Positions 1 through 39,383 of a stretch of 39,383 nt of DNA are shown in pieces; position 1 is the stretch's first letter; each line of letters starts with the position of its first letter. The position numbers were made by a program, and so were the translations under genes. The stretch is from a virus, in IMG/VR virus record IMGVR_UViG_3300046003_003425, positions 1 to 39,383 of that record, one strand, 5' to 3'. The notes under the pieces are model-generated. The model had not been told where the DNA came from, searched no databases, and worked only from the letters and a program-made list of their open reading frames with translations.

Positions 1-434
1 GCCATTTGTTCATACAAGTTCATCCATTTAGCCATACCCCACACATGCACAAAGTCATCGGGGTCAATGGCCTGTGCCAAACAACGAACGTAAATTTTAG
101 GACATTGTTCCTTGGGAATCTGGTTCATGATATAACCAAGACTTTCAAAGCCCGGTTGGAACATGTCTTCAAAGTAGATCACATCATCTCCTGTCACATC
201 GCCGTTCTTCATAAGCTGAACCAAGTTCATCATCTGGCTCATGGCAAAGAAACTGCGTCCATGTGCGTCTAGCACTTGGCCTACCGAGATAGCTTGTGTG
301 TTGTCAATCGTAGTGCCAGGCACATAAACAACATCTAGTCCTCGACGTTCGAACACACGTCGATTCCACTCAGTTAGTTGTAGTGTGTAACGGGCTTCAT
401 AACTTTCCAAGCCCATGTAGAATAGTTTTCTCAT
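1..434 (-). CDS. Putative glycosyltransferase-like phage protein (partial, C-terminus outside window)
   Basis: The first 144 residues of a minus-strand gene that continues past the left edge. The start is an ATG at 434 that overlaps the TGA of the preceding gene (TGATG), the same junction used by neighbouring genes. The protein opens with a beta-strand-like segment (MRKLFYMGLES). It then shows alternating hydrophobic strands and polar helices, with an acidic FFAMSQ...DVIYFEDMF region at about residues 70-100. This is compatible with a Rossmann-like or GT-B N-terminal domain. I have a general impression of similar proteins annotated as glycosyltransferases in marine T4-like phages, but no catalytic motif is visible in this fragment. 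The position directly downstream of a putative DNA-base modification block would suit a DNA or protein glycosylation role; that is inference only. Confidence 0.5.
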   Translation of the reverse strand, partial: MRKLFYMGLESYEARYTLQLTEWNRRVFERRGLDVVYVPGTTIDNTQAISVGQVLDAHGRSFFAMSQMMNLVQLMKNGDVTGDDVIYFEDMFQPGFESLGYIMNQIPKEQCPKIYVRCLAQAIDPDDFVHVWGMAKWMNLYEQM

Positions 435-655
435 CAGAATCTTCCGGCAAAGCGACGAGTGTCTTCGTCCCACATGTTCTTGGCATTCTTACCAGATGTG
501 TATTTGTTGTATTGTTGCCATGCATAACTCTTGAAGTTATACAGGTCTGCCTCGTTGAACCTATACCCGTAGTCTACGACAAACTCTCGGAACTTGTCCA
601 AGTCTTCAAGAGTTTGTTCTGCGCGAGCATTAGGTTTAATTTGTGGCTTGCTCAT
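434..655 (-). CDS. Small conserved-looking phage protein, unknown function
   Basis: A 73-residue soluble protein, rich in charged and aromatic residues (RFNEADLYNFKSYAWQQYN in the middle), with no signal peptide, membrane segment or recognisable motif. It has a good ribosome binding site (AAGGAA, 9 bases before the ATG at 655). Its stop overlaps the start of the next gene, so it is a translated member of the replication-side operon. The basic N-terminus and predicted helices could bind nucleic acid or a partner protein, but nothing in the sequence decides this. Confidence 0.65.
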   Translation of the reverse strand: MSKPQIKPNARAEQTLEDLDKFREFVVDYGYRFNEADLYNFKSYAWQQYNKYTSGKNAKNMWDEDTRRFAGRF

Positions 656-667
656 GTTGTTGTTTCC

Positions 668-1111
668 TTAAATATTAACTGAGAGGGAGGGGCGGTGAGT
701 TTCGTATTTTATAAGGGCTCCGTTTTCACCATCTTCGGAAACCTCAATCCAGATTGCACGATCAGGATAACGTGATGCAATTTGCAAATACAAATCGTCT
801 GCCATCATTTCACAGGACTTGTAGTCCAATTTAAGAACATCGTCTCTATAGAGATTTTCAAGCCATCGTTTAAACTGGATGAACTCAATATCTCGGTCAT
901 TGTGTATAACATCAATCCAAACACGAAAATGGAAAATGTGACGATGAGGGGTACCCAGAAACGATACATCATACTGGTCACCAGTTGCCAGTGCTGGATC
1001 AGTTGCTGCCGCTGGGTAACAATGAATTCCTTCCTTGCGAAAAGTAATCCATATTTTTCTTTCTGCATGTTGCATAATCCTATCTACTAGTTGTCGTTGT
1101 TCTTGATTCAT
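668..1111 (-). CDS. QueD-like T-fold protein (6-pyruvoyl-tetrahydropterin synthase superfamily), probably divergent
   Basis: A 147-residue protein whose layout matches the tunnelling-fold family that includes QueD. It has a first His in a KEGIHCYP segment (His30) and a His-x-His pair (HRHIFHF, His56 and His58). These are followed by a DRDIEFIQFKRWL stretch corresponding to the family's 'hydrophobic-DF-xx-LK' segment. Next come LD (residues 95-96), a (S/C)E-xx-A helix (CEMMADDL) and a VSEDGENGA segment where QueD has its VxET motif. The three His would be the zinc ligands. The catalytic Cys that lies a few residues before the HxH in QueD is absent (FLGTPHRH), so the reaction may differ. The gene shares an ATGA overlap with the upstream gene and lies two genes from a TGT/DpdA-like enzyme, which supports a 7-deazaguanine or pterin link. 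The family call is by motif only. Confidence 0.5.
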   Translation of the reverse strand: MNQEQRQLVDRIMQHAERKIWITFRKEGIHCYPAAATDPALATGDQYDVSFLGTPHRHIFHFRVWIDVIHNDRDIEFIQFKRWLENLYRDDVLKLDYKSCEMMADDLYLQIASRYPDRAIWIEVSEDGENGALIKYETHRPSLSVNI

Positions 1112-1635
1112 AGTGTTGAGTCCTTGCTATAGTCATCCCACGAAGTAAATGTTCTACGGCTCATTAAGCTGTGTAGACTATGACACCAGACGCCGGGATT
1201 GGTAGCGTCAAAGTCTTTGTCATCTATTTTTAACATTGTATTATAATTCCACAACTTTGTATATGGTATGCTTACTCGAATCTGCGGAATAAATTTGCGA
1301 TGCTCACACAATGGGCCGTCATTAAATTCTTCTACGTGTGTGATTGGAATATCTAAACTGCACAAGTAGCCTTTGTCCAAAAACGGTTCAATCATGTGTT
1401 CCCACTGCTGCCATTCCAATCTGTCATCAGGATGAAAACTGTGATTGGCCCCAAAGAAGATATGCTCAATATGCTGTGTTGCATCTTGATAGGATGCAAA
1501 GTCATCAACCCATTCTTGAATCTCGTTAACTGTCTGTAAGCCCACTACAAATAGTGTTTTCTTACCAAATGCGGGAGTACGTTCTACCTCAGTGCCTACA
1601 AAAAAGTCAACGTTTTCGTGTCCTTTTCGATTCAT
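1108..1635 (-). CDS. Conserved-looking phage protein of the base-modification block, unknown function
   Basis: A 175-residue soluble protein translated through an ATGA overlap from the TGT-like gene and overlapping the QueD-like gene downstream, so the three are almost certainly co-translated. Visible features are an N-terminal FVGTEVERTP segment, a TLFVVG strand, a HIFFGANHSF segment with two His and a C-terminal KIDDKDFDATNPGVWCH stretch. The pattern is that of a globular alpha/beta enzyme or partner subunit, with scattered His, Asp and Cys that could bind metal. It lacks the CxxxCxxC cluster of radical SAM proteins, so it is not QueE. I do not recognise a family. Its fixed position between the TGT-like and T-fold genes suggests that it acts with them. 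Confidence 0.6.
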   Translation of the reverse strand: MNRKGHENVDFFVGTEVERTPAFGKKTLFVVGLQTVNEIQEWVDDFASYQDATQHIEHIFFGANHSFHPDDRLEWQQWEHMIEPFLDKGYLCSLDIPITHVEEFNDGPLCEHRKFIPQIRVSIPYTKLWNYNTMLKIDDKDFDATNPGVWCHSLHSLMSRRTFTSWDDYSKDSTL

Positions 1636-3167
1636 ACACTATCCTCTAGTTCATCAAGTTTATCGGTATCCAGATCGTCTGGGTCTATTGCTACTACTTC
1701 TTCTACGTCAAACAAACTGTCAAACATTGGTCTTGCGCTAACAAGTCTCTTGCCAGTAAATCCACGTGTGCCAATGATTAAGTCTAGTATTTTAGCATAG
1801 TGTTCAATTTTATCCAAGCTCTTTTGGCGATCCTTCTGGGAAAAAATGTCTTCTACAATATTTCGGAAATCATGCTCTTTGCGCATTTTACCAGCTAACA
1901 TGCCAGGGCGCTGGCCCTGATCGTACAGCTCATTTGCTTCTTGTACAGCATTTAAATGTTGCCAAACATTGTGACCCATTAGTAGTGCGTATGAGAAACT
2001 ATCCCAAGATGTCTTGCCTTCTTTACCAATCTTATTTAGGTCACCAGGTTTGTATATACAAACTTCCTTGATTGTTAATCGTGAACTGATTGGGCTGTCA
2101 ACAAATGCTGGATGGATACCATCTTGTAACACAGCATCTTTAAAGGCACGTGTGTCGGTTGCATACTTTTTATCATCCGCAGTTGGTTGCATGCGGTATG
2201 TCCACTTGTCACCATCAGGATAGATACTTTCGTAATACAACTGTCCGTTAGCAATTGCCAGGAAAGGGCTGGCACAATCGAAGCTAATTGTAAAATTAGG
2301 GTTATGATACTTGCGAACAGCACGTTGAACGTCAGTTAACAAACACGCCCACTCAAGTTTACTTGTGCCCAAAAAGTGCATCCAGTCATGAATGCCTTGT
2401 TCTAGTAAACCATCATGAATTAGTGTGACCACTCTACGCAACACCAAGTGAACGTCACACATGTTTTGTCCACCCATGCCCCAACCATTAAAGTGATTGT
2501 CGTACTGAGTTGGGTCGCAGTACTTTTTCATTTGCTCATACCAGGAATCTGCTTCAACGTGATTGGCACCTTGCAAAACGTTTAGCAACTTGGCGCCACC
2601 ATTGTGGATGCCCTTGCGATGCTTGATAAAATATTCGTTATTGTAAATGGTTGCATCAACTGCATCTTGGTAATTGCGGATACCAGTCTTTTCACTACTA
2701 CCTGGCCACTTGCTGGTCCATGTAGGAATATCAAGTGTTAGGCCGTATGTGGCAATGCCGTCTTGCCACTTTAGTACTGCTTCACGTTTCTTTTGTGCTC
2801 GAGGACAACCCGAGTTGGCTTTCCAATCGCCGTCCCAGACACCTTTAGCAATCTGGAATCCACCAGAGTCACACAACAGGGTAGAACCAGGATCACGATT
2901 ACGAACCATATCCTCTTTGGGATTGTGCTTGGTCAAGTCCAAGTCTGCATGACCAGCACTATACAATGCCCACTTGTATGGAAACAGCCCGTTCTGTGGA
3001 TTTAGAAAGTTCATCATTTCCATGTCCTGCAAATTCTTGGGCATTCGTGCGGGGTCTACATAAGGATCAAAACGTTGTTTGCCTATGTATGTGCTGTAGA
3101 AGCTAGAAATAGCAGGCAGAAAGACTGCGTAGTCCTTCTGTCTTGCAGTCAAGTCATGTTGATCCAT
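1632..3167 (-). CDS. tRNA-guanine transglycosylase-like protein, DpdA-type DNA/tRNA base-exchange enzyme
   Basis: About 511 residues. It carries the TGT signature DSGGFQ at residues 100-105 (Asp100 is the substrate-binding Asp of TGT) and an NVLQG segment at ~196-200, equivalent to the family's VQGG loop. A FDCASP segment near residue 297 follows; its Asp aligns with the TGT nucleophile (FDC motif). The Cys-x-Cys-x2-Cys zinc site found at the C-terminus of bacterial tRNA TGT is not visible and the protein is longer, as in DpdA enzymes that insert 7-deazaguanines into DNA. I chose the ATG at 3167, which overlaps the TGA of the clamp gene (TGATG); a GTG one codon upstream is the alternative. 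Likely role (inference): exchange of guanine for a deazaguanine base in phage DNA to evade restriction. A tRNA-directed role cannot be excluded. Confidence 0.7.
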   Translation of the reverse strand: MDQHDLTARQKDYAVFLPAISSFYSTYIGKQRFDPYVDPARMPKNLQDMEMMNFLNPQNGLFPYKWALYSAGHADLDLTKHNPKEDMVRNRDPGSTLLCDSGGFQIAKGVWDGDWKANSGCPRAQKKREAVLKWQDGIATYGLTLDIPTWTSKWPGSSEKTGIRNYQDAVDATIYNNEYFIKHRKGIHNGGAKLLNVLQGANHVEADSWYEQMKKYCDPTQYDNHFNGWGMGGQNMCDVHLVLRRVVTLIHDGLLEQGIHDWMHFLGTSKLEWACLLTDVQRAVRKYHNPNFTISFDCASPFLAIANGQLYYESIYPDGDKWTYRMQPTADDKKYATDTRAFKDAVLQDGIHPAFVDSPISSRLTIKEVCIYKPGDLNKIGKEGKTSWDSFSYALLMGHNVWQHLNAVQEANELYDQGQRPGMLAGKMRKEHDFRNIVEDIFSQKDRQKSLDKIEHYAKILDLIIGTRGFTGKRLVSARPMFDSLFDVEEVVAIDPDDLDTDKLDELEDSV

Positions 3168-3889
3168 CACTTGCTTTGTGCTGGTAAGATATAGTTGTAA
3201 ACAGCCATGCCCGAGTCAACAGTGATTTGTGCAGCACCGTCATCACTAATGCGAATAGTCTTGTCACCAGTCAAGTCCATGATACTGGCAAATTGCTTTG
3301 CGGGCCAAGACCATGCACGTTTCAATTGACCATTAACACCTGCTTGGAAAACAAAGTTACCTGCGTGTGTTGAGTGGTCACCAAAGTAAAACTTCAAGTC
3401 ACCATTCTCAGTCTTGGCCTGGAAGTTTGGTTCTTCGGCGTTGGCACTCATTTGCCATTTTAATCTTTGAATGCTAGCGTTGCTAGGTTCAAATTCAATG
3501 TGCCAGTTTACTCCTTTGAACTTGGGAGTTTTTAACTTGTCAGTAACAATCTGGCTAGCCATAAAACGATAGTTGTTCTTGAAGTCACCATCTTTGTTTT
3601 CAAAAGCAATGCCGTCGGGTTCTCCGCTACTGCCTTTTGTGATTGCAAGTTTTGCATCTTCACGATATGCCTGCAAGTTCAACAAAGTTTTTAGCTTTGA
3701 TAAATTAGGCATGCCAAACGTGCCGACAAAGTCAGCCACTGGGTTTTTGTATTCAGCTTGAACAACAACACTCAAGTCTTCGGCTAAGCCGCTGATTTGT
3801 GTAGAGTCTGCGTCTCCAGTGATCTTGACCAAATCAATACAGCCAAGATCAAATGTGTGTTCTACCAAGTCTAATAAACAATCTCTCAT
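3167..3889 (-). CDS. 45: DNA polymerase sliding clamp, T4 gp45-like
   Basis: A 240-residue protein, close to the 228 residues of T4 gp45. It has the repeated beta-strand pattern of a processivity clamp (ADFVGTFGMPNLSKLKTLLN near residue 50, KFKGVNWHIEFEPSN in the middle, YNYILPAQ at the C-terminus). In T4 the trimeric clamp tethers gp43 polymerase to DNA and, when mobile, activates late transcription through gp33 and gp55. It lies one gene from the DNA polymerase. The ATG at 3889 is preceded by AAGGAG at ideal spacing. A sigma70-like promoter (TTGCAT-17-TATACT) lies just upstream, so the clamp can be made independently of the polymerase transcript. Sequence identity to T4 is low; the call rests on length, strand pattern and context. 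Confidence 0.75.
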   Translation of the reverse strand: MRDCLLDLVEHTFDLGCIDLVKITGDADSTQISGLAEDLSVVVQAEYKNPVADFVGTFGMPNLSKLKTLLNLQAYREDAKLAITKGSSGEPDGIAFENKDGDFKNNYRFMASQIVTDKLKTPKFKGVNWHIEFEPSNASIQRLKWQMSANAEEPNFQAKTENGDLKFYFGDHSTHAGNFVFQAGVNGQLKRAWSWPAKQFASIMDLTGDKTIRISDDGAAQITVDSGMAVYNYILPAQSK

Positions 3890-3909
3890 TAAAGTTCTCC
3901 TTATGTGTT

Positions 3910-3938
3910 AGTATATAGGTTTTAGCTGGGTAATGCAA
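3910..3938 (-). promoter_or_regulatory. Sigma70-type promoter for the clamp gene
   Basis: On the minus strand a TTGCAT box (3933-3938) and a TATACT box (3910-3915) are separated by exactly 17 bases. The clamp start codon is 21 bases downstream and its ribosome binding site lies in between. The -35 box overlaps the end of the methyltransferase-like gene. Confidence 0.5.
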
Positions 3939-4866
3939 CAATTTTGGCCAATGTTTGGCCGCCTCGTAGACTGGTAATGTTACCAGGTTTGCGGAATTCT
4001 ACCCAACTTAAATCACCTTGACCGTCGTGCATAAAAATACAGTCAAACCCAAGGCTTTCGGCATGTGCTAGGATATAACGTCGCGGAGTGTAGCACATGA
4101 AGTTACGCTCTGCTAGTCCTGCGCCTTGGGCACGGTCGCAGTTGTTAAATGTCATTAACACCACGCCACCTGGACGTAGTTTTTGGTACAGCTCATCAAG
4201 ATATTTAGAAACTAAATCTAGTGGCTTGTAATTAAAAAAGTTGTAGGCAAATACAAATCCAAACTGATCGTTAGGTAACTTGCTCATGATCGGACCAGTT
4301 CCTCGGTCATCGACGATATAAGGTCTTAATCTACGCTGGTATTCAAGATTAAAATTTGTAATACTAAAGTCCAGCAACTCTTGATGATGGTCAACCAAGT
4401 ATAATGGATCCAATGGTACTAAGTCTTCAATAAATGTATCCTTACCGGGCCTAAGGATCATACCGGGTAATCGCCAGTCTGAGTAATTACGCAAATGACT
4501 TCGTATTAGTATGTTACTTTCATCGTCAGCTACCAACCGTCTATTTAGAATGTAGTGGTTGTTTTCAAACGGTTGTTCATGATCAAACCATCTGCGACTT
4601 TCACGCAAATATTCAGGTTCTAGTTGATCACGTTCTGCCTCAAGCCGTTGTCTTAACAACAAAACATTGTTAGTAAACTCTCGCATACTGTTTTCAATGT
4701 TGGTGTATACTTCCCCTAACTTGGCCGAAAAAGTATCAATTTGTATTGGGTGATTTCTTACTACATGATACACACCTTCAAATCGACGCATGGTATCGCG
4801 ACACTCAATGTCAGGGTCGTGCCGATCTAGCAAATTTAAGTATGCAACAATTTCGCTTAGTTTCAT
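3922..4866 (-). CDS. SAM-dependent methyltransferase-like protein
   Basis: A 314-residue protein with a helical N-terminal half (long charged coiled-coil-like region at residues ~50-90) and a class I methyltransferase-like C-terminal half. In that half, PLYLVDHHQELLD (~150-162) looks like the strand and acidic residue that bind the SAM ribose. FGFVFAYNFFNY (~205-216) resembles the post-II region and LRPGGVVLMTFNNCD (~232-246) the strand 5 region. The glycine-rich motif I is degenerate, so catalytic activity is uncertain. The start overlaps the polymerase stop (ATGA), so the gene is co-translated with polymerase. The substrate (DNA, protein or glycan) is not evident. Confidence 0.6.
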   Translation of the reverse strand: MKLSEIVAYLNLLDRHDPDIECRDTMRRFEGVYHVVRNHPIQIDTFSAKLGEVYTNIENSMREFTNNVLLLRQRLEAERDQLEPEYLRESRRWFDHEQPFENNHYILNRRLVADDESNILIRSHLRNYSDWRLPGMILRPGKDTFIEDLVPLDPLYLVDHHQELLDFSITNFNLEYQRRLRPYIVDDRGTGPIMSKLPNDQFGFVFAYNFFNYKPLDLVSKYLDELYQKLRPGGVVLMTFNNCDRAQGAGLAERNFMCYTPRRYILAHAESLGFDCIFMHDGQGDLSWVEFRKPGNITSLRGGQTLAKIVALPS

Positions 4867-7523
4867 TCGAAAGAGAATAAGTTTGTAAATGTATTTTCAG
4901 TGTTGGTAGCACCAGCTAGGTCCCAGTCCAACACACCTAACAAGTTGTCGACCTTTTGATCTACAACAGTGGCTTCCATTAAACTGTCATCAAATGGAAG
5001 TTCAGTAAACCATTTTGGCAACCGTTGTTCGTCTGTGGGGTAACCAATGCTCGTCCACCCTAACGCATTTGTCTTGAGCTTGCACACAATAGTTTTCATG
5101 CCGTCAACCACTGCCATTGAGTAATTGTCACCATTCATTCTACGCATGTTGTTCCAGTTCATTGCAGCTCTAACGTGTCCGGGCATGTTGGCTTTGCCTT
5201 GTTCTTTTTCTGCAGCGCCATACTTGGTTAAATTGTTAACACGCTTGGGACTACCTTTCTCCCATGCCGGACGTTCTTTGAACTCATATTTGAACTCTCG
5301 AATTCGTTCTACAATTTCTTCCTTGCCAGCACCAGCAAGTAGTTTATTTAGAATTTCTAACAAAAAGTCTTGAATAACTTTAGGTGTATCACTGCGCTTT
5401 AAATCAAGGCCTGTGGCTTTTGTTTTGCCAATCTTGCCATCCACGTCCAGTCGTTTGCCTTCAATATCAATAGCATTAACAGCATAACGTTTCTTTGTGA
5501 TAAACAATCCACGATCCGCAACAGTTTCGCGACCGCACTTGATTAGTGAACCCATGTCTCTGGGGCAGTGAAATGCTTGTTCCATAAAGCCCGGGAAACT
5601 TTCGTTGACTTGTTCAGCAAGGTTGTCATACAGCTGAATACACGTTTCTTTTGACCATGCCATGCGTCCATCTTTCTCTCTATTCTGTAGAGCGGGCCAG
5701 GCGCTAAAATAACATGAGTCCGTATCACCATATATGACTGCTTTTCCAACATGATCATACTCGCCTGTAATGAGTTCGTTAAGATAAGCATCCATGTGTT
5801 TCGCAATTGAACGACCAGTAAGTGTTGTCGATTGTCCAATACGCTTGTCAAAGAATCTACAGCCCGGGTTAAGAATAGCCCCGTACAAACTGTTGAGGTT
5901 AATCTTCTTAACCAACTGTCGCTTGTCCCAGAATGCAATTTCCTTAGCATCTTTTGCTTCCTTCTTTTTGGCTTGCAGTTCCTTGCGTTCGCTGTACCAA
6001 CGCTCTAGTAGTCCGGGGATGATACCTTTCTTCTCAAAGCTCATGATAGTACCATTAGCACTAAGAATCCAAGGTTGGTTGCTGTCAAAAATCATGCTCC
6101 AGATTTCAGACGCTGAGTAAACTGACTCCTCGCCACTTTCCCAGTCAATGGTAATTTCTGTGCCACGTTGCTGTTCCATTACCGCAGTATATTCTAAACT
6201 GGCAAACAAACCTTCCCAGGCGCCTGCAAAGCTAGCACCCTTGGCCATGTTATCTTTGATCAGCTTGTTGGTCATAATAGGGCGAAGCTGACCTACAACA
6301 GTTTCTGGACCCATGTTAAGCGCACGAATAGCTGACGGATATAGTGAGTTAATGTCAACTGATCCAATCCACTCATGTACACCTTTCTTTGGATACGCAA
6401 CATAAGCACCTGCCGCCTGGGTATCCTCACTATCAAGTCTTTGCTTGCGATTAGGAACAACCATGCCACGTTCGTGTGCTTCGTTGATGATGGCCTGTTC
6501 AGTCACTGCCACAGCACCCATTGTGGTTTGTAGCAACACAGTATTGGCATGTGCTAGTTCGCATGCTAGACTTAAGAACTGTAGCTTACGATCCAGTTTG
6601 TGCAACAACATTGTATCTTGCCTATTGTATTCAATAAACGTTTTAAAGTGTTGATTGTATAGTTGGTCAAGTGTGCCTTCAAACTGTGTCTTACGCTCAC
6701 CCAATTCATACTCGGCAATAGCGTCTAAACTATATGAGTGACGTTCTTCATATGTGTACTTGCGATACAGTTGCATATAGTCCATATGCACCCGCCCAAT
6801 CAAGTCATATGTTTGATGCTCGCTACCAAAGCGTTCAAACATACGCATCTTGGGCAATTGTCCCCATAAACAGAACTTGCGTGTGTCGTCTTTGCTTAAT
6901 ACTCTAGTGATGCGGTTTACAGTATAGGGAATATCATAGCCCTCTGAGTTCCAGCCACTTAGCACATCAGCATCGTCAATCAGGTCAAGGAATGTTTTAA
7001 ACATATCTGCTTCGTTATCAAACAAGATTGTGTTTTCAAAATCCTTAACAAGATCATGTGCTGTGTCCCAGCTCAGGTGCTTGGGCGGAACTGCTAGTGT
7101 AACCAGTTGGCCCAACCAGTCTAGATAAACAGAGATAGCAGTAACAGGATTGAACGGGTCCTCAACTGGACTAAAGCCACGCTCTTTATTAAAGTCTACT
7201 TCAATGTCAAAAAACGCTGTGTGCAGTTCTGGAGCATCAATGTTTTTGTAGTTTTCTTCCAAACAACGAAAAATAGGATTGATATCTGATTCGTAAAGTT
7301 GTTTGTTGCTCTGTATTCGCACTTCTTTACGAAACTCTTTGTTGTTGCGAGTAGAAAACCGTGATACTGGATTGCCGTAGATGTTACGAAACTTACCACG
7401 AGGGTCGTCGTAGTAGAAAACATAATTGGCCGGGTATTCTTGGTATTTGCGAATGCCGTCTCGGCGTTCTACAACATGGATGCGATCGTGTTCACGATCA
7501 TATAGTGCGTCAATATAACTCAT
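4863..7523 (-). CDS. 43: DNA polymerase family B with 3'-5' exonuclease, T4 gp43-like
   Basis: An 886-residue replicative polymerase, near the 898 of T4 gp43. The proofreading domain is complete: Exo I has Asp106 and Glu108 (FDIE), Exo II is WNSEGYD at 191-197, and Exo III is YNRQD at 299-303. The polymerase motifs are motif A DINSLYPS at 390-397, motif B with NSLYG at 544-548 and motif C YGDTDS at 598-603. All catalytic acidic residues are present, so the enzyme should be active in both functions. The C-terminus ends in a hydrophobic TNLFSFE, consistent with a clamp-binding peptide. The start is the ATG at 7523 with a GGAG site. The methyltransferase-like gene overlaps its stop and the clamp follows, forming a replication operon. 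Confidence 0.97.
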   Translation of the reverse strand: MSYIDALYDREHDRIHVVERRDGIRKYQEYPANYVFYYDDPRGKFRNIYGNPVSRFSTRNNKEFRKEVRIQSNKQLYESDINPIFRCLEENYKNIDAPELHTAFFDIEVDFNKERGFSPVEDPFNPVTAISVYLDWLGQLVTLAVPPKHLSWDTAHDLVKDFENTILFDNEADMFKTFLDLIDDADVLSGWNSEGYDIPYTVNRITRVLSKDDTRKFCLWGQLPKMRMFERFGSEHQTYDLIGRVHMDYMQLYRKYTYEERHSYSLDAIAEYELGERKTQFEGTLDQLYNQHFKTFIEYNRQDTMLLHKLDRKLQFLSLACELAHANTVLLQTTMGAVAVTEQAIINEAHERGMVVPNRKQRLDSEDTQAAGAYVAYPKKGVHEWIGSVDINSLYPSAIRALNMGPETVVGQLRPIMTNKLIKDNMAKGASFAGAWEGLFASLEYTAVMEQQRGTEITIDWESGEESVYSASEIWSMIFDSNQPWILSANGTIMSFEKKGIIPGLLERWYSERKELQAKKKEAKDAKEIAFWDKRQLVKKINLNSLYGAILNPGCRFFDKRIGQSTTLTGRSIAKHMDAYLNELITGEYDHVGKAVIYGDTDSCYFSAWPALQNREKDGRMAWSKETCIQLYDNLAEQVNESFPGFMEQAFHCPRDMGSLIKCGRETVADRGLFITKKRYAVNAIDIEGKRLDVDGKIGKTKATGLDLKRSDTPKVIQDFLLEILNKLLAGAGKEEIVERIREFKYEFKERPAWEKGSPKRVNNLTKYGAAEKEQGKANMPGHVRAAMNWNNMRRMNGDNYSMAVVDGMKTIVCKLKTNALGWTSIGYPTDEQRLPKWFTELPFDDSLMEATVVDQKVDNLLGVLDWDLAGATNTENTFTNLFSFE

Positions 7524-7582
7524 AGTCTCCGTTTGTGGCCGGTAAGCCGTGATTCATGCTCGTATCGTGAGCGACTCGTACA

Positions 7583-7590
7583 TATTTATA
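7583..7590 (-). promoter_or_regulatory. TATAAATA late-type promoter box upstream of DNA polymerase
   Basis: A perfect T4 late promoter box on the minus strand. It includes the TAA stop of the radical SAM gene and lies about 60 bases before the polymerase start. The 62-base gap it opens into also holds a GCTC...GAGC inverted repeat and the polymerase ribosome binding site. A late promoter before polymerase is unexpected, so the match could be chance. Confidence 0.4.
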
Positions 7591-8620
7591 GTCCCGCAAA
7601 CCATGTGCCTGATAATTGTTTGACTTTGAAAATTTCTTGTTGTGCTGTTTCAAACTCAGGGTGCTCAGGATTAAACACATCATGAAATTGAAATTCTTTG
7701 TGTGACCAAGTTCTCCAGTTTGTTATTCTTGAATATTCTACTATATCCACATCAAATTGTTGGCACACTTGATAGAATGATTCAATTTCGCGATAATTTT
7801 GTTGTTGTACAATCATTCTAGTATGCAAGGTAATACCTTGATGATGTTTTTTATTCTGTAAAAATTTCATTGCTTGTAGCAGTTGTTGCCACTTCCCGCC
7901 ACGTCGTATTTTTTCGTATGTGCTGGCTTGCGAGGCGTCAATGCTTACAGTTATTTTTTTTACAGATGCTTGCATATCTCCTAGACGATGCCAGTTCTGT
8001 TCACACATCAATCCATTTGTTCCGATGTCTAATTCTAGATTGGGAAACTTAGAACGATCAATAGAATTTATAAAAGTCATTAACATAGGACTAGCAAAAA
8101 CTTCTCCTGTGCCACTGACTTCTAATTTTATTTTTTGATCAGTTGCCTCAGAAAACAAATTGTTACACACAATTTCTCCCACAAGGAGTTGTTGTTGCTG
8201 TTGCTCTGCTGGGGTTTTTTTAATGTGTGTGCGGCAACTAGGACAACTTAAATTACAAGTTTCGTCTCCTTGGAAACTGATATGGTGCGGCATTTCAAAT
8301 GTTGATGCGTCATTAAACAGTGCTTTTATGTTTGGAGGTACTGTGTCAATTGTGTTTAAACTGTTGTTGGTAATTACCCCACACAACTTTTCATTGCAAT
8401 AAACATATGATCCATCAATAATACTTTGTCTAATTTTTTGAGCTAAATCAGACGTCAACATTTCTTTTAATGTAGTTTTTTTTAAATTTCCAATTGTAGT
8501 CTGCATCCAGGCGCCGCACCCACACATTCTTACGTCACCGTTGAGTGTGACCTCAATCATGACAAATGGTGACAAGCAGTATTGTCCCTGAAATTGTTTA
8601 ATTGGAAAAATATTAATCAT
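7586..8620 (-). CDS. Radical SAM protein with N-terminal SPASM-like cysteine domain
   Basis: A 344-residue protein with a canonical radical SAM cluster CNLSCPSC (CX3CX2C; Cys ~122, 126, 129) that would bind the [4Fe-4S]-SAM cluster. Upstream of it is a Cys-rich segment: Cys at about 15, 33 and 35, an IGNLKKTTLKEML stretch, then Cys at ~75 and 80. This looks like a SPASM-type auxiliary cluster domain, normally C-terminal but here placed first. A SGTGEVF segment follows at the position of the SAM-binding GGE motif. The ATG at 8620 is preferred over the TTG one codon upstream. The DsbA-like gene ends three bases before it, so the two are co-transcribed. The substrate is unknown; SPASM radical SAM enzymes usually modify peptides or sugars. 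Confidence 0.8.
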   Translation of the reverse strand: MINIFPIKQFQGQYCLSPFVMIEVTLNGDVRMCGCGAWMQTTIGNLKKTTLKEMLTSDLAQKIRQSIIDGSYVYCNEKLCGVITNNSLNTIDTVPPNIKALFNDASTFEMPHHISFQGDETCNLSCPSCRTHIKKTPAEQQQQQLLVGEIVCNNLFSEATDQKIKLEVSGTGEVFASPMLMTFINSIDRSKFPNLELDIGTNGLMCEQNWHRLGDMQASVKKITVSIDASQASTYEKIRRGGKWQQLLQAMKFLQNKKHHQGITLHTRMIVQQQNYREIESFYQVCQQFDVDIVEYSRITNWRTWSHKEFQFHDVFNPEHPEFETAQQEIFKVKQLSGTWFAGL

Positions 8621-8623
8621 CAA

Positions 8624-8887
8624 TTATAAAGTCTTGCCCACAGTCTCTAAAATAGTTTCTAGCAACTCGTGATCCTGTTTGGCTTTACCAAATTCGGCTT
8701 TGTGTGCTAGCTTGATTGCTTTCTTCAAAACACCGGGCTTGATCTCAAGTTCTTCTGCAATGGCTTTGATGGTGTCATTGAGACCACCAGTGAGTGTTTC
8801 GATCTCTTGAGTCACTTGCATACCCTCGTTGATAATTTGAATCAGTTTAATCTTTTGATCGCCGTTGAATGTTTTTTGTTGTGTCAT
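8624..8887 (-). CDS. dsbA: DsbA-like dsDNA-binding late-transcription factor (T4 DsbA type)
   Basis: An 87-residue helical, charged protein, the same size as T4 DsbA (89 residues), which binds DNA near late promoters and enhances their transcription. The pattern GLNDTIKAIAEEL followed by KPGVLKKAIKLAHK and a C-terminal acidic helix resembles the T4 protein, with a central helix-turn-helix-like element. It is unrelated to the oxidoreductase of the same name. It is the first gene behind a strong sigma70-type promoter and has an AGGAG site, so it should be made early and in quantity. Its presence agrees with the TATAAATA boxes elsewhere in the window. Confidence 0.75.
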   Translation of the reverse strand: MTQQKTFNGDQKIKLIQIINEGMQVTQEIETLTGGLNDTIKAIAEELEIKPGVLKKAIKLAHKAEFGKAKQDHELLETILETVGKTL

Positions 8888-8906
8888 AGAAATCTCCTAA
8901 AGTAGT

Positions 8907-8940
8907 CAGTTATTATAACTGTTACTCAAGGAGAAGTCAA
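8907..8940 (-). promoter_or_regulatory. Near-consensus sigma70 promoter with palindrome over the -10 box
   Basis: On the minus strand TTGACT (8935-8940) and TATAAT (8912-8917) are separated by exactly 17 bases. The predicted start site is about 15 bases before the dsbA ribosome binding site. The -10 lies inside a perfect 7+1+7 inverted repeat CAGTTATTATAACTG (8907-8921), which could be an operator for a phage or host repressor. This promoter is positioned to drive the whole replication block from dsbA toward the left edge. Confidence 0.75.
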
Positions 8941-9042
8941 TGTATGGTTGCTCGTTTTAGGGTACGCAGTAGCGAATTGTTTCCCCAGGGTAGAAGCCAC
9001 CCCACACTTACGGTAACAAGTACCGGTCCTAAGGGTGTTTGA
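8941..9042 (-). other. Short noncoding gap with two small hairpins (possible 3' end signal or small RNA)
   Basis: The largest gene-free part of the window, between the LysM protein stop and the dsbA promoter. It contains a perfect 5-bp hairpin CGGTA/TACCG (9011-9025) and a 4-bp GGGT/ACCC hairpin (8988-9002); a third repeat (GCTCA/TGAGC, 9046-9057) lies at the stop codon of the upstream gene. There is no U-run, so this is not a classical intrinsic terminator. It may hold a processed 3' end or a small RNA; I see no open reading frame. Confidence 0.3.
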
Positions 9043-12000
9043 TCAGCTCATTTGAGCATGTTCTCTGCGGCGTTGTGCGCCAACTTGTGTTACGTGTTCA
9101 ATCAGACGGTTGCGCACAACAAAAGCACTTTCAGTTACAGCGCCGTACTTGACAAAAGTTCGGTCAATAAACTGTTTGATCTTGGCAACGTCTTCTTTGG
9201 TTTCAACCATGCGCAACATTTCTGCCACTGGTTTTGCTGTGGCCTGTGCAATACGTTGAGCCAATCTGGCTTGCTCGTCTGGCGTTGGGCCGCCCGAAGT
9301 TACTCTAGTACCTGCTGGAGCAGCAGGTGCTGTTGGCGATTTGGCAGGTGTAGTTGGTTTAAACGAAGTAGTGACATTGCTGTATCCACCAGGACTAGCA
9401 CCAAAGTTTGCTGTCTTAGCAGGAGCAGGTTGTTTGGCGTACTTCTCCATACCAGGCAAATTCATCACGTTAGAAGCGTTAAACCCTGCAGGGTTTTGTG
9501 CTGTTGTTGTTGCTGGTGCAGCCGCCGCGGCAGGCGCAGCCGGAGCTGTGGTAGCATCCTTGGCAAGTAACTCATCTCTAGTCCATGCTTTACCTGTAGT
9601 TGGATTCTTACCATAAAACGGTAACGACTTTTGCGCGCCACCCGCTGCCGGCGTAGCTGGTTCAGTGGCTGGTGTGCCTGGTTCAACAGCAGGTTCAGCA
9701 CTGGCAGGAGCAACATAAGGTATTCCCATTTTGCCGTAAACTGTGGTTACTACTTCTTGTGGTACACCTTGTTTGGTTAACCATGCAGCTAATTGATCTG
9801 AGTCACTAGGCTTACCGGCCTGGTGCCAGTTCATCTTGAGCTTTTCTTTTGTAACACCTGTTGTAAACTGATGTCCAAAGTTGCTTAACGCACCGCCAAC
9901 TTGGCCAGCTTTTTTGTCCAACCAGTTCAATCCACGACCAATTAGACCAGGCTTTTTGTCTGGTTTAGTTGGAGCATCCATCATGTCTGGACGATAGTAA
10001 TCAGGGCGTGTGCTTCCAGGAACACCTTTGAGTTCCATGATAGCTTTGCGATAACGATCAACGTTTTCAAACACTGTGTATGTGCCAAGAGTGGTTAAAT
10101 TAAGGCTAATGCTCCGGCGACCAACGCTCTCGTTCAGGGCCCAGCTCATTACTGTGCTTTTTTGATCAATCAGTTTTTCAGCTGGCAGTATTTTAAATTT
10201 AATTGATTCTCTAAGAGCACCGCGTTTGGCCAAGTCATATGCAGCTTGCACAACTGGAGATAACTGGTTGCCAGACTGCATACTCATGTTTGCTACAGCC
10301 ATTTGTGTTGGATTCAATGGCTGTCCGGGTATAACTGGTATCCCAGCAACTGTGGTGCCCGTAAATCCTGACCCGCCCTGATTGGGTTGAGAACCACCAA
10401 ATTGTTTCATGTACTCTTGCGAAGAGTTACCATAAGGAGTTCTTTCAATTGGTGTTCCATCAGGGAAAGTGTTTTTTCCTACTATTGGATTAGTAGTTGG
10501 TGCTGACCCAGGCATTCCAGTTCCCACTGCATCATTGCTACGTGCAGGTATTCCAAAATCATCTGGTTTGCCTGCATAATACGCCGCATCGGCTTGATCT
10601 TGCATTCTAGCTAGATTGTCAGCACGGAAATTACCCATGTCCGCCTGGCTCATACCTGCTCCTGGTGAGCTCATATCTGTGCCTTGCCACACACTTCCTG
10701 TGTTTGGTCCTGATGGAGGCAGTTGTAGTTCTGTGCCAACTGGTAGTTTATTCCAGTTGGTAATGTCTGGGTTCAGGGCTTTAAGATCTTTAAACGGAAC
10801 ACCATTAGCTTGGGCAATAAACCCACCTTGGTCACCTTGCATTACAGTGTATGTTCCACCATCGGTTGGAACATCGGGTAGCCCGATGCTATCAGGAGTA
10901 ACAGTGTCGGCAGCAGCGTCACCACCAAATGCAGCTTGGCCAGCAGCAGTCAATGCAGCGGCGCCTGCGCCTTTGCCAAGTACGCTGGACAACTTGTCGC
11001 CTTTGATAGCTGAGTCTAGTGCGTATGTTAATCCAGCAATAACAGGAAGTCCTGCACCGCCTGTGGCTAAGCCGGCAATAGCAACCAGTGCTGCCTTGGC
11101 AAAGCCTGCTGTTTTAGGATACTGTTTCACTAGATTACGATACTTCTTGATCGCGTTCATTACAGCACCTTTTTGTCCACCAGCTACCTTAGCTAACGCA
11201 TCAGTAGCTTGGTCATATGCTACGTCCACAGCAGCAACTGGAGTAGAATTTTGTATGCTGTTAAGCACACTGGTCATTGCATCTTTAACACCGCCTGCAA
11301 AATCCATGGTAGTATCTTTACCGCGTCCCAAGAAAGTACGGTTGGCGCCTGTGCCTTTGTCAGTCATACCCGATTCAGCGTCAGCAAATACTTGGAGAAT
11401 CTCCTTCTCGCTCATCTTGCGTTCGGCAATATAACGTCCTACCTTTTTAAATTTGCGATAGACTGGGTCTTCCATGAGCATGGCTTCGTTGAGCCGGCGT
11501 TGACGACTTTCTGTCACACCTTGCTGTGCCGGCTCAACATATGGATTTTGAATTTTTGAAATCATAGAGGAAACTTTCATTGTTGAGTTTCCGCCATTGG
11601 CTGCAACATCTTCTGGATTTAACAGTTTAAGCAGGATGCCACTTCTACCAAGTCTTCCGCCTATCTCCAATACCTCAGCTTTAAAAACTTTACCACTTGA
11701 TGTAGCATCGTGTTTTTGTGGAGTGAAACCAATAGTATCTCCAATTTCTAATCTTTTTTGCGGTGCAAGGCGAGGTCTAGGTGCAGGTACTGGTGGCTTC
11801 CAATTGTCGGGCCTAGGAAGTCTATCGGCCTCCGCAATACCTTGTTTTGGCGTTACATCGCTTTTCTCAAGATCAACTACGATAGTATCTTTACCGTAAT
11901 TTTGAATCATGCGTGGACTTTGTAGTTTGATTTTAAGTTTGCCAGGAGCAACTGCTACTACTGTTACTGGGACAGGAACCATTTTTGCAAAACGAGGACG

Positions 12001-12804
12001 CCATAAGATTTCTTCACCTACCTTGGGTGTATACTCTGCTGGAGCAGCCTCCGCCACCGGGGCTAGTTGTACAGGTTGATTGGCAGCGTGTGTTCCACCT
12101 GCGTCTATGTTGGCCATGTTTTGCTTGTACTGTGCTGCGGCTGCTGGATCATTCTTGTCTAGGTATGCTTGCTGTGCGGCTTGCACTTGTTCAGCAGTTG
12201 AACCGGGTGGCAATCCAAAACGCTTGCCCATTCTATCTAAAATCTTTTGCTCATATGCAGTAGTAACTTGATCAATATTGGATCCTGCGGCAGCACCCAC
12301 CCGTGATCCTAGCTTGTCTAGAGTGTTTTGAGTTGCTGTTGCAACAGGATCCTGACCTTGTTCTTCATAAATGCCGCCGTCAATAACTTCGGCTGGGATA
12401 CCTTTGGCTTCAAATTTATTGGCTATGGTTTCTGCAACATCTTGATTGTTAATGCCTTGCTTGACTATAGAAAATCCATCGTTATTGATATCGTCTATGA
12501 CCCTACGTTGAGGAGTGCCTTCTTGGTTATTCCAAGTCACATACGGATAATCTCTAGGCAAAATACTTTGCAAGGCTTCAAACAATTGCCGGGCTTCAAA
12601 TGTTTGTCTAGGTCCTACAAAAGTTCCCACTACCTTGATTGAAAAACTACGACTTGGTGGTGTATCCGTTTGTGCGCCAGTGCCTGTTGCTTGCCCTGTT
12701 GGCATTTCTACTTCACCTTCGGCCATACCTTGCTCATAGTTGCGAGAAGTAGTCTCGTTTAATTTTTTCTTGTTATTGTCTTCAAATAGCTGGTCAATGA
12801 TCAT
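9043..12804 (-). CDS. Large multidomain virion-type protein with LysM domain and candidate prohead-protease sites
   Basis: A 1253-residue protein. The N-terminus MIIDQLFE resembles a T4 capsid-targeting peptide. Residues ~255-315 and ~345-420 look like two small beta-barrel (KOW/SH3-like) domains. An Ala/Gly-rich hydrophobic region at ~570-625 could interact with membranes. A LysM-like peptidoglycan-binding domain lies at ~650-696 (TYTVMQGD... LNPD... LPVGTELQLP). Low-complexity Ala/Pro/Thr linkers at ~1030-1165 lead to a helical C-terminus. Triplets of type (V/I/L/M)-(A/T/N)-Glu recur (15-17, 27-29, 123-125, 250-252, 323-325, 430-432, 438-440, 459-461, 890-892, 1193-1195, 1223-1225), several as Gln-Gly-x-(A/T)-Glu. 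They suggest cleavage by a gp21-type protease. LysM plus a hydrophobic region fits a packaged or tail protein that meets the host cell wall. It is not recognisable as a tape measure. Confidence 0.7.
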   Translation of the reverse strand: MIIDQLFEDNNKKKLNETTSRNYEQGMAEGEVEMPTGQATGTGAQTDTPPSRSFSIKVVGTFVGPRQTFEARQLFEALQSILPRDYPYVTWNNQEGTPQRRVIDDINNDGFSIVKQGINNQDVAETIANKFEAKGIPAEVIDGGIYEEQGQDPVATATQNTLDKLGSRVGAAAGSNIDQVTTAYEQKILDRMGKRFGLPPGSTAEQVQAAQQAYLDKNDPAAAAQYKQNMANIDAGGTHAANQPVQLAPVAEAAPAEYTPKVGEEILWRPRFAKMVPVPVTVVAVAPGKLKIKLQSPRMIQNYGKDTIVVDLEKSDVTPKQGIAEADRLPRPDNWKPPVPAPRPRLAPQKRLEIGDTIGFTPQKHDATSSGKVFKAEVLEIGGRLGRSGILLKLLNPEDVAANGGNSTMKVSSMISKIQNPYVEPAQQGVTESRQRRLNEAMLMEDPVYRKFKKVGRYIAERKMSEKEILQVFADAESGMTDKGTGANRTFLGRGKDTTMDFAGGVKDAMTSVLNSIQNSTPVAAVDVAYDQATDALAKVAGGQKGAVMNAIKKYRNLVKQYPKTAGFAKAALVAIAGLATGGAGLPVIAGLTYALDSAIKGDKLSSVLGKGAGAAALTAAGQAAFGGDAAADTVTPDSIGLPDVPTDGGTYTVMQGDQGGFIAQANGVPFKDLKALNPDITNWNKLPVGTELQLPPSGPNTGSVWQGTDMSSPGAGMSQADMGNFRADNLARMQDQADAAYYAGKPDDFGIPARSNDAVGTGMPGSAPTTNPIVGKNTFPDGTPIERTPYGNSSQEYMKQFGGSQPNQGGSGFTGTTVAGIPVIPGQPLNPTQMAVANMSMQSGNQLSPVVQAAYDLAKRGALRESIKFKILPAEKLIDQKSTVMSWALNESVGRRSISLNLTTLGTYTVFENVDRYRKAIMELKGVPGSTRPDYYRPDMMDAPTKPDKKPGLIGRGLNWLDKKAGQVGGALSNFGHQFTTGVTKEKLKMNWHQAGKPSDSDQLAAWLTKQGVPQEVVTTVYGKMGIPYVAPASAEPAVEPGTPATEPATPAAGGAQKSLPFYGKNPTTGKAWTRDELLAKDATTAPAAPAAAAAPATTTAQNPAGFNASNVMNLPGMEKYAKQPAPAKTANFGASPGGYSNVTTSFKPTTPAKSPTAPAAPAGTRVTSGGPTPDEQARLAQRIAQATAKPVAEMLRMVETKEDVAKIKQFIDRTFVKYGAVTESAFVVRNRLIEHVTQVGAQRRREHAQMS

Positions 12805-12805
12805 G

Positions 12806-13510
12806 TTATTTCTCTTCTATGTAATCTTGGCTCAAGTCTTGTTCAGGCTTGGGTCTGCGGCGGTTGAACAAACGAACAGCAATATCGGCGTCGTTGCGGT
12901 TCTTAAAACGTGTGGGCAGCGAACGGCCGCCACGGCGTAATTCATATCCTGTGTTGTCATCGCCCCAGCACTCTAGCATTTCGCCACCTGCCATTTCGTA
13001 AGTGGCAACAGGAGCAGCAGGTTGACTTACCGCAGCAGCCACATGATCTTCAATGCCATGCGCTACTTCTGAGTCACCAGCATCTTCTGGTCCTGACACA
13101 GGTGCAACATCTGCATCCCATGTGGCTTCTTCAACATCTTCTTCAGTAGGGTCTTCAACTTCTAATTCTTGTTTGGCTTTGTGTACCAGCGCACGGTCAA
13201 CTTTGTTGTCTTGTTCTAACTGCTCAAGATAATCAACAAAGTGGCGCTTGACTTTGCTTAACATATCTTCTTCCACGCTTTGCATGGCTTCTTCGAGTGC
13301 AGAACCTTCACCAACCATGTATCCATCTAGTGGATGTGCTTGATATGGCTTCTTGGTTAAAGTGGGAGAGATATTCTTGGGCTTTAACAACGCAGGCAGT
13401 TGTGGAACTGATCGTTGTTGTTGATTAAGTCCATGTTTAACGTTTACTGGAGTAGTTTTGCCTTCTACTATACTCAAACGTTGCAGTATGTCTCTAATGT
13501 CGTTGCTCAT
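12806..13510 (-). CDS. Acidic helical phage protein, probable virion or assembly protein
   Basis: A 234-residue protein beginning MSNDIRDILQ at the ATG at 13510, chosen because it overlaps the stop of the Dps-like gene (TGATG); a TTG 12 codons upstream is less likely. The middle is strongly helical and acidic (SALEEAMQSVEEDMLSKVK, ~75-100), followed by a Glu/Asp-rich linker (~120-165). The compact C-terminal domain (EMLECWGDDNTGYELRRG and LPTRFKNRNDADIA) has the look of a small beta-alpha module. It sits directly before the 1253-residue protein with one base between them. Such composition is common in scaffold or core proteins, but no family can be named. Confidence 0.65.
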   Translation of the reverse strand: MSNDIRDILQRLSIVEGKTTPVNVKHGLNQQQRSVPQLPALLKPKNISPTLTKKPYQAHPLDGYMVGEGSALEEAMQSVEEDMLSKVKRHFVDYLEQLEQDNKVDRALVHKAKQELEVEDPTEEDVEEATWDADVAPVSGPEDAGDSEVAHGIEDHVAAAVSQPAAPVATYEMAGGEMLECWGDDNTGYELRRGGRSLPTRFKNRNDADIAVRLFNRRRPKPEQDLSQDYIEEK

Positions 13511-13950
13511 GCTCGTTGGTCTTTCAAGAAACTTCTCAACATCCAACCATGCTTGCCATGTGCGTCAATACGTGCGGCTAGAAAATCCATGATACCTTGC
13601 TGATTTTCTTGTTCAGCAACAGCGAATGTTTGGTTAAGTTGTTCTATCAGTTGACCGTTGTTGGCATACAACTCTTCGATCATGAGTCGAGCACGTGGAA
13701 TCTTGATTTGCCCAGATATTTTACTCAGCTCTGCAAAACGCTCAAAGCTGCCTGGTGTGTAGTCGTCAAGAATACGAATAAACTCAGCTGTTTGATCAAT
13801 GGAGTTTTCATAGACTTCTTCGTAGATATTCCCAAAAAATTCGTGCAGTTGTGCAAAGTCAGGTCCCTCCACGTTCCAGTGAAACAACTGGGCCTTGATT
13901 ACAAATGCGTATTCAGTTGCCAGGAGTGTTTTTAAAGCGTCCGCTAACAT
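13507..13950 (-). CDS. Dps-like ferritin-family protein
   Basis: A 147-residue four-helix protein matching the Dps family. It has the FHWNVEGPDFAQLHEFF segment with His24 and His36, then D-x3-E (Asp52, Glu56) in an IDQTAEFIRIL helix, which together form the inter-subunit ferroxidase centre in Dps dodecamers. The His36-Asp52 distance is one residue longer than in E. coli Dps, so iron chemistry may be altered. Dps proteins store iron, remove peroxide and coat DNA. It lies among virion-type genes rather than in the replication block, so it may protect phage DNA during infection or be carried in particles (inference). Its start is inside the end of the preceding small gene (38-base overlap). Confidence 0.8.
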   Translation of the reverse strand: MLADALKTLLATEYAFVIKAQLFHWNVEGPDFAQLHEFFGNIYEEVYENSIDQTAEFIRILDDYTPGSFERFAELSKISGQIKIPRARLMIEELYANNGQLIEQLNQTFAVAEQENQQGIMDFLAARIDAHGKHGWMLRSFLKDQRA

Positions 13951-14134
13951 TATTTTTATACCTTTTTAATTCTTTTGGAGTATTGGGCGTGGGGTCCGCA
14001 TCCGTTGTGTATTTACCACTAAGAAGCGATCCTCCATTTCTAGATACTGTGCCCATTGCCATAGAAACTGGGGCAATACCACCAGCAGAACTGGCGCCAG
14101 CACTGGCATTTTCCATTATTTCATAGGCTCTCAT
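13913..14134 (-). CDS. Small protein with capsid-targeting-like N-terminus
   Basis: A 73-residue basic, Gly/Ser/Ala-rich protein. It opens with MRAYEIME followed by NASAGASSAGG, close in form to the T4 capsid-targeting peptide (MKTYQEFIAE) and to MRAQEFTE at the Nudix protein of this window. The rest is unstructured and basic near the C-terminus (KELKRYKNN), as in small internal proteins. It is read through an ATGA overlap with the upstream gene and its 3' end overlaps the Dps start by 38 bases. Probably a small internal capsid protein; the function is inferred only from the N-terminus. Confidence 0.6.
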   Translation of the reverse strand: MRAYEIMENASAGASSAGGIAPVSMAMGTVSRNGGSLLSGKYTTDADPTPNTPKELKRYKNNVSGRFKNTPGN

Positions 14135-14433
14135 AATCTAGACTCCGGTGTATATATTTGTATAGAACCGTCAGGATTAATAACTGCGGGCCCAGTTGAT
14201 ATTCTAATGTTGCGTATTTTTAAACCTGCATGCTCAGGGTCTACCAGCTCGTATCTTATGGTATATTTGCCTGGCACCGCACTGATTTGCAACATCTCTT
14301 CAAGGTATATGTCGCGCCAGATCCATGTACGCTCGGTAAACAACTCGTCGTTTACATAACAACGATACTTTGGCTGAGGGCCAGTCCATTTGCAGTACAC
14401 ATCACAATGAGCAATAATGAATTCAGGTTGCAT
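14131..14433 (-). CDS. Small beta-rich phage protein, possible virion component
   Basis: A 100-residue protein of alternating beta strands (PEFIIAHCDVYCKW, KYTIRYELVDPEH, KIRNIRISTGPAVIN) resembling a small beta-sandwich. It is the first gene of the leftward virion-type run. A TAAATA box lies 5 bases before its ATG at 14433 and no Shine-Dalgarno is evident, so its message may be leaderless. Its stop overlaps the next start (ATGA). I do not recognise a family; a fibre, head-decoration or adaptor role is possible. Confidence 0.6.
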   Translation of the reverse strand: MQPEFIIAHCDVYCKWTGPQPKYRCYVNDELFTERTWIWRDIYLEEMLQISAVPGKYTIRYELVDPEHAGLKIRNIRISTGPAVINPDGSIQIYTPESRL

Positions 14434-14437
14434 ATTG

Positions 14438-14443
14438 TATTTA
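14438..14443 (-). promoter_or_regulatory. Late-type TAAATA box, leftward arm of a divergent promoter pair
   Basis: The minus strand reads CTAAATAC immediately before the ATG at 14433. It shares the 37-base divergent gap with the perfect TATAAATA of the plus strand at 14458-14465. Confidence 0.4.
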
Positions 14444-14457
14444 GCATTATGTTAGCC

Positions 14458-14465
14458 TATAAATA
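14458..14465 (+). promoter_or_regulatory. TATAAATA late promoter, rightward, five bases before a start codon
   Basis: A perfect T4 late box with only TTCCT between it and the ATG at 14471. Transcription from it would start at or within the first codon, predicting a leaderless mRNA for the radical SAM gene. Confidence 0.55.
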
Positions 14466-14470
14466 TTCCT

Positions 14471-15457
14471 ATGCTAAAACTGCAAGATATACGTCGTATA
14501 CACGTAGAACTCACAACACGATGTAATGCTCGTTGCCCAATGTGTATGCGAAACTATCGCGGTGTAGACTACAACTCTGGATACCCAGACACTGAATTGT
14601 CCCTAGAACAGTTTAAACAAATTGTGACCCCAGAATTTCTAGCGCAATTGACTCACGTGAGTTTTAATGGCAACTTGGGTGATTTTTCCTTGGCACGAGA
14701 CGCCTTGGAAATTGTGCAGTATGTGGTGTCTCACAATGTATCAGTAAACATCAATACCAATGCAAGTTTACGCCCGACTGCCTGGTGGCACAAGCTGGCG
14801 CATCCTGCGGTTGAAGTGGGATTTGCAATTGATGGCTTAGCAGATACTCATGCACTTTATCGACAAGACACAAACTGGAATCGTGTGATAGAAAATGCAC
14901 AATCATTTATATCTGCTGGTGGCCGAGCTGTGTGGAGATTTGTACCGTTTGATCACAATCAACATCAGGAACAAGCATGTCGTGAGTTGGCCAAAGAGAT
15001 GGGATTCAAACGTTTTGAAAATATCTATGATGGTAGAGACACTGGCCCTGTGTATTCCCGTACTGGTGAATTTTCACACTGGTTGGGTCGGCCACAATCT
15101 GAGGCGCCGCCAATTTCTGCAATGTTAGAAAGTCATATCACCTGGTTCAAAGTAGATATGCAATTTGTTAAAGATACACCAGAACTTAACTTGGGATGTG
15201 TACACAAACGACACAAAGAAATATATATTGCAGCTGATGGGTCAGTGTATCCGTGTTGTTACTTGGGATTTTATCCTGGGCAAATGACACATCCAGGAAA
15301 CTCACAATTAGCAGACATGGTTCAAGAGAACAACGCATTAAAATACAGTTTAGAACACTGTATGTCCTGGTTTGACCAAGTAGAAGAATCCTGGAACAAA
15401 TCAAGTATAAAGGAAGGACGACTGTACCAGTGTGTAAACAGTTGTAATCAAGTATGA
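14471..15457 (+). CDS. Radical SAM/SPASM protein
   Basis: A 328-residue protein with CNARCPMC at residues 18-25 (CX3CX2C; Cys18, 22, 25). It is followed by a SFNGNLGDFS segment in place of the usual GGE motif and by strands typical of the partial TIM barrel (NINTNAS, GFAIDG). The C-terminal part has LGCVHK, an IAADGSVYPCC segment and terminal Cys (YQCVNSC), the pattern of a SPASM or twitch domain holding extra iron-sulfur clusters. It begins the rightward part of a sugar-modification island and overlaps the next gene by 4 bases. SPASM enzymes modify peptides, sugars or small molecules; the neighbours favour a glycan-related substrate, but this is inference. Confidence 0.85.
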   Translation: MLKLQDIRRIHVELTTRCNARCPMCMRNYRGVDYNSGYPDTELSLEQFKQIVTPEFLAQLTHVSFNGNLGDFSLARDALEIVQYVVSHNVSVNINTNASLRPTAWWHKLAHPAVEVGFAIDGLADTHALYRQDTNWNRVIENAQSFISAGGRAVWRFVPFDHNQHQEQACRELAKEMGFKRFENIYDGRDTGPVYSRTGEFSHWLGRPQSEAPPISAMLESHITWFKVDMQFVKDTPELNLGCVHKRHKEIYIAADGSVYPCCYLGFYPGQMTHPGNSQLADMVQENNALKYSLEHCMSWFDQVEESWNKSSIKEGRLYQCVNSCNQV

Positions 15458-16344
15458 CCGTATCAAGAGTAATGTTTTTGGCCAAGTACCGTGTGCCACA
15501 TGCTGTGTTTGCCATGCAGTTTGACCATAATTTAAAAAATATTGATCGCACAATTATTGCGACACCAATGACACCAGACGAGCTTGAGCCAGTGTGGGCA
15601 AAGTACCGCATTGACAGCTCACGTTTTACATACATCAATGATAGTGTGATTTACCGAAAGTATCCAGAAGTAAACAATTGGGTGTTTCCTGATGACTATC
15701 GGGGTTGGTGGCTCAGGCAACAAGCAATTAAACTTGCATACATAGACCTGCTGAATGATGACATCATGCTCATGCATGATCCTGACACGTTTATGGTCAA
15801 GCCATACGATCCGTTTGTAAACAATCGCCTTAATATGTTGGTGCTGCCTGATACACAACACGGCAGTTATCAAGGAGTGTTTGAAGCTGTTACCGGAATT
15901 CCGCAACCCAGCCAGGATTGTTTTGTTACTGAGCTGTGTGCAGTCTACAAGCTGGACTGGGCCTGTTTAAAATATCACCTTGAAGAACGCTATCCTAGAA
16001 AGAAATTTCTAGATGCCATTATTGATGCTGTGCCCGGCATGCCCACTATTCCGCCCTGGGGCACGGGCAACATTATCAAATGGTTTAGTGAATACGAGTT
16101 GTTGGGTAACTGGGCCGCACATCGTGGCAACGCCACTACTCAAGCACAAGTTCGCTACGAGTACAACAACCTAAATGATATAGCAAACTTTGGCGCAGAA
16201 CATACTGCTGTTTGCGATGCTGTTCCTGACTTGAGCCAAAGCATGAAAATTGACTGGGACACACTGGACATTCCACAGTTTGACTATTATTTAAATCTAG
16301 TGAGAGATAGAATTGAAGCTGTACAATCACAATCAAGCGTTTGA
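15454..16344 (+). CDS. Glycosyltransferase-like protein (DUF6492-type)
   Basis: A 296-residue protein with the hallmark order of the DUF6492 glycosyltransferase-like group. These are a GWWLRQQAIKLAY helix (~residues 84-96) followed by DDIMLMHDPDTFMVKPYDPF (~101-120), where DPDT is the DxD-type metal and nucleotide-sugar site. Further on are a TGIP loop and a PPWGTGNIIKWFSEYE helix. It starts at an ATG overlapping the radical SAM stop and overlaps the following gene. It likely transfers a sugar to a phage or host surface structure; donor and acceptor are unknown. A related protein is encoded at 18619-19446 on the other strand. Confidence 0.7.
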   Translation: MTVSRVMFLAKYRVPHAVFAMQFDHNLKNIDRTIIATPMTPDELEPVWAKYRIDSSRFTYINDSVIYRKYPEVNNWVFPDDYRGWWLRQQAIKLAYIDLLNDDIMLMHDPDTFMVKPYDPFVNNRLNMLVLPDTQHGSYQGVFEAVTGIPQPSQDCFVTELCAVYKLDWACLKYHLEERYPRKKFLDAIIDAVPGMPTIPPWGTGNIIKWFSEYELLGNWAAHRGNATTQAQVRYEYNNLNDIANFGAEHTAVCDAVPDLSQSMKIDWDTLDIPQFDYYLNLVRDRIEAVQSQSSV

Positions 16345-17341
16345 CGTTGCCGCTGACTGGAATCTAGATCCAGAAGCAGATTACCCTATTAGCATAGCAT
16401 GTGTGCCTGCGTTGTGTACAGAACAGTATGATTTTAGCTATCGAGGTGATTTGGATTTAGCTAAGTACGACCTTGTACTGGTTAGTGATATTGAAATGCG
16501 TTCCGTAGAATCTATAGAAACCTGGGCACAACACAAACAACTCAAGAACTATCTTGTTGCTGTTGGATCTAAACACTGGCACGAATCTTTGCCGCCAAAC
16601 TATGTTTACCGCCCTTGGTGGTGTTACAATTTTATGCGGCGCAATGAATACCGAGATACCAGCGGTATCAAGCCCTATGTGTTTGATGCATTGTTAGGTG
16701 CTCGTAGGCCACACAGAGATTATGTTATGTTAGCGTTCCAACACAACCGAATGCTTGAGTCTAGTATTGTAAACTATCGAGAATTTTTTCAAGGTGCAGT
16801 GTTTGATCAAACCAGTGACAAAGTTGCTGAACAATTTACAAACCCTATACAGTTTCCGTACAACAGTCCCAACGTCAAGCCTGAGTGGGAAGTACAACCT
16901 AATTTAGATTATAGTATTTCTAGTGTTGCACCTTGGGAAATATATCGCCACACCAGATACTCAATAGTGTGCGAAACTTTGGGCACAGGTGGAACGTTTT
17001 TTATGAGTGAAAAAACTACAAAGGCCATGTTTGCTGAACGTATGTTTGTGGCAGTTGGGGCACAAAACTATCTGCGCGGATTACGTGACTTAGGCTTTTC
17101 TACTTTTGATAATATTATAGATACATCCTATGATACAATAGCAGATGATGTTGACCGTTACGCTAAAGCATTTGAACAAATTAAACGACTAGCCAACATG
17201 GATTATGATTTTGTGCTGGAGCAAACACAAACACAACGAGTTCATAACAGGCGCAATTTACAAACTCTTAAATTGTGTACAGAAAATAAACAAGCTGTGT
17301 TGTTTAAGAATGCTGTTGAATCTGCTCTAGTAGCCACGTAG
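16313..17341 (+). CDS. Putative glycosyltransferase (fucosyltransferase/GT10-like C-terminal motif)
   Basis: A 342-residue protein. The C-terminal half reads YSIVCETLGTGGTFFMSEKT followed by KAMFAERMFVAVGAQNYLRGLRDLGFSTF; the first segment's acidic SEKT and the second recall the nucleotide-sugar binding region of GT10-like fucosyltransferases (S/T-E-K-hydrophobic, then P/A-V-x-x-G and FxxF). The only start available is the TTG at 16313: an in-frame stop at 16301-16303 precedes it and no ATG follows until well inside. A GAGA sequence lies at ribosome-binding distance. It overlaps the preceding gene by 32 bases and its last 38 bases overlap the convergent SGNH-like gene. Confident as a coding gene, moderate on the family. 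Confidence 0.6.
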   Translation: MKLYNHNQAFDVAADWNLDPEADYPISIACVPALCTEQYDFSYRGDLDLAKYDLVLVSDIEMRSVESIETWAQHKQLKNYLVAVGSKHWHESLPPNYVYRPWWCYNFMRRNEYRDTSGIKPYVFDALLGARRPHRDYVMLAFQHNRMLESSIVNYREFFQGAVFDQTSDKVAEQFTNPIQFPYNSPNVKPEWEVQPNLDYSISSVAPWEIYRHTRYSIVCETLGTGGTFFMSEKTTKAMFAERMFVAVGAQNYLRGLRDLGFSTFDNIIDTSYDTIADDVDRYAKAFEQIKRLANMDYDFVLEQTQTQRVHNRRNLQTLKLCTENKQAVLFKNAVESALVAT

Positions 17342-18110
17342 CAATTATTTCCTGGCTTTGTTCTGATCCATGATATCCTGGGTCCTCGCCTGCAAAAGGA
17401 TTTAATCCGCAGGCCACTTGTGGTGTACGCATGGGATCTAGTTGTATGTAGTGGCCAGGGACAATGCTGGGAAATGCATCACGCCATTGTGTTTGATTGT
17501 TGATATCAAAAGGCCACAACAAGTTTGGATGCACAATAAACTTGATGCCTTCCAAGTACATCATCAAGATGCCTTCTCTAATGATCCACTCGTCCTGTTG
17601 CTTTTTCCATGCATTGTCGTAGATTGAGTCAATCCAGTGACGTACACCTGTTTGCGCTTGTTTAGTAATTCGAGCCATTCTGTAAGGATGGTCAAAGTTT
17701 TCTGCTAGGGTAAAGATGGTTTCGCAAATCATGTTGCTGGGCTCCTTACCATAGTTTACATTGCGTATACCATCTTCGCGATTGTATCCTATTCCTAGTT
17801 TGCGATTTTGTAAATGCTGTTCCAGTGGAGGATTCTCCCCTGCGCTGGGCTTTTGGTTCCAATCATACGGTGCTGAGTTGGCAGGTATTTCCATGCGGTC
17901 CCAAAAGGTAGGACCAATAACAGCAAAGTCTGGTCGCTTCTTACGTATCTCGTCAATCTGAATACGTATGCCACCATTACTGCAGCCTTGGCGTGCTAGG
18001 TTTTCTAGTTCCCAGTTGCCTAGTTTCTTTGCTAGCTTTTCACTCCAGCTTGTTCCAGGATGTTTTTGTGCCACTGCTGAAAACGAGCAGCCTGCTACCA
18101 TTAATTTCAT
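17304..18110 (-). CDS. SGNH/GDSL-like hydrolase
   Basis: A 268-residue protein with the SGNH layout. An N-terminal VAGCSFS (Ser9 or Ser11 in the block I position of GDSL enzymes) is followed by a GCSNGG segment (Asn) and a strand FAVIGPTFWDR. A C-terminal DPGYHGSEQSQEIIA matches block V, DxxH, supplying the catalytic Asp and His. Such phage proteins act on acylated glycans (O-acetyl esterase) or are degenerate binding proteins. It is co-transcribed with the PIG-L deacetylase (ATGA-type overlap at 18107-18110), which supports removal of acyl or acetyl groups from a carbohydrate. The 3' end overlaps the convergent glycosyltransferase gene. Confidence 0.65.
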   Translation of the reverse strand: MKLMVAGCSFSAVAQKHPGTSWSEKLAKKLGNWELENLARQGCSNGGIRIQIDEIRKKRPDFAVIGPTFWDRMEIPANSAPYDWNQKPSAGENPPLEQHLQNRKLGIGYNREDGIRNVNYGKEPSNMICETIFTLAENFDHPYRMARITKQAQTGVRHWIDSIYDNAWKKQQDEWIIREGILMMYLEGIKFIVHPNLLWPFDINNQTQWRDAFPSIVPGHYIQLDPMRTPQVACGLNPFAGEDPGYHGSEQSQEIIATWLLEQIQQHS

Positions 18111-18631
18111 TGGAATTCCTTGTAATCGTTTTGATGTGTTATTGGATGAAAGCCACGCACAATCTCTCCATGCAGTGGTAATTCATCTATGTTATATGTA
18201 TTTGGTGGAACGGTCAGTGTGACAGTTCCTTCGCCGGGTCGTGCAAATGTCACCAGGTTAGGATGCCACTGCACTGCACGATTTACCAGTATATGATGTA
18301 TGTGTCCGTAGTCACCATGCTCGTCATGGGTGAGCACTAGATCATAATTACGAGCCAGATGCCAACAGGCCTGGTCAGCGGATTCTTCGTGCCAGCGTGT
18401 GAACACCTTTTGTTCGTTATCATGCCAGTGATCTTCAAATCCCAAGAACACACATTCAATACCACGTTGTTTCCAAAATGCTGAAAGTTCTTGTCCACGT
18501 GGATCTTGCACAGTGTAAGTCAAGTATCCAATGGTCCATTTGTGCTCGGGATGATTGTGTATGAAACTGTAGGCAAATATCACACAGTCATCCGGATGCG
18601 CTACTAAACAAAGTGCGTTTAAATTTGACAT
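18107..18631 (-). CDS. PIG-L/LmbE-family N-acetyl-sugar deacetylase
   Basis: A 174-residue protein with AHPDDC at residues 11-16, the PIG-L zinc and catalytic motif (His12, Asp14, Asp15). It also has THDEHGDYGHIHH (~100-112), the second motif that supplies the third zinc ligand. The family normally has AHPDDE; Cys replaces that Glu here. PIG-L enzymes remove acetyl from GlcNAc-type groups on lipids, mycothiol precursors or other sugars. It is shorter than typical family members (about 220-300 residues) but both active-site motifs are present. Flanking glycosyltransferase-like and SGNH genes point to remodelling of an amino-sugar glycan. Confidence 0.8.
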   Translation of the reverse strand: MSNLNALCLVAHPDDCVIFAYSFIHNHPEHKWTIGYLTYTVQDPRGQELSAFWKQRGIECVFLGFEDHWHDNEQKVFTRWHEESADQACWHLARNYDLVLTHDEHGDYGHIHHILVNRAVQWHPNLVTFARPGEGTVTLTVPPNTYNIDELPLHGEIVRGFHPITHQNDYKEFQ

Positions 18632-19446
18632 GCTAGTAATACACTTCGGTCAATTAAAAAATGTTGATACTGTTGTTTTTGTGCAGGAGTTAATTCTGCC
18701 CATGCATGCCGGTGTACGCTAACTGTGTGGGCACTTTGCATTTCTGCAAATTTTCTTTCCCATGCACCTACTTCACTATGGCACACATTGCAAGGAGTTA
18801 CCCAAGATTGATCACTGTACAACTTGTCCCATGCTTCAACACTGTCTACGTATCCTGAGTATAGTATAAACTCAGTAAGCATGCCCTGAGCTTGGAACCA
18901 CTCGGGAAAAGATTGTTTTGTTTGTGTTTCAATATTGGCAATCATTGCACGTACTGTTGCGTTGTGAAAAAAGAATGGAACACCGCCAGGTCCAAGTTGC
19001 CTGTTAACACGGATGTTAAACAACTCTCCAGTGATTTGACTACTGCGTTCAAACACTGGGTATATAGGCATGCTGCCCACTCGTGGACGGCTGTCTTGCA
19101 ATATTTCTCCCAGCTTGAAATCTTTTACAAATACTGTTTTGGCATCCAGCACCATGGTGTATTTGTTATAGCTTAGTGCCGGAGTCAGTAGTTTAAGAAC
19201 CTGTTGACTAAGCCAACCATTGTCCACGTAAGTGGTAGAAAATGTGCTACGTGGGATAACCATTACTTTGGATGCCAAGTTGCCCCACCATGCGCTGTCA
19301 ATCTCTGCAACTACATCATCTGTGTCATTTACCACAACGTATATATTGAGCGAGCCCAAGTCTTGACAGCGTAGTGCTATGCTTTGAGCTTGAGCTTTGA
19401 GAATTGCGAGTTCTTCGCGAAATACCACAGTGCAGATATCAATCAT
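18619..19446 (-). CDS. Glycosyltransferase-like protein (DUF6492-type)
   Basis: A 275-residue protein with the same signature as the gene at 15454. A GWLSQQVLKLLTPALSY helix (~residues 78-94) is followed by YTMVLDAKTVFVKDF (~96-110), in which DAKT takes the DxD position with Lys in place of the second Asp. A PGGVPFFFHN segment and an EFILYSGY helix follow. It overlaps the deacetylase gene by 13 bases and begins the leftward half of the island. The changed DxD could reduce metal dependence. The gene has little room for a promoter: 36 bases separate it from the next stop. Confidence 0.7.
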   Translation of the reverse strand: MIDICTVVFREELAILKAQAQSIALRCQDLGSLNIYVVVNDTDDVVAEIDSAWWGNLASKVMVIPRSTFSTTYVDNGWLSQQVLKLLTPALSYNKYTMVLDAKTVFVKDFKLGEILQDSRPRVGSMPIYPVFERSSQITGELFNIRVNRQLGPGGVPFFFHNATVRAMIANIETQTKQSFPEWFQAQGMLTEFILYSGYVDSVEAWDKLYSDQSWVTPCNVCHSEVGAWERKFAEMQSAHTVSVHRHAWAELTPAQKQQYQHFLIDRSVLLACQI

Positions 19447-19482
19447 GCACTTATGTATCTTTAATAATCAACAGTGTGATAA

Positions 19483-19710
19483 TTAAGCAATTTGCACCAC
19501 GTTGGTGACCACACTGTCTTTTCCGTATTGCGCTATTAGCAGTTGACGTGCCATCAAGGTGTTTTTGGCAAATATAGCCACATCCATGGAGTTGGTGTAC
19601 AGTGGATTTTTAACTTTTACTCTAGCTTGGTAAACGTGAAATCCTGGTGCTACTGCTTCTTGTAAATTGTACTGGTTGCCCGGGGCAGTGTTTTTTTGAT
19701 ATTGTTGCAT
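19483..19710 (-). CDS. Small phage protein, unknown function
   Basis: A 75-residue protein with a Gln-rich N-terminus and a compact alpha/beta remainder (FHVYQARVKVKNP, MDVAIFAKNTLMARQLLIAQYG) that resembles a small ribbon-helix or dsRBD-sized fold. It lies 8 bases after the stop of the Cys-rich protein, in the same orientation. There is no signal peptide or membrane segment, and I cannot assign a family. Confidence 0.55.
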   Translation of the reverse strand: MQQYQKNTAPGNQYNLQEAVAPGFHVYQARVKVKNPLYTNSMDVAIFAKNTLMARQLLIAQYGKDSVVTNVVQIA

Positions 19711-19718
19711 AGTATAAT

Positions 19719-20051
19719 TTAGTCAGCAGATTTGTTTTTGTCTTTTTCAGTGATTGGGCCACCAGTAACCCAGGCCTTGCATGATCGTGAGCCTGCACAT
19801 TTGAAATGCAAAAAGTTACAGTAGCCAAGATCTGCCAAGTTGATACTGGCATTGGCATCTACCCCAGATTCGTCTCCACGGATACCATTCCCCATACATT
19901 CTCTCATGCTGTCACTGACATCAAATGCCGCACAGTTGCCACACTGCATGGTACGGGCAGTTGCCACACTGACCTTGAATATCTTTGCGCTTTTACTCCA
20001 GTAATCTTCAGCACGTTCAGGATTAGCAGGACCGTAGTGATAATCATCTAT
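19719..20051 (-). CDS. Cys-rich small protein, probable non-AUG start
   Basis: A Cys-rich protein with CGNC, two further single Cys, YC, and KCAGSRSC near the end, followed by AWVTGGPIT. The Cys spacing suggests a bound metal or iron-sulfur cluster (HiPIP-like in outline), but this is only a resemblance. The reading frame stays open and protein-like (DDYHYGPANPERAEDYW) upstream of the first conventional start, GTG at 19967 (82 residues). No ATG, GTG or TTG occurs before the frame closes. An ATA at 20051 overlaps the TAG stop of the Nudix gene (ATAG), mimicking the ATGA junctions used elsewhere, with AAAGG at ribosome-binding distance. I therefore give the long form (110 residues). The GTG at 19967, preceded by AAGG, is the alternative. 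Confidence 0.6.
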   Translation of the reverse strand: MDDYHYGPANPERAEDYWSKSAKIFKVSVATARTMQCGNCAAFDVSDSMRECMGNGIRGDESGVDANASINLADLGYCNFLHFKCAGSRSCKAWVTGGPITEKDKNKSAD

Positions 20052-21073
20052 TTGCGTTTTGCCTTTGCTCTACCGGCTTTCATGTTGGCCATCCAGTGTG
20101 CCAATTGCCCCTTGCGACCGCCTTGCTTGGCCACTTTACGCAGGGTGCTTACACTTGCTTTGGTGGGCACACCGTGGCGCTTTGAATCGCCCTTGTCCTG
20201 CGGATTTTTGCCATCAGCAAAGTTTTCTGCAACTGGTTGTAATCTACTCAATTCATATATGACTAAATCACCAGTGTCTGCACGGAACGCTCTGTAGCCC
20301 CATGCTTTAGCATAACGCTGAACCAGTCGGTCATACAGCTTGGCACGACTTTCAGGATTTGGTTGAGGCTGGTCAGGCTCATAGTATATTGTTGGGTCAG
20401 TTGCTTTGCTGGCTGAAAAACTCAATCTTGCGGGTTTGTATTTTTTAATGTACTTTTGTATGGAAGTCAACACTGTGGCAAAGATTTTTTGCGCATCACC
20501 TTCACCTGTGACTTCTTGGCTGTTGTTTCTATAGAACTCAACTTGTATGGTTTCTTCACCTTCATTATTTTGTTGCTTATTAAACATGATGCTTAAATTT
20601 GTGCCATCTGGCAGTCGGGCCAACATGTCAATATCGCCATAATCACTTTTTTCTGTTTTGGTCTTATAGGGCTGGTCAAATGCTTCTTTGATGTAGACAT
20701 TTTCCAGTGCTGCGGCTGTGCCTGGATGCATGGGCGCAGGCCACTTGCCCAATTCTGTCCAGCAATAGTCTTGCCACTCACTATTAGGTTTGGGCTCAAA
20801 CTCATGTGGCACAACACCAATAAATGTCACGTACTTTGCGTTTTTGGCCAAGGGCTCTATTCTAACAGGACCGCTATAACCTGACTCTTCAGCTAGTTCT
20901 CTCCTGGCACATTGTTCCAGTGACTCACCTGATTTTCTACCGCCGCCCCAGGCTGCCCATAAACCTGGATCATTTACTGAGTCTGATCTTTGTTGCAGTC
21001 CCCAACGACCAGTATCTTCTGCATAGAGAACAATGCCAGCAGCACTCGGTTCAGTGAATTCTTGAGCTCGCAT
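20048..21073 (-). CDS. Nudix hydrolase with extra domains, candidate packaged polyprotein
   Basis: A 341-residue protein with three parts. The N-terminal MRAQEFTE resembles a capsid-targeting peptide. A Nudix hydrolase domain (~9-128) has a complete Nudix box, G44-x5-E50-x7-REL-x-EE-x-G65, so it should hydrolyse a nucleoside diphosphate linked to another moiety. After IKE (128-130) comes an unassigned alpha/beta domain (~135-278; EVTGEGDAQKIFATVL and KLYDRLVQRYA segments). After VAE (281-283) a basic tail follows (KASVSTLRKVAKQ, AHWMANMKAGRAKA). The IKE and VAE sites match the prohead-protease type. The gene begins at a TAATG overlap with the large amidoligase gene. Confidence 0.8.
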   Translation of the reverse strand: MRAQEFTEPSAAGIVLYAEDTGRWGLQQRSDSVNDPGLWAAWGGGRKSGESLEQCARRELAEESGYSGPVRIEPLAKNAKYVTFIGVVPHEFEPKPNSEWQDYCWTELGKWPAPMHPGTAAALENVYIKEAFDQPYKTKTEKSDYGDIDMLARLPDGTNLSIMFNKQQNNEGEETIQVEFYRNNSQEVTGEGDAQKIFATVLTSIQKYIKKYKPARLSFSASKATDPTIYYEPDQPQPNPESRAKLYDRLVQRYAKAWGYRAFRADTGDLVIYELSRLQPVAENFADGKNPQDKGDSKRHGVPTKASVSTLRKVAKQGGRKGQLAHWMANMKAGRAKAKRK

Positions 21074-24000
21074 TATGTATTACCCATTACTGGCACAACT
21101 TCAATTTGTACCAAGTCTGTATTTGGAGCATTACTTCTTATCCATTGTAAGGCAATACCATTCGCATCTGACTGCGAATTACCCGCACCGCTGAATCTAT
21201 ATAATTCTTCACCAGTGTCAACATTCATTACTTTCCAAGCACCAGTAAAGCCGCCAGCGGCACGTTGTTGTGCAAGGTCAGTTGTACTACCTGGGGTAAT
21301 ATACGGTGATATATCTGGCTCAATATCAATAATGCCACCTTGCGCTTGGTCTGTGGTCTGCGAGACACCTTGTCTAGTTCTTACTTCAAAGTCATTGGGA
21401 TTGTGGCCGTTTTGGCTTAGCCACGTTCTTGCTTCAGTTTCAGCGGCACCGCGATTTGTAAACTCTGGATTGTAGTAAACTTGATTGTTGCTTCTGCTGG
21501 CAACTTCCCATGGTCCAGGACCAGTTGGTCTCAGCGGGTTCACATCTGTTTGTACTGTGTCTGCAGGCTGGTCCCATTGTTCAGTATCCACCACCATATA
21601 GTCAGCAGGAACTACATTGTTTCTAGCAGCCCATGCTTGGAGAATATATCTGCCTTGTGCCTGCTCTGCTGGATTGCCCATGTTGAATCTAAATAGATAT
21701 TCAGGTCGGCGGCCACTTCGTCCATACAAGGCTGGATCCGAGCGCGGCACAACAGCATAGCGACCGTTGGGATCGTTGGGTCTACCGCTTTGGCTTCTGT
21801 CAGTATTTGTTCCGTACACAATATTTTCGTCACCAGGATGTGCGTCTTTCCACTGCTGTAATACTACATAGGCATCTTGGTAATTAACAGCATTAAATCT
21901 ATAAATGATTTCATCAGTATCTGAATTTTTCAAATACCAGTTACCGTCAGGATTACTAGGACGGCCGTTCAAGGTTACTGCGTTGTCATCTTCGGCAGGA
22001 CGAACAGGAGTAGCGATCCAACGGTTGGTTCTAAAGAATTCTTGTTCTGGAGTTGTACCTATGTTTAAATTCCATCGTCGTCTGGCTTTTTGCATTGCTT
22101 CAAGCTCGCTACTAGCAACAACTTCTATGCCTTGTCTTTGATATGGGGAATCAGTGCCTTGAACTTTCCATACAAACGGCTTGTCCAAACTGGTGTCTTC
22201 AAATGGACGCAAAGGCTTGGCCACAACTGATTGTCGTGTGTTGGCCCAGCTAGGATAGCCATCTGGTCCCAGGGCTTGAGCAATGGCGTCTTCTCGAGAG
22301 GTAGCAACAACTTCTATACCGGCAGAACTTTGCGGGGGATTAGTAACGCTCCACCACATTTTTTGATTGATTGTTTCGCCTCGTTTTACCTTGCGCTCTA
22401 GTTGTGCTTGCTTAACAAAACTACGCAAGGCAGCCTTGGGTAGCTCACCAGCAGCATATTGTGCAAAATACTTGATCGTGTCTGAATCCTTTTGGTCCGC
22501 AGTCAATAATTTGTAAAGTTTCTTTTGATACTCTTGACGATAAGCATCCGGATTCAGTGCCGCACTCATGGCCACTGTGAATCTCAACAGGGTGTTTTCA
22601 ATCTTGTCAAAGTTGTCATCCAACCAGTCACCGCCTGGTGAACGGAATTCAATGTGTCCGTCCTTGGTGTTGATGCTGGTGTATTTGCTAGTAATACCTG
22701 AGTGGATGGCCTTGGTAGCAAGTGCATCTAAGTTACCCTTCATCTTGTCCAGCAACTGTTTTGCTGCATCTGGATTTTCACGTACTTTTTCCTTGACCAG
22801 CTTCATAGCTGACTTAGCGTAGGTGTTGCCAACACGACCAAATAAGTCCAGGATATACTCGTCGCCCATTAACAATGCTAACTTTACGAAGTCTAAGTTT
22901 TCTCTGCTGTAGTCGGGCACTGAGATATTGATGTGCAGGCCTGTTGAGTCATTTGTATAGCAACCATATTCTTTGGCCCAGGCCTTGACTTTGTTCAAGT
23001 CACTCAATATATCGTCAATGGGCAGGGGCGGGCTCACGAATTCTAAGCCAGTGTCGCCACTGTTATCTGGTTCTAAACTGCCATCAGGTTCTACAATATA
23101 GTGTTGTGCGGTTGGGCTAGGTCTTTGTACACTGCCGGAGTGGTAGTTGCCGCTGGCTCTAGTATCACGGCCTATTGCATTTTCAAACTCTTGCGCCACG
23201 TCTTCGATGCTGGCTTCGCCACCACCAACGGTGGTCCAATGCGGCCAACTTATCTCATAGGCGTTTTCGACCCCACTCATGCGGTCAAGGTCTTCAGCGT
23301 CTAACCAGTCGCTTTCGTCATATGAATCTCGATTTTCTTCTTGGAACTCTTCAAAAGCATCACTGCTGCCAGGATCAGCATGCAGTTTGGCAATATATTC
23401 TTCTAGTGCTTCAGTGCGAGCCTCGCCTTCCAAGCCGTCGGGGTTCCATTCAGATTCGTCTACGTTGTTGGGTACCCATTCTTCTAGGTATTCTTCGCCA
23501 CCGCGTTCCCAGTCTTGATAGAGTTTGTCGCTCAGCCATTCCTGGAAATCATTCTGCATTCTTTCACGCAAGCGTTCAACTTCTCTGCGGCCGTTGTAGT
23601 CTCCGTCGTAGAAGAATTGCACAGCATCATCGATGCTACGGCAGCGTTCATCGTAATTATCATAATCAGGTTCCAAATCACCGTCATCGTTGCCTTCAGT
23701 GTTGGGCACAATCATTTCAAATTCCATGCCAGCAATAGCACCAGTTTTAGCCGCTTCCTTGCGTAGACTCTTGCTGCCCATGTTTATTTCAAACAAGTCT
23801 TGCTCTTCAAACAACTCTAACTCTTGTAGCAGGCTTTCTGCTAATGCGTTTTCACCTACGTTGTAGGTGGGATCAGTCTTTTGACGCGGCATGCCTTTGG
23901 GTTGCTTAGGATCCTTAGGGTCAATGTCCGTGGTAGTGAGTCCAGTCTTTTCTAGATCCTTGATATACTTGTGTTCAGTTTCTTCGTCACCAAATGATAG

Positions 24001-25560
24001 TATGGCACTAGGTGCACCTTGGCCAAAGTCATGCTTGCCCAGGCCCTTCATGTTTGAGATATGCTGGCCTAGCTTGTACCAGTCATATACATCACTGACA
24101 TCAACTTTTACAGTACCCGCTGGCATTGTAGGCGGGGTCTCTGGGCCTAGTGGTTCGTTTAAGTCGCGGTACTTGCCCGGACCTTGTGATGGTTGTGGCA
24201 TACGTGCTTCTGCCATGTTCACACGCCCATCAGCACGTAGCATTTGCGGCTTGCCTTGTGCATCTGTTTTTAGTCGCATGCGGTTTGCGTTTAGTCCCGT
24301 TGCACCAGGACGAACGTCCACACTCAAGGCCATTTCAAAGCGTGGATCATTCTTTTCTGCTTCAGTTGGAATGTAGCCTGAGCTTTCGGCAATTGCTTTT
24401 TCTTTAAAGTATTCTGGATGTGCATCTGCAAAGTTACGCATCACAATGCCAGCCACAGCATGTGCTTCGTTTTCTATATCGCTGCCAGTTTCACCTGCGT
24501 CAGGACCTAGTTTTTTTATCTCGTGCTGGCGGCAATGAGCCAGCTCATGTGCTGTGGTGCGCATGATATCCAACAAGTGTCTGTTGGCCAAGTTAACTTG
24601 CAGAGTATGCGAATCGGGTTGGTACATACCAAAAGAACGATTCTGTTCACTCCAGGCCGGATCATTATGCAACACAATTTCGGGCAAGTTTTCAATGCCC
24701 AAGTAACGTGCTGTATCGTATATGAACTCATCAATAATGTGTTCAGTTGATGGTTCGTCTTCCAAGAACATCTTGGTGCTTGGGTCTACTCCATCTGGAC
24801 TTTCTGTAACAAAACCGTATATAACCGGAGCCGCATGTTTGTTTTTTTCTGCTAGACTCAGTTGCTGATCACGGGCAGCATTTCTAGCGTCAATTAATTT
24901 TTTAATGTAACCTTGATTGCGCAACAGTTTAAATGCAATGTTGTCTGTACCAAACTCACCGTTTTGTTCAAGACCTGTTTGGCGCATGGTTTTAATTTTG
25001 CGCTGCAAATTAGCAATGTGATCGTAGTCACCTGACGCCACAGCAGAGTCAATACGTGCAGATAAATCTTGTACTTTGTCTCTTACTGCGCTGTCGTTGA
25101 TTTCTGCACGGCGGCGTTTGGGCACACTCAGCCAGCTGTTGCGTAACAGGCTGTAAACACCTTGTGAGTGGTGTTCTTCATCGCTGGGTTGTACGTATAA
25201 CTCTACGTCTGAGCCACCAATTTTGATATTGTGTTGATCGTTGTACTGATACTTTTTGGCATCAAAAAGCTCACGGAATACTTCGTCGTATTTTGTATCA
25301 GGGATATCTACCACTAGATGTAGATCAATGTCTGATTTGTCAGTATAACTGTATGCTGCGTTGGACCCTGATATTGTGATATCTTTAACTTGTAGGTCTT
25401 CTACTCCAAGAAACTCCTGGAAGTCTTTTGCAACTTCAAGGAGTTTTTCTTTTACTTGTGGATGTAAATGTTCGCTATTGTCCCACAAACGATGGTTTAA
25501 TCGATCATGGAACTTGATAGCGTCGCCTAGGTTAAATGTGTCCAGTTCAAGAATATTCAT
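21073..25560 (-). CDS. Giant multidomain protein: nucleotidyltransferase, zinc metallopeptidase-like and amidoligase domains plus tandem repeats
   Basis: A 1495-residue protein. (1) Residues ~1-240 form a nucleotidyltransferase-fold domain with G65-S66 and SDIDLH, Asp77 and Asp79 as metal ligands. (2) Residues ~254-392 form a zincin domain with HELAH (338-342) and Glu365 in an ENEAHA helix. (3) Residues ~452-575 are an unassigned domain. (4) Residues ~600-1060 are an amidoligase-type (glutamine-synthetase-fold) domain: GMEFEM (611-616), EPDGSLEP then GLEFVSPPL (824-846), TGLHINI (873-879) and DGHIEFRSPGGD (967-978). (5) Six divergent repeats occupy ~1068-1490. VTE (251-253), IAE (390-392), MAE (449-451) and LAE (573-575) fall at domain borders, suggesting proteolytic release of each domain. 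The function as a whole is unknown. Amidoligases form amide bonds to peptides or cell-wall material. Confidence 0.8.
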   Translation of the reverse strand: MNILELDTFNLGDAIKFHDRLNHRLWDNSEHLHPQVKEKLLEVAKDFQEFLGVEDLQVKDITISGSNAAYSYTDKSDIDLHLVVDIPDTKYDEVFRELFDAKKYQYNDQHNIKIGGSDVELYVQPSDEEHHSQGVYSLLRNSWLSVPKRRRAEINDSAVRDKVQDLSARIDSAVASGDYDHIANLQRKIKTMRQTGLEQNGEFGTDNIAFKLLRNQGYIKKLIDARNAARDQQLSLAEKNKHAAPVIYGFVTESPDGVDPSTKMFLEDEPSTEHIIDEFIYDTARYLGIENLPEIVLHNDPAWSEQNRSFGMYQPDSHTLQVNLANRHLLDIMRTTAHELAHCRQHEIKKLGPDAGETGSDIENEAHAVAGIVMRNFADAHPEYFKEKAIAESSGYIPTEAEKNDPRFEMALSVDVRPGATGLNANRMRLKTDAQGKPQMLRADGRVNMAEARMPQPSQGPGKYRDLNEPLGPETPPTMPAGTVKVDVSDVYDWYKLGQHISNMKGLGKHDFGQGAPSAILSFGDEETEHKYIKDLEKTGLTTTDIDPKDPKQPKGMPRQKTDPTYNVGENALAESLLQELELFEEQDLFEINMGSKSLRKEAAKTGAIAGMEFEMIVPNTEGNDDGDLEPDYDNYDERCRSIDDAVQFFYDGDYNGRREVERLRERMQNDFQEWLSDKLYQDWERGGEEYLEEWVPNNVDESEWNPDGLEGEARTEALEEYIAKLHADPGSSDAFEEFQEENRDSYDESDWLDAEDLDRMSGVENAYEISWPHWTTVGGGEASIEDVAQEFENAIGRDTRASGNYHSGSVQRPSPTAQHYIVEPDGSLEPDNSGDTGLEFVSPPLPIDDILSDLNKVKAWAKEYGCYTNDSTGLHINISVPDYSRENLDFVKLALLMGDEYILDLFGRVGNTYAKSAMKLVKEKVRENPDAAKQLLDKMKGNLDALATKAIHSGITSKYTSINTKDGHIEFRSPGGDWLDDNFDKIENTLLRFTVAMSAALNPDAYRQEYQKKLYKLLTADQKDSDTIKYFAQYAAGELPKAALRSFVKQAQLERKVKRGETINQKMWWSVTNPPQSSAGIEVVATSREDAIAQALGPDGYPSWANTRQSVVAKPLRPFEDTSLDKPFVWKVQGTDSPYQRQGIEVVASSELEAMQKARRRWNLNIGTTPEQEFFRTNRWIATPVRPAEDDNAVTLNGRPSNPDGNWYLKNSDTDEIIYRFNAVNYQDAYVVLQQWKDAHPGDENIVYGTNTDRSQSGRPNDPNGRYAVVPRSDPALYGRSGRRPEYLFRFNMGNPAEQAQGRYILQAWAARNNVVPADYMVVDTEQWDQPADTVQTDVNPLRPTGPGPWEVASRSNNQVYYNPEFTNRGAAETEARTWLSQNGHNPNDFEVRTRQGVSQTTDQAQGGIIDIEPDISPYITPGSTTDLAQQRAAGGFTGAWKVMNVDTGEELYRFSGAGNSQSDANGIALQWIRSNAPNTDLVQIEVVPVMGNT
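21091..22359 (-). repeat. Six divergent tandem protein repeats at the C-terminus of the giant protein
   Basis: Each repeat starts with an aromatic residue plus a short strand (WWSV 1069, VWKV 1130, NWYL 1207, RYAV 1267, PWEV 1350, AWKV 1441). A second hydrophobic strand follows (GIEVVATS, GIEVVASS, IIYRFN, YLFRFN, VYYNPEF, ELYRFS), then a helix of the A-x6-(A/L)-x-W type. Repeats are 60-90 residues apart. Together they look like a string of small beta-beta-alpha modules, as in binding or targeting arrays. Confidence 0.55.
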
Positions 25561-25569
25561 AATGAACTG

Positions 25570-25575
25570 TATTTA
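25570..25575 (-). promoter_or_regulatory. TAAATA late-type box before the giant multidomain gene
   Basis: The minus strand reads GGTAAATACAG, 9 bases before the ATG at 25560, in the 27-base gap after the GT-A gene. Confidence 0.35.
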
Positions 25576-25587
25576 CCTAGGGTTTGG

Positions 25588-26478
25588 TTAGTCAGCTTTG
25601 ACGTCAATACTTGATGCTACAACTTCGCCCACTGGCTCTGCTTCCAGTACTTCTGCAGGCACCGTATGGCCGCCTTGCGGAGTCATGTTAACTACTGGAG
25701 TCATTGCAGCAAAATCTATGCGTAGTTTTTCCTGTGCTTCATGTGAGAATGTGTATGTGCCTGTATGGCGCAACAGCACACGTTTGTCAACCCATACTTG
25801 GCCGCCGATATCACGCCAGTTTTCACAGAATGTCCAGTCTTCTGAGTAGTAGCGGCCTTCGCGAACTGCGGTGTCAAAGTAGGTTTTCATGTAAGGATCA
25901 AGCACTGGATCTAAGCCAATGTCATTCTTGAAGGGCTTGGTAGCAGGGTGTGCATCCAGTTTTTCAAACACATCGCGCTTGATCAACATAAAGCCAGTAC
26001 CTGTTTTGCTTACTTCAATAAGGTTCTGATCTGGTGCAGCTTCGGGCTGGCCAGGGATACCGTTAACACACCATTTGATAGGCATGGATTTCATTGGGTA
26101 CAAGCCGCCAATAACGTCTTTTTGTGCATCCAGCAACACTAACAAATGCCAGGGTTCCCAACCAATGTCAGCGTCCACAAAGAACAAGTGTGTGGATTCT
26201 TTTGTGTGCAAGAACTTGGCACTGAGCGTGTTACGTGCTCGACTAATTAGAGATTCGTTTGTCATGGTTTCCACAGTCCAGTCAATGTTTAATTGACGTG
26301 CTGTATTGGCCCATTTGATAAAGCTCATGAAAGTTGACTCTGTCAACTGCCCACCGTAGCAAGGCATACAAATATGTACTCTTGTGGTGCGCAAATAGTC
26401 TAGGTTAACTTGAATGTTTACCTGACCAGTTTGATCAGGGTTACTTGGGGGTGTAGTTGTTGGTTGGGCGTCTGCCAT
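25588..26478 (-). CDS. GT-A-type glycosyltransferase
   Basis: A 296-residue protein with a disordered N-terminus (~1-22) and then a GT-A core. The core has strand VHICMPCYGG (~34-43), helix NTARQLNIDWTVETM, SLISRARNTL, and the DxD motif in LFFVDADIGW (~98-107; DAD binds metal and nucleotide sugar). TGTGFMLIKRDVFE (~156-169) and a SEDWTFCENWRDIGG region (~212-226) follow, the latter carrying the acidic catalytic residues typical of family 2-like enzymes. The C-terminal tail is unstructured. It probably glycosylates a virion or host surface component. It has its own late-type box and a CGGAGA site upstream of the ATG. Confidence 0.8.
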   Translation of the reverse strand: MADAQPTTTPPSNPDQTGQVNIQVNLDYLRTTRVHICMPCYGGQLTESTFMSFIKWANTARQLNIDWTVETMTNESLISRARNTLSAKFLHTKESTHLFFVDADIGWEPWHLLVLLDAQKDVIGGLYPMKSMPIKWCVNGIPGQPEAAPDQNLIEVSKTGTGFMLIKRDVFEKLDAHPATKPFKNDIGLDPVLDPYMKTYFDTAVREGRYYSEDWTFCENWRDIGGQVWVDKRVLLRHTGTYTFSHEAQEKLRIDFAAMTPVVNMTPQGGHTVPAEVLEAEPVGEVVASSIDVKAD

Positions 26479-26502
26479 GTTTTCTCCGTGTTAAAGATGT
26501 AG

Positions 26503-26508
26503 TATTTA
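26503..26508 (-). promoter_or_regulatory. TAAATA late-type box before the GT-A gene
   Basis: The minus strand reads CTGTAAATACTAC, 24 bases before the ATG at 26478, in a 63-base gap. A TATACT lies just upstream but has no convincing -35 partner. Confidence 0.35.
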
Positions 26509-26541
26509 CAGAGTATAACATGCGGTAATATTTTTTCCTAG

Positions 26542-27120
26542 TTATTTGATGCCAATAACCATAAAGCGGGAGTATTCAGTTTCAGGGTCTTCTAGCTCTA
26601 AACTGCCTGAATATAACACTTGATCAAGAGGAAATGTTTGTTGTATATCTTCAGGGTTGCGGAATTGGTTGTCTTCAACATGATCTCGAGCTTGCATCAC
26701 AACCATGGTACCTGCGGGAATATTAGTAAACCAGTCTGTGCCCGGTATATCTATGAGACTGGTGTTGACCACTGCACTGCTATCAGTAAGCTGTTGATAG
26801 TTTAAATCATTAGCATCCTTGAGCATAAACTCTATATTGTCGACCCCACGTTGGTCTAACATTTTTTTACCGACTTGCAGAAATTCTTTGTTGGTTTCTA
26901 CGTTGATAATTTTATCAACATCAACTTCGGGTGCCACGGTCAACAACATAGCCAAATTAGAATACCAAGCACCTAGCACATACATGGTATCAACATGATT
27001 GGTAATTTTGCCAAGTTCTCTAATCAGCCACAGTTTGCTGAATACTAGGTCAGGAGTGTAGCTACCTTCCAGGCTATAACCAGAGCTTTCTTCTAGGTTA
27101 TAAACTTCGTTGATTTTCAT
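26542..27120 (-). CDS. SAM-dependent methyltransferase-like phage protein
   Basis: A 192-residue protein with class I methyltransferase order. Strand MYVLGAWYSNLAMLL (~46-60) stands in for the glycine-rich motif I. IINVETNKEFLQVGKKML (~71-88) has the acidic ribose-binding residue, VDNIEFMLKDANDL (~93-106) is the post-motif and VVNTSLIDIPGTDWF (~117-131) is motif IV. The C-terminal YSRFMVIGIK is the last strand. The N-terminus MKINEVYNLEESSGY is similar to the short targeting-like peptides of other proteins here. The first residue overlaps the stop of the nucleotidylyltransferase gene. The substrate is unknown; residues for RNA, DNA or protein cannot be distinguished. Confidence 0.65.
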   Translation of the reverse strand: MKINEVYNLEESSGYSLEGSYTPDLVFSKLWLIRELGKITNHVDTMYVLGAWYSNLAMLLTVAPEVDVDKIINVETNKEFLQVGKKMLDQRGVDNIEFMLKDANDLNYQQLTDSSAVVNTSLIDIPGTDWFTNIPAGTMVVMQARDHVEDNQFRNPEDIQQTFPLDQVLYSGSLELEDPETEYSRFMVIGIK

Positions 27121-28337
27121 TTCTTACGGCCAGCACAGTGAGCACGTTGACTAAAGCCTCGGGGGCTGGCACAGTTGATACTGCTTTTGTATTTCTGACT
27201 CCATTTTTCGTCAATGTAGTCTTCGTCAATGGGTTGGTTCTCACGTTCTTGATAACTAGCAGTCATCCCACCCACAAAGTTTTGCCCGTCCATCTCTGCT
27301 ACATTTTGCTCTTCTAATGTGGGAACAATATCGTATATTATAGGAACGCCATATTTCTTTAATAGCCCACCGTAATATTCACCTGCTTTGTCGCCTTCCC
27401 AGCTTGTGGGGGCGTGCATTGCAGTAACAAATCCTTTTAGAGGAATCTTTTGTTTGGTGCGTTCTTCACTCTCTCCGCGCCCTGCTGCCCGTGCGCCAGT
27501 TTGTGTAGTTGGATCAACATACGGTTCTAACTTGATGCGTTGACGTACAGCATTTTGATCAAGATCAAATTCAACGAATTCTCCTCCCCAACTACCGTAG
27601 TCCAATCTAGAATCTCGTGTTAGGCTAAGGTACCCTGCGGTGGTCGGAGCAAGGTATCCAGATTGTAGTATAGCATCCAAGCTCATTAATGGAGTTGAGT
27701 GATACAACTTGGCATACTGACTAGGAGCAACAGCTTCTGTCACCCCTTGCTCACTGCCCATTGCTGTGTCCAACAGTTTGACTACTGTAGCAGCCAGCTT
27801 GGGATTGCTTTGTGTCTTTGGATACAAGCTCATTACAAGAGCTGTTTTACGCTTTTCGTTTAGTGTGGGCCATGCAGTACGAATCTCTGTAGCCGACGTC
27901 ATGCCTGGACCAAATTCTACTGTGGGCAAGTAAGCCATGTAAGCATGTTTGCCAAACGGTTCCAGTCGCTTTGCACTCAGCAAGGGTTGCAGGTATGCTG
28001 GTGATCCGTCTTTTTTGTTGCCGCCTGCTTGTGGAGGTTTTGTTTTGTCTTTTTCTGAGCGTACAAAAATCAGTGAATCTACATCAGGGTTGAACTGACT
28101 GGTAATTTCTTCTGCACGGAAAGGACTCTTGACCTGTACAAAATGCCCGGGTTCAACTCCTGCTAGTTTGGCCAGCTTTTCTTTGATTGCAAAAGGGAAA
28201 GGTCTCGTGGAAGTGTCGTTGGTTGCAGCAACAAACACCTCTGCATCAGGAAATGCACGGCGTGCTGAATTGTAAAGGGCTGCGTGACCTGCGTGGAATG
28301 GGTGGAAACCACCGGGCATAACGACTATTGTACTCAT
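27117..28337 (-). CDS. Nucleotidylyltransferase (HIGH-type) fused to an ADP-ribosyltransferase-like domain, candidate packaged polyprotein
   Basis: A 406-residue protein. Residues 1-~195 form a cytidylyltransferase-fold domain with GGFHPFHAGH (9-18), the (H/T)xGH adenylylation motif, and SATEIR (148-153), the second conserved motif. After the site Gln-Gly-VTE (197-201) a domain at ~205-340 follows. It has KLYHSTPL (210-217), LSLTRDSRL (237-245) and GESEER (288-293), in the order H/Y, STS-like and ExE of arginine-type ADP-ribosyltransferases; this second call is tentative. After Gln-Asn-VAE (344-348) a short tail ends in INCASPRGFSQRAHCAGRKK, a compact Cys/His element. The start codon is the ATG at 28337 with a TAAATA box directly upstream. 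Confidence 0.7.
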   Translation of the reverse strand: MSTIVVMPGGFHPFHAGHAALYNSARRAFPDAEVFVAATNDTSTRPFPFAIKEKLAKLAGVEPGHFVQVKSPFRAEEITSQFNPDVDSLIFVRSEKDKTKPPQAGGNKKDGSPAYLQPLLSAKRLEPFGKHAYMAYLPTVEFGPGMTSATEIRTAWPTLNEKRKTALVMSLYPKTQSNPKLAATVVKLLDTAMGSEQGVTEAVAPSQYAKLYHSTPLMSLDAILQSGYLAPTTAGYLSLTRDSRLDYGSWGGEFVEFDLDQNAVRQRIKLEPYVDPTTQTGARAAGRGESEERTKQKIPLKGFVTAMHAPTSWEGDKAGEYYGGLLKKYGVPIIYDIVPTLEEQNVAEMDGQNFVGGMTASYQERENQPIDEDYIDEKWSQKYKSSINCASPRGFSQRAHCAGRKK

Positions 28338-28343
28338 AATGAG

Positions 28344-28349
28344 TATTTA
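28344..28349 (-). promoter_or_regulatory. TAAATA late-type box before the nucleotidylyltransferase gene
   Basis: The minus strand reads GCTAAATACTC, 6 bases before the ATG at 28337. Same form and spacing as the boxes at 14438 and 29335. Confidence 0.35.
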
Positions 28350-28352
28350 GCG

Positions 28353-28793
28353 TTACAAGTTTTCTAGGAGCCAAAGATAAACAGGGGTGGTGAACTTGAA
28401 TCTAACAACACCGTTGCAGCCTAGGCGGCCGTAACAGCGTTCCGTAACAGTTTTGCCAGAGCCGTTAAAATTATGAGTATATTCTGCTAAAGTGCTAAAA
28501 AGAAGGTCAATATCAATCCCATCAATAGTCAGCTGATCAACGCTGATCAAGGCATCTTGTACGATTTCGCCGGATTCTGTGATTTTGGTATGTTCAGGCA
28601 ACTTGCCAGTTAACTCAATTTCTAGCACATGTTCGCCATCATCATCATCAGAGCATGAGAATGATACTGTAGTGGTTTCTTTTAAATGATCAGTTTTGAA
28701 CACACTTGTGTTATCAAAACGAACTTCTACACCTAGCGGGGCATGAGGCGCAGTAGTACCAAGATTGAATGTGATAGGGATTTTGGTAGTCAT
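28353..28793 (-). CDS. Beta-rich phage protein, possible virion or carbohydrate-binding protein
   Basis: A 146-residue protein starting MTTKIPITFNLG at the ATG at 28793. An upstream in-frame extension is less likely because this ATG lies one base after the preceding stop. The sequence is almost entirely beta strands with acidic loops (SFSCSDDDDGEHVLEIEL, ~50-70; ISVDQLTIDGIDIDLLF). The DDDD loop is a potential calcium site. It pairs with the next gene, also beta-rich, so both may be parts of a fibre, baseplate or adhesion assembly. I cannot name a family. Confidence 0.6.
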   Translation of the reverse strand: MTTKIPITFNLGTTAPHAPLGVEVRFDNTSVFKTDHLKETTTVSFSCSDDDDGEHVLEIELTGKLPEHTKITESGEIVQDALISVDQLTIDGIDIDLLFSTLAEYTHNFNGSGKTVTERCYGRLGCNGVVRFKFTTPVYLWLLENL

Positions 28794-28794
28794 A

Positions 28795-29160
28795 TTAGTA
28801 TGTAATTGTAACGGAATTAATAGTGCCGCCAGAGAATCCTTCAATTCTCAAACGCATCCAGGTAAAGTTTCCTGTGATACTGGCGGGATGATAATCAGTA
28901 AGCGGAATTGTTGAACCGTCACCATATATGTATGCGTCAAACCAGTTGGCGCTGTCTGCATCTGCGTCTAGTGTGGCTTCTACAGTGATGTCACCTTCAA
29001 ATTCTGTCACACTAAAAATAACAGTTTGCACGGATCCGCGGCCTTTGTAATAGTTTGCTGCTTGCACAGCATCAGACAACCAGTCTTGACTAGAGCCATC
29101 GTAGTTACCCGAAGCTGTTCCGTAAACTGTTGTATCTAAAACTGTGTAAGTACTGGCCAT
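28795..29160 (-). CDS. Beta-rich phage protein, likely virion component
   Basis: A 121-residue protein with Thr/Ser/Asn/Gly-rich beta strands (YTVLDTTVYGTASGNYDG at the start, FTWMRLRIEGFSGGTINSV at the end), typical of tail-fibre, baseplate or head-decoration proteins. There is no signal peptide. It begins at an ATG overlapping the TAA of the small gene before it (TAATG) and is followed after one base by another beta-rich protein, forming a small structural-type cluster. Confidence 0.6.
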   Translation of the reverse strand: MASTYTVLDTTVYGTASGNYDGSSQDWLSDAVQAANYYKGRGSVQTVIFSVTEFEGDITVEATLDADADSANWFDAYIYGDGSTIPLTDYHPASITGNFTWMRLRIEGFSGGTINSVTITY

Positions 29161-29327
29161 TATGCTCGTTCAACTTCCACAACAACGCCTGATCCCAGTA
29201 ACTCTTCAGCTACTGATTGCAGTGCATCACAAATATCGTTGGTGGCAACGAGTTCAGAACCTTGGTCCTTTTCCTTGATCAATTTTGAGAGTTTGATCAC
29301 AACTACTTCTTCGTGAATTTTTGCCAT
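29160..29327 (-). CDS. Small helical protein, unknown function
   Basis: A 55-residue gene. It reads MAKIHEEVVVIKLSKLIKEK... and ends GVVVEVERA, with an acidic central helix (DALQSVAEELLG). A TAAATA box lies 7 bases upstream of its ATG. It ends in a TAATG overlap with the next gene, and both junctions are of the kind used by real genes here. No family is recognised. The size and fold pattern would fit a small transcription or assembly regulator. Confidence 0.55.
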   Translation of the reverse strand: MAKIHEEVVVIKLSKLIKEKDQGSELVATNDICDALQSVAEELLGSGVVVEVERA

Positions 29328-29333
29328 AGTAAA

Positions 29334-29990
29334 CTATTTAGCCTGTATAGGCATGGTTTTGCGAATTAAGCCCGGGACCACTAGTTCTAGAAGTAGCAGA
29401 TCTCTGGGATCGTCATGATCAATAAAGAAGTGACTCATGGTGTAGAATCTATCCCATGTTTCTAATCTGTTTTTAAACAATGGTGTAAAGTCATAGCATT
29501 CTGTGCGATTTAACAAAAATTTACGCAACACTGGTGTCTGTCCTTCCGGGATCCACTTTTCTTTTAGATATGTGCGGAACTTGCGTTTTGGTTCTTTCAA
29601 AAACACAACATTCTCGGGCAAGCACACATCTGCTTGAACTACTGGACCTAGTATAACATACGGTGCTGAGACTACGTTTTCTAGATCTTCAAGACTGTTA
29701 GTGTAAATGTATACATGATTGTAGTATACCATTTTTTTGTATGATTCTTTAAATGCAAGCAATCGATCGCACATGTCGTGAAGATTGGCCAGTTGCTCGG
29801 CATCAGGGCCTGGCTCTCCCCAACGATTAATTCCGTTGCGGCCAACGTAGCGAACGTTGAGGTATTTGTCTATGTGTTTGTGTGACAGAACTCGCAATGA
29901 ACTAGCGTCACGTATATAAAATTGTGTTGCATAGCAGTAGTCTCTGTAATAAAGACTACTGCGTGGAGACGATTTAAAAATGTTAAACAT
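29334..29990 (-). CDS. Conserved-looking phage protein, unknown function
   Basis: A 218-residue protein read from the ATG at 29990 (an in-frame upstream start would overlap the clp gene much further). It is rich in aromatic and basic residues, with clear secondary structure (SLYYRDYCYATQFYIRD, ASSLRVLSHKHIDKYL, MVYYNHVYIYTN, YVILGPVVQADVC) and a C-terminal helical region (LLLLELVVPGLIRKT). The first 8 bases overlap the clp stop. No catalytic motif is obvious. Basic surface segments suggest nucleic acid binding, but that is only an impression. Confidence 0.6.
   Translation of the reverse strand: MFNIFKSSPRSSLYYRDYCYATQFYIRDASSLRVLSHKHIDKYLNVRYVGRNGINRWGEPGPDAEQLANLHDMCDRLLAFKESYKKMVYYNHVYIYTNSLEDLENVVSAPYVILGPVVQADVCLPENVVFLKEPKRKFRTYLKEKWIPEGQTPVLRKFLLNRTECYDFTPLFKNRLETWDRFYTMSHFFIDHDDPRDLLLLELVVPGLIRKTMPIQAK
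29335..29340 (-). promoter_or_regulatory. TAAATA late-type box before the 55-residue gene
   Basis: The minus strand reads GCTAAATAG, overlapping the stop of the upstream gene and lying 7 bases before the ATG at 29327. Confidence 0.3.
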
Positions 29991-32250
29991 CAGGGAATCG
30001 GATAATACCATCGTCACTAACAGTAGGAATTACATTTGTAAGTTCTACATCAAACACTACTGCATCGTTTTCCATGCGAGCTGTGATGTTGCAACTGTTT
30101 AGTCGGTCAAACAGGATCTTCTTTGACAGTGGCACACGGATCAACTCGTCAATCTTGCGTGATAGTGGTCGCGCACCCATCTTGGGATCGTAGCCTTTGT
30201 CAGCAAGCATGTCAATGACTGATTCGGATAAAGTGAGCTGTATACCTTTTGCATACAAACTTGTTTTGAGTTCGTCAACAAACTTAACAACAACTTTCTT
30301 GATCGCCAAGGTATCCAGTTTGTTAAATTTACAGATCTGATCAATACGATTGCGCATTTCAGGTTTAAAGAAATCTTTGACTGCTTTGTCATCTTCACCG
30401 GTCTTTTCAAAGCTGCCAAAACCAATGTTGTTGGTTTCACTGTCTTTTGCCCCTAGGTTACTTGTCATGATAATGATACAGTTCTTGCAGTTGGCTTTTT
30501 TGCCATTGCTACTGGTAATAACACCTTCGTCTAGCATCTGTAACAAGATGTTGGTAACGTCAGGGTGCGCCTTCTCTATCTCATCAAACAATATTACTGA
30601 GAAGGGATTCTTGCTGAGATCAGAGATTAGTTTGCCACCGCCAACGTTACCATCTTCAAAACCCACATAGCCAGGGGGCGCGCCAATCAGACCGCTAACA
30701 CTGTGCCGTTCTTGATATTCGCTCATGTCATACTTGAGCAGTTTCATATCCAAGTTGTCTGCTAGCAATCTAGCTAGTTCAGTTTTACCAGTACCAGTTG
30801 GGCCCAGGAACAAGAAACTAGCCATGGGCTTTTTCTCGTTAGCAATGCCGGCAAAGTTGATGTAAACACGTTCCAGCACCGAATCCACGGCTGCGTCCTG
30901 CCCGTACAACTTTTGCTTGATGTTTGATTCTAGTTCCACAATCTTGGTTGATCGTTCGTTTTGCAGTTTGTCTGTGGGCACACCTGTTACACGAGCCAGT
31001 TGTTCTTCAATCATAGCCTTGGTAACAGTCACATTGCCAAGATCCTTAACACGTTCTCTAGCACAGGCTGCATCAATCAAGTCAATGCTTTTGTCAGGAT
31101 TCTTTTTGTCGTGAATATATCGATTTGCCAGTTCCACCGCTGAAGTAATTGCTTCCGTTTCAATCAGCACATTGTGAAACTGTTCCAGGCGGGGTGAGAG
31201 TCCAATCAAGATCTGTTCAGTGGTGTTCGCATCCGGTTCGTCTATCGACAACCTGTAGAAACGGCGCATTAACGCACGATCCTTTTCGAAACTCTCGTAA
31301 TACTCTTCCCAGGTTGTTGATGCTACAACTTTCAAGTTGCCTTTGGTAATAGCTGGTTTGAGCATGTTGGCAAAGTCCAAGGAACTATTGCTGCCTGCAC
31401 CGGCACCACGCATGGTATGTGCTTCGTCAATAAACAAGATACATTTCTTCTTGCTTTCTAGTGCCGCAATCACTGCCTTGAATTTTTCTTCAAACTCACC
31501 ACGGTACTTTGAGCCTGCTAGCAAACTGCCAATCTCCAGGCTCCATACTTCGTGACCTTTAAGGAATTCAGGTACCCGCCCTGCTTCTACTTCTTGTGCC
31601 AGGCCTTCAATGATAGCTGTTTTGCCCACGCCAGGATCGCCTACCATGAGCACGTTGGCCTTGAAACGACGAGCTAACACAGCAATCATTTCTTCAAGCT
31701 CTTTGGCACGACCAATCATGGGCTCAAGTTGATTTTTCTTAGCGGCTGTACTGAGATTTGTGCAATACTCTGTTAACACATCATCAGCTTGGTCGTTGGT
31801 CATTTTTTGTGCCGCACTGTGATTATACGTTTTCTGCCAGTACTCAACAAACTCAGCTTTTTTAACACCGTATTTGAGCAAGAAGTACTGAGCATGAGAG
31901 TTAGATTCACTCATGATACTCAAGTACATGTCAATAATGGTTAGGGTTCTGCGGCCAGTAAACATCACTTGCACATTAGCACGGTTAAACAAGCGCTCAA
32001 GGCTTTGTGTTTTCTTAGGTTGAATTTCTGTGTTAGGATTAACAAGGCTTTGTAAACTGCCAAGGTACGAAGAAATTTCTGCATCCATGAGGTCAACCTC
32101 AACACCAAATCCATCTAGACATTTTCTAAACGGTGTGTGTCGAACCATGGCCAGCAACAAGTGCTCGCTAATAACATACTCATGCTGAAATCCTCGAGCC
32201 AACTTGACTGCGGAGTCTACAATGTATTCAATTTCTGGGTTGTTTTGCAT
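29983..32250 (-). CDS. ClpA-like AAA+ unfoldase with ClpP-docking loop
   Basis: A 755-residue HSP100 protein, close to E. coli ClpA (758). It has a double-Clp N domain (residues ~1-140, EYIVDSAVKLARGF... HLLLAMV). AAA domain 1 has Walker A GDPGVGKT (204-211) and Walker B FIDEAH (273-278). AAA domain 2 has Walker A GPTGTGKT (483-490) and Walker B ILFDEIEKAH. An IGF tripeptide at 609-611 occupies the place of the IGL/IGF loop that docks ClpP. The start MQNNPEIEY (ATG at 32250, GGA site) matches the ClpA N-terminus; an 18-residue upstream extension is unlikely. It should unfold substrates for host or phage ClpP. A sigma70-type promoter lies directly upstream and a DnaJ-like gene precedes it. Confidence 0.92.
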   Translation of the reverse strand: MQNNPEIEYIVDSAVKLARGFQHEYVISEHLLLAMVRHTPFRKCLDGFGVEVDLMDAEISSYLGSLQSLVNPNTEIQPKKTQSLERLFNRANVQVMFTGRRTLTIIDMYLSIMSESNSHAQYFLLKYGVKKAEFVEYWQKTYNHSAAQKMTNDQADDVLTEYCTNLSTAAKKNQLEPMIGRAKELEEMIAVLARRFKANVLMVGDPGVGKTAIIEGLAQEVEAGRVPEFLKGHEVWSLEIGSLLAGSKYRGEFEEKFKAVIAALESKKKCILFIDEAHTMRGAGAGSNSSLDFANMLKPAITKGNLKVVASTTWEEYYESFEKDRALMRRFYRLSIDEPDANTTEQILIGLSPRLEQFHNVLIETEAITSAVELANRYIHDKKNPDKSIDLIDAACARERVKDLGNVTVTKAMIEEQLARVTGVPTDKLQNERSTKIVELESNIKQKLYGQDAAVDSVLERVYINFAGIANEKKPMASFLFLGPTGTGKTELARLLADNLDMKLLKYDMSEYQERHSVSGLIGAPPGYVGFEDGNVGGGKLISDLSKNPFSVILFDEIEKAHPDVTNILLQMLDEGVITSSNGKKANCKNCIIIMTSNLGAKDSETNNIGFGSFEKTGEDDKAVKDFFKPEMRNRIDQICKFNKLDTLAIKKVVVKFVDELKTSLYAKGIQLTLSESVIDMLADKGYDPKMGARPLSRKIDELIRVPLSKKILFDRLNSCNITARMENDAVVFDVELTNVIPTVSDDGIIRFPDV

Positions 32251-32275
32251 AGTGTTCCAAAGTTTCTTATGTGTT

Positions 32276-32304
32276 ATTATACTACTTACAAAATATTTGA
32301 TCAA
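32276..32304 (-). promoter_or_regulatory. Sigma70-type promoter for the clpA-like gene
   Basis: Minus strand TTGATC (32299-32304), exactly 17 bases, then TATAAT (32276-32281), a consensus -10. It lies in the 67-base gap between the DnaJ-like stop and the clp start and would give a leader of about 20 bases. Confidence 0.7.
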
Positions 32305-32317
32305 CGATTCTGAGTAG

Positions 32318-33100
32318 TTATCGATACTGCTGAATTGCGTCTACTAACTCAGGCGCAATAGTCTTGGGGATTTCGGCTAGTAATTTAACAAACAAATCTC
32401 CCTTTTGCCCAGTTTTATTTTGAATGCCTTGCTGTCGCAATCGCAACGTGGTCATGGGTTGAGTATTTTTAGGTATAGTTACTACTAACCCGCTACCTTC
32501 TAGATTGCGTATTTCGGCCTGGCCACCCAAGATCAAATCCCACACAGATACCTTGTGATCAGTAAACAAGTTTAATCCTTCTCTGCGCCAGCGTGGATCT
32601 GGTTGTATTCTAAATTGAATTACCAAGTCCATGCCGCCAGGAGCGATACCGCCATACTGTACGTTATCACCATCTTCGATCCCGCGTGGGATTTCAATTT
32701 CTACGGTTTGATTACCTGTTTGTGTGCCCACATTCACTGTGCGACTACCACCACTAACAACGTCCAACAAACTAATCCACAAACTCATCCTAGCATGATT
32801 ACGTCTTGGGTGTTGACCAAACGGTGACGCACCGCCAAACATTTGCCCAAAAATGTCATTTATGTTAACGTGAGCACCATTACCGGCACCAAACCCGGTA
32901 AACTGCGGTGCAGGGTTATCGTATTGCTGACGTTTGGTTTCGTCGCCTAGGGTGTCATAGGCTGCTTGTATTTCTTGGAACTTGGCCGTGTCGCCACCTT
33001 TGTCAGGATGATGCTGGCTGGCCAACTTGCGAAAGGCCCGCTTGATTTCATCTTGTGTGGCTGTTTTGGCAACACCTAGTGTTGCGTAATGATCTGTCAT
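32318..33100 (-). CDS. DnaJ-like co-chaperone (type II, CbpA/DnaJB-like)
   Basis: A 260-residue protein. The J domain (residues ~4-62) has the HPD motif at 31-33, which stimulates Hsp70 ATPase. A short Gly/Phe-rich linker follows (~68-95; FGAGN... IFGQMFGG). Two C-terminal beta-barrel substrate-binding domains then come (~105-260, with IEIPRGIEDGDNVQYGG and VTIPKNTQPMTTLRLRQQGI). The Cys-rich zinc finger of classical DnaJ is absent, so it is a type II J protein. It probably directs host DnaK to phage substrates and, being next to the ClpA-like gene, may feed an unfoldase pathway. Its start codon lies about 20 bases downstream of a perfect-consensus sigma70 -10 box. Confidence 0.93.
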   Translation of the reverse strand: MTDHYATLGVAKTATQDEIKRAFRKLASQHHPDKGGDTAKFQEIQAAYDTLGDETKRQQYDNPAPQFTGFGAGNGAHVNINDIFGQMFGGASPFGQHPRRNHARMSLWISLLDVVSGGSRTVNVGTQTGNQTVEIEIPRGIEDGDNVQYGGIAPGGMDLVIQFRIQPDPRWRREGLNLFTDHKVSVWDLILGGQAEIRNLEGSGLVVTIPKNTQPMTTLRLRQQGIQNKTGQKGDLFVKLLAEIPKTIAPELVDAIQQYR

Positions 33101-33101
33101 A

Positions 33102-33135
33102 AAAAATCCTGTACAGTTAATTATACAGGATTTTT
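33102..33135 (-). terminator. 12-bp inverted repeat with U-run: terminator and/or operator before the DnaJ-like gene
   Basis: A perfect 12-base stem (33102-33113 with 33124-33135; core CCTGTA/TACAGG flanked by A- and T-runs) encloses a 10-base loop. Read on the minus strand, it ends in six T just before the DnaJ-like start, the form of an intrinsic terminator for the secreted-protein/holin transcript. The same repeat encloses the -10 box of the DnaJ-like promoter, so it could equally be an operator. Confidence 0.6.
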
Positions 33136-33148
33136 AAGTGAGTGTCAA
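33120..33148 (-). promoter_or_regulatory. Perfect-consensus sigma70 promoter for the DnaJ-like gene
   Basis: Minus strand TTGACA (33143-33148), exactly 17 bases, then TATAAT (33120-33125). The -35 box begins directly after the TAA of the secreted Lys-rich protein gene. This is the strongest promoter I see in the window. Confidence 0.8.
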
Positions 33149-33364
33149 TTACTTCTTGACAGGTACATCTGTACCTTCTAGTTTTTTGTGTTGCTTGACT
33201 TCTTTACAGCTTTGCTTGACTTTGCCTGTCTTGGTGTCTTTGACTGGTTTGCCTTCTTTATCTTTGACATCCACACAGACTTTTTTGGTTTCTTTCTTGG
33301 GCTCTTCAGCAATTACAAATTGACTACCTAGAGCCAGTGCTAATACTAGTAAGATTTTTTTCAT
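33149..33364 (-). CDS. Small secreted Lys-rich protein
   Basis: A 71-residue protein with a clear Sec signal peptide (MKKILLVLALALGSQFVIA, cleavage after Ala19). The mature part has 52 residues, very rich in Lys and acidic residues (EEPKKETKKV, DKEGKPVKDTKTGK), with two Cys that could form a disulfide in the periplasm. It follows the holin gene with one base between them, so it is probably expressed late. A periplasmic role at lysis or in association with the curli-type cassette just to the right is possible. I see no similarity to spanins (no lipobox, no membrane anchor after the signal). Confidence 0.7.
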   Translation of the reverse strand: MKKILLVLALALGSQFVIAEEPKKETKKVCVDVKDKEGKPVKDTKTGKVKQSCKEVKQHKKLEGTDVPVKK

Positions 33365-33365
33365 T

Positions 33366-33887
33366 TTATTTCTCCGGGAATGGTGGGATTACAGGGGCGG
33401 GTTTTCCGCCGAATCCTGTGACAACTTCTGCAGGCGCTGGCGCTCCAAATCCTGCACTGCTATTACCGCTGCTTGGTATTGGGGTTGAGCCCCAACTTGG
33501 TGCTGGTGTAAAACTTGTGCTGGGTACGGCGCCGAATCCTGCTGAAGATGCGCTAGGTGCTGTAAGCCCGGTCGATGATCCTGCTGTTGCTGTTCCTGCT
33601 CCGCCATTGTTTGCTCCTGCTAGTTTTTCTTGTGTGCGGCCCATTGCTGCAATACCAAGAACTGCACCCATTGCGATGTGGAATAATCCAGCGCCTTGTA
33701 GTGTCAGTGGTTGCCATTGTGTGATTGGTTGTTTCATGACAGTTTGCAATAAACTCCACAAAATAGGGAATAAAACAAAGTCAGTTACGCAAGTTAGCAT
33801 GTACATCCAACCCATAGCCGGGCGCCACTTAGAATTCATCCAATCTTCTTTTTTTGTTTCGCTTGCACTTTTGACTTCTTCTGCCAT
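33366..33887 (-). CDS. Holin-like membrane protein
   Basis: A 173-residue protein. The N-terminal part has WRPAMGWMYMLTCVTDFVLFPILWSLL (~21-47) and, after a short loop, a second hydrophobic segment GLFHIAMGAVLGIAAMG (~67-83). This pattern of a K/R-W-R-P-motif entry and two or three membrane helices is seen in phage holins. The C-terminal half is a low-complexity Ser/Gly/Pro/Ala tail (~90-170). A perfect TATAAATA late promoter lies 23 bases upstream, as expected for a lysis gene. No endolysin is in the window. The tail may be cytoplasmic and could time the lesion. Confidence 0.65.
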   Translation of the reverse strand: MAEEVKSASETKKEDWMNSKWRPAMGWMYMLTCVTDFVLFPILWSLLQTVMKQPITQWQPLTLQGAGLFHIAMGAVLGIAAMGRTQEKLAGANNGGAGTATAGSSTGLTAPSASSAGFGAVPSTSFTPAPSWGSTPIPSSGNSSAGFGAPAPAEVVTGFGGKPAPVIPPFPEK

Positions 33888-33910
33888 GTTGGCTCCTTGT
33901 TATTATGAAA

Positions 33911-33918
33911 TATTTATA
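33911..33918 (-). promoter_or_regulatory. TATAAATA late promoter for the holin gene
   Basis: A perfect T4 late box on the minus strand, 23 bases before the holin ATG. It sits in the 101-base divergent gap between the lysis genes and the csg cassette. Confidence 0.6.
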
Positions 33919-33963
33919 TCAAAATTAAACGACAATAGTGTAGGTTATTGATGTAGCTATTAT

Positions 33964-33971
33964 TATAAGTA
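33964..33971 (+). promoter_or_regulatory. TATAAGTA late-like box for the csg cassette
   Basis: One mismatch from TATAAATA, 17 bases before the csgF ATG, with GAGG as ribosome binding site (33978-33981) in between. It forms a divergent pair with the holin promoter, suggesting that both units are late. Confidence 0.45.
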
Positions 33972-33988
33972 ATATATGAGGCTTTTCT

Positions 33989-34429
33989 ATGAAAACAACA
34001 ATAACAACATTAGCCTTGATGCTGATCACAGCTGGAGTTTCTGCCACTGAATTAGTACATCAATTCAATTCGCCAGCCTTTTCTGGAGTCGGTTACAGTA
34101 GTCACGTTCTTACGATCGAGCAACTAGAAGCTACACGCCGTCAAAAACTACGAGAAGAAGAAGCAAGCAAACTAGCCAAAGCTGAGCTTGCTGCCAAACA
34201 AACCAACATAGCCAAATTCCTAGTCAACGTAGAAAGTCGCATCTATGCTCAGTTGAGCAAGCAGTTGGCAGACTCGTTGTTCAGCGGCGGCGGTACTACA
34301 GGCAGTTTGGATTTTCAAGGTACCAACATCAGCTGGGTTAAAACTTCTACTGATGTCACAATGACCATTCTGGAAAGCAATGGCAATCGCACAGAGATCA
34401 CTGTGCCACTAGCGAGTTTTGCATTTTGA
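33989..34429 (+). CDS. csgF: CsgF-like curli assembly protein
   Basis: A 146-residue protein, similar to E. coli CsgF (138). A signal peptide (MKTTITTLALMLITAGVSA) is followed by mature TELVHQFNSPAFSGVGY. This matches the F-x-N/S-P-x-F-G segment with which CsgF plugs the CsgG channel. The middle helix is long and charged (LEATRRQKLREEEASKLAK). The C-terminal region (LDFQGTNISWVKT, MTILESNG, EITVPLASF) has the strands of the CsgF outer domain. In bacteria CsgF caps the CsgG pore on the cell surface and couples it to amyloid nucleation. The stop overlaps the csgG start (TGATG), so the two are co-translated. Confidence 0.85.
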   Translation: MKTTITTLALMLITAGVSATELVHQFNSPAFSGVGYSSHVLTIEQLEATRRQKLREEEASKLAKAELAAKQTNIAKFLVNVESRIYAQLSKQLADSLFSGGGTTGSLDFQGTNISWVKTSTDVTMTILESNGNRTEITVPLASFAF

Positions 34430-35253
34430 TGAAAGCACTAGTGTTGTCATTGCTGTTGATGTTAAGCGGGTGTGCTAGTCTGAACCAAACTCAGCTGGAT
34501 TCACAACCTCCCAAATTAGTGCCACGACAAAATCTACTGGCCACACTGCCTGAATTGGATGGCCCAAGAATACCAATTGCTGTGTACGGGTTTGTGGACA
34601 AGACTGGTCAGAAAAAAAACAACGACAAGCTGGCACTGTTTTCAACTGCGGTAACACAAGGCGCTGAAGTATTTTTAATCAAGGCCTTGCAAGACACACC
34701 AAACTGGTTCACAGTGGTTGAACGTGTGAGCTTGGACAACTTGATCAAAGAACGTCAACTGATCCGTAATCAACGCGAAGTGTATGAGGGCAAAGATGCC
34801 AAGCCACTCAAACCACTCTTGGTGGCTGGACTCATGATTGAAGGTGGCATCATAGGTTATGACACCAACATAACAAGTGGCGGCACTGGCGCCAGAGTAC
34901 TGGGCATTGGAGCCAGTACACAATATCGTGTGGATGAAATTGTTATTTCCATGCGAGTAGTTTCAGTCAACACCGGGGAAGTGTTGCTGAATACGGCTGT
35001 GAGTAAAACTGTTTTTAGTACAGCTCACAATCAAGGTGTTCTCAAATTTATTGATGTTGGAACAACGTCTATTGAATTTGAGAACGGGGCTGCTGTGAAT
35101 GAGCCCACAACATACGCTGTTCGAATAGCCATTGAACAAGCGGTGTACGAAATGATCCAAGAAGGAGCAAAACGGAAACTTTGGTCATACAAAAAGGGCA
35201 CAAGCCCAAGGAATGAGGTTGAGGATAGTAACTCGCCCACAAAACAAAAATGA
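34429..35253 (+). CDS. csgG: CsgG-like outer-membrane secretion lipoprotein
   Basis: A 274-residue protein, near E. coli CsgG (277). The signal peptide ends in a lipobox LSGC (lipid-modified Cys15). Motifs shared with CsgG are IPIAVYGFVDKTGQ, FSTAV, LIKALQD...WFTVVER, NLIKERQLIR, GGIIGYDTN then SGGTGARVLGIGA..QY, and VVSVNTGEVL. CsgG forms a nonameric 36-strand pore. In the constriction loop the Tyr and Asn of E. coli (Y51, N55) are not kept, Phe56 appears kept as the F of FSTAV, and the loop is one residue longer. I chose the ATG at 34429 over the TTG one codon upstream. No CsgE is encoded in this window. Confidence 0.92.
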   Translation: MKALVLSLLLMLSGCASLNQTQLDSQPPKLVPRQNLLATLPELDGPRIPIAVYGFVDKTGQKKNNDKLALFSTAVTQGAEVFLIKALQDTPNWFTVVERVSLDNLIKERQLIRNQREVYEGKDAKPLKPLLVAGLMIEGGIIGYDTNITSGGTGARVLGIGASTQYRVDEIVISMRVVSVNTGEVLLNTAVSKTVFSTAHNQGVLKFIDVGTTSIEFENGAAVNEPTTYAVRIAIEQAVYEMIQEGAKRKLWSYKKGTSPRNEVEDSNSPTKQK

Positions 35254-35876
35254 AAATAACAAGATCTCTCAAAGGGACAATCTTTGCACTGGGCATGATA
35301 GCGTTATCGCATGTTCAAGCGTCAAATGAAATTTATATAGAGCAAGTTGGTGATAATACCACTGTGACTTTAAAACAAGCAGGTAGCAACAATACCATTG
35401 GTAGTGCTATAGCACCAGCCCTTATTGGCGGCGGTCAAAATGTAGTTTATATCGAACAATCGGGCAGTAGCAATCAGCTGGCCATGCTGGTCAATGGTGC
35501 TGGCACTAATGTGACGTCTACAGTCTTAGGCGACAGCAACCAACAAACCATCACATGCGGAACCAGCATCAGCGCCAGCTGTAGTGGATCTGCAATCACA
35601 CATACCATAACAGGTGACAACAATGATGTGCAAAGTATCCTGGGCACCAATGGTGGAGCACATACCAGTAACATCACAGTGTTGGGTGACTATAACCATG
35701 TGACTCATAGCAGTTCAGGATCAGGTGCTAACTCAGCCACAATCAATGTTTCTGGGTCGGGGTCCGGTGCTACTCCAAATGCAATCACTGTAGCACAAAG
35801 TGGTATGAATACTCAAAGTGCAACTGTCAATGCTTCGGGCAATAACATTAATATCAGTATTATTCAGTCTGACTAA
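35250..35876 (+). CDS. Curlin-repeat amyloid-like secreted protein (CsgA/CsgB-type)
   Basis: A 208-residue protein with a signal peptide (MKITRSLKGTIFALGMIALSHVQA). A curlin-type repeat follows: IYIEQVGDNTTVTLKQAGSN matches the x-I-x-I-x-Q-x-G-x-x-N pattern. Further copies lie around VYIEQSGSSNQLAML, TVLGDSNQQTIT, HTITGDNNDV, ITVLGDYNHVT and ITVAQSGMNTQ, the later ones having lost the Gln ladder. Two Cys (CGTSISASC) could form a small disulfide loop. It is read through an ATGA overlap from csgG and is the obvious substrate of that channel. Curlin subunits form surface amyloid fibres; the degenerate repeats may give a shorter or non-polymerising product. Confidence 0.8.
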   Translation: MKITRSLKGTIFALGMIALSHVQASNEIYIEQVGDNTTVTLKQAGSNNTIGSAIAPALIGGGQNVVYIEQSGSSNQLAMLVNGAGTNVTSTVLGDSNQQTITCGTSISASCSGSAITHTITGDNNDVQSILGTNGGAHTSNITVLGDYNHVTHSSSGSGANSATINVSGSGSGATPNAITVAQSGMNTQSATVNASGNNINISIIQSD

Positions 35877-36906
35877 TACTTGGGCTGGAGTAGGCAAGGT
35901 CACTGAACAAAGTGGCCCTACTGAAATAGTACGGGCTCGAAAAAGCATATCCAGTGCTGTAAATACCGCAGTGGAAATGAATGATACAATTGTCACAGCT
36001 AGATCCCGAGCTGAATTGACTTTTGATGATGCTACCAAAGTAAAAATTACCGAGCAGTCAAAGCTGATAATTGATGACTTTGTGTACGACCCAAAGTCGG
36101 GTACAGGCAAGTTGGCCATGAAAGTGGCCCTGGGCACAGCTAGGTATGCTTCGGGACAGATTGCCAAGAATTCCCCACAACAGGTTGCAGTCAGCACACC
36201 CACAGCGTCAATTGCTGTTCGTGGCACAGACTTTTCAATGACTGTAGACGAACTAGGGCGCAGTCTAATAATGCTGTTGCCCAGTTGTGACGATAAAACA
36301 TGCGTAACAGGTGCTATTGAAGTTTCAAACGAAGCTGGCAGTGTGGTAATGACACAGGCTTATCAAGCTACTTTAGTTGCTTCTGTTGATCGTGCTCCTT
36401 CATCGCCAGTGATAGTTACTCTTGATCAAGCCAATATCAACAACATGCTGATCATTAGCAGACCCCGGGAAATCAGCGAAGAAAACCGTGACAACCGACG
36501 GGACAATAGAAACGCACTAGACACTAACTTTCTTGATCGAGACTTCTTAAAACCTGCAGACTTGGACAATCAGCTGGATGCATTTAACCGACTGGATCGA
36601 AATGAACTAGAAGATGACCTGTTGCCCAATGTACTGGATGCGGTAAATGCAGCCTTGTCAGCCACGCAAGAAGCCATGTCAACTACGCTGAGTATGCTGC
36701 CTGGCTATGATGAAAGTTCAGGGCTAAAATGGCGTATAACTGATTCAGACCAGCTGGTGTTAACTAGATACAGCAGTCATATTTTTGAACTCGCTGTGCC
36801 TAAAGAGCAAGGGGCCGTCCTGGATTTGCAACAGGATGGTATTCCTGTATATCAAAAAATCAACTCGGGCGGCAGCACCACAATAACCATTATCCAAAGT
36901 CAATAA
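35830..36906 (+). CDS. FecR-domain protein with signal peptide
   Basis: About 358 residues. A signal peptide (MLRAITLISVLFSLTNTWA) is followed by a FecR domain (~20-165: ITEQSG-type start, RSRAELTFDDATKVKITEQS, KLAMKVALGTARYASG, then TPTASIAVRGTDFSM). In bacteria, FecR domains sense ligands or fold on carbohydrate- or peptidoglycan-associated proteins. A charged linker (Asp/Arg/Asn-rich, ~215-255) leads to a beta-rich C-terminus ending TTITIIQSQ. The ATG at 35830 is preferred; a GTG at 35818 is possible. Its start lies inside the curlin gene (47-base overlap), so the signal peptide and the curlin C-terminus share DNA. The convergent cyclase is a likely functional partner, as FecR/CHASE2-cyclase pairs are common in bacteria. 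Confidence 0.85.
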   Translation: MLRAITLISVLFSLTNTWAGVGKVTEQSGPTEIVRARKSISSAVNTAVEMNDTIVTARSRAELTFDDATKVKITEQSKLIIDDFVYDPKSGTGKLAMKVALGTARYASGQIAKNSPQQVAVSTPTASIAVRGTDFSMTVDELGRSLIMLLPSCDDKTCVTGAIEVSNEAGSVVMTQAYQATLVASVDRAPSSPVIVTLDQANINNMLIISRPREISEENRDNRRDNRNALDTNFLDRDFLKPADLDNQLDAFNRLDRNELEDDLLPNVLDAVNAALSATQEAMSTTLSMLPGYDESSGLKWRITDSDQLVLTRYSSHIFELAVPKEQGAVLDLQQDGIPVYQKINSGGSTTITIIQSQ

Positions 36907-36921
36907 ATACTACTATAAAAA
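36902..36921 (+). promoter_or_regulatory. Late-like boxes before the small membrane-protein genes
   Basis: AATAAATA (36902-36909, one mismatch to TATAAATA) and TATAAAAA (36914-36921) lie in the 27-base gap between the FecR stop and the ATG at 36934. A ribosome binding site AAGGAG follows at 36923-36928. Either could give the downstream genes their own late promoter. Confidence 0.35.
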
Positions 36922-36933
36922 AAAGGAGCCGAC

Positions 36934-37215
36934 ATGGGGGATATTTTCAAACTGATTGGTGATCTAGGGTTTCCGATAGCAGTGGCACTGGCCGGCGGAT
37001 ACTTTGTGTATCTCACAATCAAACTACTACTGGCAGGTGTGCTAAGTGCAATCAAGGGCATGGCTGGTATTATTACTGCACTAGACAATCGAGTAAGAAC
37101 CATGAATCACGATGTGATACGTATTGATACTATTGTGTCAAACGCACTAGGCCTTAGACCCGACGCTGACCGTATTGCGCGAGCTGACGGTAAAAACGAT
37201 GCAAGGAGAGACTGA
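36934..37215 (+). CDS. Small membrane protein, paralogue of the gene at 37601
   Basis: A 93-residue protein with one N-terminal membrane helix (GFPIAVALAGGYFVYLTIKLLLAGVLS, ~12-38) and a polar C-terminal helix (ALDNRVRTMNHDVIRIDTIV). It begins GDLGFPI and shares GFPI(A/V)xAxGxGY, IxALxxRxRxxxxDxIR and NxxLxLR with the 116-residue protein at 37601, so the two are paralogues. The topology recalls small BhlA/holin-like proteins. It starts behind a strong AAGGAG. It may assist lysis or anchor in the inner membrane; no enzyme motif. Confidence 0.65.
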   Translation: MGDIFKLIGDLGFPIAVALAGGYFVYLTIKLLLAGVLSAIKGMAGIITALDNRVRTMNHDVIRIDTIVSNALGLRPDADRIARADGKNDARRD

Positions 37216-37436
37216 TGCTTTACGAAGTTAATTTTGTATTGGATTTAAGTTACATTGCATATCTTTTGTTAGGCCTTGGGCTGGGTTATATCATGGTCTT
37301 GGGTGTAACTGGCAGCTACCGCGCTACAAAACTTGACAGAATGAAAGATGATCTTGCCGCAAAAAAAGAATGGATCCGCATGGTGTCTGAAGCTAAAAAA
37401 CAAAAAGGAAAGTACAATGCTACATCTAGATTATAA
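37215..37436 (+). CDS. Small membrane protein
   Basis: A 73-residue protein with one strong membrane helix (LSYIAYLLLGLGLGYIMVLGVTG, ~11-33) followed by a basic cytoplasmic-type helix (KLDRMKDDLAAKKEWIRMV and a Lys-rich end). Its ATG overlaps the preceding TGA (TGATG). It is co-transcribed with three other small genes that sit between the FecR and cyclase genes. Possible holin, antiholin or membrane-anchor role; not assigned. Confidence 0.6.
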   Translation: MLYEVNFVLDLSYIAYLLLGLGLGYIMVLGVTGSYRATKLDRMKDDLAAKKEWIRMVSEAKKQKGKYNATSRL

Positions 37437-37608
37437 TTGGGATCTGGGTCCTGGATACATTGTACCAGACAAAGAATTAAACACTGAAAAACTGGGCTGG
37501 AAGCCTGGACAGTTCTGGCAGATGATTGAAGTTGATGGAAAGATAAGATTGCACCAGGTAGATCCCTTGGTACAATTTGTTTTAGAAGGGTCTAATAAAA
37601 ATGAGTGA
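37417..37608 (+). CDS. Small soluble phage protein
   Basis: A 63-residue protein read from the ATG at 37417, which has AAGGAAAG in front, rather than from an in-frame upstream ATG without a site. It contains LGPGYIVPDKELNTEKLGWK and a strand pair (FWQMIEVDGKIRLHQVDP), with several Trp. It overlaps the previous gene by 20 bases and the next by 8. No membrane segment; unknown function. Confidence 0.6.
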   Translation: MLHLDYNWDLGPGYIVPDKELNTEKLGWKPGQFWQMIEVDGKIRLHQVDPLVQFVLEGSNKNE

Positions 37609-37951
37609 AGTAGTAGATTTAGTAAACAAATATGGGTTCCCAATTGTGATGGCAGTGGGCATGGGCTATATCATCAAGTATGTGTGGGAATGGGCCACAA
37701 AAGAAGTCAAGCCTGTTATCAATGATGCCAACGCTGTGTTGATTGCTCTGATTGACCGCATACGTATGTTGGACAATGATCTTATTCGGTTGAATCAAAA
37801 GGTCAATACTGTGTTACATTTGCGTGGTAAGATGATTGAAAGCGATCGTGTTATGGAAACACAAAAGGTTGAATCCGCAGCCAACGCCAAGTTTCATGAA
37901 GCTATGGACGAAGTAGATAAGATTGCTGCTGACAACAAGAGTAAAAAGTAA
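37601..37951 (+). CDS. Small membrane protein, paralogue of the gene at 36934
   Basis: A 116-residue protein with a membrane helix (GFPIVMAVGMGYIIKYVWEWAT, ~12-33), then a heptad-like helix (LIALIDRIRMLDNDLIRLNQKV) and a charged tail (SAANAKFHEAMDEVDKIAADNK). It aligns along its first 80 residues with the 93-residue protein at 36934, so gene duplication produced the pair. Its stop abuts the stop of the convergent cyclase with no base in between. A coiled-coil region suggests that it oligomerises in the membrane. Confidence 0.65.
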   Translation: MSEVVDLVNKYGFPIVMAVGMGYIIKYVWEWATKEVKPVINDANAVLIALIDRIRMLDNDLIRLNQKVNTVLHLRGKMIESDRVMETQKVESAANAKFHEAMDEVDKIAADNKSKK

Positions 37952-39383
37952 TTACTTTTCGTGTGCGATAAACTCACCCTGCCAGTTGTCTGGTAGGGCC
38001 TGTTGTTTCATAAACTCACAACGTTCAATCCACATTTTGTAGTACTTGTCCATTTGCCCGCTGAATTTTCCGTGCAGTTCTTCACACAAGATAACAGCAG
38101 CGTCAAACTGTTTCTGACGGTATAACTCATGCATCTTGTTGTGTGTAGAAAGTTCTTTAGTATAATCTTCACCACGTGTACGTAGTACTGTATAGATTAA
38201 GTCTGCTACAGTTTTACCTTTTGGTTGTAAGTTATCCAACAGCAAGTAGAAGAAGTCATCTCGAGTTCTATTGTAGGTTTCTGCTCCAACAATGGCCAGT
38301 ACACCATAAGCCTTACAACGTGCTTCTAGTCGTGCCGCTGTTGAAACCATGTCACCTAAGATGTCATAGCTGTGTCGTTCTGTTGAACCCATTTCACCAA
38401 TAAAGCCAATGCCTGTGTTACAACCCCACCCCATAGCGGCTGGTGGTAATCCCTGTGCTTCCATCAGCTTGGTATATTCATCTACAGCATCCAACATCTC
38501 TAAGCCAACACGAACGATAGTGCGAGCATGATTGGGATCTTCAATAGGAGCACCATGTATGTGCATAGAGGCATCACCCACATATTTGATGATCATGCCC
38601 TTGTTGTCCAACATGGGCTGACTGATGCTGTCCATGTAGCCGTTCATGTATCGGCCAAGTCCAGCAACATCATCACCGTAGTGTTCACCGATAGGAGTAA
38701 AGCCACGTAAGTCACTGAACATAACACTTACGTCTTTACGTACACCACGCTTGATCAAGTCAGGATCTTTTTGCAGTAACTCTACAACTTCCTTGGAACA
38801 GTAGCCTGCAAATTGTTTTTTGATTGCTTGTTTTTGGAGGAACTCTGAGACAAATTTGATTCCGTATGCGTGTAGCCCAACGAGGACGATGCCCGCGACT
38901 GGGAGGGTAACGTCAAATAACCAAAGGTAATTGACAAAACTAAAGTAACTGCCATACGCAAGTACAGCACATATTCCAACCAACGAGATAAGACCAACAT
39001 AAACCCACCTTGTAAGAATCAATAATAACACACCTGCTGCCAAGATAACAAGTATTTCGACTCCGTCAGCGTAGTCTGGGCGCACAATATTTGTGCCTGC
39101 GGCCACGGTGTCTAGTACACTGGCTTGCAAATAGTGCGGATAGACTTCTCCTCTTGCAGTTGCAACGGGGTTGTTGAGCCCGCGAGCTGTGAGTCCGACA
39201 ATGACAATTCCACCTTGGAAGTCCTTTGGCAGATCAGCCAAGGAATGTTCTTGCGGCTGGGATGACCAATCCACCCAGATTCTACCGAGATTGTCTGTTG
39301 GAATTTTTCCAAACTGTGGAATTCTAACTGCTTCAACGCTTCCGTCATTGACTCGGACCTGGAAGCTGGGATCTCCGGCAAGG
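37952..39383 (-). CDS. CHASE2-domain class III adenylate cyclase (partial, N-terminus outside window)
   Basis: The last 476 residues of a protein that begins past the right edge. The C-terminal end of an extracytoplasmic CHASE2 sensor (IVIVGLTARG... YPHYLQASVLDTVAAG) is followed by three membrane helices (~110-170). A class III cyclase domain comes next: FSDLRGFT with catalytic Asp224, KYVGD with Lys266 and second metal Asp270, and YDILGDMVSTAARLE with Asp340. The Lys/Asp pair is the adenine-specific combination, so the product should be cAMP. The transition-state Asn is replaced by Ser347; Arg351 is kept. Upstream in-frame codons reach the edge (AGDPSFQVRVNDGS), so the apparent GTG start inside the window is not the true start. 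A phage-borne cyclase could raise host cAMP in response to an envelope signal. Confidence 0.93.
   Translation of the reverse strand, partial: LAGDPSFQVRVNDGSVEAVRIPQFGKIPTDNLGRIWVDWSSQPQEHSLADLPKDFQGGIVIVGLTARGLNNPVATARGEVYPHYLQASVLDTVAAGTNIVRPDYADGVEILVILAAGVLLLILTRWVYVGLISLVGICAVLAYGSYFSFVNYLWLFDVTLPVAGIVLVGLHAYGIKFVSEFLQKQAIKKQFAGYCSKEVVELLQKDPDLIKRGVRKDVSVMFSDLRGFTPIGEHYGDDVAGLGRYMNGYMDSISQPMLDNKGMIIKYVGDASMHIHGAPIEDPNHARTIVRVGLEMLDAVDEYTKLMEAQGLPPAAMGWGCNTGIGFIGEMGSTERHSYDILGDMVSTAARLEARCKAYGVLAIVGAETYNRTRDDFFYLLLDNLQPKGKTVADLIYTVLRTRGEDYTKELSTHNKMHELYRQKQFDAAVILCEELHGKFSGQMDKYYKMWIERCEFMKQQALPDNWQGEFIAHEK

Follow-up and report, generated by a model that had tools for sequence, protein, structure and literature searches.

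Four + strand genes occupy positions 33989-36906 of a 39,383-base virus record (the whole record is referred to below as the window): csgF, csgG, one for a curlin-repeat protein and one for a protein with a FecR domain. Past fecR, the unit continues to the window edge with a pair of small membrane proteins and a CHASE2 cyclase. This apparently intact set serves to make curli, a protein fibre by which many bacteria adhere to one another. The product of fecR looks like a secreted fusion made of a FecR domain, a linker and a curlin-like domain, rather than an iron regulator. The carriers are jumbo phages of the Atu_ph07/Phosso group, a lineage separate from that of the known carriers.

The curli module and its neighbours

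The four overlapping + strand genes of the original prediction (CsgF, CsgG, curlin, FecR) were confirmed by the open reading frames and by Pfam profiles, which matched all four core proteins. Neighbouring frames within this core overlap by a few bases up to 59. The csgG frame opens at TTG 34426, and its ATG is at 34429. The features of the region are listed here.

33366-33887, - strand: GTA-type 3TM holin-like gene (PF11351, E 2.3e-7)
33964-33971, + strand: T4-late-promoter-like box TATAAGTA, just before csgF, one mismatch, weak
33989-34429, + strand: csgF (PF10614, E 3.3e-13; Sec signal)
34429-35253, + strand: csgG, outer-membrane lipoprotein channel (PF03783, E 4.5e-53; lipobox LSGC)
35250-35876, + strand: curlin-repeat protein (PF07012, E 4.4e-4; Sec signal)
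35818-36906, + strand: FecR-domain protein (PF04773, E 1.9e-10), starting inside the 3' end of the curlin gene
35893-36378, + strand: FecR domain, residues 26-187 (AF2 model, Foldseek match)
36715-36903, + strand: curlin-like C-terminal domain of the FecR protein, residues 300-362, ending TITIIQSQ (motif, profile and model)
36934-37215, + strand: small single-TM protein A (phrog_18771), ending RADGKNDARRD
37417-37608, + strand: small ORF between the TM pair, conserved in relatives (31 loci)
37601-37951, + strand: small single-TM protein B, phrog_18771 paralogue (PHROG E 2e-29)
37952-39382, - strand: CHASE2-adenylate/guanylate cyclase (PF00211, E 3e-14; PF05226, E 8e-9), cut by the window end

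IMG/VR contained at least 82 csgG relatives, and the gene order is common to about 80 related viral contigs. At the 37 loci with full flanks, csgF, csgG, fecR and the cyclase were present in every case (37/37) and the curlin gene in 34/37; at least one small membrane protein was found at 32/37, and two at 28/37. The dN/dS ratios measured against close relatives were 0.05-0.13 across csgF, csgG, curlin and fecR, indicating purifying selection. A chimeric contig at about 33.9 kb was ruled out, since the arrangement ClpA-DnaJ-holin followed by csgF-csgG is kept across this position in independent contigs from other samples (L004 and L005). The phage-borne curli-type unit that had been predicted is supported by the matches to Csg-family profiles, the conserved order and the purifying selection.

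Three components of a type VIII (curli) secretion system were found: the CsgG channel, a CsgF with its pore-binding stretch, and a secreted substrate with curlin repeats. The N-terminal stretch HQFNSPAFSG of CsgF aligns with FQFRNPNFGG of E. coli CsgF, and the lipobox cysteine of CsgG is invariant among relatives. The PF07012 score of the window curlin is just under the curated cut-off; the same profile matched 50/50 aligned curlin relatives, the best with an E-value of 2e-9, and in the window protein the published repeat pattern is matched four times. Its AF2 model (pLDDT 87.6) is a beta-solenoid with about 22-24 residues per repeat and strands of about 7 residues; comparison of this model with solved curli structures gave non-significant E-values only (0.2 for the CsgA fibril).

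The fourth component, the CsgE periplasmic gate of E. coli, which is not universal, was matched by none of the window genes, as the original prediction had noted, and its profile (PF10627) was found in 0/18 related phage records of sizes up to 364 kb. This loss does not exclude membership in the type VIII systems because alphaproteobacterial operons are also devoid of CsgE (PMC9599517). The missing gate would agree with the proposal that an ungated CsgG admits larger nutrients to a nutrient-poor host (PMC7029224, PMC9599517). Such an uptake pore would leave the conserved curlin, the CsgF and the curlin-tailed FecR protein unexplained, and we consider it very improbable.

To the left, ClpA, DnaJ and the GTA-type holin-like gene run opposite to the module. 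The divergent holin-like gene, found near the module in about 12 loci only, is probably not part of it. To the right, the phrog_18771 family of the membrane proteins was present at 62 loci, usually as the A+B pair, and in named phages the pair occurs beside curli modules only. An autotransporter-like protein lies inside the module in about 30 relatives (PF03797 E 1e-11 in L026); two other autotransporter-like members gave no Pfam match. In the cyclases, the transition-state Asn is replaced by Ser in 32/67 sequences, the window copy included, and the metal Asp, the Lys and the Arg are kept. Judging by these residues, the activity of the Ser-bearing cyclases is doubtful, and they may be weak or non-cycling sensors. 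The membrane pair and CHASE2 cyclase extension, as well as the curlin-like tail of the FecR protein, had been missed in the original prediction.

A pore for lysis timing was proposed for Melnitz from its gene order (PMC9004378). In such a lysis device, the CsgG-CsgF pore and holin-like membrane proteins would open the outer membrane or time lysis. Weak holin similarity does exist nearby, in protein B (phrog_4898, E 4e-5, first 22 residues) and in the GTA_holin_3TM gene, and a T4-late-like box is found 5' of csgF in relatives. One-mismatch matches to the TATAAGTA box of the window occur at chance level over the whole window, whereas a TATAAATA-like box (one mismatch at most) was present in the 80 bases 5' of csgF in 32/62 distinct relatives, versus about 11 in shuffles; the late expression that had been suggested is weakly supported, by the boxes of the relatives. 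The membrane pair does not clearly belong to any holin family, and its members were rejected as true holins, the similarity being weak and confined to the first 22 residues. A bare pore would need no substrate, signal peptide or FecR protein, yet these are kept under purifying selection. A lysis device appears quite unlikely to us. Among the roles offered in the original prediction, surface display (aggregation or exclusion) would fit the gene content better and a lysis pore worse, given that the module keeps its substrate, its FecR protein and, in many cases, the autotransporter-like protein.

Carrier phages and known curli systems

Among named phages, the window DNA polymerase comes nearest to those of the jumbo phages Phosso (50%) and Atu_ph07 (47%), so that the T4-like polymerase of the original prediction holds only loosely. 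More closely related polymerases, at 65-89%, were found in eight large related contigs and in the contig of L005. The related contigs reach 364 kb, and a terminase was seen in 8/16 of them. The only named phages with a csgG relative were Melnitz (four strains) and HTVC008M, to which a 1.5-kb unannotated fragment can be added. The separation of the two lineages follows from this kinship of the polymerase with Phosso and Atu_ph07, on the one hand, and from the identity of the named csgG carriers, on the other. In the CsgG tree, the phage sequences, including those of binned contigs, clustered with Hyphomonas (100/98), and 71 other bacterial sequences fell outside this group. The hits L084-L086, L114, L116, L123, L137 and L141, which could be taken as cellular, were instead interpreted as contigs of phages that had ended up in metagenome bins: every one of them belongs to the phage CsgG group, and the membrane pair is present in each except L086.

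Previous works reported csgF-csgG in pelagimyophages (PMC7029224) and described it in Melnitz (PMC9004378). In 2022, curlin, FecR and a cyclase were reported in SAR11 myo- and podoviruses, without CsgE; an alphaproteobacterial origin was suggested and FecR was taken as an iron-type regulator (PMC9599517). The complete set, substrate and FecR included, which the original prediction did not know from other phages, is thus already present in pelagiphages, and the HTVC008M and Melnitz records read csgF-csgG-curlin-fecR-curlin-cyclase. The window has the composition described for the pelagiphage module, with CsgF, CsgG and curlin, then FecR, a cyclase nearby and no CsgE. The one or two histidine kinases placed before csgF in that description (PMC9599517) have no counterpart with a kinase domain in the window; in HTVC008M, Melnitz and many relatives, their place is occupied by a pair of single-TM proteins of about 93-116 aa. 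These proteins were rejected as histidine kinases, being too short and devoid of a kinase domain.

The window and HTVC008M gp14-19 or Melnitz gp99-104 share the csgF-csgG-curlin-fecR order, the CHASE2 cyclase, the absence of CsgE, the C-terminal motif of the FecR tail, and an unnamed pair of small proteins of the same family, located just before csgF in the two pelagiphages. They differ in the carrier, a jumbo phage of the Atu_ph07/Phosso group in the case of the window, and in sequence, CsgG and FecR being 40-53% identical. In addition, the window has no second curlin, its cyclase is inverted and its membrane pair is downstream, not upstream, of csgF. In the alphaproteobacterium Hyphomonas sp. 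TMED17 (L098), the same five genes are found in the same order (csgF-csgG-curlin-fecR-CHASE2 cyclase) on a 705-kb contig, flanked by genes of the usual bacterial kind, and its CsgG lies inside the phage clade defined above. Unlike in the window, the membrane pair was not found there, the FecR protein has no curlin-like tail and the curlin is longer (504 aa). The tail is thus not needed in every such operon.

The CsgG and CsgF proteins are homologous to those of the E. coli csgBAC/csgDEFG system, with which they share the lipobox Cys, the NP.F.G stretch of CsgF and the constriction Phe of CsgG. In contrast, the constriction Tyr and Asn of E. coli CsgG are not conserved in the window copy; no CsgE was found in the window, which has no separate CsgB either and adds the FecR-curlin fusion and the cyclase.

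The FecR protein and its C-terminal domain

In the AF2 model of the FecR protein, residues 2-20 form a signal-like helix and the FecR domain comes directly after it. For this domain, Foldseek gave the PupR cell-surface signalling domain (6ovk, E 1.4e-4); a sequence search of the FecR profile against the PDB gave nothing useful. The linker, of about 90 residues, is poorly structured, with pLDDT mostly below 50. Foldseek also aligned the FecR model, in a part of the model that the match does not give, to 5ix9 (63 columns at 1.1 A), a "cell surface anchoring domain" of 76 residues that serves for retention in an RTX adhesin. Modules of this kind keep adhesins in their outer-membrane pore, and the match may be a lead towards an anchoring role of the FecR protein.

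The FecR domain itself (PF04773) was found in 58/58 members, as in the FecI/FecR regulators. The module could be one of signalling, in which an iron-type FecR regulator (PMC9599517) and the cyclase rewire host expression, curli being one output. FecR and the CHASE2 cyclase occur together in 37/37 loci and in the chromosomal Hyphomonas operon, and in Burkholderia and P. aeruginosa a biofilm operon combines FecR-domain proteins with histidine kinases of the CHASE2 type (PMC5192318). Yet the cytoplasmic anti-sigma N-terminus followed by one internal TM helix, as in FecI/FecR regulators, was not found: the place expected for an anti-sigma domain is taken by the signal helix, and 0/58 members matched any other FecR-regulator family. 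The FecR protein was rejected as a FecI/FecR sigma-factor regulator on these grounds. Signalling also leaves the curlin-like tail unexplained and would rely on a cyclase whose activity is doubtful in the Ser-bearing copies, that of the window among them; we regard it as unlikely.

The curlin-like nature of the tail was seen by motif, profile and model. The C-terminal motif, [ILV]x[ILVF]xQ plus 0-3 residues, ends 73/73 complete phage-locus FecR proteins and 72/79 curlins, compared to 7/1455 other genes. Melnitz, HTVC008M and the phage contigs from metagenome bins have it too, and so does the C-terminus of E. coli CsgB (AIRVTQR), the nucleator sitting on CsgF (PMC7304575). The published curlin-repeat pattern (PMC10192328) occurred within the last 60 residues of 42/73 FecR proteins versus 21/1455 other genes, and in 29 of the 53 non-redundant FecR tails versus a mean of 4.5 and a largest value of 12 in 500 shuffles. 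When the tail was compared to 67 sets with hhalign, phage curlin came out best (E 4e-5, with the C-termini in register) and cellular curlins next (5e-3), and all other sets, reversed curlin included, were at 0.027 or above; at the sequence level, the tail-curlin homology is weak, with a probability of 45-70%. The marine FecR tails alone matched phage curlin over 15 columns only (E 0.005), with the motif kept. AlphaFold modelled the tail as six strands of 5-7 residues (pLDDT about 88). These lines of evidence are partly dependent, as the sequences are related (FecR proteins 31-90% identical to the window copy).

The motif was not an artifact of gene overlap, the FecR end of the window lying in no overlap. 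The end of the curlin gene does overlap the start of fecR, and motif conservation at that place could have two causes. No further proteins exported by the same tail were found, the 7 matches in 1455 other genes being scattered and four of them ClpS-like. FecR-domain matches were obtained in 126 of the 385 alphaproteobacterial genomes sampled; among the matches listed, no cellular FecR reached the tail, and they stopped at about position 254 of 363. The motif was seen in 0/8 complete cellular FecR ORFs fetched. Because the Hyphomonas FecR and the listed alphaproteobacterial matches stop short, the tail appears to be a trait of the phage form.

A model of the module

We propose the following working of the module. 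Based on family membership and conserved residues, CsgG would form the outer-membrane pore, which CsgF would line and extend, and the curlin would be exported, then stack as a beta-solenoid fibre. The CsgG eyelet measures about 12 A and only unfolded chains pass (PMC7304575), so that a folded FecR domain would stop at the pore. This domain may fold and remain in the periplasm, at the CsgG mouth, as a plug or anchor, the linker and the curlin-like tail threading through the pore and the tail acting as a template for curlin outside. The FecR protein would in this way take over nucleation from CsgB and perhaps also some of the gating that falls to CsgE, which is missing here. The periplasmic FecR domain is probably what the CHASE2 cyclase senses. 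The purpose for the phage would most likely be an altered surface of the infected cell, leading to aggregation or to the exclusion of other phages.

Taken as a whole, this reading, a curli module making a surface amyloid on the infected cell, with FecR as anchor and nucleator, a coupled cyclase and a change of surface as its purpose, has in our opinion about an even chance of being right. Melnitz, a carrier of the same module, caused no clumping of the infected cells (PMC9004378), an observation that goes against a surface amyloid. More tentatively, it is possible that the FecR protein is a new curli component, with a plug domain and a nucleating tail passing through CsgG-CsgF, which replaces both CsgB and CsgE. 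Giant phages would then possess an amyloid secretion system reduced to a minimum, gating itself and equipped with an inner-membrane pair and a sensor cyclase of its own.

Phage curli have been puzzling since 2020, as the modules seemed incomplete and FecR had no clear place in them. The curli module in jumbo phages of up to 364 kb, the curlin-tailed secreted FecR protein and the travelling membrane pair are new, and two uncharacterised membrane proteins are now pointed to as part of the module. Its spread over many jumbo phages, with genomes distant from those of pelagiphages, indicates that the module is widely kept and moves as a unit. If FecR is the anchor and nucleator, the phage modules would be complete without CsgB and CsgE.

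Catalytic residues of the CHASE2 cyclase and the paired membrane proteins

The CHASE2 cyclases of the window and of its relatives (67 compared) were of two kinds according to the catalytic columns. The catalytic Asn and Asp were present in 35 of them and replaced by Ser and by Ser or Gly, respectively, in 32, including the window copy, while the metal Asp, Lys and Arg were retained in all 67. Judging from these residues, approximately half of the CHASE2 cyclases may be inactive sensors.

Window features downstream of fecR
36934-37215, small membrane protein, phrog_18771 family
37601-37951, small membrane protein, phrog_18771 family
37952-39382, CHASE2 cyclase with Ser and Ser or Gly at the catalytic Asn and Asp columns

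Among the named phages, the phrog_18771 pair was found only adjoining curli modules (HTVC008M gp11-12 and Melnitz gp97-98). The pair possibly corresponds to the "histidine kinases" of PMC9599517, despite the fact that these small proteins lack a kinase domain.

Variation within and around the module

A secreted autotransporter-like protein of approximately 620-1445 aa was encoded inside the module of about 30 relatives, either between csgF and csgG or 3' of fecR. The window module is devoid of this gene. Several phage CsgG proteins carried a C-terminal extension of approximately 100-150 residues, which by eye looks SH3-like.

Examples in related loci
L026:13131-15179, autotransporter-like protein
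L030:7995-10004, autotransporter-like protein
L014:12901-17238, autotransporter-like protein
L014:10004-11146, extended CsgG (one of several)
L037:9959-11095, extended CsgG

Upstream of csgF, host-type genes adjoined the module in L016, L026, L035 and other relatives: ClpS, Hsp20, a DnaK-like gene, a ferredoxin-dependent bilin reductase and a fatty acid desaturase. A further host-type gene in this upstream group looks like a heme oxygenase. The window carries ClpA and DnaJ. Other proteins of the window phage are:
7586-8623 and 14471-15457, radical-SAM proteins, one with SPASM
9043-12804, 1253-aa protein with LysM
21073-25560, 1495-aa protein with an amidoligase domain

Modules on contigs filed as bacterial

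Eight module-bearing contigs (L084, L085, L086, L114, L116, L123, L137 and L141) came from metagenome bins labelled Rhodobacteraceae, Pirellulales, Bacteroidota and Synechococcus, and look like phage contigs. In Hyphomonas sp. TMED17, bacterial genes surround the operon:
L098:9471-15494, csgF-csgG-curlin-fecR-cyclase
The CsgG of this operon is nested within the phage clade, and Hyphomonas could be the donor or the recipient.
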